Of a stretch of 64,000 nucleotides of DNA, positions 1 through 64,000 are shown one piece after another. Both the position numbers and the translations under genes were made by a program. The stretch comes from Fimbriimonadaceae bacterium (GTDB lineage: Bacteria; Armatimonadota; Fimbriimonadia; Fimbriimonadales; Fimbriimonadaceae): the NCBI GenBank assembly GCA_019187105.1, contig JABAQM010000001.1, positions 868,001 through 932,000 on the forward strand. The letters run 5' to 3'. The notes beneath the pieces were generated by a model. The model ran no database searches. It saw only the letters and a program-made list of their open reading frames with translations, and was not told where the DNA came from. The first letter of the stretch is position 1. Each line of letters starts with the position of its first letter.

Positions 1-1
1 A

Positions 2-613
2 CGAGAGCTCGCGGAGGCCGCCGGCGTTTCCGAAGCGCTCATCTACCGCCACTTTCCCGACAAGGAGGGGTTGTACAACGAACTGATCACGCTTCTCGGC
101 GCCCAGGACAAGAACCAACTGACCAGCCGCTGGACCAGTTCGGAGCCGGGAACCTCCTCGCTTGTTTCCGTGCTGTATTCCCTGTCCCGCGTCATCCTGC
201 TCGGACCGCCGGGTCGTCCCAAGGACGACAGCATCGACCGCCTCGTTGGGCAAAGTCTCTTGGGCGACGGCACGTTCGCTTCAGCCTTTCTCCAGGAGTA
301 TCTATCCCCGCTCGTGCCCTATCTCTGCGATTGTATGGAAAAGGCATGGGAATCCGGAGACATCGATGCTCAGCATGCTCCAGGCGAACTGGAAGCCTTC
401 CTCTTTCACCACTTCGTCGGTGCGGTCGCCTTGTTCCGGTTGCCGGACAAGCCGCTGCTACCGATTTCCAACCCTCACCAGCTGCACCGTGCCGTGCTCT
501 TCTTCGTCTGTCGCGGGCTCGGGCTCACCGAGACGGCCCTGGACCGCACCCTCGACTTCGAGCAATTCGCTCGCTCGTTCAAAAAATCCTTCAACCCTGA
601 GAAAACACCATGA
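2..613 (+). CDS. TetR/AcrR family transcriptional regulator (5' end cut by window)
   Basis: The frame is open from the first complete codon at the window edge, so the true start lies upstream. The first visible residues (RELAEAAGVSEALIYRHFPD) are the second half of a TetR-type helix-turn-helix, ending in the typical YRHF-x-DKEGLY recognition helix. About 170 further residues form the variable helical ligand-binding and dimerisation domain. TetR proteins usually repress neighbouring genes and release DNA when a small ligand binds. The stop codon overlaps the start of the next gene (ATGA at 610-613), so the two are translationally coupled and the membrane protein is the likely target or partner. 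The ligand cannot be predicted. Confidence 0.9.
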   Translation, partial: RELAEAAGVSEALIYRHFPDKEGLYNELITLLGAQDKNQLTSRWTSSEPGTSSLVSVLYSLSRVILLGPPGRPKDDSIDRLVGQSLLGDGTFASAFLQEYLSPLVPYLCDCMEKAWESGDIDAQHAPGELEAFLFHHFVGAVALFRLPDKPLLPISNPHQLHRAVLFFVCRGLGLTETALDRTLDFEQFARSFKKSFNPEKTP

Positions 614-1140
614 AAACCATCGACACCACTCGCTTCTTTCTTCTAACCCTTAGCCTGGTCTTCGCCGCGGGCCTCCTGTTTGTGAACATCTATAACTCCG
701 TGGTCGACGCCGCAAACTGGGGAAGCCTGGTACCGAACTCGATAGAGGCGGCGCGGGCGTATTACAAGAACGCCGATCCGGGAACGTTCTATCGGATAGC
801 CTCGCCACTCAATCAGCTGATCGGCTTGCTCGCGCTCGTGTTCTGCTGGAAGCTGGGCCCCCGCATGCGGCTGCTTTGCGGTATCGCCCTTGCCGTCGCG
901 GTCGCCAACGACATGTTCACGTTCGCATACTTCTTCCCTCGCAACGCCGTGCTGTTTGAGCAGCCGGTTGCCGGAAACTTGGACGCTATCCGCCATACGG
1001 CCTCGGAGTGGATCGCCATGAACTGGGTGCGCAGCGCCACCGTGGCCGTCAACGTCGGCGTGTCAGTCGTCGCGCTGGCCACGTTCCTGCGCGGCCTCTA
1101 CGGGAGCGCCACCACCCAACTCCGCACCGTCGCCGCGTAA
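610..1140 (+). CDS. Four-helix membrane protein co-transcribed with TetR regulator
   Basis: This 176-residue protein has about four hydrophobic segments, at residues 8-28, 68-83, 90-110 and 135-160. It begins at the ATG that overlaps the TetR stop codon. The layout (an N-terminal helix, a loop with conserved-looking polar residues, then three closely spaced helices) resembles small anthrone-oxygenase-like or DUF1772-type membrane proteins, which are often found beside TetR regulators. I cannot assign it firmly. It probably sits in the inner membrane and is expressed under the TetR protein. A strong hairpin follows the stop codon immediately. Confidence 0.8.
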   Translation: MKTIDTTRFFLLTLSLVFAAGLLFVNIYNSVVDAANWGSLVPNSIEAARAYYKNADPGTFYRIASPLNQLIGLLALVFCWKLGPRMRLLCGIALAVAVANDMFTFAYFFPRNAVLFEQPVAGNLDAIRHTASEWIAMNWVRSATVAVNVGVSVVALATFLRGLYGSATTQLRTVAA

Positions 1141-1178
1141 GTTCGAAAGTGGGGGCCAAGGACTGGCCCTCACCGAAC
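1141..1178. terminator. Hairpin between convergent genes
   Basis: GTTCG (1141-1145) pairs with CGAAC (1174-1178), and GTGGGGGCCA (1149-1158) pairs with TGGCCCTCAC (1164-1173) with one G-U wobble. There is an AAA bulge and a 5-nt loop. The hairpin starts directly after the stop at 1140 and lies between two convergent genes. Neither side has a clear T-tract, so it may act as a bidirectional transcript end or only stabilise the 3' end. Confidence 0.55.
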
Positions 1179-1207
1179 TCTAAACTGACCTGGTCCCGGC
1201 TTGCGAG

Positions 1208-2809
1208 CTATTTCTTGAGAACCCATTGATTCGGGTCGATGACTGGCTCTTCGCCGGTAAAGCGCACCGAACCCTTGCCGCCCGTCATCGGCACTCGCAC
1301 GGTCTTGCCATCCACCACCACGTCGATCGGCATGGGAAACGGCAGGCCATCCGGCGTGACCCACTCCAGGAGCAAGACTCCATCCGCAGCCTCTTTCTTC
1401 AGTTCGGGCAGACTCGCCTGGCGCACGTAGACTTCGAAGAACCACCTCAAGTCCTGCTTCGATTCGGCAGAGGCGATGTTCACAAAATCGTCGGTGGTCA
1501 CCAGCCGCAACGCCCTGCCGTCGGTCCACTTTTCCGCCTGAGGCGTGGGATAGGCCATGCGGCGGATCGAGCGCAGGAACGCAGCGTCCCCGACAAGGTA
1601 GCGCAACGAATGGAGAATGAGGGCCCCCTTGTCGTAGATGTCGCCGCCATAGGCGGCGCTCGACGTCTCCGGCCGAGGCGCAACCGGCGCGGCGTTGCGG
1701 ATCTGCCGGCGACGACCCTTCATCGCGTTCAGATAGGCGTCCTTGCCGCGGATCTGCTCGATGTAGAAGGTGTCCATGAAGCTCTGGAACCCCTCGTGAA
1801 TCCACATGTCCCGCCAGTCTGCATTGGCGACCAGGTTTGCCCACCATTCATGTCCAAACTCATGCAGAAGCAGCCAGTCGTAGCCGTCTTGCGCGAACCG
1901 GTAGCGGTTGCCGTAGGCGATCGCGGTCGAGTGCTCCATGCCGAGGTGAGGGGTTTCAACGATGCCGCACTTGACCGTCCGAAACGGGAACGGCCCGCAG
2001 TATTTCTCCATGAAAGCGAGATACTTCTTCTGCTCTTCGATGAGGCGAGGCGCCTTGTCCTTGTTCTCCGGGATGACATAGAAGTGGATCGGGATGGTCT
2101 CTCCGCCGACCGATTTCGCGGAGTCCTTGATCAGGATGTAGGGAGCCGCGTTGAAGACCAGCGAGTAGGCGTTGACCGGGAGCGGCATGTGCCAGGTGAA
2201 AGTGCTTGTGCCGTCTCTTCCCTTCGTGGTTTTCTGCAGCTTCCCTGGCCCGACCGCGATGAGGGGATCGGGGACCGTCAGCCGCATCGTGGCCTGGCTG
2301 GGACGGTCGGATGGGTGATCCTTGCATGGGAAGAGCAAGTCGGCGCCGGCGCCTTGCAGCGCAACCGAGATCCAGTCGGCTCCGCTCGGGGTCTTCGCCC
2401 ACATGATGCCCCCATCCCAAGGGGCGTTGCGGGCAACGTGCGGCGTGCCTGAGTAAACGATGCGTGTCCGGATCGCCTCGCCGGGCTGCTTGGAATGCGG
2501 GAAGTGGATGCGGAGCGCGCCCTTCAGCCGGTCAAATCGCAGCGGGACCGTGCCATCGGTTACCTTGCTGATCGTGAAGGCGTCGTCGAGATCGACCAGG
2601 ATGCTGGCCGTCGGAATCACCGTCTTGGCTTCCATGATAGTGGTGCCGCCCAGCGTCTTCTTTGCGGGGTCGGCCTTGATCGCGATGTCGTAGGACAAAA
2701 CGTCGTAGGCGGCCTGCTCGAGCTGCAACGGTCCGCCCGATGTCGCCTGCTGGGCGGTCATCAGGGTGGCGGCGATCAGGGGAGCAGCGGGAAGCGCGAG
2801 GATGGGCAC
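1208..2809 (-). CDS. Exported M1-family metallopeptidase (aminopeptidase N-like)
   Basis: Residues 1-25 look like a signal peptide (hydrophobic stretch MPILALPAAPLIAATLMTA). The zinc site is complete: HEFGH at residues 316-320, then 18 residues, then Glu339 in WIHEGF, which is the HExxH-x18-E pattern of M1 gluzincins. The GxMEN-type substrate motif appears as GMEH at 290-293, with His in place of Asn. At 533 residues it has the N-terminal beta domain and the catalytic domain but lacks the long C-terminal helical domain of full aminopeptidase N, like many bacterial short M1 proteins. It probably trims peptides outside the cytoplasm. The GMEH variant makes true aminopeptidase specificity uncertain. 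Confidence 0.9.
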   Translation of the reverse strand: MPILALPAAPLIAATLMTAQQATSGGPLQLEQAAYDVLSYDIAIKADPAKKTLGGTTIMEAKTVIPTASILVDLDDAFTISKVTDGTVPLRFDRLKGALRIHFPHSKQPGEAIRTRIVYSGTPHVARNAPWDGGIMWAKTPSGADWISVALQGAGADLLFPCKDHPSDRPSQATMRLTVPDPLIAVGPGKLQKTTKGRDGTSTFTWHMPLPVNAYSLVFNAAPYILIKDSAKSVGGETIPIHFYVIPENKDKAPRLIEEQKKYLAFMEKYCGPFPFRTVKCGIVETPHLGMEHSTAIAYGNRYRFAQDGYDWLLLHEFGHEWWANLVANADWRDMWIHEGFQSFMDTFYIEQIRGKDAYLNAMKGRRRQIRNAAPVAPRPETSSAAYGGDIYDKGALILHSLRYLVGDAAFLRSIRRMAYPTPQAEKWTDGRALRLVTTDDFVNIASAESKQDLRWFFEVYVRQASLPELKKEAADGVLLLEWVTPDGLPFPMPIDVVVDGKTVRVPMTGGKGSVRFTGEEPVIDPNQWVLKK

Positions 2810-2927
2810 GGATACCAGTATGGCCGCGCCAGGTCACCAGAGAACAGAAGCCCACAAAGATAGAGCCCACAGAATTCTGCGCCTTGTCTTTAACCTTGCT
2901 CGTCCTTGAGCCAAGGAGGACATATCC

Positions 2928-3476
2928 ATGGAATTCCTGTCCGCATTGTGGATGCCCATTCTCGTCTCGGCGGTGCTAGTTTTCATCGCCAGCTTCTTCA
3001 CCCACATGGTGCTACCTCACCATAAGTCCGAATTTGGAAAGGCCAAGGACGAGGATGCGGTGATGGCGGCCATTGCCGGGGAGTCGCCCGGCCGCTACAT
3101 GTTTCCTTATCCGGCCGACATGAAGGACATGAACTCGCCGGAGTTTGTGGAGCGGATGAAGCAAGGCCCCTGCGGCCTGTTTGTCCGGTACCCCGGACCC
3201 GTGAACATGGGTGAGAACCTTCTGCTGACGTTCCTGTTCTACATCCTTGTCGGCATCTTCGTGGCCTACATCGGCTGGCACTCGATCGACGCCGGCAGCG
3301 AGTATCTCTATCGCTTTCGCATCTGCGGAGCCGTCGCTTTCGCTGCCCACGGACTCGGCTGGATGAGCTTCTTCATCTGGTTCCGATATGGCAAGTTCTG
3401 GCCAAACTTCTTTGACAGCCTTGCCTATGCCCTCATCACGGCGGGGACGTTCGCCTGGCTCTGGCCCAAGGCCTAA
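2928..3476 (+). CDS. Small membrane protein of unknown function
   Basis: A 182-residue protein with an N-terminal transmembrane helix (about residues 7-27), a soluble loop of some 70 residues, and three more helices from about residue 95 to the C-terminus. The start ATG is preceded by a strong Shine-Dalgarno (AAGGAGG at 2913-2919, 8-nt spacing). The loop holds HMVLPHHKSEFGK and a Gly-Pro-rich stretch. I do not recognise the family with confidence; similar small integral membrane proteins are annotated only as hypothetical. Confidence 0.8.
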   Translation: MEFLSALWMPILVSAVLVFIASFFTHMVLPHHKSEFGKAKDEDAVMAAIAGESPGRYMFPYPADMKDMNSPEFVERMKQGPCGLFVRYPGPVNMGENLLLTFLFYILVGIFVAYIGWHSIDAGSEYLYRFRICGAVAFAAHGLGWMSFFIWFRYGKFWPNFFDSLAYALITAGTFAWLWPKA

Positions 3477-3532
3477 AGCCCCGGCTGCATGGATGATAAT
3501 GGAGAGGGCATTGCCTTATTCCAGGAACACCC

Positions 3533-4018
3533 ATGAACGCAACCATCAAGACGATCGAACCCATGCGCATCATCGCGCTTCGCCATGTCGGTCCCTATCA
3601 CCTCATCGGTCCCGTTTTTGAAAGGCTCATGTCTTGGGCGGGACCGGCAGGCGTTCCGATGCAGGCCGTTCTCGGCCGCTACCACGATGATCCATGCCTG
3701 GTTCCCGCAGAGGAGCTGCGATCCGATGCCGCCATCGTCGTTCCCAACGACTACGAGCTGCCCTCGGAGAATCCGCTCGGCCTCACCGTTGGTCAGATCC
3801 CGGGTGGCGAATACGCGACCGCAATCCACTTGGGCAGCTACGAGGGCCTGGGTGACGCATGGGGGCACTTCATGGGTGAAGCCATCCCCGCCACCGGACG
3901 CACGCCGGCGGATGGAGCCTGCTTCGAGATGTACATGAACGACTGTCGAGAAGTCCCCCTTGAGGAAGTTCGGACGGATCTGTACGTTCCGGTAAGTCCG
4001 GTTACGGCAAACGTGTAG
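3533..4018 (+). CDS. GyrI-like / AraC effector-binding domain protein
   Basis: The 161 residues form one GyrI-like small-molecule-binding domain. It opens with the strand pattern MRIIALRHVGPYHLIGPVFE and ends with a beta strand EVRTDLYVPV, both typical of the SOUL/GyrI fold. A central GGEYATAIHLGSYEGLGDAW segment matches the second repeat of this fold, and its Glu-rich C-terminal part (EMYMNDCREVPLEE) is where these domains bind cationic ligands. No DNA-binding domain is present, so it is a stand-alone ligand sensor, sequestering protein or cyclopropanoid hydrolase-type enzyme. A GGAAC element precedes the ATG. Confidence 0.85.
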   Translation: MNATIKTIEPMRIIALRHVGPYHLIGPVFERLMSWAGPAGVPMQAVLGRYHDDPCLVPAEELRSDAAIVVPNDYELPSENPLGLTVGQIPGGEYATAIHLGSYEGLGDAWGHFMGEAIPATGRTPADGACFEMYMNDCREVPLEEVRTDLYVPVSPVTANV

Positions 4019-4119
4019 GGAGATACTGCCTGTTACCGAACGGTCGACCTGCTCGAGATCCTAGCGTGGCGGAGCGGGTAACGCATGAGCACTGCGCCGC
4101 TTTCTAACAACGCGGAACC

Positions 4120-5058
4120 TCAGTTGAAGGGCTTTATCAATATAGGCATCACCTGGCCGACCCTTCGGTCTCCAAAGTCGTCGAGCGGAAGCGGCCCGGA
4201 GATCTGGTAATTGAATGGATCGACATAGCCGGCAAAGGCATAGGGGCTCTGTATTGAGAAATCTGCCAAGATCACCAAAGTTGGGTCAAGACCGGGGAGA
4301 CCTATCACAAGCCTCCCTGGCGTAAGAGACCCGTCTCTTGGGTGCACCTTGAGAGTTCGTTGAGTTGCTGTCACCGCTGTCATTTCTATGACTCGACTAT
4401 TGGATGGCGTAAACGACTTGCTCGACTGGTGTCTGACAATGATCGACCAATCTACCAGGTGGACAGGACCGTCCGCCACATTCGTCGTTATGGTTCCGAA
4501 CATCGTCGTGCCATAGCCAAAATCCACGGGTAGCAGATCGAATGTGTTTCCTACATTGGCAACTCCCAACGCGTGATATCCATTATTGGGTAATCCCAAT
4601 GATAAGAAGCCAAAGTCCGCGCCATAGCAGTAGTAGCTTTCTCCGCCATTTGTGAAAGCCCCGGAGCAATCCGCCGGAGCGGCGTAGTGACGCGAATTAC
4701 CATAAACCTTGAGGCGCCCACCATCGAGAATGCCGTCCGGCGACGTCGGAATCTTTACGATGCCCTGCTCTACAAAGAGCTGGCTGGAGACGTCGTGGGT
4801 GTTGAGGGGATTGAACGCAATCTCAGAAGTTTCCGTGACCCTCAATTCCCAGCCAATGAGATCCGATGCACCAAGAGCCCCTAACTTTCCATTGGTCCGA
4901 ATCTCCCCGTTAATCTGGAAGCCAGAACCGAGGTCTAGAGGGCTAATCTTATAAATGCGGTTTACGGCCGATACTGAGGCGTTTGGCAACAAGGCTAACG
5001 CGCACACAAAAGTAGAAGCCATCGCAACATGTTTTGCCAAAGACCCGACACTTCTCAT
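4120..5058 (-). CDS. Secreted protein with two related beta-rich repeats, PEP-CTERM-like motif
   Basis: A signal peptide spans residues 1-31 (AMASTFVCALALLPNASVSA). Two related segments follow. One is at about 47-120 and begins GEIRTNGKLGALGASDLIGW. The other is at about 186-255 and begins GTITTNVADGPVHLVDWSI. Both have the pattern G-x-I-x-T-(D/N)-x(n)-W-x-(I/L)-x-V, followed by a Ser/Asn-rich stretch and a DG-x-L-x(3)-RL strand. This pattern is familiar to me from secreted PEP-CTERM-type proteins, but no PEP-CTERM tail is visible; the protein ends in a plain beta strand. Base composition looks more AT-rich than its neighbours. Function is unknown. Confidence 0.75.
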   Translation of the reverse strand: MRSVGSLAKHVAMASTFVCALALLPNASVSAVNRIYKISPLDLGSGFQINGEIRTNGKLGALGASDLIGWELRVTETSEIAFNPLNTHDVSSQLFVEQGIVKIPTSPDGILDGGRLKVYGNSRHYAAPADCSGAFTNGGESYYCYGADFGFLSLGLPNNGYHALGVANVGNTFDLLPVDFGYGTTMFGTITTNVADGPVHLVDWSIIVRHQSSKSFTPSNSRVIEMTAVTATQRTLKVHPRDGSLTPGRLVIGLPGLDPTLVILADFSIQSPYAFAGYVDPFNYQISGPLPLDDFGDRRVGQVMPILIKPFN

Positions 5059-5244
5059 ATCCTGAGGATGTCACAATGCATTACCTAATTCAAGCCGTTC
5101 CTTCTAGCGTCATGCAAACGAAGTACGGCGATCGAAAAGAGTTGGATGATAACTTGCTCCTCCCTGGGAAAGTTCACGATACTTAGATAGCAGGGTGAGG
5201 CGGCGACAGTGCCGTGGTTTCCGGCGCTAAAATGGAGCGACCAG

Positions 5245-5745
5245 ATGGAAGACGTGATTGCTACCTGTAAACGCCGGGCGACAGAGGCGATGGAGATGTT
5301 CCTGCGCAATCTGAGCCATGTCCCAGAGGACAAGCTGTCGTGGAGCCCGACGCCCACGGCGAAGAGCGCCCTTCAGATTGCCGCCCATTGCGCCGGCTAC
5401 GGCAGCGCGTTTGTTTCCATAATCTCGAGCGGCAGGTTTCCAGATCGAGTCGAGGACTTTGTCCACCCAATTGAAGCAAGAATCGCCGGAATCACCACCG
5501 TAGAGCAAGCCGAGGCCGTGCTTCGGCAGGGAATCGCCGAAACCATAGCCGCCCTCGACTCCGTGAAGCCCGAGCAAATCGACTCAACGGTCGAAACCCC
5601 AATTGGTCCAACGCCATTCCTCTTCTTCATGAATATCCCTGCGAACCATCTCCTCATCCACACAGGGCAGATCGACTATCTGCAGACCTGCTGGGATGAT
5701 CAGGTGATCCACTTGGAGAGGCGGGAACCAGCCCAGACCGTGTGA
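5245..5745 (+). CDS. DinB-like four-helix protein
   Basis: A 166-residue DinB/YfiT-type domain. The helical pattern includes VPEDKLSWSPTPTAKSALQIAAHC near the start and a C-terminal NHLLIHTGQIDYLQTCWDD. The three His residues (AAHC, NH and IH) match the family's metal-binding triad. DinB proteins are metal-dependent hydrolases or thiol transferases of mostly unknown substrate. I placed the start at the ATG at 5245, which has GGAG seven bases upstream. A GTG at 5209 would add 12 residues. The gene is convergent with the next one, with only 4 bp between the stop codons. Confidence 0.85.
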   Translation: MEDVIATCKRRATEAMEMFLRNLSHVPEDKLSWSPTPTAKSALQIAAHCAGYGSAFVSIISSGRFPDRVEDFVHPIEARIAGITTVEQAEAVLRQGIAETIAALDSVKPEQIDSTVETPIGPTPFLFFMNIPANHLLIHTGQIDYLQTCWDDQVIHLERREPAQTV

Positions 5746-5749
5746 GGGC

Positions 5750-6286
5750 CTACCAGTTCGGAAACGGCGGCTTCTTGTCCTGCCACGACTCGAATCCGCT
5801 CGCCTCGCTCGATGTGCAAAGCCACTTCCCTCCGGATACGCGGTAGCTGTCGCGCGTTACCCATAAGCTGTAGACCTTGGCCGGCTTCCCGTCGGAGTTC
5901 TTGCGTTCGATCTCAAGTTTCTCCGCAATGACGGCAACCCATCCCCCCTCACGATTTCGCTGTACGGTCAAAACCTCGACATCGAAGCGCGTGAGCTTTA
6001 CATCGGGCGAGCGGGTGGAGCATTGGTCGATAAAATCTTCACGCGAGATGCGCCGGTCGCCGATTTGAACATAGAATTCTGGCGGCAGGGCGGCCTCCAT
6101 GAATGCCCGGTCGTAGTTCACGCGGGCCTTGCCCCACAGCCGGTTGGACTCGACGATCTTCTCACGTGCCACCTCTGGCGTGAGATTGTCGCTCGGCTGT
6201 GTCTGAGCTTGGGCGTATACGATGGCGGCTGCTCCCAGCCCAAGTCCTCCGATCGCCCCAATCGTTCGTTTCCAAATTCGTCCCAT
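5750..6286 (-). CDS. Exported SnoaL/NTF2-like (DUF4440-type) protein
   Basis: The start is placed at the ATG at 6286, which has GGAAAG upstream and leads into a signal peptide (MGRIWKRTIGAIGGLGLGAA, then AAIVYAQA) with a likely cleavage after AQA. A longer frame to 6388 would overlap the upstream gene and bury the signal sequence. The mature part has the NTF2-like order: an N-terminal helix (VAREKIVESNRLWGKARVNYD), a strand with YVQIGDRRISREDFI, and beta strands ending in DSYRVSGGKWLC. These folds bind small ligands or act as simple enzymes; the specific role here is unknown. Confidence 0.8.
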   Translation of the reverse strand: MGRIWKRTIGAIGGLGLGAAAIVYAQAQTQPSDNLTPEVAREKIVESNRLWGKARVNYDRAFMEAALPPEFYVQIGDRRISREDFIDQCSTRSPDVKLTRFDVEVLTVQRNREGGWVAVIAEKLEIERKNSDGKPAKVYSLWVTRDSYRVSGGKWLCTSSEASGFESWQDKKPPFPNW

Positions 6287-6345
6287 GGTTTCTTTCCGAA
6301 GCAGAGCTACTTCGTCCATGGCGACGAAGTTCCTGAAGGCCGGCC

Positions 6346-8934
6346 CTATCGGAACTTCCAGGACACGAAATCGATCGCTGCCGTCCAAGATTGGGACTGA
6401 ACCGGTCCGGTGACCTTGTAGCTGACCTGTGACAAAACCTGGCGAGTTGTTGGGTGCATAAACCGGGCTGGATCCGTCACCCCGACCGCTAACTTTTGAT
6501 CAACCGTCGTCGCCGACCGCGCATCCACCTGAACCCAGGTGTTCGCCGACCAATCGAAAAGGTCGATGTACTGGGTGAGTCCGACCGTGCTTGCCTTGGC
6601 TTCCAGAAGCACGGTTATGGAGTTCAGCCAGAACATCGGTGCCATGGCCTCGAACCGGAACACCAGCGGCCGTTGGTTCTGGTTCACGACAATCTGGTTT
6701 CGCGCGACCATGTGGAGGTTGTCGCTCACCCTAGTCTCAGCCAGTCCCCCCGCGACCAAGTGGCCCCGGATCAGGCTCACCGAGGATGCCGCCGTCCACG
6801 TCGTGTTCCGTACCACCGATACCGAGCCCGCACGTCCGTTCGTCGTCAACAGTTCGGGCAGTTTGTCGGCGTCCAAATCGGCTCCACCGGTTCGGCCGGT
6901 TTCAAAGCCCGTCGGAATCGTGTGTTCCAAGGCAAAGCCGCCATTCCCATCGTTCACCAGAACCTGTGCCACGCTCTGGAATCCCAGGGTCGCGACCATG
7001 TCCCAGTCGCCGTCGGTCTCGAAATCAGCAACGCCCACCGCTCCGGCAGAAACGTTGGTCGGTTGCAGCACAAAGCTCCCGTTTCGGTCGTTCAGAAGGA
7101 CGGCGGCGACGCCGATCGTCAAAGCAACATCGGTCCAGCCGTCGCTGTTCACATCGACAGCCGTCGGCGTCCCCTGAATGGTGCCCAAGGAGATCGACCG
7201 AGGAGTGAGGCCACCCGAGCCGTCATTGACGAAGATGAGCACGGCCTGGGTGCCGGAATGCGTGATTAGCGGATCAAAGTCGCCGTCCCTGTCCCAGTCA
7301 CCGATGGCTACGTCGTTGGGACGGAACAGCGTGGGTATCTTCACCCCCGTTTGGAACGTTCCATCGCCGTTTCCAACGAAAAAGTGGATGGAGTTGTCGG
7401 TCTGGGCGGCGTTGACGACAATCACGTCTAGGACGCCATCACCGGTTAGGTCTTTGGCGGCGAGGCTCGACGGGTTCCCGCCGGCGGCATAGACCGCACT
7501 GGGAGCGAACCCTCCACTGCCATCGTTCAGCCATACCCGCATCGCGTTCCCAGGGCTGAAGATGCTGGCGGCGAGATCTGGGTGCTGATCCCCGTTAAAG
7601 TCGGCGGCAATCACGTTAGTCGGCATGTTGTTGCCGATGTTCTCGATACGCTGCGGGTCGGACAGCCTGCCCTCACCATCGTTCCAGCCGATCCGAATGC
7701 TGTCCGAATTCGACTCATAAACGGCCACCGCCACGTCGAGGTCATCATCGCCATCGAAGTCGGCGGTCGCAAATCCATTGGCGTTGCCGACCGTGTCATA
7801 GTCCCGGCGGGCCAAATACTCTTGGTCGCCAACACCCCAGAGCACCTGGAAGTCCGTTTGCGACAACTGGCTGCTAACGGCGGCAATATCGAGCTTGCCG
7901 TCTCCATTCAAGTCCCCCGCATGGAGATCGTTCGGAGCAAGCCCGACGCCCCAATCGCGGCGGACTTCGAAATCGCCGCTGCCACCGTTGTAATAGACCG
8001 AAACGACGTTGCCAAGGTAGACGGCCGCAGCCACGTCCAGATCTCCATCGCCATCGAAATCGTCGGAGGTTAGACCTACGGCGTTCTCACCCGTCCAAAA
8101 GTGCGCTTTCGACCAAAGCTGACCAGCTCCGTCGTTGCGGAAGAACGTGAGTTTCTGGCCCGTCGTGACGAAATCCTGATCGCCATCCTTATCGAAGTCG
8201 CCAGCCACGATGTGATCGCACTCGCCCTGGTGGAAGTTGTCGAGATACGGGCCCGTAACGAAGCCCCCGTTGGTGCCGAAGAACACGGCCGCGCTGTTGA
8301 CGGAGGTAACGACATAGTCGAGCTTGCCATCGCCGTTGAAGTCGGCTGCGGCAAGGTCGCGAGGTGTGATTCCGGGGAATTTCGTGACCCTGGTCGGGAA
8401 ATTCCCTTTGCCGTCGCCGAAATACACCCGTACATCGCCGAGCCAGAGGTACGCAACCGCGACGTCGGCATTACCGTCGGCATTGAAGTCGCCGATTTCG
8501 ATGCCCTGTGGTTGAGCGTTGCCGGTTTCGCGGATATGGCCAACCAGCGTGAACGAACCCGTACCGTTGTTCATGAGAACGGCCACAGTCTTGGTGTCCT
8601 GGGCGACCGAATTGCTGACAAGCACGTCCGGACGGCCGTCCTTGTTTAGATCGCCGACCTCCATCCATTGGGCGCCTTCACCAACATTGATTTGGGAGCC
8701 CAGCGAGAACTGTCCATTCCCGTCGTTTAGCACAACGGACACCGTGCCGACTTCCTGATCGACAAGGTCGACTGTCAGCACATCGACGTCCCCGTCGCCC
8801 TCCACATCGGCAAGCCGAATCGAATACGGCGCAAGACCGGTCTGGAACTTCGGGGCAAACAGGAACGAGGTGTCTTGTGCCACGGCAGTGCCAGCCATCG
8901 CTGCCATCGCGATGCAAACGGGTGTCACTCTCAC
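6346..8934 (-). CDS. Large exported FG-GAP/VCBS repeat protein
   Basis: An 862-residue protein if translated from the GTG at 8934, which gives a signal peptide (MRVTPVCIAMAAMAGTAVAQ). The frame stays open to 9168, but that extension does not look protein-like. About 14 repeats carry calcium-binding loops of the D-x-(D/N)-x-DG-x-x-D type, for example GDFNADGNADVAV and ADFNGDGKLDYVV, and should fold as one or two beta-propellers. The last 140 or so residues form a separate beta-rich domain with ARSATTVDQKLAV. Such proteins act at the cell surface or outside the cell in adhesion or ligand binding. The 278 bp upstream (8935-9212) hold no gene I can support. Confidence 0.88.
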   Translation of the reverse strand: MRVTPVCIAMAAMAGTAVAQDTSFLFAPKFQTGLAPYSIRLADVEGDGDVDVLTVDLVDQEVGTVSVVLNDGNGQFSLGSQINVGEGAQWMEVGDLNKDGRPDVLVSNSVAQDTKTVAVLMNNGTGSFTLVGHIRETGNAQPQGIEIGDFNADGNADVAVAYLWLGDVRVYFGDGKGNFPTRVTKFPGITPRDLAAADFNGDGKLDYVVTSVNSAAVFFGTNGGFVTGPYLDNFHQGECDHIVAGDFDKDGDQDFVTTGQKLTFFRNDGAGQLWSKAHFWTGENAVGLTSDDFDGDGDLDVAAAVYLGNVVSVYYNGGSGDFEVRRDWGVGLAPNDLHAGDLNGDGKLDIAAVSSQLSQTDFQVLWGVGDQEYLARRDYDTVGNANGFATADFDGDDDLDVAVAVYESNSDSIRIGWNDGEGRLSDPQRIENIGNNMPTNVIAADFNGDQHPDLAASIFSPGNAMRVWLNDGSGGFAPSAVYAAGGNPSSLAAKDLTGDGVLDVIVVNAAQTDNSIHFFVGNGDGTFQTGVKIPTLFRPNDVAIGDWDRDGDFDPLITHSGTQAVLIFVNDGSGGLTPRSISLGTIQGTPTAVDVNSDGWTDVALTIGVAAVLLNDRNGSFVLQPTNVSAGAVGVADFETDGDWDMVATLGFQSVAQVLVNDGNGGFALEHTIPTGFETGRTGGADLDADKLPELLTTNGRAGSVSVVRNTTWTAASSVSLIRGHLVAGGLAETRVSDNLHMVARNQIVVNQNQRPLVFRFEAMAPMFWLNSITVLLEAKASTVGLTQYIDLFDWSANTWVQVDARSATTVDQKLAVGVTDPARFMHPTTRQVLSQVSYKVTGPVQSQSWTAAIDFVSWKFR

Positions 8935-9212
8935 ACTGTAAATGACGACCTGTCGGATCGCGATCAATCGATCCTGTCCTCCCAAACTGGGACTCCCCTG
9001 GCCCTGTCTGATTTTCGTACCGCAAGGCATCACGGCGGGCTTGCGAACCAGCAACCCATTGACCCTCCCGTGCCGGCTCTGCGAGACGTGCGGATAAAGG
9101 GAACCCGAACCCTGCGTGCCAATCCGTAGTGAAGCAACATCTCCGGCAAGCTCCCCTACGGCGGTCATCCCGTGCTCAAGATCGAGAACGTTGTACGAAG
9201 CGAGATGAGAGG

Positions 9213-10019
9213 CTAAGCCAGTTTCGGGAGGAGGACTACAGCTTCCGCACCGCTGCCGGGGCCGTCGCTGGCCAGCGTTAGGTCGCCGCCATGCGCCCTG
9301 ATGACCTTGTGTGCAATCGAAAGGCCAAGGCCGAAACCAACCTTTCCGGTCGCTGCAGCGCGCGGCGAACGGTAAAACGCCTCGAACACGTGCGGCAGGA
9401 CTTCGGGAAGGATGCCCATCCCGTGATCTCGAATGACCAGCTTCAAGTTATCCCCGTCGAGCGTCGCATCCACGTGAATCTTTGAGCCCTCCGGGCTGTA
9501 CTTGGAGGCGTTGCCGAGCACGTTGCACAAGGCCTGAACCAGCCGGTGCCGATCGGCCGAGAGCATAACGGCTTGCGGTGGCATAGAGGACTCCAAGACC
9601 TGACTGCGCGTCGATATAGACCGTCCTTCGACCTCCAAGGTTGCGTCCCAGATTTCCTTGAATGATATCGGCGCCAACTGAAGGGTGTCCCGGCCGACGA
9701 TCAGATCGCCCATGCTGCTCACGAGGGAAAGGGTGTGCTGGAGTTGACGCTCAAGCGTCGAAACCACGGTTTGCTGCTCCTTGGTCAGGTGCAAGGCGGA
9801 GAGCAAGGCGACGCAGTTGCTCATCGCACCGAGAGGATCCCGAAGCTCATGCTCGACATATGCCATGCAGGCGAGAAGATCTTCCTCTGTTTGGAGCCAA
9901 GGCGGTGTCTGATGCCTCAGGGAACTTGCTGGACCGCTGTTGTTAATGTACGCCGCCATGGGTCCATTGTCACCCAGTTCCTTCAGGAGAACAAGACGCT
10001 TATTTGCGGGCGTTGTCAT
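9213..10019 (-). CDS. Soluble sensor histidine kinase without a recognisable sensor domain
   Basis: All kinase boxes are present. The H box is EHELRDPLG, with the phosphorylated His at residue 57. The N box is LCNVLGNASKYSPEG, the G1 box DHGMGI, the F box VFEAFYRS and the G2 box GFGLGLSIA. The 50 residues before the H box hold neither a transmembrane helix nor a PAS or GAF domain, so it is cytosolic and may sense through a partner protein. No response regulator with a receiver domain is adjacent. The divergent neighbour at 10094 is a LuxR-type protein without a receiver, and the two share a 74-bp intergenic region full of repeats. Confidence 0.92.
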   Translation of the reverse strand: MTTPANKRLVLLKELGDNGPMAAYINNSGPASSLRHQTPPWLQTEEDLLACMAYVEHELRDPLGAMSNCVALLSALHLTKEQQTVVSTLERQLQHTLSLVSSMGDLIVGRDTLQLAPISFKEIWDATLEVEGRSISTRSQVLESSMPPQAVMLSADRHRLVQALCNVLGNASKYSPEGSKIHVDATLDGDNLKLVIRDHGMGILPEVLPHVFEAFYRSPRAAATGKVGFGLGLSIAHKVIRAHGGDLTLASDGPGSGAEAVVLLPKLA

Positions 10020-10034
10020 TGACCCGATGTAAAA

Positions 10035-10087
10035 ATGGCCTCAGAACTGATATGGCCGAAACGTGGCCTCAGAAATGAGGCCATAAT
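10035..10087. promoter_or_regulatory. Repeated GGCCTCAGAA elements and hairpin in a divergent promoter region
   Basis: GGCCTCAGAA occurs at 10037-10046 and again at 10065-10074, a 28-bp period. The second copy forms a perfect 8-bp inverted repeat, TGGCCTCA (10064-10071) and TGAGGCCA (10076-10083), with a GAAA loop. The upstream ATGGCCTCA (10035-10043) could pair with the same TGAGGCCAT. A -10-like CATAAT sits at 10082-10087, six bases before the GTG of the LuxR-type gene. The arrangement suggests an operator for a dimeric regulator or a leader hairpin. Confidence 0.55.
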
Positions 10088-10093
10088 ATAGGG

Positions 10094-10492
10094 GTGAGCG
10101 CTTTGTCGCCTCGAGAAGAGGAACTGCTCGGGTTGGCCTCGGAGGGCCTGACCGACGAAGCCATTGCTGTCTCACTTGGAATTTCCGTCGCGACCATCCG
10201 CGGGTACTGGCTGCGGATCCGAACAAAGTTGGGTGGCTCTGGACGTGCACAGCTCGTTGGCCAATGGGTGCAGCAGAACTCCGACAGCCGGAATAAATCG
10301 AACGCCCAGAACCACCAAGAGGACTTGGATGCGAACCGAGATCAGTTTGAGTTGATCCTCGCCAACGAGCGAGCCCAAACCGATTTGCTTATCGGGCAAC
10401 TCGACGACCGAACCCGTGAGAAGATCGAAAGCGTGCGTCGCGACTCAGATGCCTCGATTGCCGAAAACAAGTCCGACGAAGGCGGCAGATAG
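10094..10492 (+). CDS. LuxR-type HTH protein with N-terminal HTH and charged helical tail
   Basis: Residues 3-60 are a LuxR/FixJ-type helix-turn-helix (LSPREEELLGLASEGLTDEA, then ISVATIRGYWLRIRTKLG). In response regulators this domain is normally C-terminal; here it is the first domain and no receiver precedes it. Residues 65-132 are highly charged and predicted helical (DLDANRDQFELILANERAQT), probably a coiled coil for oligomerisation. The GTG start has no usable Shine-Dalgarno but has a -10-like hexamer six bases upstream, as in leaderless genes. It is divergent from a histidine kinase gene, which may be its functional partner. Confidence 0.8.
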   Translation: MSALSPREEELLGLASEGLTDEAIAVSLGISVATIRGYWLRIRTKLGGSGRAQLVGQWVQQNSDSRNKSNAQNHQEDLDANRDQFELILANERAQTDLLIGQLDDRTREKIESVRRDSDASIAENKSDEGGR

Positions 10493-10555
10493 CCTCGATC
10501 ATTACAGCCGGCCGGCTGGGGTCCTCACCGGAACTTACGATAAGATGGAGTTATC

Positions 10556-12148
10556 GTGCTGCTCCTGGCCATTTCCCTTAATTGCGTTGTCGCGCTGGCC
10601 CAGGCCGAAGAACCGGTAAGGCTTTACGAGGGCCTGGGGTCGTTCCACCGACCGGTAAAGACCAAGGTGCCGGAAGCATCGCGCTTTGTGGATCAGGGCT
10701 TTGCCTTTCTGTATGGCTTCCAATACGAGGTTGCGGCCAAGTCCTTCAAGGAAGCGGCACGCCTTGATCCAGGACTGGTCCTCGCCCACTGGGGAATCGC
10801 GGCAACCAACGGAAACTACATCAACAAGACCTTTGTCAGCGAAGAAGAAAACCGAGCCGCCCTCGAAGCACTCCGTGAGGCAAGGCGTCATCGCACACGT
10901 GGCACCGAGGTAGAAAACGGTCTGGTCGAGGCCACCTTTTTGCGCTTCAGTGAGGACCCGAAGGCCGACCGCGTAAAACTCAACGAAGCTTATTCGGCCG
11001 CCATGAACGTGCTGTGGCAGAAGCACAGCAAAGACGCCGACATCGGCGCACTCTATGCAGAATCGATCCTCAACCTGAGGCCATGGAGACAGTGGACCCT
11101 CGACGGTAAGGCACAGCCGGGTACCGAAGAGGCCTTGGCGACCCTCCAACAGGTGCTCCGAATCAACCGGTGGCATCCGCAAGCGCTTCACTTGTGGATC
11201 CATGCGATCGAAGGGTCTCAGAACCCCGAGAGGGGACTCGCCGAAGCCGATCGCCTGATGGACCTACAACCCGGCCTCCTGCACATGCAGCACATGCCCG
11301 CCCACATCTACAACCGGACGGGCCAGTGGAAAAAGACCATAGAGGCCAACGTCAAGTCGGCGGCAGTTTATCGACGACTCTTCTATGCGCAAGGCAAGGG
11401 GCTCAATTACTCGCACGGTCGACACATGCTGGTGTACGCAGCCGCTATGCGCGGTCAGAGCGAATTGGCACTGCAGCAGCTGAGCCAGATTTTCGATGGC
11501 ATGGAGCCCGTCTCAGCCGGAAGCTCGGATTTCTACACAGCTATGAAGTCGATGCTTCTGGTGCGGTTCGGGCGCTGGCAGGAGGTCCTTGCGCTTCCGC
11601 AGCCCAAGGAAACCCAGCCCTTCGCCCTCGCGATGTGGCTTGAAGCCCGGGGCGTCGCCTATGCCGCTCAAAAGGAGCCGGAGAAGGCAAGGTCCGAGCT
11701 CGTTGCCTTCGACAAAGTCAAGGAAAAGATTTGGTCGGGAGACGACCTGAAATTGATCCAAATTGCCTCCCACGTGTTGGCCGGTGAGGTTCAGGTAAGC
11801 GAGGGCAAGATCGACGAGGCCATTGGCGAACTGCGCAAGGCGGTCGCTCTCGAAGACCGTCTTGCCTACACCGAACCGCCCGACTGGATCCTGCCGACCC
11901 GGCACACCCTTGGAGCCATCCTGCTGGACGGCAAGCGTTATGCGGAGGCCGTTGACGTTTTTCGCCAAGATCTGCGCATGCATCCTCACAACGGATGGGC
12001 CCTCTACGGGCTGTACCGCGCTCTCTCCGGGTTAGGCAAGGCACGGGAAGCCGCCGATGCCCATGCCCAATTCAGGAAGGCATGGGAAGACGCGGACTTC
12101 GAGATCTCGTCGTCCTGCATGTGCCTTCCGGCGACGGGCAAGCGGTAG
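10556..12148 (+). CDS. Exported TPR-repeat protein
   Basis: A 530-residue protein that begins with a signal peptide (MLLLAISLNCVVALAQA). It carries several tetratricopeptide-type helical pairs, for instance VDQGFAFLYGFQYEVAAKSF near residue 45, EEALATLQQVLRINRWHPQA near 190 and RYAEAVDVFRQDLRMHPHNG near 465. The C-terminus ends in a Cys-rich SSCMCLPATGKR. TPR proteins are scaffolds; periplasmic ones often help assemble envelope complexes. The GTG start at 10556 has GGAG about six bases upstream. The Cys pair close to the C-terminus could bind metal or form a disulfide; I cannot say which. Confidence 0.82.
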   Translation: MLLLAISLNCVVALAQAEEPVRLYEGLGSFHRPVKTKVPEASRFVDQGFAFLYGFQYEVAAKSFKEAARLDPGLVLAHWGIAATNGNYINKTFVSEEENRAALEALREARRHRTRGTEVENGLVEATFLRFSEDPKADRVKLNEAYSAAMNVLWQKHSKDADIGALYAESILNLRPWRQWTLDGKAQPGTEEALATLQQVLRINRWHPQALHLWIHAIEGSQNPERGLAEADRLMDLQPGLLHMQHMPAHIYNRTGQWKKTIEANVKSAAVYRRLFYAQGKGLNYSHGRHMLVYAAAMRGQSELALQQLSQIFDGMEPVSAGSSDFYTAMKSMLLVRFGRWQEVLALPQPKETQPFALAMWLEARGVAYAAQKEPEKARSELVAFDKVKEKIWSGDDLKLIQIASHVLAGEVQVSEGKIDEAIGELRKAVALEDRLAYTEPPDWILPTRHTLGAILLDGKRYAEAVDVFRQDLRMHPHNGWALYGLYRALSGLGKAREAADAHAQFRKAWEDADFEISSSCMCLPATGKR

Positions 12149-12191
12149 CCGCTAGTACCCGCCGATTCGTTTCGGTAGTCGTCTATCGAGT

Positions 12192-12707
12192 ATGAGTACC
12201 GTCGTCGGGATGGCCGCTTTCTTTCTGCTGTCGGGTCAATCGCTTGCCCATCGACAGCCAACCGAAGTTTCGCGTCTGCGACCCGGAGAACTTCTTCGCG
12301 TCTTCCGGCGAGGGGGCCATACCCCACAAGGGCTCTATCAAGGCTTGGTCGTGGTCTACTGGGATGGCAAGGCGATAGTCAAGCGGATGACTTCCGCGAC
12401 GACCATCCAGCTCTCTGATGCCGAAATGGCCCAAGTCCGTCGTGCTCTCCGGTCCTATGATGCCACCCTGATGGATCGACTGCCGAAAGCGACCTATCCT
12501 CCGAGCGCCGCCGACGGTCTCGACATTTATCTGAGCGTACGCAAAAACGGAAAGGTGCACCGCTGGACGAATGTCGAACACCAGATGCCGGAACGATCGG
12601 ATCTGTTGGAACTGGTTGGCGACTTCGAAACTTCGGCTTGGGATAGGGCGCGCGAAAATGCGAGCCTGCCCCCGAAACCATCATTTTTTGGTGCAGCGTT
12701 TTCCTAG
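12192..12707 (+). CDS. Secreted protein of unknown function
   Basis: A short signal peptide (MSTVVGMAAFFLLSGQSLAH) is followed by about 150 residues with alternating beta strands and one helix (SDAEMAQVRRALRSYDATLM). Segments such as FRRGGHTPQGLYQGLVVVYW and DIYLSVRKNGKVHRWTNVEH resemble small exported proteins annotated as hypothetical. No catalytic motif is apparent. It follows the TPR gene by 43 bp on the same strand and could share its transcript. The DUF2071 gene downstream has its own promoter. Confidence 0.65.
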   Translation: MSTVVGMAAFFLLSGQSLAHRQPTEVSRLRPGELLRVFRRGGHTPQGLYQGLVVVYWDGKAIVKRMTSATTIQLSDAEMAQVRRALRSYDATLMDRLPKATYPPSAADGLDIYLSVRKNGKVHRWTNVEHQMPERSDLLELVGDFETSAWDRARENASLPPKPSFFGAAFS

Positions 12708-12711
12708 CATC

Positions 12712-12741
12712 TTGAACTTTCAGAAACTTCTGAAATAAACT
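12712..12741 (+). promoter_or_regulatory. Promoter whose -35/-10 spacer is an 18-bp palindrome (putative operator)
   Basis: A -35-like TTGAAC (12712-12717) and a -10-like TAAACT (12736-12741) are separated by exactly 18 bp. The whole spacer is the inverted repeat TTTCAGAAACTTCTGAAA, with perfect 8-bp arms and a 2-bp centre. The start GTG is at 12748, six bases after the -10, so transcription would begin at or next to the start codon. A 2-nt loop is too small for an RNA hairpin, so this reads as a DNA operator for a dimeric repressor. The repressor gene is not identifiable here. Confidence 0.65.
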
Positions 12742-12747
12742 GCAGGC

Positions 12748-13527
12748 GTGCAGACGATCTCTCGGCAGGATTTGGACCTCGCACAACAGCAGCTCGTGCG
12801 GAGGCCAGATGGTAGGGCAACGATGTTCCACCGGTGGCTGGACCTGCTGTTCCTTCACATTGCCGTGCCGCCGGAGCAACTCCAGCGACTGATTCCGCCG
12901 TGTCTTACGGTCGACACCTATCCGGATGCCTCTGGCAAGCCAATGGGCTGGCTCGGACTGGTTGCGTTTCGTATGCGAGCGATTAGGCCACGAGGGCTAC
13001 CGCCGATCCCGTTTTTGAGCGCTTTTCCCGAAACAAACGTGAGGACCTATGTCCACCGCGACGGCGCTGAGCCAGGCGTTTGGTTCTTTTCGCTGGATGC
13101 GCGCCCAAAGCTAGCCTGCCGAATTGCCCGGTGGTGGTACCGCGAACCTTACACCCAGGCCGAGATGTACTGTCGTCGCGATGGCGACCGGATCACCTAT
13201 CGAACCAAACGCCTGGAAGGGGCGAGCGCCCAATGTGAGCTCGTGTGCCAGGCCGGCGATTGGCTGGGTCCCAGCCAACCAGGATCGTTGGAGTACTTCC
13301 TGACGGAGCGCTACCAGCTCTACACCGGCAGCCGCAGCCACATCTGGAAGGCACGCGTCAGCCATCCGCCTTATCGACTACGCGAGGCCGAGATCCTCGC
13401 TTGCCGCAACGAGATGTTCGAACCGTTGGGATTTCAGCCAAAAACGTGGGATCATGTCTGCTTTTGCGATGGAGTCGACACAGAAGTCTTTAGGCTCCAG
13501 CATATTTACTTGGGATCTACCACATAG
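12748..13527 (+). CDS. DUF2071 (YqjF-like) family protein
   Basis: A 259-residue DUF2071 protein. Recognisable features are the N-terminal MFHRWLDLLFLHIAVPPEQL segment, LIPPCLTVDTY, the GLVAFRMRAIRPRGLPPIP strand-loop, FPETNVRTYV, GVWFFSLDA and a C-terminal segment with a Trp-rich loop. The fold is related to acetoacetate decarboxylase, but these proteins lack its catalytic lysine context and have no known reaction. The start is the GTG at 12748, with no Shine-Dalgarno and a promoter immediately upstream, so the mRNA may be leaderless. The operator-like palindrome suggests the gene is tightly repressed until an inducer is present. Confidence 0.88.
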   Translation: MQTISRQDLDLAQQQLVRRPDGRATMFHRWLDLLFLHIAVPPEQLQRLIPPCLTVDTYPDASGKPMGWLGLVAFRMRAIRPRGLPPIPFLSAFPETNVRTYVHRDGAEPGVWFFSLDARPKLACRIARWWYREPYTQAEMYCRRDGDRITYRTKRLEGASAQCELVCQAGDWLGPSQPGSLEYFLTERYQLYTGSRSHIWKARVSHPPYRLREAEILACRNEMFEPLGFQPKTWDHVCFCDGVDTEVFRLQHIYLGSTT

Positions 13528-13583
13528 TCGTGGTTAGAACATCGCACCATCTATCCGAAAGGCTACGGGCTGGAGCGTCTATA

Positions 13584-13614
13584 TGCTTATAGGACTCATC
13601 CTATGCAAGGAGGT
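13584..13614 (+). promoter_or_regulatory. Inverted repeat abutting a perfect Shine-Dalgarno
   Basis: ATAGGA (13589-13594) and TCCTAT (13599-13604) form a 6-bp stem with a CTCA loop. TGC (13584-13586) and GCA (13605-13607) extend it across a TT bulge. The Shine-Dalgarno AAGGAGGT (13607-13614) begins at the last base of the stem, six bases before the ATG at 13621. It could be a translation-control hairpin, or an operator just downstream of a TATATG -10-like sequence. Confidence 0.4.
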
Positions 13615-13620
13615 CTCTGC

Positions 13621-14025
13621 ATGAGAAAGATAATCCTTTCATTCATGGTGGCCGGCATGATCGGCTTTACGACTCTGGCGCCGGTAAGCGCTCCGGCTCA
13701 AAGCCTTCAGGATATCGAAGGCCAGATCAAGCGACGCCAGAAACACAAGAACGACTGGCGCAATATCGCAATTGGCTCCGGTATTCTCGGCGTCCTCGGT
13801 CTTCTCAACAACGACAAGACGTTGACGTTCGTTGGTGCTGCCGGCGCGCTCTATTCGCTCCATCGATACGAGCAAGATCGCAAGAGCCAGAGCTCACTGA
13901 ATCGGGCACGAGCAACCTACTTCAGCCGCACCCATTTCTATCGCGATGGCGTGCGATACAACCGAAAGACGGTTACGAAGAACGGTAAGAAGTACTACCA
14001 GTTCGTTCGAGCAAAATCTCGCTAA
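13621..14025 (+). CDS. Small secreted protein of unknown function
   Basis: The start at 13621 is fixed by the near-perfect Shine-Dalgarno AAGGAGGT, with 6-nt spacing. An in-frame ATG at 13603 overlaps that ribosome site and is rejected. Residues 1-27 are a signal peptide (VSAPAQS cleavage region). Then come a basic helix (IEGQIKRRQKHKNDWRNIAI), a Gly-rich hydrophobic stretch (GSGILGVLGLL and LTFVGAAGALYSL) that may be a membrane hairpin, and a basic C-terminus (RYNRKTVTKNGKKYYQFVRA). The family is not recognised. The strong ribosome site suggests abundant expression. Confidence 0.7.
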   Translation: MRKIILSFMVAGMIGFTTLAPVSAPAQSLQDIEGQIKRRQKHKNDWRNIAIGSGILGVLGLLNNDKTLTFVGAAGALYSLHRYEQDRKSQSSLNRARATYFSRTHFYRDGVRYNRKTVTKNGKKYYQFVRAKSR

Positions 14026-14047
14026 CCCATCGGTTGCCCAGCCTTCC

Positions 14048-14067
14048 GCCGCCGCAGTCGCGGCGGC
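14048..14067 (+). terminator. GC-rich hairpin
   Basis: GCCGCCGC (14048-14055) and GCGGCGGC (14060-14067) form an 8-bp stem with an AGTC loop, 22 bp after the stop of the small secreted protein. It is followed by CCTTATCTC rather than a clean T-tract, so it is a plausible but imperfect intrinsic terminator. Confidence 0.5.
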
Positions 14068-14166
14068 CCTTATCTCAAATTCTGCATATCGCCGCGATCG
14101 TTTACGAAAAACCTACGGCCGATGTCGTTGGTTTACATCAGATGCCATGCATCTTAGGTGAATGCT

Positions 14167-14499
14167 ATGCAAGAGATTCGCGAAGTTCATCACTACGACG
14201 AAAGCCCGACCAATGTAGCGGCTATCGTGTTAGGCGTGTTCCTATTCTTGGCGGCAATAGTCATCGTGCTGTTCTTCTGGCAGCCGTGGCCAACCCAAGC
14301 GCCGGCGCCGAGCTCGACCACGATCATCGAGGGTTCCCAGCCGCCGCCGCCCAGCAATCCCCCGGTGATCGTTAATCCACCGCGGACCGACGTCAACATT
14401 CGGAATGAGTCGAAGACCGAGGGTGGTACTACTCAGGATCAGGGCGAGTCGACGACCGGTGCCACATCCGGCGACGAATCCACCGGCGGCGATCAATAA
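14167..14499 (+). CDS. Single-span membrane protein with Pro-rich external tail
   Basis: A protein of about 110 residues with one transmembrane helix near the N-terminus (NVAAIVLGVFLFLAAIVIVL), followed by WQPWP, a Pro-rich linker (SQPPPPSNPPVIVNPP) and an acidic Ser/Thr/Gly tail. I chose the ATG at 14167, with AGGTG seven bases upstream; a GTG at 14158 would add three residues. The architecture (short cytoplasmic tail, one helix, disordered acidic exterior) suggests a small envelope protein. No family is recognised. It is oriented like its neighbours, but the hairpin at 14048 probably separates its transcript from the upstream gene. Confidence 0.65.
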   Translation: MQEIREVHHYDESPTNVAAIVLGVFLFLAAIVIVLFFWQPWPTQAPAPSSTTIIEGSQPPPPSNPPVIVNPPRTDVNIRNESKTEGGTTQDQGESTTGATSGDESTGGDQ

Positions 14500-14596
14500 A
14501 GACTTTTTTCGTACCACGCAGCTTGACCGGTTGCAATCCAGTCGAGCTGTGTGGGACAATGTTCTTGCCCTGACGGGCCAATCTAACCGGAGGTTA

Positions 14597-14656
14597 ATGC
14601 GAATAATGACTGCCATTGCTACCACTCTCACGCCTGCCTCCGGATATTCTCGCTAA
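14597..14656 (+). other. Possible 19-codon leader ORF upstream of rsgA
   Basis: ATG at 14597 opens a 19-residue frame (MRIMTAIATTLTPASGYSR) ending in TAA at 14654-14656. GGAGG lies at 14589-14593, only three bases from this ATG, which is too close to be ideal. The next in-frame ATG (14606) has the opposite problem. The 242-bp gap between 14499 and rsgA otherwise holds no gene that I can see. This is listed as a weak possibility only. Confidence 0.15.
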
Positions 14657-14741
14657 TTCCAGCGGTTCGTAACGGAGGCCTCTGCCCCTGCGCAATTGCG
14701 CCTCCGATCTGGCTTTACGCCATCAAAAAACGAACCCACAA

Positions 14742-15878
14742 ATGCAAATCAACGACAAGCGCCTCTGGCGCGACCGCTTTCAACAGCTGGAACGGAACGA
14801 GCAGCAACGCCTGCTTCAAAGTGCCAAGCAGCTCCGTCGAGAGTTGCTTCGTCGAACGTCAACTTCGCGGCGAGACACCTGGGACGAGGATGTCCCCGTA
14901 CGTCGCACCCCGTCGATCGAGGAGCTCGCCCTCGATATCCTGGCAAGGCAACAGGCCGAACTCTCCGGGAAGCTAAGGCTAGGCGCGCCGCTCGGAACCG
15001 GAACCGTGGTTTGGGTCGCCAGCAGCGAGTGCCGCGTCAGCATCGATGGCACAACCTACGCGTGCGGGCTCTCCAATGCGCTGGAGCGCGCGCTAGGCAA
15101 TCCGATCGCCGTAGGTGACCAAGTCGATTGCAGGACCATCGAGGATCGCCATTGGGTAACGAAGATCCATCCGAGGCGGACGAGACTCGCAAGACCCGAT
15201 GTCGACAATCCCGGGGCAGAGAGGGTGATCGCCGCCAACATCGACGCCATCGTCATCGTCGTTTCCGTAACGGCCCCCCCGCTTCATCCGAGGCTAATCG
15301 ACCGGTATCTGATTGCCGTCCAGCAAGGCGGGGCAAAACCCATCATTTGTGTCAACAAGATCGATCTCCTCGAGGACTCGACAGAGCTGAACGTTCTCGA
15401 CGCTTACCGGCGGGCTGGCATCGAGGTGGTGACGTGTTCGGCCTACCTCGGCGACACCCTGGCCCCGCTTCATGACGCCATCGAAAACCTCATTTGCGCG
15501 TTCGTGGGCCATAGCGGTGTCGGCAAGAGCTCCCTTGTCAACGCCCTCTGCCCCGAGATCGGAGCAACCGTCGGCGACTTGATGAGCGGCTACGGGCGCG
15601 GCGCCCACACAACGACCGCGTCTTCCCTCTATTCGCTTCCGAATGGAGCCCAGGTCATCGACACTCCCGGCATCCGGAGTTTCGGTCTGGAGCGGATCGA
15701 TCCGGGCCAGCTCGGCTGGTTTTTTCCCGAGTTTGAGGAGGCTTCCGAGAACTGCAAGTTCCGAGACTGCACGCATTCCCATGAGCCGAAGTGCGGGGTT
15801 CGCGACGCCGTGGAACTGGGACTTATCAGCGATGAGAGGTACGACACGTACCTGAGGCTTCTGGATGAGATGGGATAG
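14742..15878 (+). CDS. rsgA: Ribosome small-subunit-dependent GTPase RsgA
   Basis: RsgA is a circularly permuted GTPase that helps the 30S subunit mature. The motif order proves the permutation: G4 NKID (in ICVNKIDLLED), then G1 P-loop GHSGVGKSS, then the switch with GRGAHTTTA, then G3 DTPG. An OB-fold domain precedes the GTPase (GTVVWVASSECRVSIDGTTY). The C-terminal zinc finger is intact: CKFRDCTHSHEPKC supplies Cys, Cys, His and Cys. The N-terminus has an extra basic helical extension of some 80 residues before the OB fold, longer than in E. coli. It is convergent with the pseudouridine synthase gene. Confidence 0.95.
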   Translation: MQINDKRLWRDRFQQLERNEQQRLLQSAKQLRRELLRRTSTSRRDTWDEDVPVRRTPSIEELALDILARQQAELSGKLRLGAPLGTGTVVWVASSECRVSIDGTTYACGLSNALERALGNPIAVGDQVDCRTIEDRHWVTKIHPRRTRLARPDVDNPGAERVIAANIDAIVIVVSVTAPPLHPRLIDRYLIAVQQGGAKPIICVNKIDLLEDSTELNVLDAYRRAGIEVVTCSAYLGDTLAPLHDAIENLICAFVGHSGVGKSSLVNALCPEIGATVGDLMSGYGRGAHTTTASSLYSLPNGAQVIDTPGIRSFGLERIDPGQLGWFFPEFEEASENCKFRDCTHSHEPKCGVRDAVELGLISDERYDTYLRLLDEMG

Positions 15879-15896
15879 CGCGCAGAAGCGGAAACG

Positions 15897-16622
15897 CTAC
15901 TTGGCAACGAGCTTGCGGAGAGATTCAACCTCGGTCTGGCTCAAGGATCGGCACTGGCCCGGAGCCAGCCCCTTGACCCGGATCGAGCCGATACGAATGC
16001 GCTTTAGGGCGATGACGGGGAATCCGACAAGGCCCAGCATCTCTCGGATCTGCCGCTTGCGACCTTCATGCAAGATGACTTTAAGTTGGGTCGTGCCCTT
16101 CTTCTCGTCTTCCCCAAGTCGCTGGAACACCGCCGGAGCGGTCCTTTTGCCTTCCAAGGGGATACCTCTCGATAGCCTCCCCAGCACCTTGTCATCGGGG
16201 ATGCCGCGTACCGTGGCTTGGTACTCCTTCTCGATACCATAGCGGGCGTGCGTCAGCTTGGCCGCAAGGTCGCCATCGTTGGTCAGGAGGATCAGGCCCT
16301 CAGTATCCTTGTCGAGCCGCCCAACCGGGCGCAAGGTGACACCCATGTCGGGAGCGATATCCATGATCGTGGCCCGCTTGCCAGGGTCTGACATGGTCGT
16401 CACGACGCCTTTGGGCTTGTTCATCGCGACCACGGCGATCCGTTCAGGCTTCCGAATCGGTTTGCCGTCGACCCGAATGTCCTGGTGGGGCTCGACTTTC
16501 GTGCCGAGCTCAAGGATGATCTCGCCATCGACGGTTACGCGGCCCTCCTGGATCAGGACCTCAGCCTTACGCCGACTGGTAAGACCTGAATTGGCGATGA
16601 CCTTGTGGAGGCGCTCGCTCAT
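15897..16622 (-). CDS. RsuA/RluB-type rRNA pseudouridine synthase
   Basis: The 241-residue protein starts at the ATG at 16622, four bases inside the upstream gene's stop (ATGA coupling). It has an N-terminal S4 RNA-binding domain (MSERLHKVIANSGLTSRRKA), the KPKG motif (MNKPKGVVTTMSD) and the catalytic GRLDKDTEGLILLTNDG loop, where the Asp attacks uridine. HEGRKRQIREML near the C-terminus is also diagnostic. It modifies a uridine in 16S or 23S rRNA; which one (RsuA, RluB or RluF) cannot be told from sequence alone. The frame continues upstream but only as antisense-like sequence within the next gene. Confidence 0.92.
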   Translation of the reverse strand: MSERLHKVIANSGLTSRRKAEVLIQEGRVTVDGEIILELGTKVEPHQDIRVDGKPIRKPERIAVVAMNKPKGVVTTMSDPGKRATIMDIAPDMGVTLRPVGRLDKDTEGLILLTNDGDLAAKLTHARYGIEKEYQATVRGIPDDKVLGRLSRGIPLEGKRTAPAVFQRLGEDEKKGTTQLKVILHEGRKRQIREMLGLVGFPVIALKRIRIGSIRVKGLAPGQCRSLSQTEVESLRKLVAK

Positions 16623-17776
16623 ACCAGGCTTCTGGCTCGGCGGCGCAGGGCATAAGCTCCTGTCCCCAGTACCAAGGCGATGAGAATCACACCAGGATTG
16701 CCACCCACCAGCCGACTGGCGAACGGCGCGAGCGGAACATCGACCGGTGCGATCGCGTCGACCCGGCGCACAAATCCATCTCCGTCGACGGCTTCCCAGT
16801 GCCCGAGCACCTGCCCCTTCACAACCGGTGCTGAAACATGATTTGGAATCCTTGCCACCCATTGGAGCGTCTCGTTGGGCTTCACGACGGTCGCAGGTGT
16901 TGCCGCCGTGAGATCGAGTTTGCCGATCGTTCCTCCCTTGATCTCGATCGGCTTCGCCAAGCCCTCCGAAGGCTTCAGCGTAAAGGTCTTGAAGCCGTAA
17001 TCCAACAGGGCGTTGGTATCGACGATCCAATCCTCGCTCTTGAGAACAACCGTAAGGAGCCGGAAGCCGTTTCGGGTCGCACTCCCGACGAAGCATCGAC
17101 CGGCTGGGTTTGTGTAGCCGGTCTTCACGCCCTCGACCGTCTTGTCAGTTTTCAGCAGCTTGTTCTTGCTGATGAGCCACCGGTCAGCCTGATTGATCGA
17201 TCGAGCGATCTTTGTTTTCCGCAGCTTCGCCACCTCGCGGAAAGTCGGGTCCGTCATGGCGTGCCTGGCCATCATGGCAAGGTCGAAGGCCGTTGTCTGG
17301 TGGTTGGGATCGTTGAGCCCGTTTGGGTTCGTGAAGTGTGTGTTCAGACAACCGAGCTCTTTGGCTCTGTCGTTCATTAATTTGGCAAATTCCTCAACAG
17401 AACCGGAAATGTGGTTCGCTACCGCGCAGCAGGCGTCGTTGGCGCTGCGAAGCATGATAGCTTTGAGCATGTCTCCAGCCGATACCTGCTCCTTGGGCTT
17501 GAGGTGGATGCTCGCCTCACCGATCGTCTCGATGTCCTCTGGCGCGGTGATGGCCTCGTCCATGCGGCAGCGCTCAATAAGAAGGATGGCGGTAAGAATC
17601 TTGGTGGTCGAAGCCGGAAATCTGGGCTGGTGGATGTTTCGACCCCAAAGCACCTTCCCGGAATCGGCGTCCATGAGGACCGCGCTCTTGGCGCTGATCT
17701 TTGGGCCAATCGCATCCGATGCGACGGCGCCGATGGCGCAGGCGGCAAAGAGGGTTATGGTCGATAACTTCCCCAT
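16619..17776 (-). CDS. dacF: D-alanyl-D-alanine carboxypeptidase (PBP5/DacF-like)
   Basis: A serine peptidase S11 that trims the terminal D-Ala from peptidoglycan stem peptides. Catalytic motifs are SxxK at residues 56-59 (STTK), SxN at 111-113 (SAN) and KTG at 218-220. There is a signal peptide (MGKLSTITLFAACAIGAVAS), then the catalytic domain, a C-terminal beta domain from about residue 285, and a final hydrophobic anchor (NPGVILIALVLGTGAYALRR) that ties it to the membrane. It is downstream of scpA-scpB and overlaps the pseudouridine synthase start, so these genes likely form one operon, an order (scpA-scpB-dacF-rsuA) seen in many bacteria. Confidence 0.95.
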   Translation of the reverse strand: MGKLSTITLFAACAIGAVASDAIGPKISAKSAVLMDADSGKVLWGRNIHQPRFPASTTKILTAILLIERCRMDEAITAPEDIETIGEASIHLKPKEQVSAGDMLKAIMLRSANDACCAVANHISGSVEEFAKLMNDRAKELGCLNTHFTNPNGLNDPNHQTTAFDLAMMARHAMTDPTFREVAKLRKTKIARSINQADRWLISKNKLLKTDKTVEGVKTGYTNPAGRCFVGSATRNGFRLLTVVLKSEDWIVDTNALLDYGFKTFTLKPSEGLAKPIEIKGGTIGKLDLTAATPATVVKPNETLQWVARIPNHVSAPVVKGQVLGHWEAVDGDGFVRRVDAIAPVDVPLAPFASRLVGGNPGVILIALVLGTGAYALRRRARSLV

Positions 17777-17783
17777 GCGGCGG

Positions 17784-18320
17784 TCAGTTTACCGACTGAA
17801 GCTCGTCTTCCTCGCCGGCAGGCTCCGGCGCCATGACCGCCGGCAGCTCAGTTAAGCTCTCCAGCTGAAAGTGGTGCATAAACTGTTGGGTCGTGCCGTA
17901 GAGGAGCGGACGCCCGGGTGCCCGCTTCCTTCCGACTTCTCGAATGAGCCTTCTCTCGAGCAAGGCGCGAACCCCGTAGTCGCTCTGGACGCCGCGGACG
18001 GACTCGATTTCCGCCATGGTGATCGGCTGGCGATACGCCACGATGGCGAGAACCTCCATAAGACTCTTGCTCATGCGCTGCCGCTGAGGCTTGAGCAGCT
18101 TGGCAACGTCATCGGCGAACTCTGGTTTGGTCGCCAGTTGATAACCGCCGGCAACGCGCACGAGCATGAGCGGACCGGCTCCGGCGAGCGCATGGCCCAG
18201 ATCGGCGAGGTGACGCTCCACCGTTTCGGAATCCACTTCCAGGGTTTCCGCGAGCGAACCCGACGAAAGCGGCGTGTCGGTCACGAACAGCAAAGCAAGA
18301 ACCCGATCGCGTAACGTCAA
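17784..18320 (-). CDS. scpB: Segregation and condensation protein B
   Basis: ScpB is the winged-helix subunit that pairs with ScpA and Smc in chromosome condensation. The 178-residue protein has two tandem winged-helix domains. The second holds the family signature (LMEVLAIVAYRQPITMAEIE, then SVRGVQSDYGVRALLERRLI, then GRKRAPGRPLLYGTT). Its start overlaps the stop of scpA by 4 bp, a classic translational coupling for a complex with fixed stoichiometry. Confidence 0.95.
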   Translation of the reverse strand: MTLRDRVLALLFVTDTPLSSGSLAETLEVDSETVERHLADLGHALAGAGPLMLVRVAGGYQLATKPEFADDVAKLLKPQRQRMSKSLMEVLAIVAYRQPITMAEIESVRGVQSDYGVRALLERRLIREVGRKRAPGRPLLYGTTQQFMHHFQLESLTELPAVMAPEPAGEEDELQSVN

Positions 18321-19066
18321 GATGGATCCTCCAAGGCAAATTGAATTTGGTCCCCATCGGACCGAACGGCGACCTGCCGGAGACGGATGAGCTCAAGGAG
18401 CGCAAGGAACCACCACACGGCCTCGGTCCGGGAAAAATCTCCGACCACGAGGCGGTCGAGCGTTCGCCATTCGTGGGTCACGGCGGCAGCAACGACGAGC
18501 ATTTGGTCGGCGAGCGATCGCCGGGGACGGCCCATCGCGGGAACGGGGTCCGGGTGGGCTCTCTTGAGCAGCGATTCGAGGGCGATGGCAAGGTCTTCGA
18601 TTTGTACGCTTGCAAACTCGTACGGCATCTCGTACGGCGCGCCATCGACGGTGCGAAAGAATCGCTGGTCACCGAGCTCTTCTCGTCCGTAAAGCTCGGA
18701 CATGATGGGCGCGAAGCTTTCAATGTAAGGCTCGATTGCCTCCATTGGTTCCTCAAACTCGTCCTCCGGCCCATCACTCTGCAACAAACCGCTCGCCTTT
18801 CGCTCCACCAAGTAAGACAGGACGGCAATTCCCGCCGCGAGACTGTCGATGTCGAGATCGCCAACGGAGCTGAGGTATTCGAAGTACGCCGAGCAGATCG
18901 GCGCCAAGGGTACATCCAACAGATCGACCTTGTGCCGCCTGACCGCAACGAACATGGCGGCGAGGGAACCCGAGAAGGCATCGCATTCAATCGAAATCGC
19001 GGGCACGCCAACCAGGCTGCCGTCTACGGTCTCAAGCGATGGAACAACCTCTAGCGCTGTCGCCAC
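18317..19066 (-). CDS. scpA: Segregation and condensation protein A (kleisin)
   Basis: ScpA bridges the Smc heads. The N-terminal part has FSGSLAAMFVAVRRHKVDLL, then DVPLAPICSAYFEYL, matching the kleisin N-domain that binds the Smc neck (usual pattern F-x-GPL-x-LLL-x-L-x(4)-DI-x-x-IPI). The middle is acidic and the C-terminal winged helix is RTEAVWWFLALLELIRLRQV. The protein is 249 residues, a usual length. It is the first gene of the scpA-scpB-dacF-rsuA block, with no gene on the same strand directly upstream. Confidence 0.92.
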   Translation of the reverse strand: MATALEVVPSLETVDGSLVGVPAISIECDAFSGSLAAMFVAVRRHKVDLLDVPLAPICSAYFEYLSSVGDLDIDSLAAGIAVLSYLVERKASGLLQSDGPEDEFEEPMEAIEPYIESFAPIMSELYGREELGDQRFFRTVDGAPYEMPYEFASVQIEDLAIALESLLKRAHPDPVPAMGRPRRSLADQMLVVAAAVTHEWRTLDRLVVGDFSRTEAVWWFLALLELIRLRQVAVRSDGDQIQFALEDPS

Positions 19067-19104
19067 GCAGGAAAGGACGGACTAGGACGCGGTTTTGAAG
19101 GTGG

Positions 19105-19638
19105 TTATCCGACCTTCTTGAGGTTCATTTCCATGAACTTCATGGGGGGCCGGCCCTCGATGAGCACCTCGCCGGTTTCGATCCACTCCTGTTTCGCCTT
19201 CCCAGTCATGTTGAATCGGACTTTGGTGGTGTTGTTGGGCTTCAGTTCCCAGGTAAAGCCATCCTCCGTGAGGATCAAATCATGGACCGCCTCGGGCTGA
19301 TTGAACAGGTAGGTTCGGAACTGGTACTTGGAAGTCTTGGTGTCGTAAGTGATGATCGCCAGAGTTTGGTGCCGAACTTTTCCTTCACCATCCTTGAACT
19401 CGCCTTCGACGAGCAACGCCTTGCCGGAAAGCTTCATCTGGACCGTTTCAGTTCCGGTGTAGTCCGCCTTCGCCCCGCTGGGCTCCATCACCCAACCCTT
19501 GCCCTGCCACTTTCCAACGAGGAAGCCGACCTTCTCGATCGCTGCCTTTTCCGCCGGGGAAGGCCCTTGTTCCTGCAGGGGCGTAACAAATGCGGCGGAG
19601 GCGAGGAGAGTGACGGCTATCGTGGTCATGGTTCCCAC
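19105..19638 (-). CDS. Exported DUF1579-like protein
   Basis: A signal peptide (MGTMTTIAVTLLASAAFVTP) precedes a lipocalin-like beta domain. LVGKWQGKGWVMEPSG opens the domain, as in DUF1579 and THAP4-like barrels, and repeated strands follow (TETVQMKLSGKALLVEGEF, LAIITYDTKTSKYQFRTYLF). The C-terminus is a strand EWIETGEVLIEGRPPMKFME. Such proteins may bind small ligands or heme, but nothing specific is visible. An in-frame ATG at 19629 is an alternative start. The gene diverges from the cyclase gene with about 43 bp between them. Confidence 0.75.
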   Translation of the reverse strand: MGTMTTIAVTLLASAAFVTPLQEQGPSPAEKAAIEKVGFLVGKWQGKGWVMEPSGAKADYTGTETVQMKLSGKALLVEGEFKDGEGKVRHQTLAIITYDTKTSKYQFRTYLFNQPEAVHDLILTEDGFTWELKPNNTTKVRFNMTGKAKQEWIETGEVLIEGRPPMKFMEMNLKKVG

Positions 19639-19681
19639 TATACACGCTCATCGACCGGAGCCCCATGTATGCTTCACGCCG

Positions 19682-20785
19682 ATGTCGGAGATTGCCAAGT
19701 ACCGCTGGAGGGTCTTTCTCTACTCCGCGATACCTGCCTGCCTAGCGCCAATCATTTTCACAACGATCTCCACCGGGCGCTTCGTGCCTCAGTTCGTGCT
19801 GCTTGGATTGTGTGCCGGTTTGCCCGGCGCGATCGGGATCAACGTCACCGAATTCTTCATCATGCCGAAGTTTCGACGACGGCCCTTTATGCTGGGAGTC
19901 ATTGCTCGCGTGCTCTGCTACGGCGCCGTGATGGTGCCGTCGTTCCTGCTGGGGCTCGCGAGCTTTCGGGCGGCTATGGGCGGTATGGATCTCTCCAGCC
20001 AACGGCTTTGGCAGGAAACCTGGGCGCTCTTCACAATGCCGGCGGTCCAGTTCGGCTTTTGGTTCGCACTGGTCGGGATGTTCATCGCAAACTTCCTCAT
20101 CAATTTCAGCCACAAGGTGGGTCCCGGCGTCACCCTAAATTGGATCCTCGGTCGCTACCACTCGCCAAGGAAGGAGCGGCGGTTCTTCATGTTTCTGGAC
20201 CTGAAGGACTCCACTCGGTTGGCCGAGCACTTGGGAAACGAACGCTTCAGCCTCTTCGTCCGAGAGTTCTTCGAAGACATGACTTACCCGCTCATCAAAA
20301 CGCAGGCCGAAGTTTCTCACTACATTGGCGATGAAGCGGTGGTTTCCTGGCGGATCGACCGAGGTAGACGGAACCAAAACTGCATCCAGCTGTACCTCCT
20401 CTTGCTCGAGGAAATGGACAAACGTCGGGACGCCTACATGAATGAATTTGGCGAGCTACCGCGGTTCAAGGCGGGACTTCATGTTGGCGACGTGGTCGCC
20501 ACCGACGTCGGTGGCTTGAAGAGCGAAATTGTGTTTCATGGCGACGTCATGAACACCACGGCGCGGATAACCGGACTCTGCTCCGAACTCAACCATGACT
20601 TTCTCGTATCTGCCGAGGCCGCCGAGATGCTGGTCGGCCCTGTCCAGTTCAAGGACCTGGGCGCCTTCGAGGTAAAGGGCAAGGCGGAGAAAGTGAGGGT
20701 CTGTGGGGTGGGACTTCCGGAAGCGCTCGACGAGAGTTCCAGCGAACGTTCTGGCCTAAGGGCCGCCGGCCCCTCTACTTCCTGA
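19682..20785 (+). CDS. Membrane-bound class III adenylate/guanylate cyclase
   Basis: The start is set at the ATG at 19682; upstream codons in the same frame run through the divergent gene. Residues 10-150 hold about four transmembrane helices (FLYSAIPACLAPIIFTTIST, FVLLGLCAGLPGAIGI and others). The C-terminal cyclase domain has the first metal Asp in FFMFLDLKDSTRLAEHLG, the second in YIGDEAVVSW, and the substrate region LHVGDVVATDVGGLKSEIVF, GDVMNTTARI. Product specificity (cAMP or cGMP) is not certain from sequence. The last 11 bp overlap the convergent FG-GAP gene. A second cyclase with a different N-terminus lies at 57977. Confidence 0.9.
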   Translation: MSEIAKYRWRVFLYSAIPACLAPIIFTTISTGRFVPQFVLLGLCAGLPGAIGINVTEFFIMPKFRRRPFMLGVIARVLCYGAVMVPSFLLGLASFRAAMGGMDLSSQRLWQETWALFTMPAVQFGFWFALVGMFIANFLINFSHKVGPGVTLNWILGRYHSPRKERRFFMFLDLKDSTRLAEHLGNERFSLFVREFFEDMTYPLIKTQAEVSHYIGDEAVVSWRIDRGRRNQNCIQLYLLLLEEMDKRRDAYMNEFGELPRFKAGLHVGDVVATDVGGLKSEIVFHGDVMNTTARITGLCSELNHDFLVSAEAAEMLVGPVQFKDLGAFEVKGKAEKVRVCGVGLPEALDESSSERSGLRAAGPSTS

Positions 20786-22013
20786 GATAAACCCAAACAA
20801 ACCCGTTGCTTTCGTCTCGTGGTCGGTACTTCGCCGATTCGTTGCCCAGGGTCGTGAGTTGCTTGAGGAGCTTTCCGTATTCAGGCGTTGCTTCTTCGGC
20901 TTTTCGCCAGGCCTTGACGTAAGCATCCTGCTGCTCCTTCGTCATAACGCTGCCCGGCGCGTTGCCGGCGGCTTTCGTCGCCGCAGCCAGAAACTGTGAC
21001 TGGAACTTCTCCATCTTCTGCTGAGTTGCAGCGGTCTCCTTGTCGATCTGTTGCAGCCGCTTCTCGTCGGCAGCCGTAAGCTTGCGCTGAACAGCCTGGG
21101 TCATCAAGAAGTCGCCAACAAGCAGATCCATCTTGCCGTCTCCGTTCCAATCTCCAACGAATGGCTTGGTGCGTACTCCCGGATGCCACGGAGCAAAGGT
21201 GCCAGCCTTGCGGTCTGTCCACTTCCGCGGGGACCAGGCGGCTTGCCCATCCAGCCCTTCGATGATCGGCTTCTGCTCCACCAGCGTCAGCTGACCGCCG
21301 GATCGCGAGCCCTTGAAGAAACGCACCGTGCCCTCGCCGTTTCCCAGGATCAAGTCGATGACGCCGTCACCGTCCCAGTCGGTGGCGCAGGGTCCGCCGT
21401 CATTGGCCTCGATCACTTTGCCGCCCGCCGATAGCTTTTCGCCGGGGGCGAACGTAAGGTCGCCAAGGCCCTTGTAGAAGAATACGGGTCCGGCAATGTA
21501 GCCCACGATCAAGTCCAGGCGACCGTCGGCGTCCCAGTCCGCAACACTGGCCGCGCTTGCCGATTCCTCGCTGATGGTCTTCCCGTCGGCGTGCTTCAGG
21601 GAAGCCGAAGGAGCAAAGGTTCCGTTGCCCTCCCCTTTGAAAAAGAAGATTTCGCCCGGCGTATAGCCGCCGCTGACGAGATCGTTCGTTCCATCGCCAT
21701 CCAGATCCGCAACCTGCGGAGTCATGCCGACACATCACCCGGCAGGAACCGACAGGTCGGCGTGGCCGGCTTTGACGTAGAAGAAGTCCTCAAACTTCGG
21801 CGCCGTTCGAGAGCCCTTATTGAGGTAGACCCGCAGCTTGCCACTCCCGAACTGGCCGACCAGCAGGTCGATCTTCCCATCGCCATTCCAGTCGTAGAGA
21901 TTGGGCGCGGCGTGCCCAACTTCGACCGATATCGGCTCACCGGAAGCCTTCACCAAAAACGGCTTGGCCAACTCGAGCGGAGCAAGCCCGAAAACCAAAG
22001 TTGCACACCACAT
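20775..22013 (-). CDS. Exported FG-GAP/VCBS protein with in-frame UGA: candidate selenoprotein
   Basis: The frame from 22013 (92 codons, ending LSVPAG at 21738) and the frame from 21725 (MTPQVADLDGDG onward to 20775) are the same frame, separated only by TGA (21737-21735) and the codons for Cys-Val-Gly. Read through, it is 412 residues: a short signal peptide (MWCATLVFGLAPLELA), a first FG-GAP repeat (LYDWNGDGKIDLLVGQF), a Sec-Cys pair at 93-94, four more repeats (VADLDGDGTNDLVSG, VADWDADGRLDLIVG, ATDWDGDGVIDLILG, VGDWNGDGKMDLLVG), a coiled coil (about 305-340) and a short tail. The downstream half alone lacks a signal peptide, so a restart would leave it in the cytosol. A SECIS-like hairpin directly follows the UGA. 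Alternative: a recent nonsense mutation or sequencing error. Confidence 0.75.
21706..21737 (-). promoter_or_regulatory. Candidate bacterial SECIS element immediately after the in-frame UGA
   Basis: Reading the minus strand, UGA is followed after 14 nt by UCCGCAGGUUGCGGA: a 5-bp GC-rich stem (21720-21716 with 21710-21706) and an AGGUU loop. An extra GA/UC pair below can form if one C is bulged. The loop GU lies 22-23 nt after UGA. The E. coli fdhF SECIS has an AGGUCU loop with its GU 20-21 nt after UGA, and SelB recognises that G-U. The similarity is direct but the hairpin has not been tested. Confidence 0.6.
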
Positions 22014-22068
22014 GCCTACATGTTATCGCGCAAACCTCTCGGGTTTGCGCAATTGGGTCGAAAGGCTG

Positions 22069-22578
22069 CTATGAACACCCGGTGGGAGGCGGGGGAGGTG
22101 GCTCGATGGAGAGCGGGACCTTTATGTCGCCCCCTGGCAGGGAAATGGACTGACCGACAGTCAGGGGCGGTAGCGGCGCCCGGCAGTTCAGGAAATTCGG
22201 CGCATACGAGGCCGTTCCGTAGATGAAGTACTTGTGGTACGACGAGCCGAAGGACGCTGGGTCGATACTGAACGTCACGGCATTCGGAGGCACATTTGCC
22301 GCGAAAGTGCCGTCTGCTTGCGTCGTAGCCGAAGCGATGACGCTGCCGTCGGCCGCGTGAAACGTGACGACAAGGCCCTGAATCCCAATTGCTGTTCCGC
22401 TCGTGATGACCTTGCCGGAGATCTGGGTCGTGTTTCCACCCGTGCCACCCGTATTGTTGCCACCGGTCGTTAAGCTGGTCGAGCCACCCGTGGAGCCCGT
22501 ACCGCTGCCTCCGCCACCACAGCCAATGACGATGAGTGCGAACAACGCAGCAAACCAAACCCAGGGGGAGCGAATCAT
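22069..22578 (-). CDS. Lipoprotein with carboxypeptidase-regulatory-like domain
   Basis: The start at 22578 leads into a lipoprotein signal (MIRSPWVWFAALFALIVIGC) with a VIGC lipobox, so the mature protein is probably anchored by an acylated Cys. A Gly/Ser/Thr linker (residues 20-50) precedes a beta-sandwich of about 90 residues (QISGKVITSGTAIGIQGLVV, then TFHAADGSVIASATTQADGT) that resembles CarboxypepD-regulatory/CnaB-like folds. The tail is Pro-rich (SIEPPPPPPTGCS). It probably has an envelope structural or adhesive role. It lies between the FG-GAP gene and cytidine deaminase, all on the minus strand. Confidence 0.78.
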   Translation of the reverse strand: MIRSPWVWFAALFALIVIGCGGGGSGTGSTGGSTSLTTGGNNTGGTGGNTTQISGKVITSGTAIGIQGLVVTFHAADGSVIASATTQADGTFAANVPPNAVTFSIDPASFGSSYHKYFIYGTASYAPNFLNCRAPLPPLTVGQSISLPGGDIKVPLSIEPPPPPPTGCS

Positions 22579-22582
22579 CGAC

Positions 22583-23005
22583 CTATTCTGACGTGTCGGC
22601 ACACTCGATGCTTCGTCTTGACTGCAACGTAAACGCATCCGGAAGTAACTCACCGATAGAGTAGGACGATATTTCGCCGGTTCTTGCGGAAAATAGATGG
22701 ATACGCGCGGCAGGAGCTGCGAATTCGGCCATCACTTGTCGGCATGCCCCACAGGGCGTCCCTTCGTCTTCGGTTACCACGGCAATCTCGGTCCAGCGAC
22801 TGCCCCCGGCCGCGATCATCGCGGCTAACGCATTGCGTTCGGCGCAGATGGTTAGGCCATAGCTCGCGTTTTCGACGTTGCATCCGGCGAAGACCGCTCC
22901 TGACTCAGACCGCACCGCCGCTCCCACCAAGTACTTGCTGTAAGGGGCATATGCCCTTTCCCTCACTTCCCGGGCTGCGGCAACGAGCTTCTTGATGGGG
23001 TCCAT
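22583..23005 (-). CDS. cdd: Cytidine deaminase
   Basis: A 140-residue homotetrameric-type cytidine deaminase that converts cytidine to uridine in pyrimidine salvage. The zinc and catalytic motifs are intact: CAERNA (Cys and catalytic Glu) and PCGACRQ (two Cys). The N-terminal AYAPYSKYLVGAAVRSESGA and GCNVENASYGLTICAERNAL are family signatures. The stop is 4 bp from the lipoprotein start, so the two are likely co-transcribed although functionally unrelated. Confidence 0.95.
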   Translation of the reverse strand: MDPIKKLVAAAREVRERAYAPYSKYLVGAAVRSESGAVFAGCNVENASYGLTICAERNALAAMIAAGGSRWTEIAVVTEDEGTPCGACRQVMAEFAAPAARIHLFSARTGEISSYSIGELLPDAFTLQSRRSIECADTSE

Positions 23006-23071
23006 TCTGCTTATTGGAGTTTACGCGCCACTCGCAACGAGGAAACGTTCATCGCCGTATCCTTGCGGAAA

Positions 23072-23779
23072 ATGAACGCTTTGATCGAAGGAATCCGATT
23101 GTCGTGGACGGACCGGCAGCTTCGGCCCTATATCATCAAGCCGTTCCTGTGGACGGTATTGAGCTACGCGGTTATTGCCCTTGTCCTCGGATGGGCCTTT
23201 GCAACCCTAGTCTCTCCCCATTTGATCGGTTGGGGAATTCCCGAAGCCTGGGCCAACGTCTTGTCTCGCCTCGCCTTCTTTCTTGCTTGGGGCCTAATCG
23301 GCGGCGCCGTTTTCTTCATGATCAACGGCGTGTTCTCGTCTCTCCTGTGGGACGATCTGAGCCGTCAGGCCGAACTGCAAATCTACGGTCACGCTCCCCT
23401 TGCCAAAACCACGATCCGAAGGTCGGTTGCCGACAGCATTCGGCGCATACCCTACGCTTGCGGCGTCGGTCTACTCTCATTCTTCCTTGGGCTGACCCCG
23501 CTGTTCTGGCTCTCCGTTTGGCCGGTCGGCCAGATGAGCCTTGTCGACTTCACCGCGCCGGCCCATGCACGCAGAGGACTCTACTATCCTGCCCAGAAGA
23601 AGGCCGCGCAGTCCTTGAGTGGGCAACATGGATTCGCTGTTCTTGCCGGGATGATCAGTCTCTTCCCCATTGTCAACGCGCTTTGTTTACCAGGTTGCAT
23701 TATCGGCGCCACCATGCTCGTACGACGATCGGAAGAAGCGCGGGAGCTGCCACTCGGAGCGGAGATCAGGCAAGCTTGA
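23072..23779 (+). CDS. EI24 domain membrane protein (CysZ-like)
   Basis: The 235-residue protein from the ATG at 23072 (a TTG at 23063 is an alternative) has an EI24/CysZ layout. An N-terminal amphipathic segment (MNALIEGIRLSWTDRQLRPY) precedes a helix pair (LWTVLSYAVIALVLGWAFAT and AFFLAWGLIGGAVFFMINGV). A soluble loop comes next, then two more helices near 145 and 200. CysZ members carry sulfate into the cell; other EI24 proteins have no known role. Nothing nearby points to sulfate metabolism except the cysteine desulfurase 3 kb away, so the substrate is open. Its 3' end overlaps the dprE1-like gene by 14 bp in convergent orientation. Confidence 0.82.
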   Translation: MNALIEGIRLSWTDRQLRPYIIKPFLWTVLSYAVIALVLGWAFATLVSPHLIGWGIPEAWANVLSRLAFFLAWGLIGGAVFFMINGVFSSLLWDDLSRQAELQIYGHAPLAKTTIRRSVADSIRRIPYACGVGLLSFFLGLTPLFWLSVWPVGQMSLVDFTAPAHARRGLYYPAQKKAAQSLSGQHGFAVLAGMISLFPIVNALCLPGCIIGATMLVRRSEEARELPLGAEIRQA

Positions 23780-25190
23780 GGCGGCGCGCCAGCTCGCTGG
23801 TCAAGAGGTGGTCCGGATCAACCTCCCGCTTGGCCCGGCGAAAGGCCGAGAGAGTCTCCTCGCCTAGGAAACGCTCAACGTCCGTCGGCCGCAGTGTCGA
23901 GTCCTTGGCAAAGTAGAACCTGCCACCGGCGGCAAGGGCAGTGTCGTTCATGTCGTGACAGAGCCTCATCAGGGGCAGAAGCTTGCGCTCTGTCACCTTG
24001 AAATCCATCGCCAGCGAAAAGCCATCCACCGAATAATCCACGAGGTAGCCGGATGGCCGATGCCGCTTCATGACCGTCAGATAATTCTCCAGGCGCATCG
24101 CCTGCTGCCGCCGAAGCAGCTCGCCAAACGCATCCAATGCGGTTTCCTTCGGTACGAAACACTGATACTGCAGGAAGCCGCCGGGGAGGTAAGCGTTTCT
24201 CCAATTCGGTACGGCATCGAGAAGGTACATGAAGGAGGCCAGACTTTGTGGGTGCGGACGACCATTCCCCAAAGTCTTGGAGGCGCGGTACTTCGCCCAG
24301 TTAATCATTCGCATCCCTAAGCGACGGTTGAACGGCTTGAGCAGTCTCCACGCCAGAGCCTTTGGCACGACACCCATCATCGTGTCAGAAATCTCCTGGT
24401 GACCCGGCAAAAGGCTTGCGGGCGGATTCCCCGCCTCTTCCGTGTACCAGGCAGCATGAAACAGGCCCCGACCGAGGGATTTTCCGCTCCCAAATGCATC
24501 GATCCACGAGACCATGTAGTCGGCGTCGTCGACAAACTCGTCGAAGGCGGCAAACTGCGACTGCAGATTGGTAACAGAGATGGGAAGTACGTGAAGATCG
24601 CCGGAGGCAACGTGCTTTAAGTTGATCACCGCCCGCGTGATGACGCCAAGAAGGCCGGCGCTGCCGACCACTTGTCGGAACCGCTCCGAACTCGGCTGCA
24701 ACGTCTCTAAATGTCCAGTGGGCCAGAGGACGTCAATCTCGACGATGTGATCGCCGAAGGTGCCAGCACGAAAGGCGTTCTTGCCATGAATGTTCATCGC
24801 GATCGCCCCGGCGACGGTCACGTGCGCGGTACCGCTCGAAACCGGTAGCCACCACCCGTCCTCGAGCGTATATCGCCATATCTGGTCGAGGGTCACACCA
24901 GGCTCGACTTCGATCCGGCCCGCGGTCGGGTCGTAGTTCAGGATGTCAGCCATGCGGCTGGTGTCCAGGATCAGACACTCGGCTCCAACGGCCGCGTCCC
25001 CGTAGCTCCTGCCCGCACCGCGCAGGACCACCTGTCGGCCGGATCGCCTGGCAAGATCGAACACGGCCGCAATCTCCTCGACCGAGCACGGGCGGTATAG
25101 GTAACCGTCGGCGATCGACGACATCCCAAACCCCGTGATCCGCACGATGCGGTCAGGGCTTACTTGGGACCAATTCGTCGAAAGATCCAT
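23766..25190 (-). CDS. dprE1: DprE1-like FAD-dependent decaprenylphosphoryl-ribose oxidase
   Basis: A 474-residue VAO-type flavoprotein. The FAD-binding segment is VVLRGAGRSYGDAAVG near residue 60, followed by GWWLPVSSGTAHVTVAGAIA and NIHGKN, which match mycobacterial DprE1 closely. The C-terminal substrate domain is present. DprE1 oxidises the 2'-hydroxyl of decaprenylphosphoryl-ribose to a keto intermediate; the adjacent SDR is the expected reductase DprE2. The start at 25190 lies 31 bp inside the dprE2-like gene; the longer frame to 25547 is not coding-like. With the upstream UbiA-type gene the set completes the core of the polyprenyl-phosphate arabinose donor pathway. Confidence 0.88.
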   Translation of the reverse strand: MDLSTNWSQVSPDRIVRITGFGMSSIADGYLYRPCSVEEIAAVFDLARRSGRQVVLRGAGRSYGDAAVGAECLILDTSRMADILNYDPTAGRIEVEPGVTLDQIWRYTLEDGWWLPVSSGTAHVTVAGAIAMNIHGKNAFRAGTFGDHIVEIDVLWPTGHLETLQPSSERFRQVVGSAGLLGVITRAVINLKHVASGDLHVLPISVTNLQSQFAAFDEFVDDADYMVSWIDAFGSGKSLGRGLFHAAWYTEEAGNPPASLLPGHQEISDTMMGVVPKALAWRLLKPFNRRLGMRMINWAKYRASKTLGNGRPHPQSLASFMYLLDAVPNWRNAYLPGGFLQYQCFVPKETALDAFGELLRRQQAMRLENYLTVMKRHRPSGYLVDYSVDGFSLAMDFKVTERKLLPLMRLCHDMNDTALAAGGRFYFAKDSTLRPTDVERFLGEETLSAFRRAKREVDPDHLLTSELARRLKLA

Positions 25191-25879
25191 GACGGTACGG
25201 CGCGTATGATGGCGAAGATAATGCGGTGACTGAATTTGAGGTACTTCTCGCCTGGAGATCCGATCAGGCCAAGGATCCTCTTCGCCGCCGCTTCCGCGGT
25301 CAATGCGCCCCGAAGCTTTAGTCCGTGTGTCATTTCGGTGTCGACCGGTCCCGGCTTGACCGTCACCACGGTGACACCGAGTCTCGAAAGGCGGTTGCGA
25401 AGGGCTTCCATGTAGGTCGCTAAGGCCGCTTTGGATGCGTTGTAGACGGGCTGGCCGGCGCGGCCCCGGTCTCCTGCAACACTTCCGATCGCGACAATCG
25501 TTCCATGTCGCACGTTGCCGAACCTGATCGCGGCTTGATTGCACCAAGCAATGCAGCCAAGCAGGTTGACGTCGACCATCTTCTTGTCCTTGGCGAAGTC
25601 GTACTCCGTCTCCCCAACGCTCGGCATCACGCCGGCCGCATAGATAAGCAGGTCGAGGCCGCCCAAGTCATGTGTTATCGTCAGGAATGCATCGGGAATC
25701 TTATCGTATTCAGTGACATCCAAAGCGTACGTCAGAATGCGGTCGGACTGCATTGCTTCAAGCCGCTCTTGGCGGCGTCCGATCGCGGCCACTTTGCACC
25801 CGTTCATTGCAAGCTGGCGTGCCAATTCTTGTCCAATGCCGCTTGTAGCGCCAATCACGATGGCATGGCGGAAACTCAT
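25160..25879 (-). CDS. dprE2: DprE2-like short-chain dehydrogenase
   Basis: A 239-residue SDR with the NAD(P) motif GATSGIGQELA, the structural motif NAAG-type variant IYAAGVM, the catalytic Ser in AIGSVAGDRG and the catalytic YxxxK as YNASK. The C-terminal KYLKFSHRIIFAIIRAVPSW is hydrophobic and could associate with the membrane, as in DprE2. It would reduce the 2'-keto product of DprE1 to polyprenylphosphoryl-arabinose. The start overlaps the ubiA-like gene by 4 bp and the end overlaps dprE1 by 31 bp, so these three are one translationally coupled unit. Confidence 0.85.
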   Translation of the reverse strand: MSFRHAIVIGATSGIGQELARQLAMNGCKVAAIGRRQERLEAMQSDRILTYALDVTEYDKIPDAFLTITHDLGGLDLLIYAAGVMPSVGETEYDFAKDKKMVDVNLLGCIAWCNQAAIRFGNVRHGTIVAIGSVAGDRGRAGQPVYNASKAALATYMEALRNRLSRLGVTVVTVKPGPVDTEMTHGLKLRGALTAEAAAKRILGLIGSPGEKYLKFSHRIIFAIIRAVPSWIFRRIGPK

Positions 25880-26889
25880 CGCGCCTTTTCCAAGAAGGGG
25901 ATCTCAACGCCGCTCGTGGCAAGGAGGAGGAGGGCAATAAACAGAAGGATCGAGATGATCAGATGGGGATCCGCAAAAAGCAAGTTCTCCGGTTCGCCCC
26001 CTTCCTCATTTGCGAATACAAGAAGGGAGTAGCGCGCGATCGCATAAACGACCGGTAGCGACGTCAAGATCAGGGCAGGGTATTGGCTTGCGGTTTGGGA
26101 ATCCACCGAATAGACCGCATAGCACACCGCGGCGCCTCCGGCCGACACTCCAACCAAGTGGTCGAGCGCAGTTTGACTGTAATGGGCCAGGCTCGCCCTG
26201 CTTTCATGGGCCGCTTCTCCCTGGGAAATGAACTCGTGTCGACGCTTCGCAAACCCGAGCATAAGGGCCAGGGCGGCCGTGCAGAACAGCAGCCAACCCG
26301 AGATCGTGACCGCGATCGCAACCGCTCCGATCGCCGCCCGCAACACGAATCCCAGACAGATGATAAAAACGTCGGTAACGGCAACGTTCTTAAGCCCAAA
26401 GTTATATCCAAGCTGCAGGACAAGGTAGGTCGATAGGACGACGACGACCGCCAGCGAGATCGTCCAACCGATCGCCAGGGAGCCAATGGCGAGGATAGCG
26501 CCAAGCCCGATCGCGACTGTTTGCGGAACGGCGCCCGATGCAACCGGACGGTGGCGCTTCTTCGGGTGGCGACGGTCCTTTTCAGCGTCAAGGGCGTCGT
26601 TCAGGCAATAGGTTGCCGAGCCCGCGAGGCACATCGCGACGAACGCCAGGGCAGCCATCCTGACCTTGTCGGGAGCGTTATACGAGTGGGTCACGATGAG
26701 GGCGGCAAAGACGAGAAGATTCTTCGTCCACTGCTTGGGACGCATCAATTTCAGCAAAGACGCCAATCCCATCGGACCGCGAGAGTGTATCTCACGCTCC
26801 GCCGGTTCCACGGTTGATCCGGGAGTGGCGCTTGAGTTCGACATCGACAGCTTTATCTTCGGCAGATCATCTTCAAGACGCCGCAGCAT
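25876..26889 (-). CDS. UbiA-family decaprenyl-phosphate phosphoribosyltransferase (DPPR synthase-like)
   Basis: A UbiA-type membrane prenyltransferase with about eight or nine helices. The substrate motif NDALDAEKDRRHPKKRHRP, which coordinates Mg and pyrophosphate, and the LLKLMRPKQWTKNLLVFAAL start strongly resemble the Rv3806c group, which transfers 5-phosphoribose from PRPP to polyprenyl phosphate. The second Asp motif sits after LGYNFGLKNVAVTDVFIICL. The start is uncertain: ATG 26889 (overlapping the cysteine desulfurase by 17 bp), 26844 or 26772, none with a good ribosome site. A phosphatase for the 5-phosphate is not seen next to it. Confidence 0.88.
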   Translation of the reverse strand: MLRRLEDDLPKIKLSMSNSSATPGSTVEPAEREIHSRGPMGLASLLKLMRPKQWTKNLLVFAALIVTHSYNAPDKVRMAALAFVAMCLAGSATYCLNDALDAEKDRRHPKKRHRPVASGAVPQTVAIGLGAILAIGSLAIGWTISLAVVVVLSTYLVLQLGYNFGLKNVAVTDVFIICLGFVLRAAIGAVAIAVTISGWLLFCTAALALMLGFAKRRHEFISQGEAAHESRASLAHYSQTALDHLVGVSAGGAAVCYAVYSVDSQTASQYPALILTSLPVVYAIARYSLLVFANEEGGEPENLLFADPHLIISILLFIALLLLATSGVEIPFLEKAR

Positions 26890-28009
26890 GCTTTATTTCG
26901 TCAACCGCAAGAGACAGTCGCTTTGCGCCCTCGATCGCCTGTTCCTCGGTTGATGTCCGGCCGAACGAGAATCGGAGGGCTTCCTTTGCTTCGGATCGGG
27001 CCCAGCCCATTGCGAGCAGCACGTGACTCGGTTCCACGCTTCCGCTGCTGCAAGCAGAGCCGCTGGAAGCCGCCACGCCGGCCCGATCAAGGCGAATGAG
27101 CAGCGTTTCCGCACCGACCCCCGGAAACCGCAGGTGGGCGTGACCTGCCAGCTGTTCCGCATCGGCGGCGATCGATTCGACAAAGTCCGACCGTTGGTTT
27201 CGCAGCTCCATAAGGAACGCATCGCGGGCCATTCGGCGGTTGGCAGTGAGGTCGGGATGCCGCACGGCAACTCCAAGCCCGACAATCCCGGCGACATTCT
27301 CGGTCCCTCCTCTCAGCTCACGCTCTTGACCACCTCCCGCAATGAGCGGCTTGATCGTCGTACCTCCACGAACGGTAAGGGCTCCGACTCCCTTCGGGCC
27401 ACCGATCTTGTGTCCGCTGATGGCGATGAGGTCGGCTTCGAGCTTCGAGCACCATGCGTCCGTTCCCGCGGTCTGCACGGCATCGACGAAATGATAGGCT
27501 CCATGTTGACGGCAAGCCGATCCCACGGCGACCACGTCCGTGATCGAGCCAACCTCGTTGTTGGCGTGCATGGTGCTGACGAGCAGCACGTCGTCCTCCA
27601 TCCGATTCTCGAGCTGGTCAAGCCTCGGTCGTCCGAACGCGTCGACGTCGATCCACTCGACCCGCATCCCGATACGTTCAAGGATCGTCACGGTGCCAAG
27701 AACCGCCTGATGCTCGGCACGCGAGATGAGAATGCGGAGGCGGTCGGCCGGGGCAGCCAAGGCGACGCCAAGTATTGCCGTTACTGCTGCCTCGGTTCCA
27801 CCCGAAGTGAAGACAACTTCTCCGAACGCGCACCCAAGAGCATCAGCCACCGATTCGCGGGCCGCATCGATTGCCGCGCGGGCAGTACGGCCGGGGGCAT
27901 GAAGGCTGCTGGGGTTTCCAAACTCGTGGCCCACCCAAGGCTCCATCGCTGCCACGACCTCGGGCAGCACCGGGGTTGTCGCGGCGTGGTCGAAGAACAG
28001 CCGGTCCAC
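26873..28009 (-). CDS. iscS: Cysteine desulfurase (NifS/IscS family)
   Basis: A PLP-dependent enzyme that removes sulfur from cysteine for Fe-S clusters, tRNA thiolation or, in some bacteria, selenium delivery. Features are the N-terminal FFDHAATTP, the PLP lysine in ISGHKIGGPKG and the catalytic Cys in SSGSACSSGSVEPSHVL, a short loop typical of group I enzymes. The start is GTG at 28009. No iscU, iscA or regulator is adjacent. It is followed by the ubiA-like gene with a 17-bp overlap, so it heads an otherwise envelope-related transcript. Confidence 0.93.
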   Translation of the reverse strand: MDRLFFDHAATTPVLPEVVAAMEPWVGHEFGNPSSLHAPGRTARAAIDAARESVADALGCAFGEVVFTSGGTEAAVTAILGVALAAPADRLRILISRAEHQAVLGTVTILERIGMRVEWIDVDAFGRPRLDQLENRMEDDVLLVSTMHANNEVGSITDVVAVGSACRQHGAYHFVDAVQTAGTDAWCSKLEADLIAISGHKIGGPKGVGALTVRGGTTIKPLIAGGGQERELRGGTENVAGIVGLGVAVRHPDLTANRRMARDAFLMELRNQRSDFVESIAADAEQLAGHAHLRFPGVGAETLLIRLDRAGVAASSGSACSSGSVEPSHVLLAMGWARSEAKEALRFSFGRTSTEEQAIEGAKRLSLAVDEIKHAAAS

Positions 28010-28050
28010 GCCAAGAGTATGGCAAACGGGCCGTTTGATGCTTGCGGGGG

Positions 28051-28056
28051 TATACC
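28051..28056 (+). promoter_or_regulatory. -10-like hexamer 7 nt before fabZ start
   Basis: TATACC lies seven bases before the GTG at 28064, with no Shine-Dalgarno in between and only a weak -35. This fits a leaderless transcript for fabZ. If the later ATG at 28097 is used instead, the hexamer would be a normal promoter with a 33-nt leader. Confidence 0.35.
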
Positions 28057-28063
28057 ATCACCC

Positions 28064-28525
28064 GTGATCGATTCAGCCGTCGAAGCGCCCCTGTCGATGG
28101 AGATTCAGGAAGTCATGTCTTACCTGCCCCACCGATACCCCATGCTATTGGTGGATCGGATGCTGGAGGTCATTCCTGGCAAGCGCACCCGAGCCGTCAA
28201 GAACGTCACCATCAACGAATCGTTCTTCCAGGGGCATTATCCGGGAAGGCCGATCATGCCCGGCGTCCTGATTATCGAGGCCATGGCACAGGCCGGCTGC
28301 GTCATGCTCCTCATGGACCCGCAGTACCGCGATTCCATTCCCGTAATAGGCGCCATCGACGAGGTGAAGTTCAAGCGCCAAGTGATTCCCGGTGACCAAC
28401 TCGTGACCGATTGCGAGCTTCTTTGGATCAAGAGCAGTATCGGTCGAATCAAGGCCCAGGCGACCGTAGGCGGCCAGCTGGCGGCCCAAATGGAGCTTAC
28501 GTTCAAGCTCATGCCCAAGGAATAG
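28064..28525 (+). CDS. fabZ: 3-hydroxyacyl-ACP dehydratase FabZ
   Basis: FabZ removes water from 3-hydroxyacyl-ACP in fatty acid synthesis and is often encoded beside lpxA because both draw on the same ACP pool. The hot-dog fold shows LPHRYPMLLVDR (catalytic His), NESFFQGHYPGRPIMPGVL and IEAMAQAG, which carries the catalytic Glu. The GTG at 28064 gives 153 residues. The ATG at 28097 gives the more typical MEIQEVMSYLPHRYP start. It precedes lpxA by 3 bp. Confidence 0.95.
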   Translation: MIDSAVEAPLSMEIQEVMSYLPHRYPMLLVDRMLEVIPGKRTRAVKNVTINESFFQGHYPGRPIMPGVLIIEAMAQAGCVMLLMDPQYRDSIPVIGAIDEVKFKRQVIPGDQLVTDCELLWIKSSIGRIKAQATVGGQLAAQMELTFKLMPKE

Positions 28526-28528
28526 CCG

Positions 28529-29317
28529 GTGCCACAGATTCATCCGTCCGCGGTGGTGTCGTCCGAAGCCAAGATTGCTGACGACGTCGTGATTGGCCCC
28601 TTCTGCTTCGTCGAGGCTGCCGTCAAGATTGGCGAAGGCTGCCAGCTGGACTCACACGTGACAATCAAGGGCAACACGTCCCTTGGAAAGCGGAACTTCA
28701 TCGCGCAGGGCGCGATCCTGGGAGGAGATCCACAGGACCGAAGGTGGAAGGGCGAACCGACCTTCCTCCACATCGGCGACGATAACGTGATTCGCGAGTA
28801 TTCGACGATCCATCGCGCCACCGGCGAGGGCAAATCGACAACGGTCGGCAATCGCTGCTTCTTCATGGCCTACACCCACTTCGGCCACAACGTGACGGTC
28901 GGCAACGATGTCACCGTCGCCAATGGAGTCGGAGTATCGGGGCACGTGACTATTGAGGACATGGTCAACATCGGCGGCATGACCGGCATCCACCAGTTCG
29001 TGCGAATCGGGCGGGTAGCGATGGTTGGCGGCATGAGCCGGATCGTCCGCGATGTGCCCCCGTTCATGCTAGTGGAAGGGATGGAGCAGCAAGTCCACGA
29101 TATCAATGCGGTTGGCCTCCGACGCATCGGAATCTCACCCGAATCGCGCCTTGCCCTTCATAAGACCTGCCGCTTCCTGTTCAAGTCCCAGCTGGGCCTT
29201 TCCCACGCCATCGAAACGGTTCGCCGCGAAGTCAATGTAACCGACGAGGTTGAAGAGGTGCTTGCCTTCATGGAACGGTTGTTCCAGGGTAAGAACGGGC
29301 GCGGCGACCAGCGCTAA
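28529..29317 (+). CDS. lpxA: UDP-N-acetylglucosamine acyltransferase LpxA
   Basis: The first enzyme of lipid A synthesis, transferring a 3-hydroxyacyl chain to UDP-GlcNAc. The left-handed beta-helix is visible as hexapeptide repeats from residue 3 (IHPSAVV, IGPFCFV and onward to about 185). It includes GGDPQDRRWKGEPT and the catalytic His within AYTHFGHNVTVGNDV. The C-terminal helical cap (GISPESRLALHKTCRFLFKS) is also typical. The length of 262 is normal. GTG start, immediately after fabZ and two bases before lpxB, in one operon. It implies an outer membrane with lipid A. Confidence 0.95.
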   Translation: MPQIHPSAVVSSEAKIADDVVIGPFCFVEAAVKIGEGCQLDSHVTIKGNTSLGKRNFIAQGAILGGDPQDRRWKGEPTFLHIGDDNVIREYSTIHRATGEGKSTTVGNRCFFMAYTHFGHNVTVGNDVTVANGVGVSGHVTIEDMVNIGGMTGIHQFVRIGRVAMVGGMSRIVRDVPPFMLVEGMEQQVHDINAVGLRRIGISPESRLALHKTCRFLFKSQLGLSHAIETVRREVNVTDEVEEVLAFMERLFQGKNGRGDQR

Positions 29318-29318
29318 A

Positions 29319-30437
29319 ATGCCGCGGTTATTCATCAGCGCCGGCGAAGCTTCCGGAGACGCCTACGGTGGTGCAATCGCTTCCCTCCTTTCCAATCGAT
29401 GGACACTCCAGGCCATCGGAGGCCGTCGCCTGCGCGAAACCGGCGCGGAAGTGGTTGGCTCATCCGAGAAGTGGGGAGCGATTGGCATCGTCGAAGCGAT
29501 TCGCGTGGGTCCCCGCGTCTTAAGGGGCCTGTTATCAGCCAAGCGATGCCTCCGGACGGGCGAGCCCGGCTGGTTCATGCCGATCGACTATGGGTTTTTC
29601 AACATCCGTCTGGCCCGGGTGGCGAAGGAGGCAGGCTGGAAGGTGCTCTATTTCATTCCACCCGGTTCGTGGCGCCGGAACAAGCAGGGCGCGGACCTTC
29701 CCTCTCTCTGCGACCACATCGTGACGCCGTTCTCGTGGTCCAAGGAGATCTTGGACGCGATGGCCGCCAAGAGCGGATCACCTTGCCAAACCCATTTCTT
29801 TGGCCATCCCCTCAAGCAAATGATTGCTGACCGCCGGGCGACGTTTGCCGTTGACTCAGAGCGTGAGCGCATCGCCATCCTGCCAGGCAGCCGGCTCCAT
29901 GAGATCGCCCACAATCTGCCCGTGATCGCGCAGGCGGTGAGCGGTCTGGGACGGGAAGTGGAGTTCGCCGTTGCTTCGACGCTTACTTCCCGGGAACTTT
30001 CCGAGCTTTGGAGCCGATTGAATGCAAAGGTGCCGGCCAGCATATTTACCGAAGGGGACACCTACGGCGTCCTGCTGAGAGCAAAAGCCGGGATCGTCTG
30101 TTCGGGAACGGCGACGCTCGAAGCAGCTCTTGCCGAGTGCCCATGTACGGTTATGTATCGCGGCAGCAAAATGATGGAGATCGAGTACCGCCTTCGCAAA
30201 CCGAAGTTCGATTTTATTAGCCTTCCAAACATTCTTGCGGGAAAGATGGTGGTTCCGGAGAGGATTCAATGGGATGCGACGCCCGAGGCCGTCAGAAGCG
30301 ACCTAAAGCCGTTGCTGCATGACTCGGTCGAGCGTCAAAACCAGGTGACGGCATTTCGAGAACTGGACCGCGAACTCGGTCCTGCAGATGCGCTCAGTCG
30401 AACTGTGGAATTGATCGAATCTCTGTCGGAACGATAA
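29319..30437 (+). CDS. lpxB: Lipid-A-disaccharide synthase LpxB
   Basis: A GT19 glycosyltransferase that joins lipid X and UDP-diacylglucosamine. Diagnostic segments are MPRLFISAGEASGDAYGGAI at the start, the FFNIRLARVAKEAGWKVLYF middle, FFGHPLKQMI, ILPGSRLHEIAHNLPVIAQA and the late SGTATLEAALAECPCTVMYR. At 372 residues it is near the usual size. The MPIDYGFFN segment, where many LpxB have D-x-PDFN, is changed to ID-YGFFN. The start ATG at 29319 is two bases after the lpxA stop. No lpxI or lpxH is in the window, so the step between LpxA and LpxB must be encoded elsewhere. Confidence 0.92.
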   Translation: MPRLFISAGEASGDAYGGAIASLLSNRWTLQAIGGRRLRETGAEVVGSSEKWGAIGIVEAIRVGPRVLRGLLSAKRCLRTGEPGWFMPIDYGFFNIRLARVAKEAGWKVLYFIPPGSWRRNKQGADLPSLCDHIVTPFSWSKEILDAMAAKSGSPCQTHFFGHPLKQMIADRRATFAVDSERERIAILPGSRLHEIAHNLPVIAQAVSGLGREVEFAVASTLTSRELSELWSRLNAKVPASIFTEGDTYGVLLRAKAGIVCSGTATLEAALAECPCTVMYRGSKMMEIEYRLRKPKFDFISLPNILAGKMVVPERIQWDATPEAVRSDLKPLLHDSVERQNQVTAFRELDRELGPADALSRTVELIESLSER

Positions 30438-30506
30438 CGCGGTGGCTGTGAACCAGATAAACTCTGCAGGCTTGGCAAGGATGCAATTGGGGGCAACGGA
30501 AGGTCG

Positions 30507-31865
30507 ATGAAATCGGGGGTTTGGCTGCGGATTCTTGGCGTCACGTTTGTGATTGGCGTCGTCACCTATGCGATCACGTTTCTCTTGCCCACTCTATACT
30601 CCTCGAACCTGGTTCTCTACTTTCCTCAGAGCCAAGCCTCGAGCCCCAATAATCCGCTTGATGCACTAAGAGGGCAGCGCGGCGGAAACGATCCGACCAG
30701 CATGCCATTGCTCCGCAATGCCTTCTATTCGCCCCTCGTCGGCGCGGGAGAGCAAACCGCTGTCGGCATCCTACAGTCGCGAACGGCGATGGCGGAGGTC
30801 GTTAAGAAGCTCGATCTCGCGAGGCATTGGAAGAAGTCGGAATTCAGGGCGGTTGACGAGCTTAAGAACCGGGTTACGTTCGTTACCGAGAAGTCCGGGT
30901 TCGTGACGGTATCGGCGGACATGGAGAGCCCGAAGCTCGCTTCAGACGTCGTCGAAGCACTCTTTGCCCATCTCGAGCGGCGGTCGAAAGAACTGACGCT
31001 CAACATCAGCGCCAAGAACAGGTCCGAGGTCGAGTCGCAGCTGGAGGACCAGCGCGGTCGATTGACCGAGGCCAAGAATGCGTTGCAGGCCCAGATGCTC
31101 TCGGCCCCCGCCGCCAATATCCAGGAGATCCAGAAGATCTATTTCGACGCCTATGGCAAGCTCAATGAGGCCGTTGTTAAGGCCCAGGGCGCCAAGCGGC
31201 AGCTGAACCTCATCGAAGCGAACGCCCGAGAGCTCCTTGCCCAGGGCTCCACGTATCCGGGCAATGTCGTGGCGCTAACCGCAAACGAAAAGTCGATGCT
31301 TGAGAAGCTCATTACGGAGCTCCAAATCCGCCGACAAGCCCTCAGCGACGCCAAACAGAGTTTTACAAACGACAGCCCGGAGTTCCGCGAAGCGGCTCGC
31401 GCGGTTCAATCCGTCGAGCAGGTTGCCAAGGATGTGACCGGCAAGCAGAAGGAACTTGCCAGCAAGGGGCTCCTGCCGGCCCAAGCCCAGGCAAGGAGCG
31501 CGCTCGCTATGCTTGAAGGCGAGATTACGGCGTTTCGGAACACGGTTGACGGGTACGCGAGAATGATGCGTCAGACTCCGGCGCAGTTCATTCGGATCGA
31601 AACCGCGCGAGCGAATTTCACCAACGCGCTCACCCGCCTAGCCCAGCTTGAAGTCGATCTCGACATGGCGAAGCTTGCCGAGTCCAGGGATCCATCTCGC
31701 TTTGAGGTTGTCGACGCGCCCGTCGAGAATCCAGAATCGGTTGCGCCGCGCCGCGCCCGGATTGCCGGTGGAATCGCGCTTCTCGCCTTGCTGATCCAGA
31801 CATGGCCGCTGGTGATCCGGCGGTACGCCGAATCCGAGCGCCAGGCCGAAGCAGTTGGAGCTTAG
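30507..31865 (+). CDS. Wzz/GumC-like chain-length determinant protein
   Basis: A 452-residue inner membrane protein with one helix near each end (RILGVTFVIGVVTYAITFLL and IAGGIALLALLIQTWPLVIR) and a long periplasmic coiled coil between them (about residues 150-390). The N-terminal part has the Wzz signature of strands after the first helix (YSSNLVLYFPQS), and the Pro-rich segment before the second helix (VVDAPVENPESVAPRRARIA) is the usual link. No tyrosine kinase domain is attached. GGAAGG precedes the ATG. It probably sets chain length for the polysaccharide made by the adjacent locus; its stop codon overlaps the convergent aminotransferase stop (TTAG). Confidence 0.85.
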   Translation: MKSGVWLRILGVTFVIGVVTYAITFLLPTLYSSNLVLYFPQSQASSPNNPLDALRGQRGGNDPTSMPLLRNAFYSPLVGAGEQTAVGILQSRTAMAEVVKKLDLARHWKKSEFRAVDELKNRVTFVTEKSGFVTVSADMESPKLASDVVEALFAHLERRSKELTLNISAKNRSEVESQLEDQRGRLTEAKNALQAQMLSAPAANIQEIQKIYFDAYGKLNEAVVKAQGAKRQLNLIEANARELLAQGSTYPGNVVALTANEKSMLEKLITELQIRRQALSDAKQSFTNDSPEFREAARAVQSVEQVAKDVTGKQKELASKGLLPAQAQARSALAMLEGEITAFRNTVDGYARMMRQTPAQFIRIETARANFTNALTRLAQLEVDLDMAKLAESRDPSRFEVVDAPVENPESVAPRRARIAGGIALLALLIQTWPLVIRRYAESERQAEAVGA

Positions 31866-32989
31866 CTCGCCAAAGCTTGGCGGATGGCGTTGACCACGCG
31901 TTCCTGAGTTTGGCTTTCCATGAGCGGCCAAATCGGGAGGCTTAGAACTTCCCCGCTCAGCTGATCGGCTACCGGCAAAGGACCAAAATCATGGCCGGCA
32001 TAAACGGGCAACCGATGGATCGGAACCGGATAGTAAACGAACGTTCCGATGTTTGCTGCAGACAGCGCCTGCTGAACTTGGTCCCGCTTGCCGTTCAGGA
32101 TCCGAATGGTGTATTGGTGGAAGACATGCTCCGTGTAGTCGGCGATATTGGGCGTCGACACGCCTTCCACACCGTTTAAGAGGGCTGTGTAGCGGGCGGC
32201 AACCTCACGTCGCTTTGCATTCCACGTGTCGATGTGACGCAGCTTGATGCGCAGGATTGCCGCCTGCATCTCGTCGAGCCGCGAATTAACGCCGACCGCC
32301 TCGTTGTAATACTTCTTCTTCGCGCCGTGCACCCGCATCATCCGAACTGACTCGGCGATCGCATCCTCGTCGGTAATGAGCATTCCGCCATCGCCGAACC
32401 CACCGAGGTTCTTGGACGGAAAGAACGAGAAGGCTCCCGCGTTGCCGATGGTTCCAACCTTCTTTCCGCGATACTTGGCCCCAAACGCCTGCGCAACATC
32501 CTCCAGAACGGCCAGGCCGTGGCGAGCCGCCAACTCCATGACCGGATCCATGTCCACGGCGTGTCCGTAGATGTGAACCGGGATGATCGCCTTTGTCTTT
32601 GACGTTACATTGGATTCCAGCTGTCTGATATCGAAGTTGTAAGACTTGGGGTCGATATCGACGAGGACAGGGGTCGCGTGGAAATGACTGATCGCTTCTG
32701 TCGTGGCGAAGAAGGTGAAGGGCGTCGTAATGATCTCGTCGCCCGGCTGGATTCCGAGGGCGTGGACTCCCAGAATGAGGGCGTCGGTGCCACTGTTCAA
32801 GCCGATCGCGTGCTTGACGCCAAAATAGTCGGCAACCTCCTGTTCGAACGCCTTGACGTTCGGTCCCATGATGAACTGGCCACCTTTGACGACCGATTCG
32901 ATGGCGGCCTGCAGCTCGTCCCAGATGCTGTCGATTTCCGGCCGCGTGTCGAGGAGAGGGATTTTAGTAGGTTCGGCAATTGCGCTCAT
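31862..32989 (-). CDS. wbpE: DegT/DnrJ/EryC1 sugar aminotransferase (WbpE-like)
   Basis: A PLP enzyme that aminates nucleotide-linked keto sugars. The PLP lysine is in FFPSKNLGGFGDGG, and GLNSGTDALILGVHALGI, TPFTFFATTEAI and EDVAQAFGAKYRGKKVGTIG are family signatures. In context with the acetyltransferase, Gfo/Idh oxidoreductase and UDP-sugar dehydrogenase upstream, it most likely makes UDP-2-acetamido-3-amino-uronate, as WbpE or WlbC do. It is the last gene of a tightly overlapping six-gene operon that runs on the minus strand from 38489. Confidence 0.9.
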   Translation of the reverse strand: MSAIAEPTKIPLLDTRPEIDSIWDELQAAIESVVKGGQFIMGPNVKAFEQEVADYFGVKHAIGLNSGTDALILGVHALGIQPGDEIITTPFTFFATTEAISHFHATPVLVDIDPKSYNFDIRQLESNVTSKTKAIIPVHIYGHAVDMDPVMELAARHGLAVLEDVAQAFGAKYRGKKVGTIGNAGAFSFFPSKNLGGFGDGGMLITDEDAIAESVRMMRVHGAKKKYYNEAVGVNSRLDEMQAAILRIKLRHIDTWNAKRREVAARYTALLNGVEGVSTPNIADYTEHVFHQYTIRILNGKRDQVQQALSAANIGTFVYYPVPIHRLPVYAGHDFGPLPVADQLSGEVLSLPIWPLMESQTQERVVNAIRQALAS

Positions 32990-32995
32990 GTTTGG

Positions 32996-33631
32996 TCAAC
33001 CAGCGGAAGTCATAACGGGTTGCGTAGCGAGAGCAACCCCTTGGTTCTGAAGATAATCGATTAACTCGCGCCCCATTTCTCCAGTTCGAGCCAGGGCCTC
33101 GCGGAGACCGCTCTCGGTCTCCAATTCTTTGAGAAAGATCGGTTGGCCATCCTTGCAGGCCCAGCCGATCTGTTTGGCGGGTACGCCCGCCATCAGAGCG
33201 TAGTCCGGCACATCCTTCGTGACAACCGCGCCGGCCGCGATGAGGCAGCGCTCGCCAAGCGTGACCCCGCATACGATCGTGGCGTTGGCGCCAATGCTCG
33301 CGCCGCGCTTCACCAGCGTTGTCATATAGTCCGCGGACGTGTTGCGAGGGAATTCGCACCGCGGTATCAGGACGTTGGTAAAGACCATGCTCGGTCCACA
33401 GAACACGTAGTCTTCGAGAATCACCCCCTCATAAAGGGAGACGTTGTTCTGGATTTTGCAGTGGCTGCCGATTCGCACATTGTTCATCACCACGACGTTC
33501 TGACCAAGGACGCACTGCTCACCAATGATTGCCTTCGGCAAAACGTGGGAGAAGTGCCAGATTTTGGTACCGGCTCCGATCTGCGCCCCCGCATCCACAA
33601 AGGCCGATTCATGGACGAAGACTTCAGACAT
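32996..33631 (-). CDS. wbpD: WbpD-like UDP-amino-uronate N-acetyltransferase
   Basis: A left-handed beta-helix acyltransferase of 211 residues. Hexapeptide repeats run from [20 protein letters not shown] to about residue 160, with [20 protein letters not shown], typical of the WbpD/WlbB group that acetylates the 3-amino position. The C-terminus ends in a helix. The start at 33631 is fixed by a perfect AAGGAGGT (minus strand, 33637-33644) with 5-nt spacing. It overlaps the upstream oxidoreductase gene by 8 bp. Confidence 0.9.
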
Positions 33632-34556
33632 GGACGACCTCCTTGCTAGCGGTTTCAAGGACGCGCAACACCTCGAGTGCGCTCTCGCCGTCGGAAATCG
33701 GTTTTGCCCTCTCCTTCACGCAGTCAAGAAAGTGCTCGAGTTCAAGGCTGAGGGGCTGGCCGGCTCCTTCGAAAACCACCTCTTCTCCGTCGTTGTGATT
33801 CGCCAGGGCCCGGTCGATATGCTTCCGGTGCAGGGTAACGGTCTGTGCCAGCTCGTCATAGACGAGCATGGCGCGGCTGCCGACGATGACCGCACGACGC
33901 CGTAGCTCTGGCCATAGCCATGAGGCGTGGAGATGGCTCTTCACACCACCCTCAAAGCTCAAGTGCAGGTAGACGTCGTCGGCGATGTCGGGGTTCAGCA
34001 CACAGTGGGATTCGGCAGCGACCTTGGTTGGCGACTGCCCTACCCAATATAGGGCCACGCTGACATCATGCACGCCCAGCGACCACAAGACGTCCTCAAA
34101 GGCTCGCGCACGACCCAGATTCAGACGAGCTTGGTGGATGGAGCGCAGCTCGCCAATCATGCCCGACCTCACCGCGTCGTGGACGAACCGAATCGCCGGC
34201 TGATACAGCAGCAGATGGCCGGCCATGAGGATGGCGTCTTGGTCTCGGGCCGTCCTAACCAAGTCCTCGGCGTCGCGCACGTTCAGCGTGATGGGCTTCT
34301 CGATCAGGACGTCGGAACCGCGTTCAAGAAGGGCGAGGCCGATCTCATGGTGGGTAGGTGCGGGCGACGCCACCACAAAAGCTTTGGCATCGGCATCCTC
34401 GAGCCGAGCGTGGACCGGAATGCCTGGATATTCGTCTGCGACTCTCTGGCGAGCGGCCTCTTGAACTTCGACGACGCTGTCCAGGGCACCCATTTGATGG
34501 AGGGTGCGAATGTGGTTTTGGCCCCAGTGGCCGGCGCCCACGACGGCGACTTTCAT
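33624..34556 (-). CDS. wbpB: Gfo/Idh/MocA oxidoreductase (WbpB/WlbA-like)
   Basis: An NAD-dependent sugar oxidoreductase. The N-terminal Rossmann fold has [17 protein letters not shown]. The conserved EKP motif ([11 protein letters not shown]) carries the catalytic lysine, and [20 protein letters not shown] is typical of WlbA/WbpB. It would oxidise C3 of UDP-N-acetylglucosaminuronate to the keto form used by the aminotransferase. Its start overlaps the stop of the dehydrogenase gene by 4 bp. Confidence 0.9.
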
Positions 34557-35899
34557 AGGAGGGTGATCTTCTCCCGGCCGCTCTCCACCTGTTTGGTCGC
34601 GTTCCGTGTATCCAGCACGTGCCTTGCTTCGCTTACGACCTTATGGTAGTCGACGTCGGAATGGTCGGTCGCGATGATGACCAGATCGTAATCGCCCAGG
34701 CGCCCGGTCGGATATGGGATGCCCGCCATCGAGAAACCGTGCTCGGAAAAGTTGGGGCAGAAGGAGTCGTGATAAGACACATCGGCACCCGAATCTTTAA
34801 GGAGCCGTATCACCTCGATTGCCGGTGACTCCCGATAATCATCCAGATCTCGTTTGTACGCCACGCCGAGCACGAGAACCTTCGACCGGCTGAGAGCCAC
34901 GCCCTGCTCGTTCAAGCATCGTGCTGCTTTCTCGACTACAAACTCGGGCATTCGACGGTTGATCTCGCCGGCCAGGGCAATGAAGTGTGTATTGAAGTTG
35001 TATTCCTTGGCCTTCCACTCCAGGTAATGAGGGTCCAGCGGGATGCAGTGGCCGCCGACTCCAGGCCCCGGATAAAAAGGCTGAATGCCGAATGGTTTGG
35101 TGAACGCCGCATCGAGGACTTCCCACACGTTTAGCCCCATGCGATCACAAAGCATGGCGAGCTCGTTCACAAGCGCGATATTCACCGCCCGGTAAGTGTT
35201 TTCGAAGACCTTGACCAGTTCGGCCGCCTTGGCGCTGCTAACCGTCACCACCTGCTCGATGGTCTGACTGTAAAACTCGTAGCCAACCCGCTGGGAGTGG
35301 CGTCCCACCCCACCCACGACCTTGGTGGTGTTCTTGGTCGTGTATCGTCGATTGCCTGGATCGACACGCTCAGGCGAGTGAGTGAGGAAGAAATCGCGTT
35401 CGACCTTCAGACCCGTCGACTCCAGGATGGGCAGCATGACCTCGTCAGTCGTACCCGGATAGGTCGTCGACTCGAGACTGACGAGATGGCCCGGTTTCAG
35501 GTGCGGCGCGATCTGCTCCGTGACGTGCCGAACGTACTTGAGCTCAGGGGTTAGATTCTCGGTCAAGGGAGTGGGTACCGCGATCACGATGACATCCACG
35601 TCCCGGATGGATTCGAAGCCTGTTTCGGCAACGATCAGCCCAGACTCGACGCATGCTTTAAGCTCGGCATCGTCGACGTCACCGATGTAGTTTTCGCCAC
35701 GGTTGACCTGGAGGACGCGGTCGGCACTGCGATCGATACCGATGACTGAGAAGCCGACCTTGGCCTTCTCGACGGCGAACGGTAAGCCGACATACCCTAA
35801 TCCAACCACGGCGACCTTGGCCTGCCTCGAGCGAATGCGAGCAATCAAGGATTCGACAAGGTGTGACTGATCGGGCTGAGATGGCGAGAGTGTTTCCAT
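34553..35899 (-). CDS. wbpA: UDP-N-acetylglucosamine 6-dehydrogenase-like nucleotide sugar dehydrogenase (WbpA type)
   Basis: The four-electron oxidation of a UDP-hexose C6 to a carboxylate. NAD site: VAVVGLGYVGLPFAVEKAKV. The catalytic Cys is in GVGGHCIPLDPHYL, and VLVLGVAYKRDLDDYRESPA marks the C-terminal domain. The pattern NTYRAVNIALVNELAMLCDR is like the UDP-GlcNAc/ManNAc dehydrogenase group rather than UDP-glucose dehydrogenase. I start at the ATG at 35899; a TTG at 35929 is possible. It supplies UDP-GlcNAcA to the WbpB, WbpE and WbpD enzymes encoded next. Confidence 0.92.
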   Translation of the reverse strand: METLSPSQPDQSHLVESLIARIRSRQAKVAVVGLGYVGLPFAVEKAKVGFSVIGIDRSADRVLQVNRGENYIGDVDDAELKACVESGLIVAETGFESIRDVDVIVIAVPTPLTENLTPELKYVRHVTEQIAPHLKPGHLVSLESTTYPGTTDEVMLPILESTGLKVERDFFLTHSPERVDPGNRRYTTKNTTKVVGGVGRHSQRVGYEFYSQTIEQVVTVSSAKAAELVKVFENTYRAVNIALVNELAMLCDRMGLNVWEVLDAAFTKPFGIQPFYPGPGVGGHCIPLDPHYLEWKAKEYNFNTHFIALAGEINRRMPEFVVEKAARCLNEQGVALSRSKVLVLGVAYKRDLDDYRESPAIEVIRLLKDSGADVSYHDSFCPNFSEHGFSMAGIPYPTGRLGDYDLVIIATDHSDVDYHKVVSEARHVLDTRNATKQVESGREKITLL

Positions 35900-35932
35900 G
35901 CAAGAAAGCGGGGGCCTTGCCCAAGCCAAATT

Positions 35933-37201
35933 CTACCCAGGCGCGGGCTCACGACGCAGGGTCGACGCCTTACGCGATAGCCATAACAATACAATATACA
36001 TTATCGAATAGGCTGCCGAGAACAAGATAATCATAAGAAGCGAATTCTTAAGCCATGAAGCCAGTGCCAAACTCAAGGCAATGAGCAACAGCAAACCAAT
36101 CTGCCAAGCCAAGTCCCACCGTTGCTTTTCTGCGACATATAGTGTTCTCGAGAGTGGGCTCGCTATGAATGCAAGTGCGTAATACGGTGTCAGCCATTGG
36201 GCATAGACTCCCGCTTGCCTCCACTCCTCGCCAAAGACAAACGCAAAGATGGACGGGCCAAAGGGCAGCACCGTTACGAGCAACGGCAAACAACCGAGAG
36301 CCAGCAGACGCGCCGTAACCTCCCACGATCGTCGACAGCTGCCACTCGCAATCCGCTCCTGGGCGGCCCGTTGCTTAAAAATGTCCGCAAACGAGTCCCC
36401 GACCACCGCAAGGGGAGCGGCCAGCACACGATGGCAAAAGGCAAACGAGCCCGCCACTCCGGCGCCGAATAGGGCCTTCATGACCAGCAGTGGCATTTGG
36501 TTCGAGAGTGAATTTGCAACCGCAGCCAGGATCGAATATCGTGGAAAGTCCTGGTAGGTCCTTGCCATTTCAAGCATGGCTTGTCGGCTAACTGAATTGC
36601 GAGTCTCTGAAGTGTCCTTAAGCAACCTATAGGCCATAAACAAAGCACCTATTGCGAACCCGAGAGCGAATCCAGCAATCAGCCAACGGCCATCCTTATC
36701 CCGTTGCGGACCTAGCATAAACGGTGCGGCTAGCGGCACTCCAGCAGTAATCACGCCTTTGAGAACCCTATTGATCGCTATTGTGCGATAGGCCTCTTTT
36801 CGATTTAACCAATATGTGAGGGCCAGATAGGTCCCGATAGCGAACAGAGTACAAGGTATTCCCCATAGCCACCACGAGTCCAGAAAACCGGGCACGAAAA
36901 AGTGCACGGCCGCCAAGACCACAGCGATGAAGGTGCTGACGAGAAAGGCAAGTGACACCGTCAGACCCAGCAGATTCAGTCCGTCCGCATCGGATTCGGG
37001 GAGCAGGATGGCGAGCTCGAATCGTCCGCCAACGATGTTGGAGGCTAGCGAAACGATCGCGATGAAGACGCCCAGGGCGGCAAAGTCCTCCACCCCGTAC
37101 TGGCGGGAAAGGACTGGACTGACAAGGATCGGCAAAACTTGTCCAACAGCCGAGCCGACCGAGAGGGTCGCAACGTTGCGTAGAAGCGAACGGCTATCCA
37201 T
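35933..37201 (-). CDS. wzx: Polysaccharide flippase (Wzx/MATE-like)
   Basis: About 12 transmembrane helices over 422 residues, opening with LLRNVATLSVGSAVGQVLPI and VSPVLSRQYGVEDFAALGVF, the usual start of Wzx-type O-antigen flippases. It would move lipid-linked oligosaccharide repeats across the inner membrane. The 3' part of the gene (about 35970-36900) is visibly more AT-rich than its neighbours, as is common for wzx and wzy genes exchanged between strains. Its start overlaps the end of the polymerase/ligase gene by 8 bp. Confidence 0.9.
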   Translation of the reverse strand: MDSRSLLRNVATLSVGSAVGQVLPILVSPVLSRQYGVEDFAALGVFIAIVSLASNIVGGRFELAILLPESDADGLNLLGLTVSLAFLVSTFIAVVLAAVHFFVPGFLDSWWLWGIPCTLFAIGTYLALTYWLNRKEAYRTIAINRVLKGVITAGVPLAAPFMLGPQRDKDGRWLIAGFALGFAIGALFMAYRLLKDTSETRNSVSRQAMLEMARTYQDFPRYSILAAVANSLSNQMPLLVMKALFGAGVAGSFAFCHRVLAAPLAVVGDSFADIFKQRAAQERIASGSCRRSWEVTARLLALGCLPLLVTVLPFGPSIFAFVFGEEWRQAGVYAQWLTPYYALAFIASPLSRTLYVAEKQRWDLAWQIGLLLLIALSLALASWLKNSLLMIILFSAAYSIMYIVLLWLSRKASTLRREPAPG

Positions 37202-38489
37202 CCATGACCGTTTGCGAACCCGCCCTTGGCGGAGCTAGAAAGGGTAGCAAGCCCAGGTAGGCAAAGAGATGGCGGTGCTCCGTCCAGGACGTGCTGACCA
37301 TTGCACTGGTCGCAACCATCATCACGCCAAAGACGATGTTCAGCCGTTCCGTGTCGCGGATGATCTGCGAGAACCTGTCTATTCGGCGACATGTCACCAA
37401 GACCGCTCCTCCCATCAAAACCAAACCGACGATGCCCAGTTCGGCGAGCATTTCGATTGGTGTGTTGTGGGGGTGGTCCCGGTTGTTAAAGCCGTGAATA
37501 TGTCCGAAGGAGCCGATGCCAATCCCAAACATCGGGTTTCGCTCCCAATCCTTGATCGCGAGCTCGCGCAACTTCGGTCGGATCGTCTCGCCGCCCTCGG
37601 TTTCCGGGCGCTCTTCCTCGATGGCCTGGATTCGCATAAAGGTGGTGAGGATTTCTGGCCTCGACATCGCTATCGCACCAGTTCCCGCGACCGCGATGAT
37701 GAGCATCATGGCATAGGCGCGAATCCGCAAGAACCGCTCCCGCAGCTTTGAAACCGGCAGGAGAAAGTCGTATAGGATGGGCAAGATCAAGATCAGCCCA
37801 GCCGAGACGAGCGCTTGGCGGCTACCGGAAATGAACACCAGAATAAGGAAGCCGGCAACGGCGGCCGCGAACCCAAAACGGCGCGAAAACGTGGTGCCCG
37901 CGCAAAGGAGGAGCGCGTAGCACCGGGCCATGCTTTCCGTGAGGGACTTTCCACGAGCGATGTAATCCGCAGAATTCTGGAGGTCGAGTCCGACTCCCAC
38001 GGTCACCGGCATGAAAATGAGCGCATACAGCGTCACGAAGACGACAAAGAACCCTACGAACAACATGCTGTTCAGAAATCGCCTTACCCTTTCCCGTTCT
38101 GAGGAAACGACGATGCATGCGACGAAGAAAGCGAGAAACGTGAGCGGCAAGTTGAAATAGATCCGAGAATCCGCGAAACCAGGGTTTCTGCTCCATCCAT
38201 GCGTTGTTGCGGCATAGCCAAAAGCCAGAAGCATCGCCAACGTCCCTCGGACACGGGTGACGTCCGGCTTGACCCGTCCACCGCTGAGGAGAAGGGCAGC
38301 CCCAACGAGGGTTAGAACCGCAAAGATCAGAGTGAGGTCGAAAGGAAGGAGATCTTCGCCGATGCCACTCTTGAAGATGCCCGCATGCACGAAGAGCGCG
38401 TAGCAGAACTCAAGGCAGAAGATGGACCTCAGCCTTGCCGGCAATGGCCTACCGGCTCGGCTCGGCGTCATGCTGTTGATAGCACTCAA
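37194..38489 (-). CDS. O-antigen ligase/polymerase family membrane protein (Wzy/WaaL type)
   Basis: About 11 transmembrane helices in 431 residues. The large periplasmic loop before the last helices contains ELAIKDWERNPMFGIGIGSF and HPHNTPIEMLAELGIVGLVL, the Wzy_C/O-antigen ligase signature with the conserved His. These proteins polymerise O-units (Wzy) or attach the chain to lipid A core (WaaL); sequence alone does not separate the two. First gene of the minus-strand operon and divergent from the WbpG-like gene; the 107 bp between them must hold both promoters. Confidence 0.85.
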   Translation of the reverse strand: MSAINSMTPSRAGRPLPARLRSIFCLEFCYALFVHAGIFKSGIGEDLLPFDLTLIFAVLTLVGAALLLSGGRVKPDVTRVRGTLAMLLAFGYAATTHGWSRNPGFADSRIYFNLPLTFLAFFVACIVVSSERERVRRFLNSMLFVGFFVVFVTLYALIFMPVTVGVGLDLQNSADYIARGKSLTESMARCYALLLCAGTTFSRRFGFAAAVAGFLILVFISGSRQALVSAGLILILPILYDFLLPVSKLRERFLRIRAYAMMLIIAVAGTGAIAMSRPEILTTFMRIQAIEEERPETEGGETIRPKLRELAIKDWERNPMFGIGIGSFGHIHGFNNRDHPHNTPIEMLAELGIVGLVLMGGAVLVTCRRIDRFSQIIRDTERLNIVFGVMMVATSAMVSTSWTEHRHLFAYLGLLPFLAPPRAGSQTVMDG

Positions 38490-38596
38490 GTCGGACTAGC
38501 GATAAGTATGGCCCAGAGTCGCCAGTTCGAACGTCTTTAAAGGTTGCGGCGATTGCTCTCTGGTACCATGAGGGCGTCGATTCGGACTGACGGCTT

Positions 38597-39772
38597 ATGG
38601 CTCAAGGCGCTCCTACGATTCTGGATCCACAGCAGGCGTCCAACCCCATCGACAGCGTTAGTTTCCGAAGGTGCACGCGTTGCGTGATGGACACCTCGGA
38701 GCCCGACATCGAGTTCGACGAGAACGGCCACTGCAATTATTGTCGCGACTTCGTGGTCCGGCTGGAGAACGAAACCTTCGTCAACCATCCGACCCGCAAC
38801 ATCGATGTACTCGTCGACGCTATTCGAAAGACGGGCGCGGGCAAACCCTATGACTGCATCATCGGGGTCAGCGGCGGGGTGGACAGCTCCTACGTCGCCT
38901 ATCTAGTTAAGAGCAAGGGCCTCCGGCCCCTGGCGGTGCACCTCGACAACGGGTGGAATTCCGAACTTGCCGTCGCCAACGTCCAGTCGGTCTTGGAAAA
39001 GCTCCAAATTGATCTCGTGACCCACGTAATCGATTGGGAAGAATTCCGCGATATTCAACTGTCGTTCTTTAAGGCGTCCGTCGTAAACCTTGAGATTCCC
39101 ACCGATCACGCAATCAATGCCGTGCTGCAGGCAATGGCCGTCAAGCACCACGTCAAATTCGTCATCAATGGCGGCAATATCCGTGGCGAGGGGGTTGGGC
39201 CGAAATCGTGGGGCTGGAACAACTTCGACCTTAAGCACCTTAGAGCAATCCACGCGCGTTTCGGCACGCGACCGTTCAAGACGTTCCCACAGTTACCACT
39301 CTGGCGGTTCGGTTTCAATACGTTCGTGCGCGGAATCCGTGTTATCCCCATCCTGAACTTCGTGGATTACAACAAGCTCGAAGCGCAGGAGCTACTACAA
39401 AAGGAATTGGGTTGGCGGCCCTATGGCGGAAAACACTACGAATCGATTTTCACCCGATTCTATCAGGGCTACATTCTGCCGCGGAAGTTCGGTGTCGACA
39501 AGCGAAAGGGCCACCTGTCCAGCCTTGTCGTTGCCGGCGACATGGAGAGACAAAAGGCCCTCGAGATTCTGGCCACCGACCCGTACGGCGAAGCCGATGC
39601 TGACACCGACAAGGCCTACGTTCTGAAAAAGTTTGGATGGACCGAAGCGGAGTTCACGGCCTACATGCTGGCGCCAGTCAAGCCCCACACCGCCTATCCG
39701 AACTCTGGCTGGTTCTTCGAGCGGGCGCCCGCCGTCCTCGGCAGAGCCAAGAAAATCGCCATGCGAATCTAG
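38597..39772 (+). CDS. wbpG: N-acetyl sugar amidotransferase (WbpG/PseA family)
   Basis: An ATP-PPi loop enzyme that adds an amidine to an acetamido sugar. The PP-loop is IIGVSGGVDSSYVAYL. Cys pairs FRRCTRCVMD and CNYC near the N-terminus form the expected zinc site. The middle has NGGNIRGEGVGPKSWGWNNF, typical of TIGR03573-type proteins. Together with HisH and HisF homologues, which deliver ammonia from glutamine, it should convert an N-acetyl into an acetamidino group, as on ManNAc3NAmA of P. aeruginosa O5 or on pseudaminic acid. Its stop codon shares CTAG with the convergent hisF gene. Confidence 0.92.
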   Translation: MAQGAPTILDPQQASNPIDSVSFRRCTRCVMDTSEPDIEFDENGHCNYCRDFVVRLENETFVNHPTRNIDVLVDAIRKTGAGKPYDCIIGVSGGVDSSYVAYLVKSKGLRPLAVHLDNGWNSELAVANVQSVLEKLQIDLVTHVIDWEEFRDIQLSFFKASVVNLEIPTDHAINAVLQAMAVKHHVKFVINGGNIRGEGVGPKSWGWNNFDLKHLRAIHARFGTRPFKTFPQLPLWRFGFNTFVRGIRVIPILNFVDYNKLEAQELLQKELGWRPYGGKHYESIFTRFYQGYILPRKFGVDKRKGHLSSLVVAGDMERQKALEILATDPYGEADADTDKAYVLKKFGWTEAEFTAYMLAPVKPHTAYPNSGWFFERAPAVLGRAKKIAMRI

Positions 39773-40560
39773 GCGACAGCGCCAAAGAAGGCGCTGCGTA
39801 ATTGGTCGCGCGTGGGATAGGTGATTAGGACAGCGCGATGCTTGCCGTGAAAAACAAACATGCTCCCGGCCGCAACCGCACTGGCGCCGGCTTGGACGGC
39901 CTTTGCCAAGTCCTCCAAACCCCCCGCCCCACCTAGGGCTACAACCGGGATCCCGACCGCTGCCGAAACCTGCTGAACCAGCGCCAGGTCGTAGCCATTC
40001 ATCGTTCCATCACGATCGATGGACTGAATGACGATCTCTCCCGCTCCGGCATCTTCCATCCGCCTGGCGTGGTCGAGGACATCGACCCCCACGGACCTCG
40101 TTCCTCCTTCGGCATACACCTTGTGCTTGGCAAGTAGGCCCTTCCGTACATCGATCGATACGATAACGCTTTGGGAGCCAAATGCCTGAGCGGCCTCGCT
40201 GACCAACCGGGGATCGGTGTGGGCGACCGTGTTCAGGCAGACCTTCTCCGCGCCATGCCGAATCAGGTTCTCGATCTGATCCATCGTCCGGATACCGCCA
40301 CCGAAGCTGAATGGCATGAAGGCCTCCGTCGCAATCTCCTTGATTAGCTCGAAGTCCGGTGGCATCCCTTTCTTTGTGGCAGCAATATCCAGCAGCATGA
40401 GCTCATCAACCTCTTTATCGTTGAAGATCTTCACCGCGTTGATGGCATCGCCGACGTAAACGCCATCCCTGAATTCCCGCGTTTTCGTTAGCCCTTGTCC
40501 CTGCAGCAGGAGGCATGGAATCACGCGGGGCAATTGTCGTGATCTACCTGCCGAGGGCAT
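39769..40560 (-). CDS. hisF: HisF-like ammonia channel subunit (HisF2)
   Basis: A TIM-barrel homologue of imidazole glycerol phosphate synthase cyclase. MPFSFGGGIRTMDQIENLIR, GAEKVCLNTVAHTDPRLVSE, IQSIDRDGTMNGYDLALVQQ and VVALGGAGGLEDLAKAVQAG are HisF signatures. Placement beside wbpG, and the absence of other his genes, points to the paralogue that passes ammonia to WbpG rather than to histidine synthesis. The start at 40560 overlaps hisH by 17 bp. The C-terminus (VLITYPTRDQLRSAFFGAVA) differs from histidine-pathway HisF. Confidence 0.9.
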   Translation of the reverse strand: MPSAGRSRQLPRVIPCLLLQGQGLTKTREFRDGVYVGDAINAVKIFNDKEVDELMLLDIAATKKGMPPDFELIKEIATEAFMPFSFGGGIRTMDQIENLIRHGAEKVCLNTVAHTDPRLVSEAAQAFGSQSVIVSIDVRKGLLAKHKVYAEGGTRSVGVDVLDHARRMEDAGAGEIVIQSIDRDGTMNGYDLALVQQVSAAVGIPVVALGGAGGLEDLAKAVQAGASAVAAGSMFVFHGKHRAVLITYPTRDQLRSAFFGAVA

Positions 40561-41194
40561 TGGAAAAAAACCTCATCCCGTGGCGGTGGCTCTTTTCGGG
40601 ATGGAACTGGGCTCCCCAAATATGGCCGGCTTCGAGAGAACAAGTGAAGCTGATGCCATAGTGGGCGGTTCCCGAAACCTGCCCTGGATTCTCCAGCTCC
40701 GCATAGAAAGAATGCACAAAATAGAACCGGCATTCGCCCTCCCAGCCTTCGTACATCTTCGCTCCGTCCGTACTACAAACATCGGTCCAGCCCATATGGG
40801 GGATCTTTAGGGTCTTACCGTCTTCAGTCGGCATCGATCCGGGAAACCTACGCGCTCGTCCTTTGATCCATCCGAGTCCAGGAAGCTGGCCCTCGTCGCT
40901 TCCATCGAGCATAAGCTGCATGCCAAGGCAAATCCCGAGGGTCGGTACCGCCCGGCGCATGACGGCCTCATTCAACGCATCGGTGAGACCAGATTCGTTT
41001 AGCCGCTGCATCCCGGCGTCAAACGCCCCGACTCCAGGCAGGAGGATCGACTCCGCAGCTACGATCTCTTCCGGGCTCGATGAAACCTGGCATGGAATGC
41101 CGATTTTCTTGCACATATTTTGGATCGATCCGATGTTCCCGACCCCGTAGTTGACGATCGTCACCACGGCTATATGATGGCCGAGTTCGGGCAC
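40544..41194 (-). CDS. hisH: HisH-like glutamine amidotransferase (HisH2)
   Basis: A class I glutaminase. The catalytic Cys is in LGICLGMQLM, and the His-Glu pair is in GAQFHPEKSHRHGM. The N-terminal IVNYGVGNIGSIQNMCKKIG and LPGVGAFDAGMQRLNESGLT are HisH signatures. It would release ammonia for the HisF2/WbpG complex. The start is uncertain: GTG 41194, 41167 or 41164, none with a clear ribosome site. The short divergent gap to the GT4 gene contains the promoter of both. Confidence 0.9.
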   Translation of the reverse strand: MPELGHHIAVVTIVNYGVGNIGSIQNMCKKIGIPCQVSSSPEEIVAAESILLPGVGAFDAGMQRLNESGLTDALNEAVMRRAVPTLGICLGMQLMLDGSDEGQLPGLGWIKGRARRFPGSMPTEDGKTLKIPHMGWTDVCSTDGAKMYEGWEGECRFYFVHSFYAELENPGQVSGTAHYGISFTCSLEAGHIWGAQFHPEKSHRHGMRFFSNALGR

Positions 41195-41244
41195 AGCCGG
41201 TCCGCCGGTGTCACAATCTCAACTTGGCGGCGCCGAGACGATTG

Positions 41245-42513
41245 ATGAGAATTTGGGTATTGACCGTTGGCGAGCCACTGCCGATTGATGGTCCGGCCCA
41301 GCGACTCCTTCGAAGCGGGTTGCTCGTCGATCTCCTGAGGCGCCGCGGACATCAGGTGACATGGTGGTCGTCGACCGTCGATCATTTCACACGACAGCAA
41401 CGAGCCCACGAGACGGTTACCCATAACCTCGAGAACGGCGCAGAGTTGGTGCTGCTCTACGGGAGGCTCTACCAACGCAGCATTTCCATCGCCAGGATTG
41501 TCAACCATCGTGAAACGGCCGCCGAGTTCGTGCGACTAGCACCGACTTTCGAACAGCCTGACCTCATCCTAAGCTCTTATCCAACCCTGGAGCTTTGTGA
41601 GGCAGCGATCGCTTATGCGGAACCGCGGGGCATTCCTGTCGCGGTGGATATACGCGACCGATGGCCGCATACGTTCTTGGAAGTGGTTCCCGGCCCTATT
41701 CGTACTGTCGGCCGACCCTTTCTTTCGCCAATGTTTGCCCAAGCCCGCCGAATTTTCCAGCATGCCGACGCCATTCTCGGCAACACGGAGGACATGGTGG
41801 AGTGGGGCCTGCAACAATCGGGCCACAACCGCCGTGAGGCAGACGTAGCCTTCCCGTTTGGCTACGAGCCGAGCGAGGTCTCAGCCGAGCAGCGCCAGGA
41901 AGCACAGCAGTTTTGGGCGAACAACGTTGCGTTCTCGGAGGAGGAGCTCGTGATCGCGTTTGGGGGCACCCTGAACCACTCGTTTGAACTCGAGACCGTG
42001 ATCGATGCAGCCCAGATACTCGAGGCGAAAGGTGCGCCGGTTCGCTGGGTGATCTGCGGCCAAGGAGATCGGCTGCCGGGCTACCGTGACCGTGCCAAGA
42101 ACCTGAAACACTTCCACCTAATGGGGTGGGTCCGGTCGCCCGAAATGCGCCTCTTGCTCGAGCGTGCCGATGCCGGCCTGATGCCTTATTGCGCCAACGA
42201 AAATTTTGGAGGGAGCATTCCTAACAAATGCATCGAGTACCTCTGCTTTGGCCTGCCGATCCTGTCCACCTTGGAAACGGGCACGCCGAGGCGCGCGCTT
42301 GAGGAGGCCGGTTGCGGCCTGTTTTACTCCAATGGAAAACCGGAGAAGCTGGCAGCCGAAGTCGAAGGCCTCGTTGCCGACCCGAAAGCGAAGGAGCGCA
42401 TGTCTCTAGCGGCCAAGCAATACTTCGAAGCGAACTTCAGGGCGGAGGCGGTGTACGGCCGAATGGCAGACCACCTGGAATCGCTTGTGCGCGAGCCAGT
42501 TAACGTGAAGTAG
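41245..42513 (+). CDS. Glycosyltransferase family 4
   Basis: A 422-residue GT-B enzyme. The N-terminal Rossmann half begins MRIWVLTVGEPLPIDGPAQR and contains SSYPTLELCEAAIAYA and VAVDIRDRWPHTFLEVVPGP, similar to the WbuB/WbpH group. The C-terminal half has the donor site: FGGTLNHSFELETVIDAAQI, WVICGQGDRLPGYRD and the E-x(7)-E-like region (NKCIEYLCFGLPILSTLETG). Retaining transfer of a sugar in the O-unit is expected; donor and acceptor cannot be told. ATG 41245 is preferred; a TTG at 41224 is also open. The 3' end overlaps the convergent transketolase gene by 14 bp. Confidence 0.88.
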   Translation: MRIWVLTVGEPLPIDGPAQRLLRSGLLVDLLRRRGHQVTWWSSTVDHFTRQQRAHETVTHNLENGAELVLLYGRLYQRSISIARIVNHRETAAEFVRLAPTFEQPDLILSSYPTLELCEAAIAYAEPRGIPVAVDIRDRWPHTFLEVVPGPIRTVGRPFLSPMFAQARRIFQHADAILGNTEDMVEWGLQQSGHNRREADVAFPFGYEPSEVSAEQRQEAQQFWANNVAFSEEELVIAFGGTLNHSFELETVIDAAQILEAKGAPVRWVICGQGDRLPGYRDRAKNLKHFHLMGWVRSPEMRLLLERADAGLMPYCANENFGGSIPNKCIEYLCFGLPILSTLETGTPRRALEEAGCGLFYSNGKPEKLAAEVEGLVADPKAKERMSLAAKQYFEANFRAEAVYGRMADHLESLVREPVNVK

Positions 42514-43444
42514 CGGCCTGGGGCCGCAAAACAAGCTCCTTTACCGCTGCTACCAGATGGTCCTTGCCGAGGCCATAGTGGTTGCGAAGGTAGGCCTGCG
42601 ATCCCACGACGGAGCTGTAGACGTCCTTCATCCCCAGCCTGCGAAAGGCTTTCGGATGAAAACCACCATCCATGCAGGCTTCTGCGATGGCACTGCCGAA
42701 GCCACCGTTGAGCACATTCTCTTCGATCGTGATGATTCCGCCAGTCCCTTCGCATGCAGAACGAATCTCGTTCGTGTCCAGAGGCTTGAGCGTTGGGAAA
42801 CTGACAATTCGGACGGCTACTCGTTCGGCAGCCAACTCACTAGCCGCCTCGAGGGCGATCTCAAGAATTCCCCCCGTCGCGAAGATCGCTAGGTCCTCAC
42901 CCTCCCTCAAGCGACGAGCCTTGCCGAACTCGAACCGCTCTCCCGGCAGTTGCGTATCCCCCGCATCCGACTTGTCCAGCCGCAGGTAGCAGACGCCTGG
43001 CCTATTAGCGATCGCGCTCGTCAGCTCGACGGTCTCCCATAGACACCCCGGAGATGCCACCTCGACCCCCGGAAGCGCTCTTAGAATGCTGAGGTCTTCG
43101 GTCGCATGATGGCTCATTCCGAGTTGTCCGTAGCTGAAGCCTCCGCCGATCGCAACGACCTTCACGTTGGCGTCGTGGTACGCAGCGTCGTTACGCACCT
43201 GTTCCAGGCAGCGCAAGGTCGGAAAATTGCCGATCGAATACGTGAAGACCGTTCGACCCTCGAGGGCGAGTCCGGTTGCGACACCCGTGAGGTTCTGCTC
43301 GGCAACCCCGACGTTGAGGTACTGGCGTGGAAACCGCTCCTGAAACTTAGTTAGGACACCAAATCCTAAGTCTCCCGTAACGAGCATGAGGCGCGAGTCG
43401 GCTGCAGCGAGTTCCATTAGCCGTTGGATAAAGTGGTCCCTCAT
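42500..43444 (-). CDS. Transketolase-like subunit, C-terminal half (PYR and C-terminal domains)
   Basis: The 314-residue protein has the pyrimidine-binding domain (LMLVTGDLGFGVLTKFQERF, then YLNVGVAEQNLTGVATGLAL, where the Glu activates thiamine diphosphate) and the C-terminal domain (LAIFATGGILEIALEAASEL). It is the second half of a split transketolase whose N-terminal half is the next gene upstream, overlapping by 4 bp (ATGA). Split transketolases in polysaccharide clusters are thought to act on nucleotide or keto sugars; the partners here are a DegT aminotransferase and a GT4. It need not be a pentose-phosphate enzyme. Confidence 0.9.
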   Translation of the reverse strand: MRDHFIQRLMELAAADSRLMLVTGDLGFGVLTKFQERFPRQYLNVGVAEQNLTGVATGLALEGRTVFTYSIGNFPTLRCLEQVRNDAAYHDANVKVVAIGGGFSYGQLGMSHHATEDLSILRALPGVEVASPGCLWETVELTSAIANRPGVCYLRLDKSDAGDTQLPGERFEFGKARRLREGEDLAIFATGGILEIALEAASELAAERVAVRIVSFPTLKPLDTNEIRSACEGTGGIITIEENVLNGGFGSAIAEACMDGGFHPKAFRRLGMKDVYSSVVGSQAYLRNHYGLGKDHLVAAVKELVLRPQAATSR

Positions 43445-44202
43445 GGCGCACACCCCAGTTCGTCGAGGGCGGCATTGAACTCCTCGCCCCTCGGCGTGCG
43501 ATAGTGCCAGAGAACGGTGTTCTCCATAAACGACACGCCCTTGCCCTTTGTCGTTTTGGCAAGAACAACGGTCGGCTTGCCGGCGGACTTCGGCAAATCG
43601 CCTAGGGCGGCTCGAATCGCTCCATGGTCGTGGCCATCGATCTCTTCGACATGCCAGTCGAACGCCCGCCACTTGTCGGCGAACGGCTCGAGCTCGAGGG
43701 TCTCCGAGACCGGGGCCAGACTCTGGATCCCGTTGTAGTCGACCACGGCCGTCAGATTGTCCAGGCCGTGGTGACCCGCGAAAAGGATTGCCTCCCAGTT
43801 CGAGCCCTCGTCGCATTCACCGTCGCTCAGCAGAACGAATACGCGGTGGTGTTTGTTATCGAGCTTGGCGGCGTAAGCCATACCGCATCCAACCGATAGC
43901 GCATGGCCAAGGGACCCCGTCGAGAGCTCGACCCCCGGCACCCCCTTGTGGGAGATGTGCCCACTTAGGACCGATCCGTCTTGATAGTGGGTGTCGAGGA
44001 TGCCAACATCCATGAATCCGACCTCTGCGAGAGCCGCATAAACTGCTGCCCCCGCGTGGCCTTTGCTGAGCAGAAATCGGTCCCGATCCGGCCACTGCGG
44101 ATTCGCTGGATCCACCGAGAGGATTTCCCCGTACAGCACAGCGACGAGGTCAGCCATCGAGAGGCCGGAACCGACGTGGGAAGATCCTCCTCGGTTGGTC
44201 AT
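43441..44202 (-). CDS. Transketolase-like subunit, N-terminal half (ThDP-binding domain)
   Basis: The thiamine-diphosphate motif is LLSDGECDEGSNWEAILFAG, and SHVGSGLSMADLVAVLYGE, DRFLLSKGHAGAAVYAALAE and ELSTGSLGHALSVGCGMAYA are typical. The first available ATG (44202) falls inside the conserved region: the sequence just upstream in the same frame (EELAQRIRVHCVR) also reads like the family's first helix. The frame is open back to a TGA at 44278-44280, but that stretch holds no ATG, GTG or TTG. Either the protein is short at its N-terminus or translation starts at a rare codon, such as ATC 44256. Confidence 0.85.
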   Translation of the reverse strand: MTNRGGSSHVGSGLSMADLVAVLYGEILSVDPANPQWPDRDRFLLSKGHAGAAVYAALAEVGFMDVGILDTHYQDGSVLSGHISHKGVPGVELSTGSLGHALSVGCGMAYAAKLDNKHHRVFVLLSDGECDEGSNWEAILFAGHHGLDNLTAVVDYNGIQSLAPVSETLELEPFADKWRAFDWHVEEIDGHDHGAIRAALGDLPKSAGKPTVVLAKTTKGKGVSFMENTVLWHYRTPRGEEFNAALDELGCAP

Positions 44203-44257
44203 CCGGACGCAATGGACGCGGATGCGCTGGGCAAGCTCCTCGGTCGAGAAGCTGATT

Positions 44258-45388
44258 CTAGCCGCGATAGAACGACCTCACTTGGTCGCACACGTAATCG
44301 ACATCGTCGTCGTCGATCATCATGTTCATCGGAAGCATAAGGCAGCGCGAGAAGAAGCGCTCTGTCCGCGGCAGTTCACCGCGCAGACCGAGGTCCGCCC
44401 ATTGGTGGACGGCCTTGCCTCCCCACTGGATCAGCGTCCCGACGCCGTTTAGCTTCAAGTGTTCGCGCAGCTCATCTCGCCGATCGGCCTGGAGCTCGTA
44501 GTTCTGAAAGACATCGAAATGGTCTTGGTCGGCATCGGGCGGTGGTGGCAGGCGCAGTTCCTCAAGGTCCGAAAGCCGGCCATGGTAGTGGCGGGCGATC
44601 GATCGACGCCGGCTGACGATATCGCCATAGTGCCTGAACTGGTGCATCAAGATTGCGGCCTGCAGATTGTCGAGGCGCGAGTTGAGTCCCCAGGCATGAA
44701 CCTCGCCGTCAGACCCCCGCCCGTGATCTCGCAATAAGTGAAAGCGCTCGGCAATCTCAGGGCTGTTGGTAGCGACGGCGCCGCCATCACCCATGCAGCC
44801 GAGGATCTTGGCTGGATAGAAGCTGATCGAGCTGCCCACCCCAAACGTTCCCGCCATCTTGCCCTTGTACTTGGACCCAAGCGCTTGAGCCGCATCTTCC
44901 ACGATGAACAAGCCGTGACGATCGGCAATCGCCTGGAGGCGGTCCATCTGGCAGGTTCGCCCATTGAGATGTACGGGCAGAATAGCGACCGTCCGAGGCG
45001 TAATTGCCGCCTCGACGGCGTCGGGATCGATGAGGCCGTCCTCTCCCATGTCGACGGGCACCGGAGTCCCGTTTGAGTGAGCAACGGATGCCGGCGACGC
45101 CACCATCGTGTGGGATGGAAACAGCACTTCGTCGCCAAGCTTGAGTCCCGCCGCCTTCCAGCACATGATGAGCCCGTCCGTGGCGTTTCCGACGCCAAAA
45201 ACCGTATGGACTCCCAGGTACTGCTTCAGGGCCGCTTCGAACTCCTCCAGTTCCCGCTGCTGAATAAACGCTCCACGGGCCATAATCTCGCGGAAAATCT
45301 CCACGTAAGCGGCCTCGTCGCGGGAGAAAGCAGCCGGGTAGTTGAAGTAGGGAACGTTACGCAAGCTCGCGGGAGGCGGCGTCACCAT
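44258..45388 (-). CDS. DegT/DnrJ/EryC1 sugar aminotransferase
   Basis: A second PLP sugar aminotransferase, 376 residues from the ATG at 45388. The PLP lysine is in FYPAKILGCMGDGGAV, and GVGNATDGLIMCWKAAGLKL, EDAAQALGSKYKGKMAGTFG and GLNSRLDNLQAAIL are family motifs. It is distinct from the WbpE-like copy at 31862 and co-oriented with the split transketolase, so it may build a different amino or branched sugar. A -10-like hexamer lies six bases before its ATG and no ribosome site is visible. Confidence 0.9.
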   Translation of the reverse strand: MVTPPPASLRNVPYFNYPAAFSRDEAAYVEIFREIMARGAFIQQRELEEFEAALKQYLGVHTVFGVGNATDGLIMCWKAAGLKLGDEVLFPSHTMVASPASVAHSNGTPVPVDMGEDGLIDPDAVEAAITPRTVAILPVHLNGRTCQMDRLQAIADRHGLFIVEDAAQALGSKYKGKMAGTFGVGSSISFYPAKILGCMGDGGAVATNSPEIAERFHLLRDHGRGSDGEVHAWGLNSRLDNLQAAILMHQFRHYGDIVSRRRSIARHYHGRLSDLEELRLPPPPDADQDHFDVFQNYELQADRRDELREHLKLNGVGTLIQWGGKAVHQWADLGLRGELPRTERFFSRCLMLPMNMMIDDDDVDYVCDQVRSFYRG

Positions 45389-45394
45389 CGTAGC

Positions 45395-45401
45395 TATATA
45401 A
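45395..45401 (-). promoter_or_regulatory. -10-like TTATATA just before the aminotransferase start
   Basis: On the minus strand, TTATATA (45401-45395) is followed by six bases and the ATG at 45388. There is no Shine-Dalgarno in the gap. The spacing matches a leaderless promoter for the aminotransferase-transketolase unit. Confidence 0.4.
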
Positions 45402-45414
45402 TGCACGATGCGGT

Positions 45415-46029
45415 CTATTCGAAGCGGATACGGACCCTGCGAGCGGGTAACCCGTCGAGCACGTCTGCGGTAGATTCCAGGACCCAACCGTATCGCTCGT
45501 CTTTACTGCTTGGACACCAGAACCGTACGCGTGCTCCCCTCGCAACCTCGCCCTTGACGAGGGCACAGGCCCCTCGCGGGCTCAGGTTTACGAGTTCGGC
45601 AAGGTGGCCGTCGATCTGGACGCACCGGCCGGCTACCCGCTCGTTTCGCGGCTCCTCGCGGCGGTCGAGGTAGCGCGAGGTCTTGGGTGTTCGCAGCGTA
45701 ATGTGCTTGGCATCGGGGCACCGATCGGTGATAGTGGATCGGAACAGCAGGACGCCAGAGGACGTTGGGGCCTCGACGATGATCTCCTCACCGGGCTGTA
45801 GCGGAACATAGACGTCGCGTTGAAGCGGAGCGCTGATCAGCCACCCTGATTTATCGATGGATTCCACGAAAGCGCGGTACACCCCGTGACGGGCTCGAAT
45901 CCGGACCGCGCTGGGAACTCGGGGAAGTGGAGCCGAGCGTCGCCTCGTGGCGGCAAGACCATAGGCGACCGTCGCCGAAGCCGCGAAGATCATTGAGGAC
46001 CAGCCGACCATGCGGACGATTTCATCCAC
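45415..46029 (-). CDS. Membrane-anchored PilZ domain protein
   Basis: Residues 1-30 hold one transmembrane helix (VGWSSMIFAASATVAYGLAA). A YcgR-like N-terminal barrel follows, and then a PilZ domain with both c-di-GMP motifs: the arginine motif RREEPRNERV (R-x(4)-R) and LVNLSPRGA (N-x-S-x-x-G). It should sense c-di-GMP at the membrane and act on motility, secretion or polysaccharide export; the polysaccharide locus next door is a natural target. The GTG start at 46029 has AGGGGG upstream. It follows the TPR gene by 11 bp in the same operon. Confidence 0.85.
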   Translation of the reverse strand: MDEIVRMVGWSSMIFAASATVAYGLAATRRRSAPLPRVPSAVRIRARHGVYRAFVESIDKSGWLISAPLQRDVYVPLQPGEEIIVEAPTSSGVLLFRSTITDRCPDAKHITLRTPKTSRYLDRREEPRNERVAGRCVQIDGHLAELVNLSPRGACALVKGEVARGARVRFWCPSSKDERYGWVLESTADVLDGLPARRVRIRFE

Positions 46030-46040
46030 GGGCCCGCCCC

Positions 46041-47531
46041 CTATTTGATCGGTCGGTTCTCCTTCGCATACGCTTCCGTTGCCTTCGCCCAGTTTTTCAA
46101 GCCTTCGCCCAAGCTGATCGCGCATTCTGCGCCAGCCTCGTCGTCGCCTTCCTTCGCGAGCTTCACCAGGTCCTGCGAAGCCTGAACCAGCAAGGAGCAT
46201 GCCAATGCACGCCACTGGTGCGAATTCTGGTGGAATTCCGGCACTGCGATACCTTTAAGCATTTCCGCGAGGGACGACGACCGGGCGAGCATCGAATTCG
46301 TCGCCTCCCTCACGCTCGGGTCATCTCGGTTAACCCGTAGACGCTGCAAGGTTGTACGAATCTCATCCGCCAAGCCCGGTACGGCCAAGTCCGCAAGCGA
46401 GACTGCTCGTTTATAGAAATCTTCCATGAATCGGCCGGTTAGCACCTCGTAGCCGAAGTCCTCCTTGGCCCCGTTCGCATCCCCTAGCATCACGCGAGCC
46501 AGGCCGCGGTTCCGTCGAGCCTGGGGATTTGGTCCTGCCTCCAGGCAGCGGTCATAGTGCTGTCTGGCCTCCAGCCACTCGCCCTTTGCCGAGGCAAAGT
46601 CTCCGGCGAGGCGAAGGTAGCGCGGGTCGTTGCCGTTGCGCTGCTTGACCAGTTCAAGTTCTCGCCCAGCATCCTGCAGTTTTCCTGACCTGAGGAATGA
46701 TTCGGCGGCGAGTAGGCGGAAGTCCGGCTTGTCCGGCTCTCGATCCGCCAGCTGGGTCGCGATCTCAGCCGCCGATGCCGGGTAATCCAGAAGAAGGGCG
46801 TTTAGCAGCTTTTCGCGAAGTTGCAGGTTTTTTGGATCGAAATCAATCATATCCCGAAGAAGCGCTGCGGCCAGCGTCGTTTCGCCCGCCTTGATCCACT
46901 CATCGACCTTCTGCAGATCCCGAGCGTCGTAGCTAGGAGAAATCGGGTCCGCAGCGGGCTTGGGTGTCTCCACGGCCGTAGTCGGACCGCTTACCTTGGG
47001 CGGAAACCGCTTGAATGGGCCGGCGCCCAACGCGATCGTCCAGCTTCGAGCGAGGGTTCTCGCCGAATTCTCCGGGTCGAAGGCGCCATTGGTCATCACG
47101 CCGCTGCTGCGATTCTCCGACCAAACCGGCTTGTTCGGATTGTTCTCGTAAAGTGCGCCCGATGCGAGCAGATCTCCCGCTTCGGTTATGGCGGAAACCA
47201 CCAGCACGTATCGGAATTTCAGCTTCTTTCCAAACAGGTAGGCCTCGTTCGGAGTCGGATCTTCGGGAACCACGCCGATCTGGTTGTCATCCAGAAGCTT
47301 CCTGAAGAGGGGATCGCTCTGCGACCACACGATCGGCACGATCCGCCCATCCGTATCCAGTGCCTCGGCAAGGTGGTGAGCAACCCGCACGTTGGGATCG
47401 ACATCCCGCCCGGCCGGCGCAAGACTCTGGACGACCAGAACCTTTGGTGGCTCGGCCAAAGCCGATAGGGCACCAGCTAGCAGAATGACGACCGACCAGA
47501 ATCTCATAGCTCGAAGTGTTCGACGGATCAT
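46041..47531 (-). CDS. Exported TPR protein
   Basis: A signal peptide (MRFWSVVILLAGALSALA, after a basic MIRRTLRA) is followed by about 130 residues of alpha/beta sequence (PKVLVVQSLAPAGRDVDPNV, LKFRYVLVVSAITEAGDLLA). A helical domain with TPR-like repeats runs from about 215 to 400 (KNLQLREKLLNALLLDYPAS, WLEARQHYDRCLEAGPNPQA). The Met at 47507 and the one at 47549 are alternative starts. The layout suggests a periplasmic scaffold, perhaps sensing envelope state, co-transcribed with the PilZ protein. It is not a recognised family. Confidence 0.78.
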   Translation of the reverse strand: MIRRTLRAMRFWSVVILLAGALSALAEPPKVLVVQSLAPAGRDVDPNVRVAHHLAEALDTDGRIVPIVWSQSDPLFRKLLDDNQIGVVPEDPTPNEAYLFGKKLKFRYVLVVSAITEAGDLLASGALYENNPNKPVWSENRSSGVMTNGAFDPENSARTLARSWTIALGAGPFKRFPPKVSGPTTAVETPKPAADPISPSYDARDLQKVDEWIKAGETTLAAALLRDMIDFDPKNLQLREKLLNALLLDYPASAAEIATQLADREPDKPDFRLLAAESFLRSGKLQDAGRELELVKQRNGNDPRYLRLAGDFASAKGEWLEARQHYDRCLEAGPNPQARRNRGLARVMLGDANGAKEDFGYEVLTGRFMEDFYKRAVSLADLAVPGLADEIRTTLQRLRVNRDDPSVREATNSMLARSSSLAEMLKGIAVPEFHQNSHQWRALACSLLVQASQDLVKLAKEGDDEAGAECAISLGEGLKNWAKATEAYAKENRPIK

Positions 47532-47609
47532 AGGCCCACGTATGATCATTTTGCCGGATCACCCGGGATGGGACCACAAAATTGGACAATAAGCTGGTTT
47601 AAAGGACTT

Positions 47610-47634
47610 CGCCCCGGAAACCGGATCCGGGGCG
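47610..47634 (-). terminator. Hairpin after the HPPD gene
   Basis: CGCCCCGGA (47610-47618) and TCCGGGGCG (47626-47634) form a 9-bp GC-rich stem with a 7-nt loop, 9 bp beyond the HPPD stop. The tail on the minus strand is AAGTCCTTTAAACC, only moderately T-rich, so termination may be partly factor-dependent. Confidence 0.6.
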
Positions 47635-47643
47635 ACGAGGGTC

Positions 47644-48732
47644 CTATAGCGTTCCGCGGATTGCCTGTTCGCGCTCGATCGACTCGAATAGAGCCTTGAA
47701 GTTGCCTTTGCCGAACGACTTCGCCCCCTTGCGGTGGATGATCTCGTAGAACAGCGTCGGTCGATCGGTGACGGGCTTCGTGAAGATTTGCAGCAAATAG
47801 CCCTCGTCGTCACGATCCACCAAGATGCCCAAGTCAGCAAGCACGTCGATGTCCTCATCGATCTGACCGACTCGGTCCGTGAGCATATCGTAATAGGTGC
47901 GTGGGACGGAAAGGAAGTCCACCCCCCGGGCCCGCAGGCGACTCACGGTGTAGACGATATCGTCCGTGCGCATCGCCACGTGCTGAACGCCGGCCCCGCC
48001 GAAGAACTCAAGGTATTCGTCGATCTGGCTCTTCTTCTTGCCCTCGGCCGGCTCGTTGATTGGGAATTTCACCCGGCCATTGCCGGAAGCCATCACCTTC
48101 GACATCAATGCGGTGTAGTCCGTCGAAATGTCTTTGTCGTCGAAGCTGATCAGGTTGGCGAAGCCCAGCACGTCTTGGTACCACTTCACCCAGGTGTTCA
48201 TCTTGCCAAGTTCGACATTGCCGACGCAGTGGTCCACCTCGATGATCCCGATCCCGTCACCGGGCTGGTTCTCGGGCCGAAAACCTGGAAGGAACGTTCC
48301 GTTATAGTTGTCGCGATTGATCAGGCTGTGAACCGTATCTCCGTACGTCTTGATCGAGGCGAGCCGCACCCTGCCATGGTCGTCTTCAAGGGTGTGGGGC
48401 TGTTCCCAGGCCTCGGCGCCTCGCCCCAGCGCCGCGTTGAAGGCCCAATCGACGTCGTCGACTTCGAAGGCGATGTCATGGACGAAGTCGCCGTGGTAGG
48501 CGATCTTCCCGGCCATCGGATGGCCCGGGCGCAAAGGCGCGCTGAACACCAGCCGCAGGTCGTTCTGGTCGAGTACATAGGAAGCCTCGTCCCGGCTACC
48601 GGTCTCGAGGCCGGCGTAACCGTGAATGCTGAAGCCGAACGTGTGCTGGTAGAAGAACGCAGACTGGCGCGCGTTGTTAACGTAATGGCGAATATGGTCG
48701 ATTCGGCGAATCGGAAACGTATCGTTGCTCAT
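47644..48732 (-). CDS. hppD: 4-hydroxyphenylpyruvate dioxygenase
   Basis: This Fe(II) enzyme converts 4-hydroxyphenylpyruvate to homogentisate in tyrosine breakdown. The 362-residue protein has two vicinal-oxygen-chelate domains. The metal ligands lie in VDHCVGNV, GVQHVAMRTDDI and the C-terminal FYEIIHRK. The final GAKSFGKGNFKALFESIERE is the hallmark C-terminal lid. The start at 48732 has AGGAATC upstream; an open stretch to 48849 is not coding-like. No homogentisate dioxygenase is next to it. The gene is divergent from a small secreted protein gene. Confidence 0.95.
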   Translation of the reverse strand: MSNDTFPIRRIDHIRHYVNNARQSAFFYQHTFGFSIHGYAGLETGSRDEASYVLDQNDLRLVFSAPLRPGHPMAGKIAYHGDFVHDIAFEVDDVDWAFNAALGRGAEAWEQPHTLEDDHGRVRLASIKTYGDTVHSLINRDNYNGTFLPGFRPENQPGDGIGIIEVDHCVGNVELGKMNTWVKWYQDVLGFANLISFDDKDISTDYTALMSKVMASGNGRVKFPINEPAEGKKKSQIDEYLEFFGGAGVQHVAMRTDDIVYTVSRLRARGVDFLSVPRTYYDMLTDRVGQIDEDIDVLADLGILVDRDDEGYLLQIFTKPVTDRPTLFYEIIHRKGAKSFGKGNFKALFESIEREQAIRGTL

Positions 48733-48895
48733 CGTTGATTCCTGCCTTCTGGTTGCTCGCCCCAATTTCGCCACAACGGCAAATACGGTCGATCGGGCAA
48801 CGAAGAGCTGCTTGTGATTATGACGACCGGACCCGGACAAATGCGACATTTGAGACCCTTCGCAGCCAACGGCACCACGCGCCGAAAACTTTTCT

Positions 48896-48925
48896 TTGGT
48901 CAGGATGGCAACCTGCCCTTATACT
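48896..48925 (+). promoter_or_regulatory. Sigma-70-like promoter for the small secreted protein
   Basis: TTGGTC (48896-48901) and TATACT (48920-48925, five of six matches to TATAAT) are separated by 18 bp, upstream of the gene at 48973. A short GGGG-TACG-CCCC hairpin (48930-48941) lies in the leader, just after the expected transcription start. Confidence 0.5.
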
Positions 48926-48972
48926 AAAAGGGGTACGCCCCAAAAATTAGCGTCACGAGATGGAGGAGTCGA

Positions 48973-49428
48973 ATGAGATTGCTGAAAATTTGCATGGCGT
49001 TTGCAACCATCGCCATGGGTCTGGTAGCGAACGCCCAAGAGAGAGGATCGATCACCCTGCTGGGCGCGATGACCGTGCAAGAGGGCGGCACCGGAACCTT
49101 GGCAGGGCGGGTTACCAATCAGCCAAGAGGTTCTTTTGGCGTCACGTTCTCGGAGGGGGAACTCGTTAGCTTCCAAGCCACGCGCATCTTTGAGGTGATC
49201 ATTCCCGGATCGACGTCCTTCTTTTCCGGAGAAGGCGTTGCCATGATGCGCCGCAACGGCCAGGTAGTCCCGGTGCGGGGTCAATTCTTCGTCATGGTGG
49301 ACGACCTCGATCTCGAAGGCCTCCCCCACCCCGACCAGTTTATGATGGAATTCCTCAGCGATGACCGGCAACGAATCATTCGCCACGGCAGGGTTGTGCG
49401 AGGCGATATCGCGATCCGACTCCGGTAA
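48973..49428 (+). CDS. Small secreted protein of unknown function
   Basis: A 151-residue protein with a clear signal peptide (MRLLKICMAFATIAMGLVANA). The mature part is beta-rich, with two similar strand groups (GSITLLGAMTVQEGGTGTLA and VTFSEGELVSFQATRIFEVI) and a polar tail (HPDQFMMEFLSDDRQRIIRH). GGAGG is eight to ten bases before the ATG. Nothing in it indicates an enzyme. A strong hairpin terminator follows. The gene is divergent from HPPD and is probably a stand-alone transcript. Confidence 0.7.
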   Translation: MRLLKICMAFATIAMGLVANAQERGSITLLGAMTVQEGGTGTLAGRVTNQPRGSFGVTFSEGELVSFQATRIFEVIIPGSTSFFSGEGVAMMRRNGQVVPVRGQFFVMVDDLDLEGLPHPDQFMMEFLSDDRQRIIRHGRVVRGDIAIRLR

Positions 49429-49451
49429 CGGTGGATGCCCCTAAACGATTG

Positions 49452-49481
49452 AAGCCCCCGGAGCAGACGCTCCGGGGGCTT
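49452..49481. terminator. Strong bidirectional terminator hairpin
   Basis: AAGCCCCCGGAGC (49452-49464) and GCTCCGGGGGCTT (49469-49481) form a perfect 13-bp stem with an AGAC loop, between the convergent secreted-protein and pseudopilin genes. CTTTG follows on the plus strand and AATCGTTT on the minus strand. Confidence 0.85.
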
Positions 49482-49490
49482 CTTTGAGAG

Positions 49491-50300
49491 TTACTGGGAC
49501 ATGCCGTTCCAGAGACGGTCCTTGTCTTCGACGGTATCGCCGGGACTGACCAGTTGCTTGATCTTCGTGTACTTGACGTGGCCGTCGAGCCAGGCGATGA
49601 TCGCTGAATCCTTATCAAACCGTCCCCAGAGCTGGCCCTGGGATCGGGCATCCGGATAAACGCCGGTCCACTTCGAGGGTGGTTCGATCCGGGCATATCC
49701 GATGGTTGTCGTTATGAGCTGGCCATTGTCGCCGCGGCGGCGATCCTTCATCGTGGCCTCGCCATACATCACCGTGTTGGCAGGAGCCCCGATCGATGTC
49801 ATCGGCACTCCAACGAAGTAGAACGGGAGCGGATTCGATCCATTCGGGTCCTTCTCGTCGATCCGCCGGGTCAGATAAGCATAGTTGTAGCCGTAGCTCG
49901 GGTTCGCACCCACGATGTAAAAGTGGAGCTCGTTATTTGGGTCGAATCGGCCTCGACCTTTGGAGTCCATCAGGGCCGCATCTTCAGCCTTGTCGTTGGG
50001 GCACAGAAAAACGCTCTCGCTCTTCGTGTAGCTTAGAAGCTGGATAGGCCAGTAGTAAAAGCCCTGGGTGCTCGGAATGGAGAGGTTTCGCGCGTCATAG
50101 TAGTAGAGCGTCGGCGTGACATCATCGTAGTCAGCGACATACATGACCGCGCCCAAACCAACCTGCTTGACATTATTGATGCTCGAGGTCTTCTTCGCCG
50201 CCTGCTTGGCCTGCGTGAAGACCGGGAACAGAATAGCAGCGAGGATTGCAATAATTGCGATAACGACCAAAAGTTCGATGAGAGTGAAGGCGCGTCGCAT
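49491..50300 (-). CDS. Type II secretion-type pseudopilin (H-X9-DG family)
   Basis: The N-terminus [20 protein letters not shown] is a type IV prepilin leader with methylation signal: cleavage before Phe5 (A/FTLIE), Glu5 of the mature chain, then the hydrophobic helix. The 269-residue body has the family's C-terminal DGH motif ([18 protein letters not shown]) and the VADYDD segment typical of the H-X9-DG pseudopilins that are numerous in Armatimonadota and Planctomycetota. It would be processed by a prepilin peptidase and embedded in the inner membrane; its role may be in secretion or in anchoring surface proteins. No other secretion gene is adjacent. Confidence 0.92.
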
Positions 50301-50488
50301 GACTCAGTTTTGGATGTATTGCTCATCGACTCACCGCGCAATTCTGCCTTTTGCCGGTCTCGATTGATGAAGCAAGCCAGACTCGTCAAAAACGTCAATC
50401 ATTCATTGCGTTTCACAACTTTCGGGATAATTGCCATTCGGAAACGCCGACCGGTCGTTTCGCCGTAAGTCTAATCAACACCAGAGGA

Positions 50489-51625
50489 ATGAACAAGTTC
50501 TCCCTACCCCTGCTCGTCCTGGCCGCAAGCTTTACCGCCGCCATAACGACCGTTGTGGCCACGAACTGGTCCAAGAGACCCGAACCCAAGGTGGAAGCCA
50601 AAGGAAGTCGAATCCTGGATGAACCCGTCAGGCAGGTGGCCCTCGAGACCCTGCCCCAAGGCTTCGACTTCCGAGCCGCTGCCAAGAAGGTCATGCCAAG
50701 CGTTGTGAGCGTCGATACCTCTCGCGAAGGAATGACTTGGGAGGGCGATAGCGTGTTGCAGCAGATGAGCGAGGGCTCGGGCGTCGTTATCAGCTCCAGC
50801 GGATTCATCGTGACCAACAACCACGTCATCCAAGGCGCGGATGTGATCCAAGTCCACATGAGCGACGGCCGCTCCATGCGAGCGACCCTGATCGGCACCG
50901 ATCCCCGATCCGATCTAGCCGTCCTCAAGGTTCAGGCCGCCAACCTCACGCCCATCGAAATCGGCAAGAGCGGCACCCTCGAAGTTGGCGAATGGGTACT
51001 GGCTGTTGGCAATCCGCTCGGGTACGAGAACACCGTGAGCGTTGGCGTGGTCAGCAGTCTCGACCGCACCCTGCCTACCAATGGCCAATCCCTTTTGGTT
51101 CAGGCGATCCAAACGGACGCCGCCATCAATCAGGGAAACTCCGGCGGCGCTCTAACCAATTCGAAGGGCCAGCTCGTCGGAATCAACACTGCCATCGCTT
51201 CGAATAGCGGAGGCTCGGTCGGCATCGGCTTTGCCATCCCGATTGATCGGGCACGCCGCATCGTCGACGATATCATCGAGCACGGTCGCGTACGCTACGG
51301 CGTCATGGGGATCGAGCTGTTCCCGCGGTCAGGCCTCTTGCGCAACCAGCGGGTTCGATCCGAGCTGGCTGATCTCGTCCAGGCCGACCCGCCGCAGGAT
51401 GGCCTTCTCGTTCGCAGCTCTGCACGCGGAGGGCCTGCGTCGAGCGCCGGTATCGGTCAGTACGACATCTTGCTCAAGCTGGATGGGAAGCCCGTTACCG
51501 AGTGGATCGAGTTCGTCCGGTACATGATGGACAAGCGGCCGGGGGACAAGATGAAGGTGGAATATTGGTCCCGAGGCAAATCGAAGACGACGACCGTCAC
51601 GCTGGCTGACAGCGATTCCCGTTAA
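50489..51625 (+). CDS. HtrA/DegP-type serine protease with PDZ domain
   Basis: Membrane-anchored by an N-terminal helix (LPLLVLAASFTAAITTVVAT). The trypsin-like triad is His112 (TNNHVI), Asp142 (RSDLAVLKV) and Ser218 (GNSGGAL). A single PDZ domain follows from about residue 270 (GVMGIELF, then the GPASSAGIGQYDILLKLDGK repeat). At 378 residues it is shorter than DegP and close to DegS or DegQ with one PDZ. It degrades misfolded envelope proteins or acts in a stress cascade. AGAGGA precedes the ATG at 50489. Its stop shares TTAA with the convergent glycosylase gene. Confidence 0.93.
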   Translation: MNKFSLPLLVLAASFTAAITTVVATNWSKRPEPKVEAKGSRILDEPVRQVALETLPQGFDFRAAAKKVMPSVVSVDTSREGMTWEGDSVLQQMSEGSGVVISSSGFIVTNNHVIQGADVIQVHMSDGRSMRATLIGTDPRSDLAVLKVQAANLTPIEIGKSGTLEVGEWVLAVGNPLGYENTVSVGVVSSLDRTLPTNGQSLLVQAIQTDAAINQGNSGGALTNSKGQLVGINTAIASNSGGSVGIGFAIPIDRARRIVDDIIEHGRVRYGVMGIELFPRSGLLRNQRVRSELADLVQADPPQDGLLVRSSARGGPASSAGIGQYDILLKLDGKPVTEWIEFVRYMMDKRPGDKMKVEYWSRGKSKTTTVTLADSDSR

Positions 51626-52533
51626 GCGCGACCTTCCTCCAAGTCTTCCAGAGTCCGGGGCCAGTCGTCCTTCAATAGGCGAGATAGCGAGCGGTCGGCC
51701 AAGAGCCGGCCCTCGTTTTGACAGATCGCGCAATAATTCGTCTCGTTATCCGCGTAGCGAATCCGCTGAACCGGCTTGCCGCAGGCAATGCATGGCTGAC
51801 CAAAGCGACCATGGACGGCAAAATCAGGGCGAAACGCCGTGACCTCGCCGGGACCCGGAAACTTCTCGCCAAACTCGTCTCGCAGTTTGTCGATCCAATG
51901 CCGCAACGTGGACTGGGTTGCCTCATGCAGACGCTTCCACTCCTCCTCCGATAGGGACCTGGTTAGTCGTAGCGGCGAAAGCTTCGCGTGGAAGAGAATC
52001 TCGTCGGAGTAGGCGTTGCCAATGCCTGCCATCCGCTGTGGCTGCGTGATGGCCCGCTTGAGCGTACGGTTCTCCTCGCTGAGAATCTGCACAAACTGCT
52101 CCTCTGAGCAGCTCAGCGGATCGATACCGCCGGGATCATGGGATCGCAAATCCTCTTCCCCGCGAACCAGCCAGATGCCGGCCCGCTTCTTTGGCGCAAC
52201 CTCGGTCAGGACCAGGGTTCCAGCGTCAAACTCCCACGTCGCGAGACCGATCTTTCCGCCCGGCTTGAACATCCCCTTGCCAGGAGCTAACCAGCGAAGC
52301 CGGCCGGCGATCATGAGGTGGATCACGACCGCAAGCTCTGCCTCGAAACCGATCACGATTCGCTTCCCAAGCAGGCGAATTGCGACAACCTTCTTGCCGA
52401 CAAATTCCGAGGGCGCCGGCTCCACCGTCCGCAGGACGAACGGAGTCAACGTGCGAAACGACTTTAACGGCTGACCCAGGACGCGACGTTCGAGCTGTTC
52501 GACATAAACCGACAAGTCTGGAAGCTCAGGCAT
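51622..52533 (-). CDS. Fpg/Nei family DNA glycosylase
   Basis: A base-excision repair enzyme of 303 residues. The N-terminal Pro2 and Glu3 (MPELPDLSVYVEQL) are the catalytic residues. The H2TH domain and the C-terminal zinc finger (CIACGKPVQRIRYADNETNY, then CAIC) are complete. Position 6 is Asp (PELPD) where canonical Fpg has Glu (PELPE); this occurs in other divergent subgroups. The region GIGNAYSDEILFHAKLSPLR is the H2TH core. Substrate preference (oxidised purines or pyrimidines) is unclear. It shares TTAA with the HtrA gene stop. Confidence 0.9.
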   Translation of the reverse strand: MPELPDLSVYVEQLERRVLGQPLKSFRTLTPFVLRTVEPAPSEFVGKKVVAIRLLGKRIVIGFEAELAVVIHLMIAGRLRWLAPGKGMFKPGGKIGLATWEFDAGTLVLTEVAPKKRAGIWLVRGEEDLRSHDPGGIDPLSCSEEQFVQILSEENRTLKRAITQPQRMAGIGNAYSDEILFHAKLSPLRLTRSLSEEEWKRLHEATQSTLRHWIDKLRDEFGEKFPGPGEVTAFRPDFAVHGRFGQPCIACGKPVQRIRYADNETNYCAICQNEGRLLADRSLSRLLKDDWPRTLEDLEEGRA

Positions 52534-52542
52534 CGGACAGGG

Positions 52543-53946
52543 CTAGTGGTCGCAGTGAAGCGGTACGAAGCCGACGTTTCCGGCACTGCCGCCGCTTTCG
52601 CCGGCAAGTTTCTTGACCCGGCTAAGCATGTCGTCCAGGGACTTGCGGTCGTGCCACTTGCCACCTTGGAGGACACCGTGAATCTTCGTAGTGGCTTGGA
52701 TTGACTTCAAGGGGTCGGCCGACAGGAGGACCAGGTCGGCCACTTGCCCGGATTCGATCCGGCCAAGTTCCTTGTTGCCGACCAACTCAGCTGGACGAAC
52801 CGTTGCCGAACGCAAGGCTTCGATGGGACTGACGCCGCACTCGACCATCAAAGCAAGTTCGTCGTGGAGGCTGAATCCTGGCATACAGTAGGGATTGAGG
52901 CAGTCCGTACCCGCAAGCAGCTTGACCCCCTCCTTGGCGAGAATGCTCACCATCTTTCGGTCGATCGCGTAGCGACTCCTCGAAAGCGCCCAGTCCTCGT
53001 CTTCCCACTCCTTGAAGCGGAAGTCGGAATTTGGATCCCACATGCTGCGTATCGACCTCGGCATGTACTCGAGCCTCGCATCCTTGCCGAATGCGGGGTC
53101 GTTTAGATTCGCGATTGCCCGCAGCACCGTCAATGTCGGGCAGATCATCGTTCCGTTCTTCTTCAGGGTCTTCGCCAACTTCAGTGCGGCAGACTCGTCG
53201 AAAGTATTGAGCGCTCGACGCGCCGTCCTCCGGGAGTGCAGTCTCCGTTCCAGGGGAGTTGCCGAGCTGGCCAGGGGCGGGCTCCCGGAGCGCGCCGAAC
53301 ATTCGGCCAACATTCCCGTAAGATGCTCGATCGTCCTCTGTCCCGCCTCGCTCGCTTCGGAGACGGTAACGGCGGCGGGGACATGTCCCTCAAACCGGAG
53401 GCCCTGCTTCTTCGCTTCGTCGGCAATGGCGAAGTAAGCGTCGCGAGGTAGCAGCGAGTACACCTTGACGAAGTCCCATTTCTCAGCCTTGTGGCGCTCC
53501 ACCGCTTCCTTTCCTTCCGAGGCGGTTCCACAAGCGATCGATCCGGGCCAAATCGGCTTCGGCCCATCGACGATAGGGCCGGCGACTTCCAGGTTGGGAC
53601 CCACCAGTGCGCCAGAACTGATACTGTCTCGCCATGTCTTATGCATCGGCGCTCCAAACATCACGCGAACGCTGGTTACGCCGTTCGCCGTGAAGAGGGA
53701 TAGGAGGCGCTGATCGTACCAATGAATGTGGGCATCCCACAACCCCGGAATCAAGTACTTGCCCTTTCCGTCGATGGTCGTGGCGTCGCCGGGCGCTTTC
53801 AGCTTGCCTCCGACGGCCTGAATCTTGCCCGCCTGAACGAGTACCGTCTGGTCCTTGATCCACCGTCCGGAATCGATGTCAAGGACGTGGACGTGTGTAA
53901 TGGCGGTGATCGGCGCCATCACGGCGATCATCGTTGTGGCAAGCAT
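52543..53946 (-). CDS. Exported amidohydrolase (imidazolonepropionase-like)
   Basis: A 467-residue member of the amidohydrolase superfamily with a short N-terminal hydrophobic segment (MLATTMIAVMAPITAI). The metal motifs are LWDAHIHW (HxH), a later EGHV and a GTD near residue 375. The lysine of the metal bridge is probably in WDFVKVYS. The C-terminal strand after RPAELVGNKELGRIESGQVA is typical of the PHP-like/prolidase group. It would hydrolyse C-N bonds of peptides or cyclic amides outside the cell. The gene is divergent from leuC with about 43 bp between. Confidence 0.88.
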   Translation of the reverse strand: MLATTMIAVMAPITAITHVHVLDIDSGRWIKDQTVLVQAGKIQAVGGKLKAPGDATTIDGKGKYLIPGLWDAHIHWYDQRLLSLFTANGVTSVRVMFGAPMHKTWRDSISSGALVGPNLEVAGPIVDGPKPIWPGSIACGTASEGKEAVERHKAEKWDFVKVYSLLPRDAYFAIADEAKKQGLRFEGHVPAAVTVSEASEAGQRTIEHLTGMLAECSARSGSPPLASSATPLERRLHSRRTARRALNTFDESAALKLAKTLKKNGTMICPTLTVLRAIANLNDPAFGKDARLEYMPRSIRSMWDPNSDFRFKEWEDEDWALSRSRYAIDRKMVSILAKEGVKLLAGTDCLNPYCMPGFSLHDELALMVECGVSPIEALRSATVRPAELVGNKELGRIESGQVADLVLLSADPLKSIQATTKIHGVLQGGKWHDRKSLDDMLSRVKKLAGESGGSAGNVGFVPLHCDH

Positions 53947-53977
53947 GGCCCTATTCTAAACCACTTGATTTTCATGC

Positions 53978-53983
53978 TACATT
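53978..53983 (+). promoter_or_regulatory. -10-like hexamer 6 nt before leuC start
   Basis: TACATT lies six bases before the ATG at 53990, with no Shine-Dalgarno between. The only candidate -35 (TTCTAA, 53954-53959) is weak. The pattern fits a leaderless leuC transcript. Confidence 0.35.
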
Positions 53984-53989
53984 CGAATC

Positions 53990-55375
53990 ATGCCCTCGAC
54001 GCTTTTTGACAAGGTCTGGGATCGTCACGTCGTCGCCGATCTTGAGAACGGCGGCGTTCTGCTTTACATCGATCGCCATCTTGTTCACGAGGTCACCAGC
54101 CCGCAGGCCTTCGATGGACTTCGCGAACGCCATCGGCAGGTGCGTCGACCCGATTTGACGTTTGCCACCGTCGACCACAACGTGCCGACCGATGGCCGAC
54201 CGATCGACGAAACCACGCTCAGCGGCAAACAGCTCATAGCGCTAAGTCGAAACTGCCAGGAGTTTGGCGTTCCGCTTTTTGGATACGGCCACGAGAAACA
54301 GGGGATTGTCCACATCATCGGGCCACAACTGGGGATCACGCTTCCGGGACTGACGATCGTCTGCGGCGATAGCCATACCTCCACCCACGGCGCCTTCGGC
54401 GCCCTTGCCTTCGGCATTGGAACCACGGAAGTGGAGCATGTGCTCGCTACCCAAACCTTGCGCGCCCCGAAGAAGCCCAAATCGTTGGGGATCGAAGTTC
54501 GCGGCCGTCTGCAGCCCGGCGTAAGTGCCAAGGACATCATTCTCGCAATCATTCGCAAACTGGGTGCGGCTGGAGCGACCGGCCACGTCGCCGAATATCA
54601 CGGTGACGCTATACGCTCACTGCCGATGAGCGGGCGAATGACGATCTGCAACATGAGCATAGAAATGGGCGCCCGCGCCGGGATGGTTGCGCCCGACGAA
54701 ACCACCTTCGCCTATATCGCCGAGGGCGACCGGCCCTTCGCTCCCAAGGGCGACGAGCTTGAACGGCAAATCGCAGCCTGGCGAGAGTTGAAGACCGATG
54801 CGGGGGCCGATTTCGATCGGGAGGAATGCCTGGACGCCGATCGACTTGAGCCCCAGGTTTCCTGGGGGACAACCCCCGCTATGACGGTAGACATTGGCGG
54901 ATCGGTGCCAGACCCGAAGGATGCAGCCGAAGAACGAGCGATGATGTACATGGGTCTCTCACCGGGCCAGGCCATGCGAGATCTCGCCGTCAACACCGTG
55001 TTCATCGGTTCATGCACCAACGCCCGCATTGAGGACCTCCGTGAGGCGGCCACAATCGTTCGGGGTCGAAAGGCTGCCGACGGCGTCCGAGCCATGGTCG
55101 TTCCGGGCAGTGAGGCCGTTAAGAGACTGGCCGAACAGGAGGGACTTGACCGGGTCTTCAAGGATGCCGGCTTCGAATGGCACCATGCCGGCTGTTCGAT
55201 GTGCCTTGGCATGAATGGCGACATCCTTCGTCCCCAGCAGCGTAGCGCGAGTACGAGCAACCGCCCTTATGAGGGTCGCCAGGGCCCTGGCTCCCGCACG
55301 CACCTCGTCAGCCCTTTGACGGCGGCAGCAACCGCCCTCAGCGGAAAGTTTGCCGATCCGCGACAGTATCTGTAG
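53990..55375 (+). CDS. leuC: 3-isopropylmalate dehydratase large subunit
   Basis: LeuC isomerises 2-isopropylmalate to 3-isopropylmalate in leucine synthesis, with a [4Fe-4S] cluster. The cluster cysteines are in [14 protein letters not shown] and [29 protein letters not shown] and [14 protein letters not shown] are signatures. The length of 461 is normal. Many LeuC proteins have ERCASTSNRNFEGRQG where this one has [17 protein letters not shown]. LeuD does not follow, so the small subunit must be elsewhere. The downstream gene is a small GYF-like protein. Confidence 0.94.
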
Positions 55376-55406
55376 CCTGCTTGCCCTCAAAACCGTCAAA
55401 TTGAGT

Positions 55407-55679
55407 ATGTGGGGATTGATTGGCCTTGTTAGGGATCGTTTCGGTCGCTGGGCGATCGACCGCGAAGGCATTCAGATTGGCTCCTATTCCGTTCGCGAAC
55501 TTCGCGAAATGCTAGATGAGGGAAAGATCGATGCGCATACGTGGCTCCGCCATGTCTACTCCAAGCGATTTTCGCTCGTTGGCGAAGTGTTGCTCTACAA
55601 CAGTTCTGCATCGCAAGAGGAGTTCGAAGCGTGGTTCCCCTTGCCGAAGCGACAGCTTGCGGATCGATACGCTCCATAA
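55407..55679 (+). CDS. Small GYF_2-like domain protein
   Basis: A 90-residue protein (start Met at 55407, 31 bp after leuC). The sequence WAIDREGIQIGSYSVRELRE, then MLDEGKIDAHTWLRHVYSKR, follows the GYF_2 (DUF4339) plan: a Trp-containing strand, Gly, a helix, and a loop before SLVGEVL. GYF_2 domains bind Pro-rich or membrane-protein partners. No transmembrane segment is visible. Its position after leuC may only reflect read-through. Confidence 0.65.
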   Translation: MWGLIGLVRDRFGRWAIDREGIQIGSYSVRELREMLDEGKIDAHTWLRHVYSKRFSLVGEVLLYNSSASQEEFEAWFPLPKRQLADRYAP

Positions 55680-55709
55680 CCGGCGTAACCCAGTACACTT
55701 AGGCAGCCG

Positions 55710-56624
55710 ATGTATCGTGTACTGCTGTATTACAAGTTCGTCCCCATTGACGATCCCGCAGCATTTGCCCTCGAACACGAAGCCCTTTGCCGCTCCCTTG
55801 GTCTGCTCGGGCGCATTCTCATTGCTCGTGAAGGCATCAACGGAACCGTCAGCGGCACCGTAGAAGCCTGCGACGCCTACATGACGTCGATGTGGGCCGA
55901 CCCGAAGCTTGCCAACCTTGAGTTCAAAGTCGAGGAGGCGAATGAGCACGCGTTCAAGAAGTTATTCATCCGCGTGCGGGACGAGATTATTACCCTCGGC
56001 ATGCCGCTGTCGTCCCCAGTCCACCAGCGAACCGGCGCCTATCTGAGTCCGCTCGAAGCAAAGGCGATGCTGGATCGGGACGACGTCGTGTTTCTGGACG
56101 GACGCAATCAGTACGAGAGCGAGCTCGGCCACTTTCGCGGCGCGATTTGCCCGCCAGTCGGCGCGTTCCGGGAGATCCCGAAGTGGATCGAAGAACATCG
56201 GGCCGACCTTGAGGATAAGCAGATCGTAACCTATTGCACCGGCGGCATCCGATGCGAAAAGCTCACGGCCTGGATGCTGGAGGCGGGTTTCGAGCACGTC
56301 TTCCAGGTTCGCGGTGGAATCGTCTGCTACGGCCAGGATCCCGATGTCCAAGGTGACGGCTTTGAGGGGGTCAATGTTGTCTTCGACGATCGAGTCGTCA
56401 CCCCTGTCGGCTCTAGGTCACGCCCCATCACCGCATGTCGGGAATGCGGTGCGCCATCCTCCAACTACGTCAACTGTGCAAACGTGGTCTGCAACGCGCG
56501 GATTATCCTGTGCGAGGCGTGCGAAATCGAAACCCAACGCTGTTGCTGTGAAGCGTGCCGTCAGGCGCCCACCCATCGCGAGAAGAACCAAAAGCTTCAG
56601 GTATCCGCCCCAAAAACGAAATAG
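55710..56624 (+). CDS. trhO: tRNA uridine-34 5-hydroxylase TrhO (YceA, rhodanese family)
   Basis: TrhO makes 5-hydroxyuridine at position 34 of some tRNAs. The order is an N-terminal acylphosphatase-like domain (MYRVLLYYKFVPIDDPAAFA, GRILIAREGINGTVSGT), then a rhodanese domain with the catalytic Cys in YCTGGIRCEK, then a Cys-rich C-terminal region (ACRECGAPSSNYVNC, CCCEACR) for metal binding. The 304 residues match the usual length. VFLDGRNQYESELGHFRGAI is the rhodanese entry motif. Confidence 0.93.
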   Translation: MYRVLLYYKFVPIDDPAAFALEHEALCRSLGLLGRILIAREGINGTVSGTVEACDAYMTSMWADPKLANLEFKVEEANEHAFKKLFIRVRDEIITLGMPLSSPVHQRTGAYLSPLEAKAMLDRDDVVFLDGRNQYESELGHFRGAICPPVGAFREIPKWIEEHRADLEDKQIVTYCTGGIRCEKLTAWMLEAGFEHVFQVRGGIVCYGQDPDVQGDGFEGVNVVFDDRVVTPVGSRSRPITACRECGAPSSNYVNCANVVCNARIILCEACEIETQRCCCEACRQAPTHREKNQKLQVSAPKTK

Positions 56625-56681
56625 CCCCGAGGCTTGGAGGACCCAGGGGGCTGATTTCTATCGATTTACCTTTTACTCTCA

Positions 56682-56758
56682 AGGTCCTCTTTCGAGGAGC
56701 CTATCATTCTCGTTCTCGAAAGTGATTGTATGACACCGGTAGATCACCGATAGGACCT
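56682..56758 (+). other. Nested inverted repeats: possible structured RNA in convergent intergenic region
   Basis: AGGTCCT (56682-56688) pairs with AGGACCT (56752-56758). Inside it CTTTCGAG (56689-56696) pairs with CTCGAAAG (56715-56722), and CGGT (56737-56740) pairs with ACCG (56746-56749). Together these can form a three-way junction. The region lies between the 3' ends of trhO and the cytochrome gene. Whether it is a small RNA, a 3' UTR element or a binding site is not known. Confidence 0.35.
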
Positions 56759-56770
56759 CTGACCTAGTTG

Positions 56771-56790
56771 GGTGTGACGTAGATCACACC
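56771..56790. promoter_or_regulatory. Perfect TGTGA-N6-TCACA palindrome
   Basis: GGTGTGA (56771-56777) and TCACACC (56784-56790) are perfect 7-bp inverted repeats with a 6-bp spacer. The core equals the E. coli CRP half-site pair, but it lies between two convergent 3' ends, so it may instead be the hairpin that ends one of the transcripts. GTAGATCAC within it (56779-56787) repeats at 56739-56747. Confidence 0.4.
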
Positions 56791-56814
56791 ATGGTCGTAA
56801 ATGGGACCAAAGAC

Positions 56815-57966
56815 CTACCGCTGGGGGTTTCGCAGATAGTCCGCCAAGGCTTCCAAAGTCGGTCTATCCAACTTGTTGAAGGCAGGCATGATCGTGTTCG
56901 GGCGCACCGACTTCGGATTGGCAATGAAGTTGACGTACCATTCGCGGTCAGGAAACTTCTTGTGCACGCCCGTTAGATCGGGACCGGCGATGCTCTTGCT
57001 GCCATCGATGCCGTGGCAGCCGCTGCATCCTTGTTCGGCAAAAGCCTTCCTGCCAAGCTCGGCGAGCACAGGGTCGATAGGCGCTGTAGCCAAGGCTCCT
57101 CCGCCGACCGCTCTTGGCGGATCCTGGCTCCCGGTTAGTGGCGCAAACGATCCCCCGAATCCCAGGCACGCGACGCCAAAAAACATCGCAAGCGTGATAA
57201 GCGACAGCCGATCGATGGCCATCGAGCCGTTTCGGTTGATCCACGGCAGCAGCACAACGAACGCGACAAGCAGTACCGGCACGACCGCCACGCCGAGCCA
57301 GCCGACGCCAACCTCGCTGAACATCCGCAGCAAGCTGTGGAGCGGCCACGTATACCACGCCGGCCGCGCATCATAGCTGGCGAAATCGGTCGCCTCCGCC
57401 CTTTCCCCAAAGGGTGGAGCTACCACTGCACCGAGCCCGATCAGAACGCCGAAGCCAAGAACCATGGTCCACCGTGCTGACCGCCCTCCATCGCGAAGTA
57501 CCTCCCTCAAGACGACAGCCGCGAGGACCGTAATGATAACGCCGAGCACCAAGTGCGACACCCACCAGGTGTCGAGCGATCTTTGGCCAAAATCCGATCC
57601 GCCACCCATCAGCTTCGCGACGCTGTTGCCGACGACAGGGACCTGGGCAGCCACCGCTGTTTCGATCGCCAGGGTTTGGGCATCGTGGCGGTCAAGCGGC
57701 AGTACCGTTCCTGTGACCTGTCCGGCCAGGGCAAGCACCCATAGTGCGACGATTCCGATCCACCGCAAAACGGGGCCGTTTCGATACTCACCAGTCCAGA
57801 TGCAGGCCGCTAGATGAATGACGCCGTGAAGAATCAGAGCGCCCGATGCGAGAGCGTGCACGGAGTCCGGTAGGAAGGCGCCCCTCATGTTTTGCGTCGA
57901 AAGGTAAGCGTTTTCGACGGTTGGTGCGTACTTACTCCAAATCGGCAGGGCCGATAGGACAACCAT
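56815..57966 (-). CDS. Cytochrome b N- and C-domain fused to a C-terminal cytochrome c
   Basis: About nine membrane helices are followed by a c-type domain. Residues near 40-130 follow the cytochrome b plan: a His-rich helix (ALASGALILHGVIHLAA), then GQVTGTVLPLDRHDAQTLAI and TWWVSHLVLGVIITVL. The later part (PAWYTWPLHSLLRMFSEVGV) recalls the cytochrome b C-domain or PetD. The C-terminal heme c site is CSGCH (in FAEQGCSGCHGIDGSKSIAG), with Met in TIMPAFNKL as likely axial ligand. Such fusions belong to alternative quinol-oxidising complexes. I start at ATG 57966; earlier starts would overlap the divergent cyclase gene. No Rieske gene is next to it. Confidence 0.85.
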   Translation of the reverse strand: MVVLSALPIWSKYAPTVENAYLSTQNMRGAFLPDSVHALASGALILHGVIHLAACIWTGEYRNGPVLRWIGIVALWVLALAGQVTGTVLPLDRHDAQTLAIETAVAAQVPVVGNSVAKLMGGGSDFGQRSLDTWWVSHLVLGVIITVLAAVVLREVLRDGGRSARWTMVLGFGVLIGLGAVVAPPFGERAEATDFASYDARPAWYTWPLHSLLRMFSEVGVGWLGVAVVPVLLVAFVVLLPWINRNGSMAIDRLSLITLAMFFGVACLGFGGSFAPLTGSQDPPRAVGGGALATAPIDPVLAELGRKAFAEQGCSGCHGIDGSKSIAGPDLTGVHKKFPDREWYVNFIANPKSVRPNTIMPAFNKLDRPTLEALADYLRNPQR

Positions 57967-57976
57967 AACCGCTTCG

Positions 57977-59311
57977 ATGCCTAACAATCCTTCTGATCGC
58001 GATCGCCATACGGATGCCGACATCTCGCGGGAGCATACCTACCAGGTCATTCCGGTAGACTCATGTCCCGTGCAGCTGGAGCCAGTCCGCCCAGTGGATC
58101 CCATCGCGCCGAGCGAAGAAGCGGTGCGCGATATGCTGATCCTTGCCGGCCGGCTCAAAGAATCGACCGGCGGCGAGCTCGATGATGCTGCCATCATGGC
58201 CGTCGCAGAAGCCACCGGAACAACCCCCGAGTATGTTCGAATTGCGCTTCGAGCCCACACGACCGAAGAGCAGGAAGAAGTCCGGGTTGGCGGGTTCCGT
58301 AAGTTCCTGCTCGCCTTCGATCCGGACGTCCGCCGATGGGTCGTAGGCGGCATTCTGGGAGGTGCCCTCGGCATGCTGGCCGCCATCGCGGCGGTCTTTG
58401 GCGATCCCTACTCCCTCATCGGCATCCTGTCGATCGTCGCCGTTGGTGGCGTGATCTACAACTGTGGGCAGAGCAAGGATGCGCGAACGGCATCCGTTGC
58501 CGGCGCCGTCGCTGGAGCGGTCGGATTCACGAGTCAATCGATCTTCCTCGCCATCCTGAGCTTGATGTGGCGCGCGCCATCGGCCGGCGCAGCCGGGCTC
58601 ATCATCCCACTTACCCTCGGCGGAGCATTGGCCGGGCTCGTGTCCTTCAAGATCTTTGGCGCCAACCGGGGAAAGCTGGGTTTCAGGGACCCTGTTTCCC
58701 AGCGCCAAGACCTGCTGCGGCAGCTTGTTGAACTTCAAGACAGGCTCAAGTCCCACGAGAGGAACGTAACATTCCTTACCGTCGATATGGTCGGCTCGAC
58801 CAAGCAGAAGGAGGACGCCGACCCTCTCGCGGTCGAGTACACCTTTAACGAGTACCACGCCTACATCGAGGGAGTCGCCCGCAAGCACGGCGGCCAGGTT
58901 CATGCCACCGCCGGCGATGGAGTTATCTGCGCCTTCGATCTGGCCGAGTCCGCCTTTAAGGCGGCCCGCAATATGCAGGCAGCCCTCATCGAGTTCAACA
59001 CCCACCGCAACCGCCTGGGCAAACCCGTGGAGCTCAGGGTCGGGATTCACTCTGGCCAGGTTCTGGCCGAGGATGTCCAGCGCGTGAACTTTGCCCACGT
59101 CATCGATATCTCCGCTCACCTGCAACGGGTTTGCCCCGTAGGTGGGGTCGCGGTTAGCGACGCAACGGCCGCCCAAATTCCGGGTGGCGCCACTCTCATC
59201 GGAACCGAAAAAGTGGCGGCACAGGGTGTGGCCGCGACCATTTGGTTTCCAAAGCACATCGAATCCGGCACGGCCCTGGCGCCGCCGCCCCTTCCGACGG
59301 AATCCGCCTGA
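57977..59311 (+). CDS. Membrane-bound class III nucleotidyl cyclase with N-terminal acidic region
   Basis: The 444-residue protein opens with an unusual cytosolic region of about 110 residues (APSEEAVRDMLILAGRLKES and MAVAEATGTTPEYVRIALRA), helical and partly acidic. About four membrane helices follow (RRWVVGGILGGALGMLAAIA through LGGALAGLVSFKIFG). The C-terminal cyclase domain has metal Asp residues in FLTVDMVGSTKQK and TAGDGVICAF, and VELRVGIHSGQVLAEDVQRV. Start ATG 57977; the divergent cytochrome gene starts 10 bp away, so their promoters overlap. It differs from the cyclase at 19682 in its N-terminal domain. Confidence 0.88.
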   Translation: MPNNPSDRDRHTDADISREHTYQVIPVDSCPVQLEPVRPVDPIAPSEEAVRDMLILAGRLKESTGGELDDAAIMAVAEATGTTPEYVRIALRAHTTEEQEEVRVGGFRKFLLAFDPDVRRWVVGGILGGALGMLAAIAAVFGDPYSLIGILSIVAVGGVIYNCGQSKDARTASVAGAVAGAVGFTSQSIFLAILSLMWRAPSAGAAGLIIPLTLGGALAGLVSFKIFGANRGKLGFRDPVSQRQDLLRQLVELQDRLKSHERNVTFLTVDMVGSTKQKEDADPLAVEYTFNEYHAYIEGVARKHGGQVHATAGDGVICAFDLAESAFKAARNMQAALIEFNTHRNRLGKPVELRVGIHSGQVLAEDVQRVNFAHVIDISAHLQRVCPVGGVAVSDATAAQIPGGATLIGTEKVAAQGVAATIWFPKHIESGTALAPPPLPTESA

Positions 59312-59314
59312 GGC

Positions 59315-60274
59315 TCAGTCAAGCGTCGAGTGTTCTTCTCGCAGGATCTGCTCGATCTTGGCTCCGAGGCCGCGCATCGGCACGGCGTCCGGCCATAGGC
59401 GTCGCTGCTGCAGGCCGACCGGTAGCTTGGAGAGCACGTACCGCTTGCGAATCGAGTTGTTGGAGGGATCGAGCGCCATCGCGGTCGAAATGTATGAACG
59501 AGCCAGCGAGACCTCCTGGCAAAGGACCATCAGCGCCGACATGTTCATGGCGCACAGGGCCAATGACGGTCGATGCCGACCGCTGAAGCGTCGCAGGATT
59601 CGCGCGCGCATGCGGATCTCCTCAAGGGTGACCGCTTCGGACCGGGTGTAGCTGTTCGAACCATGCTGACGCCAGCCCACCAGAGGCGTATCGACCCAGC
59701 CGATGACGCCCCTGTCGGCTGCGTTAAGCAGCAGCTGCCAATCTCCTGAATATCGAAGGGCCTCATCAAACGAGAATCGACCTCGCTTGAACATCACGCC
59801 TGAAGCCAAGATCCGATTTTCGACGAGCAGGTGCGGTAACGCATCCTGCACCTCGGCCGTGGGCCAATGGGCATGCTGGTCGTCAGGTAACGTCGCGCCG
59901 GCGACATCCACAAGGTTTCCGCGACAAGCGATCAAGTCCAATTCGGGGTGCCTGCTCGCGAGCTCAAGCTGTGCGGCCAGCTTGCCGGGAAGCCAAACAT
60001 CGTCGGAGTTGAGGATCGCGACCCAAGTCCCCCGGGCCAGTTCCAAGCCCCGGTTCTGGGTGCCGTACGTACCCAGATTCGTCTCGTTCGCGACAATTCG
60101 TAAGCGAGGATCCTCGATCTTCCCGGCGATGGCCAGACTCTCGTCCTTGCTACCATCGTCCACCATGATGGCCTCGATATCCGGCACATTCTGGGAAAGC
60201 GCTGACATGAGGCAATCCTCGATGAAAGCGGCATGGTTGTAGCTCGGAACTACAACACTGACGATCGGATTCAC
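59315..60274 (-). CDS. Glycosyltransferase family 2
   Basis: A GT-A fold enzyme of 319 residues. The N-terminal domain has VSVVVPSYNHAAFIEDCLMS, the DDGS motif (AIMVDDGSKDESLAIAGKIE) and AILNSDDVWLPGKLAAQLEL, where SDD binds the metal and nucleotide. GTYGTQNRGLELARGTWVAI is also typical. The C-terminal 100 residues are a helical extension without a transmembrane segment. It is convergent with the cyclase gene and downstream of a small membrane protein. Substrate unknown; a role in surface glycan synthesis is likely. Confidence 0.88.
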   Translation of the reverse strand: MNPIVSVVVPSYNHAAFIEDCLMSALSQNVPDIEAIMVDDGSKDESLAIAGKIEDPRLRIVANETNLGTYGTQNRGLELARGTWVAILNSDDVWLPGKLAAQLELASRHPELDLIACRGNLVDVAGATLPDDQHAHWPTAEVQDALPHLLVENRILASGVMFKRGRFSFDEALRYSGDWQLLLNAADRGVIGWVDTPLVGWRQHGSNSYTRSEAVTLEEIRMRARILRRFSGRHRPSLALCAMNMSALMVLCQEVSLARSYISTAMALDPSNNSIRKRYVLSKLPVGLQQRRLWPDAVPMRGLGAKIEQILREEHSTLD

Positions 60275-60278
60275 AGAA

Positions 60279-60554
60279 TCAGTCGTGAGCGCTCAGCCGC
60301 GTTTCGATGGACCGGGATTCTGCAGGCTGCCGCAACGCTGCAAGGTTATCGATGGCGATCGCCTGCTGATGTACCAGCGATTTGAGCTCCCGAATCTCCG
60401 ATCTTAGGGCTTCGACCTCGGGACTGGGCAGCTGATTGGGCGGATTCGCGTGAATGATCTCTGCCATCCTCCGCTGGTGCTGCGTGAGGATCGCGACAAT
60501 CGGAATCATCAATGCGACGATCGGAACCATTATTGCCAGAACACCGGGATTCAT
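60279..60554 (-). CDS. Small single-span membrane protein with coiled-coil tail (PspB-like layout)
   Basis: A 91-residue protein from the ATG at 60554 (a GTG at 60575 adds seven residues). A transmembrane helix (PGVLAIMVPIVALMIPIVAI) is followed by a charged linker and a helix predicted to coil (LPSPEVEALRSEIRELKSLV). This resembles PspB and similar small membrane proteins that regulate envelope stress. It lies 4 bp upstream of the GT2 gene on the same strand, so it may be co-expressed. No ribosome site is clear. Confidence 0.6.
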   Translation of the reverse strand: MNPGVLAIMVPIVALMIPIVAILTQHQRRMAEIIHANPPNQLPSPEVEALRSEIRELKSLVHQQAIAIDNLAALRQPAESRSIETRLSAHD

Positions 60555-60694
60555 TATCTGACCAAAGGATAACACGTTGTAGGGCGATTCGAAGTTGCCG
60601 GAGCGCAGAAACCCCGCGCCAGACTAGGACGAAAGTCCCGACCTTGCTCGACGACACACTGCTTCTTGCCACGGCGACAACTACATGGGTAAAG

Positions 60695-60723
60695 TTGACA
60701 TCCGTCATGAAGCGCAGTACAAG
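60695..60723 (+). promoter_or_regulatory. Sigma-70-like promoter for the PcfJ-like gene
   Basis: A consensus TTGACA (60695-60700) and TACAAG (60718-60723) are separated by 17 bp. Transcription would begin near 60730, giving a leader of about 130 nt before the start at 60862. This is one of the clearest promoters in the window. Confidence 0.55.
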
Positions 60724-60767
60724 ACCCTGTTGGTCTCCGCGCTAGGCACGAATCCGGGCACGTCCCC

Positions 60768-60786
60768 CTCGTCCTAGCCGGACGAG
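60768..60786 (+). other. Hairpin in the leader of the PcfJ-like gene
   Basis: CTCGTCC (60768-60774) and GGACGAG (60780-60786) form a perfect 7-bp stem with a TAGCC loop, 75 bp before the start codon. CCTCCCCTTT follows, so it could be an attenuator or a stabilising leader structure. Confidence 0.35.
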
Positions 60787-60861
60787 CCTCCCCTTTGATT
60801 CCTCTTCGACGCCATCGCGTCGGACCGACCTGCCGTTGCAGCCCTTGGGACCAACGGATTC

Positions 60862-62019
60862 ATGATTGTGAACAAATCATTATCAAAACTGCAAAAGAAG
60901 AAGGCCATGGAGGCGATCCAAACCGCCCGATTGGAAGAGGCGCTCGCCAAGTTTCGACAACAGCAGCGCGCTGAGATTACGTCCGTCAAGCGACCGGACT
61001 CGGCACTCCTGCTGCGGTATGTCTCCGTCAAGAGTCTCGATGGACTCTTGATCAGGTCGCCCGAAGATTTCCGGAGTTCGACCTATAACCGCTCGCGAAG
61101 GCTCCAGCAATTCGTCGATCACCTGTTCGTTCGTTATCCCACGCCTGACTTTCTCTACCGCTCGGTGTTGACGCCAGAAGGCTGGGCTGTCTTCCGTCCG
61201 GATGCCCCTGCGATTCGCAAGCCGGCCGGATGGGAACGGGAGGCTTTCTTTGCGGCAGCCCAGGGCACGTCGGTGGCCAACGTCATGCGTGACCGGCTGA
61301 CCCGAAAGGAGACGCATTGGTTCCTTCAGGCGCCGGCCACGAATTCTGCCCAGCAGAACGTGGTCTGGGCCAAGTTCGTTGGATCAGGCGTGCCGATTCC
61401 GTTGGCCAACACCTTGTTGAGGCGTTTCGGCACGAGGGATGTGCAGAAGGAAATCGGCCACCGGATGGATGAGATTGCCCGGTTCTACGCCCGCGAATCG
61501 GCTGGTATGTCCGATATGACGCTGTCGACCATAACCGACTACATCTGCGCGGCATGCCGCGATCCGTCCTTCAGCCTGTCCGGACGAACGCTCGGATCAG
61601 TCATCGAGCTTTCGCGGCTGTGGCACGCCACTGATGTCACGGGCGGCAGGATCCCCCTGGTGACGTGGTCGCCGTTCCTTCCCTTGTGGGAAAGGGATCT
61701 CGGAGACGCCACCGTTCGCGCGGTGGAGCTCACGTCGAATCGAGCCCTGGCCGAGGAAGGACGAAAGCAGCGACATTGCGTTTTCACCTACGCGTCCTAC
61801 TGCCGCAGCGGAGCAACCGCCATTGCCTCCATTCGTTGGATTGTCTATGACGACCGCGAGGCGCCGAAGATTATAAAGCGCCTCACCGTTGAGCTCGACC
61901 GTAAGCGGCGCGAGATCCACCAGGTGCGGGGCTTCTGCAACCGAATGCCCGACAATGACGAGCGAAAAGTCCTTCGGCAGTGGACGGGGGACAACGATCT
62001 CACCATCGTCCAGATATAA
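60862..62019 (+). CDS. PcfJ-like domain protein
   Basis: The C-terminal 130 residues show the PcfJ plan: ELTSNRALAEEGRKQRHCVF (E-x-x-x-EG-x-x-x-x-HCV), TYASYCRSGATAIASIRWIV, RLTVELDRKRREIHQVRGFC and a final WTGDND. The N-terminal 250 residues are helical and basic, opening with a Lys-rich helix (IVNKSLSKLQKKKAMEAIQT). PcfJ-like proteins are known from conjugative plasmids and phages, where their role is not understood. Here the gene has normal composition and ordinary chromosomal neighbours, with its own promoter upstream. A hairpin terminator follows. Confidence 0.75.
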   Translation: MIVNKSLSKLQKKKAMEAIQTARLEEALAKFRQQQRAEITSVKRPDSALLLRYVSVKSLDGLLIRSPEDFRSSTYNRSRRLQQFVDHLFVRYPTPDFLYRSVLTPEGWAVFRPDAPAIRKPAGWEREAFFAAAQGTSVANVMRDRLTRKETHWFLQAPATNSAQQNVVWAKFVGSGVPIPLANTLLRRFGTRDVQKEIGHRMDEIARFYARESAGMSDMTLSTITDYICAACRDPSFSLSGRTLGSVIELSRLWHATDVTGGRIPLVTWSPFLPLWERDLGDATVRAVELTSNRALAEEGRKQRHCVFTYASYCRSGATAIASIRWIVYDDREAPKIIKRLTVELDRKRREIHQVRGFCNRMPDNDERKVLRQWTGDNDLTIVQI

Positions 62020-62021
62020 AG

Positions 62022-62054
62022 CGAGGATGCTCCGAGCCAATCGGAGCACCCTCG
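62022..62054. terminator. Hairpin between convergent genes
   Basis: CGAGG (62022-62026) and TGCTCCGA (62028-62035) pair with TCGGAGCA (62041-62048) and CCTCG (62050-62054), leaving one A-C mismatch and a GCCAA loop. The minus-strand side continues as CTTTATAT, so it most likely ends the transcript of the secreted protein at 62062. Confidence 0.7.
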
Positions 62055-62061
62055 TGACGTG

Positions 62062-63147
62062 CTACGAAATCCCTATCTCGGCGTAATTGATCCTGCCCTG
62101 GAACTTAACGCTGGGAAGGACCCCCACCTTGCGGTACTGAACCACCATGGTCATGCCGCCATCAGGCCGCACATAATCGCCCGGAGGCAGGCCGAGGTTG
62201 GTCGTGTCCGCGTTGCGCTGGATATCAACGTTCGGCGAATAGTAGTTGAAGGTGTCGAAGCGCGTGAGGGTGGCGCCATCGTTCTTCAGCATGCTGAGTC
62301 GCTGCTCGATATTGGCCCATTGGGTTTGCGCGACAACCTTGATCGCGATTTGCGATGGATTCAGGTTCGTCGTCTTGAATTCGAGGTTGTAGCGTAGCGG
62401 CGGAATCTGGTTGCTGGCAACCTGGGTGTTCTCGCCAATTGCTCGGGCGGTATCCATCGCCTGGATTTTGGTGACGTCGTTCGCGCCTATCTCCTGGCCC
62501 TGTGGACCCACTGAGTAGGCGACTGGAACGAGAACCTCGCCAAAGCTGGAGCCCAGCAGGGCGAACGTCGTGTCGCCCGTGAGCCAGTAAAACCGCGCCA
62601 TTCCGGTACTGAAGTGGAAGTGCTGACCGTCGCCGCCGGTTCCAACCGCAATGCCCCAGTCCGGGTACACGGCTTGTCTTCCTTCGATTTTTAGCCAATA
62701 CTTCACCCCCGCGGTCGCTACGAATGGCTGCGGCAGGGTGTAGTGGTAGTCGTAGAGTTGCTTGCCCCCAAACGTTCCGGCGCTGGTCTCGCCGGCGTTG
62801 GTCATGAACTCATAGCAGGCAAGATAGATCGTCTCGTCCATGTCGGGGTTGCCACAGTAGGGCTGCCAATCTCCCTGAATCGAAGCATAAATCGTGATGT
62901 CGAATCCTGTCAGCCTGCCGTAGAGGGCGTCGTGAATGTATCCGCCCCGCCAGCGAATCTCCTGGATCTCGGCATTTATCGGCAGAATGAAGCTCTCGTA
63001 GGCATACATATCGGAATCGGATCCGTCTTCCCAGACATGGGATGATGCGATAAGAGAGCCTGTGCCGTTGTGAGGGTACGTAAACAGCGTCGCTGCCCCG
63101 CTAACGGTACTCCCGGCAACCAGCAGCAGTAGCATGAGTCGCCTCAT
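62062..63147 (-). CDS. Secreted protein of unknown function, beta-rich
   Basis: The 361-residue protein starts at 63147, set by a near-perfect AAGGAGGT (minus strand, 63159-63152) four bases upstream. A signal peptide (MRRLMLLLLVAGSTVSGAA) is followed by beta-sandwich-like sequence (GFDITIYASIQGDWQPYCGN, KYWLKIEGRQAVYPDWGIAV) that resembles extracellular domains with a choice-of-anchor look. The C-terminal region has several related strands (YNLEFKTTNLNPSQIAIKVV) ending in FQGRINYAEIGIS. No sorting signal is visible. CCTCC-AA-GGAGG around the ribosome site could fold to limit translation. Function unknown. Confidence 0.75.
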   Translation of the reverse strand: MRRLMLLLLVAGSTVSGAATLFTYPHNGTGSLIASSHVWEDGSDSDMYAYESFILPINAEIQEIRWRGGYIHDALYGRLTGFDITIYASIQGDWQPYCGNPDMDETIYLACYEFMTNAGETSAGTFGGKQLYDYHYTLPQPFVATAGVKYWLKIEGRQAVYPDWGIAVGTGGDGQHFHFSTGMARFYWLTGDTTFALLGSSFGEVLVPVAYSVGPQGQEIGANDVTKIQAMDTARAIGENTQVASNQIPPLRYNLEFKTTNLNPSQIAIKVVAQTQWANIEQRLSMLKNDGATLTRFDTFNYYSPNVDIQRNADTTNLGLPPGDYVRPDGGMTMVVQYRKVGVLPSVKFQGRINYAEIGIS

Positions 63148-63303
63148 TGAAACCTCCTTGGAGGGGTGCTTCCCACCTATAAGCTTGAACCAAGGACCGT
63201 AGCGATTCAAGTCGCCCTTTTCAAGTCCGCAATTCGCAGTGCGCGAGCCGGAGACAGTCGCCGGGTCGCCGGGATAGAATCCAAAGACTGGAGAAAGAAC
63301 CTC

Positions 63304-63798
63304 ATGAGTCAAGTAATGGAATCGATTGATGCAAAGGCGTTTTTGTCGGGTTGGTTGCACGGGCTGCAGGGCATGTACGCTGCCGATATCCGCGCGATCC
63401 CCGAGGAGAAATGGACCGCCACCTTCGGCGGCTGCACGCGGCCGGCCAACGAGCTCACGGGTGATGCCCTTGCCATGCTGGAATGGGTGACCGATGCCAT
63501 TCGGGGCAACGTGCGAGCCACCTATGGTCCGGAGGATATGGAAGGGCTTACCGAGAAGTGCCGCACGCGGGAAGGAGCGATCACTGCCCTCAAGGCCAGC
63601 ACCCAGGCCTTCAACGACGCGCTGAACGCGGCTAGCAACGAGACGCTTCTCAAGCCGATCATGGCGCCCTGGGGCATGGAGTCGCCACTCTATTCTCTGG
63701 CCCAGATCGCCGTTAGCCACATCTGGTACCACGACGGACAACTGAACTACATCCAGTGCCTTCTTGGCGACGACAAGGTTCACTGGATGGGCGACTAG
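63304..63798 (+). CDS. DinB-like four-helix protein
   Basis: A 164-residue DinB-type protein starting at the ATG at 63304, with GGAG about 13 bases and GAAAG about eight bases upstream. Helices begin MESIDAKAFLSGWLHGLQGM, and the C-terminal SHIWYHDGQLNYIQCLLGDD holds two of the three metal-binding His positions (SH and YHDGQLNY). A third would be expected in the first helix pair; there ELTGDALAMLEWV replaces the usual xH. The substrate is unknown, and the protein differs from the DinB member at 5245, where all three His are present. A strong terminator follows. Confidence 0.8.
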   Translation: MSQVMESIDAKAFLSGWLHGLQGMYAADIRAIPEEKWTATFGGCTRPANELTGDALAMLEWVTDAIRGNVRATYGPEDMEGLTEKCRTREGAITALKASTQAFNDALNAASNETLLKPIMAPWGMESPLYSLAQIAVSHIWYHDGQLNYIQCLLGDDKVHWMGD

Positions 63799-63813
63799 TC
63801 CCAAAGCAGGTTT

Positions 63814-63840
63814 GGACGCCGATGGAATCGGCGTCCTTTT
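63814..63840. terminator. Intrinsic terminator
   Basis: GGACGCCGAT (63814-63823) and ATCGGCGTCC (63827-63836) form a perfect 10-bp stem with a GGA loop, followed by TTTT (63837-63840). It closes the DinB gene and may serve the converging gene at the right edge. Confidence 0.9.
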
Positions 63841-63882
63841 ACTTGGTCGGCCACGCAGGCCACTTATGGCAGTCGGACAAGC

Positions 63883-64000
63883 CTACCGAGGGCGGCCGTC
63901 GTTCCCATCCAAGAGGGCGCGCTTGTTATCGCAATTCGACATGCTGTCGATAATCGTCGTGCTCTTCAACGTCCCATGCACGTAGAACTCGCGGGCGGCA
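63883..64000 (-). CDS. 3' end of a gene running in from the right edge (partial)
   Basis: On the minus strand a frame open from the window edge ends at TAG (63885-63883). It reads about 38 residues, with AAREFYVHGTLKSTTIIDSM and a polar tail. Third codon positions are mostly G or C, as in the other genes of this window. It converges on the terminator at 63814. Too short to identify. Confidence 0.4.
   Translation of the reverse strand, partial: AAREFYVHGTLKSTTIIDSMSNCDNKRALLDGNDGRPR

Follow-up and report, generated by a model that had tools for sequence, protein, structure and literature searches.

A single in-frame UGA in a gene of the window (by which we mean the whole 64-kb stretch of DNA analysed) is almost certainly decoded as selenocysteine (Sec), as far as bioinformatics can establish this without an experiment. 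Judged from sequence comparison, the gene belongs to a wide family, with 97 UGA loci in at least three bacterial phyla. Computation demonstrates an open frame, a conserved UGA/Cys column, a covarying hairpin, and a complete Sec machinery, and Sec at residue 93 follows from established SelB decoding combined with the conservation of UGA, its exchange with Cys, the hairpin, and the machinery. We propose that tRNA-Sec and SelB would decode UGA 93, directed by a hairpin in the coding sequence about 15 nt further on. The first-pass annotation had inferred Sec at this residue; the UGA/Cys column, the machinery, and the conserved covarying hairpin support it, and selenium in the protein has not been shown experimentally.

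Translation of positions 22013-20775 (minus strand) yields one 412-residue FG-GAP frame whose sole interruption is a TGA at codon 93, in the context VPAG-U-CVGMTPQVADLDGDG. The earlier description of one frame with TGA at 21737-21735, residue 93, within VPAG-U-CVGMTPQ, was exact in its coordinates and residue number.

20775-22013, minus strand: whole putative selenoprotein gene, 412 residues, Sec at 93, stop TAG, with an N-terminal hydrophobic export segment and five FG-GAP blades (from translation, Pfam, and same-length, same-frame orthologues)
21735-21737, minus strand: in-frame UGA at codon 93, interpreted as Sec (97 loci have UGA at this column and 12 have Cys)
21732-21734, minus strand: Cys94, vicinal partner of Sec93 (19-row alignment and 95 UGA loci)

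FG-GAP membership, taken as PF13517/PF01839 repeats above the gathering score, is met: PF13517 (FG-GAP_3) matches four stretches on either side of the TGA (E 1.8e-27, 96.1 bits; cut-off, 26.9), and PF01839 (FG-GAP) reaches 36.8 bits (cut-off, 22.1). Since the FG-GAP_3 matches flank the TGA, both halves do keep the same domain pattern, as had been claimed. The further claim that only the first half carries a signal peptide agrees with a short hydrophobic N terminus seen by eye, with no predictor behind it. Lipobox-like LVAGC and LYCGC, likewise noted by eye, occur at the N termini of the family members L021 and L023.

A lone TGA in an otherwise open frame is the expected appearance of a pseudogene or of a miscalled base. 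We nevertheless consider a nonsense mutation of either kind scarcely tenable, since both halves are conserved and the TGA recurs at the same column in a paralogue and in 97 loci from independent assemblies. The paralogue (L002; G000:C1:1502014-1503237), located in the same 3.3-Mb, 99.6% complete genome, shares 40% identity over its full length and contains exactly one TGA, at the column of the window gene, in the context G-U-C-I-G-A-V-P-R. Because this copy and many independent assemblies share the UGA, a sequencing error or frameshift is excluded.

Among all 291 genomes searched in the window's phylum, 19 UGA loci were found in 16 genomes, along with two Cys-Cys copies (L017 and the fragment L029). 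The close relatives there have, with two exceptions, exactly one TGA at that column, and the next-lower matches are other FG-GAP proteins with neither the motif nor a TGA. Within the family of Gemmata, 15 of 95 genomes matched (E 1e-15), and each of the 15 matches has exactly one TGA, in the same loop; the Gemmata genome copy reads G-U-S-C-G. A 34-row profile, applied to the phylum of Gemmata at a threshold of E 1e-30, matched 123 of 392 genomes, with a one-TGA match in at least 92 of the 123 among the matches listed. Seventy loci were read in this phylum: 61 have UGA in the loop, seven are Cys-Cys (L164 and L180-L185), and two are other FG-GAP proteins. UGA copies also occur in 2 of 388 genomes from the phylum of a Verrucomicrobia genome (DAG-U-CVGSYPQ and SAG-U-CQGSSPR), and three Cys-Cys loci occur in Bacteroidales (L041, L044, and L045). 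In total, the loci read comprise 97 with UGA, in three phyla, and 12 Cys-Cys, and all 12 in-family sense-codon copies are Cys-Cys; the column thus holds Cys or UGA in homologues, as the Sec hypothesis had predicted. Phylum labels derive from the titles given to the central genome records of the comparison groups, some of which are metagenome bins. None of the 291 genomes of the window's phylum recurs among those drawn from the phylum of Gemmata, which places the window genome outside the latter. The Cys-Cys said to occur at this place in related planctomycete proteins was verified (L164, L180-L185); the assumed planctomycete affiliation of the window genome was not upheld.

The mechanical list of open reading frames starts a second frame at the ATG at 21725, four codons past the UGA in the window, as if translation stopped at the UGA and restarted to give a short exported protein and a second protein. 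In the family at large, however, an ATG, GTG, or TTG lies within six codons after the UGA in only 3 of 95 UGA loci, the Cys copies L017, L041, L164, and L180-L185 are single open frames, and where the UGA is absent the column has Cys, while a conserved hairpin lies just past the UGA. Two proteins are therefore exceedingly improbable, and we retain a single read-through selenoprotein.

The presence of selA, selB, selC, and selD had been proposed as a check, and all four are in the window genome. The tRNA-Sec scores 69.1 bits (ARAGORN SeC, anticodon TCA [UCA]), and selB (355 bits), selA (445 bits), and selD (347 bits) all exceed their cut-offs. On translation, this selD (L106, G000:C1:1769561-1770469) is a UGA gene itself, with its TGA in SCAG-U-ASK; UxxK is the known site of Sec-type SelD (PMC13188914). 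Within the 64-kb window, no tRNA genes or Rfam families were found (Rfam at gathering thresholds). selB is above the cut-off in all 16 UGA genomes of the window's phylum, versus 141 of 291 genomes overall, and in 75 of 83 UGA genomes overall. In the phylum of Gemmata, 67 UGA genomes were tested: 59 have selB above the cut-off, two a split or partial gene (G295 and G531), and six none. The lack of a detected selB in six UGA-form genomes (G705, G612, G549, G625, G360, and G356) is probably due to incomplete assemblies, for which completeness figures are lacking. In the largest Cys clade, a planctomycete one, selB is found in none of the six genomes. The Cys-form genomes G077 and G588 (the latter with a single Cys copy) retain selB, and the Cys-form genome G102 is only 68% complete; these three provide no clean test of the Cys form against selB loss.

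Some bacteria use codes in which UGA means tryptophan, and this general knowledge is all that would favor reading the codon as another residue, through suppression or an altered code, with no result here in its favor. On the contrary, 34 of the 95 UGA genes themselves terminate with TGA, which shows that the codon still functions as a stop there; the in-family sense-codon copies have Cys and never Trp, and a tRNA-Sec and a UGA-containing selD are present. We attach almost no weight to another residue, and selenocysteine remains the preferred reading.

Downstream of the UGA lies the putative recoding element.

21706-21720, minus strand: SECIS-like hairpin UCCGCA-GGU-UGCGGA, nt 18-32 from the U of the UGA, 6-bp stem
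21714-21712, minus strand: hairpin loop GGU, nt 24-26 from the U of the UGA

With the U of the UGA as nt 1, nt 18-23 pair with nt 27-32 around the loop at nt 24-26. Across the family, the hairpin begins about 15 nt past the UGA, inside the coding sequence, with a 5- to 6-bp stem. The statistics cover 95 UGA loci, not all 97. The loop is GUU in 68 of these and GGU in 27; pairs 19-31, 20-30, and 22-28 are formed in all 95, pair 18-32 in 90, and pair 23-27 in 50. Pair 21-29, formed in 92 loci by five pair types, connects the third base of a Pro codon to the second base of an Ala/Val/Gly codon. It is paired in 66 of 67 distinct hairpins, versus a mean of 46.7 and a maximum of 57 in 20,000 shuffles; all eight informative independent lineage contrasts on the protein tree covary, in the same direction (p ~0.008), and the covariation score exceeds every shuffle and slide control in two alignments. 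Base 30, at a third codon position that is free to vary, is G in 95/95 UGA loci and in 0/12 Cys copies, in which the hairpin has decayed. That the predicted hairpin is under selection is demonstrated by these computations. Two outer pairs, 15-34 and 16-33, formed in only 16 and 55 of 95 loci of the larger set, were excluded from the element.

A covariance model from which both copies of the window genome and the UGA were left out hits the window at 21734-21696 with 44.2 bits (next best in the 64 kb, 14.5) and gives 53.4 bits to the paralogue and at most 32 bits to Cys copies, a score that partly reflects plain sequence similarity. Against synonymous-codon shuffles of the 54 nt after the UGA, individual sequences are only modestly more stable (window z = -0.4), an excess that is weak or absent for several loci, the window included. 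Because of this weak single-sequence excess, the case for the hairpin rests on comparison, and minimum energy is not used as evidence.

The hairpin meets the criterion for bacterial selenoproteins, namely, a hairpin just 3' of the UGA with a small, G-first loop that has decayed in Cys forms. As in bacterial selenoproteins dependent on SelB, tRNA-Sec, and a SECIS, such as E. coli fdhF, the in-frame UGA is followed some 20 nt on by a coding-region hairpin with a small G-first loop, Cys homologues exist, and selA, selB, selC, and selD are present. In fdhF, the loop of the element is GGUC and has nearly the same spacing from the UGA. Relative to bacterial selenoproteins in general, the family hairpin differs in its upper stem of 5 to 6 bp with a 3-nt GUU/GGU loop; ahead of the stem, any of the four bases occurs (G, C, U, or A) instead of a fixed bulged U. 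Four copies of the Gemmata type have the hairpin displaced by a further 3 nt, in keeping with an extra codon that separates Sec from the remainder of the loop. The divergent copies L135-L139 of the family of Gemmata read G-U-S-C-G, G-U-S-H-A, or G-U-G-P-G, with the hairpin shifted by 2 to 3 nt and either a codon between Sec and Cys or no nearby Cys, and constitute a natural record of the range over which a SECIS can be displaced.

In a 106-row tree, the U/C label changes at least four times on well-supported branches, and the Cys copies are placed within or beside UGA clades. For these reasons, Sec seems to be the long-held state, converted to Cys on several occasions, the root not being known; as inferred from the loci read, Sec is common in the family and Cys exceptional. 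The Cys-Cys homologues (Bacteroidales L041, L044, and L045; planctomycetes L164 and L180-L185) share the loop and domain order, with CC at the UC column, but have a sense codon and a decayed hairpin, and the six-genome planctomycete clade is without selB. The residue after Sec is Cys in 87 of 95 UGA loci and Ser, Asp, or Gly in the other eight; the Sec-Cys pair posited in the first-pass annotation is thus common but not universal. In the variant G-U-D-I-G-F-C-P-Q (L140, L142, and L149), the partner Cys stands at +5 instead of +1.

An AlphaFold model (mc23141a35a79; pLDDT, 78.8; pTM, 0.71) is a propeller, and its Foldseek matches are FG-GAP proteins.

20826-21074, minus strand: helical insertion (residues ~314-396) in the last blade, preceding its closing strand, GFVWVYLRK (AlphaFold model and alignment)
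21912-21914, minus strand: His34, invariant within GH(A/L)AP, the opening motif of blade 1, homologous to the place of Sec93 in blade 2 (19-row alignment)
21171-21173, minus strand: Arg281, invariant, at the homologous place in blade 5 (19-row alignment)

Structure comparison ranks five-bladed GH43/GH62 propellers best (Z 16-20 over ~250 residues). Such matches to a predicted model indicate a shared fold only, not a function, and the GH43/GH62 glycosidases that top the structural list were not taken as evidence that the protein is a glycosidase. The protein resembles FG-GAP/VCBS-type propellers (PF13517 and PF01839; CRTAC1, ITFG2, integrin alpha, and lectin PVL) in its repeats and calcium-type DxDxDG motifs, and differs in that five blades are predicted, the last of them bearing a long helical insertion, and in the Sec-Cys placed in the loop between blades 1 and 2. 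Among 19 relatives from the window's phylum, G33-H34, U93, C94, P99, and R281 are invariant and K283 nearly so. H34, U93-C94, and R281 occupy equivalent places in blades 1, 2, and 5, immediately ahead of the innermost strand, a position that in propellers corresponds to the rim or mouth of the central channel. We infer, without distances from the model, that Sec93 sits at this mouth, with His34 and Arg281/Lys283 at homologous places. More distant FG-GAP proteins, e.g., L042, lack the motif; L042/L125 (bacterium RI_301) has the whole architecture, including the helical insertion and closing strand, with no Cys or UGA at the column, and possibly represents a paralogous family.

The product would be an exported FG-GAP beta-propeller of five predicted blades, its synthesis, selenium content, and export all being inferred. 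Sec93 would lie in the loop entering the innermost strand of blade 2, at the channel mouth, usually with Cys next to it, and the two could serve an extracytoplasmic protein either as its redox centre, through a reversible selenylsulfide, or as a selenolate-thiolate site binding a soft metal. From such inference, we give redox chemistry an even chance of being the role of the pair and consider the binding of a metal or other ligand unlikely. The evidence for mechanism is weak: gene-neighbourhood comparison found no conserved operon around family members (the only shared neighbour gene, for prolyl-tRNA synthetase, is confined to one small clade), and a few members (L138 and L139) have no nearby Cys. 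These members suggest that it is Sec that the protein cannot do without, Cys being a frequent companion.

Most FG-GAP propellers function in binding (integrin-type, lectin PVL, and CRTAC1), and the vicinal Sec-Cys resembles the CU motifs of metal-handling selenoproteins (PMC13188914), which would suit a selenoprotein whose Sec is not catalytic but a soft metal or metalloid ligand, or has a structural part, as a selenylsulfide, in a propeller of the adhesion or lectin type. Such a role is conceivable, if somewhat unlikely: Sec has long been kept and is seldom exchanged for Cys, which suggests that the reactivity of selenium matters, and the Cys partner is absent in some members. Because Cys forms are rare, the family is a good test case for the need for selenium over sulfur outside the cytoplasm.

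The decoding system is known; as far as could be tested, the family is new, as is its fold among selenoproteins. A 2026 review of prokaryotic selenoproteins tabulates 119 families or subfamilies (PMC13188914), none of them an FG-GAP, VCBS, propeller, or planctomycete entry; unlike known selenoproteins, the family carries its Sec on an FG-GAP propeller, a fold not listed as Sec using. Several reviewed families have Sec adjoining or near Cys (DUF1573 UGC, SaoL, HgcA, MbdU, and KCU-star; PMC13188914), but none is an FG-GAP propeller. The family is unmentioned in PMC12013277 (deep-Sep), PMC5029168, PMC9312934, and PMC5330540, and the literature searched contained neither a description of a Sec-bearing member of the FG-GAP/VCBS superfamily nor papers with both "selenocysteine" and "FG-GAP." PMC4807772, a source available only in part, lists in its supplement candidate selenoproteins from two planctomycetes, and a prior listing there is not excluded. 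With hmmscan, no NCBIfam 20 model scored above its cut-off for the window protein; the matches obtained (FusH, fusidic acid esterase, and others) fell far below theirs and were discarded.

We think it likely that this is a large, old, mainly Sec-containing FG-GAP family, found in roughly one in four genomes sampled from the phylum of Gemmata, in the window's phylum, and sporadically in Verrucomicrobiota, which was missed because gene callers split it. Selenium would serve an extracytoplasmic reaction on the propeller, for which Cys rarely substitutes, and the family may help maintain the Sec trait. This adds an apparently undescribed, abundant family to the bacterial selenoproteome, on a fold unlisted among selenoproteins, and provides a concrete use of selenium for planctomycetes and other phyla with few known selenoproteins. 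In these phyla, standard gene calling probably splits or truncates many FG-GAP genes.

Near the window gene on the minus strand lie genes for a pseudouridine synthase (15897-17096) and a D-Ala-D-Ala carboxypeptidase (16619-17776), and a class III nucleotide cyclase gene (19499-20785, plus strand) is convergent with it.
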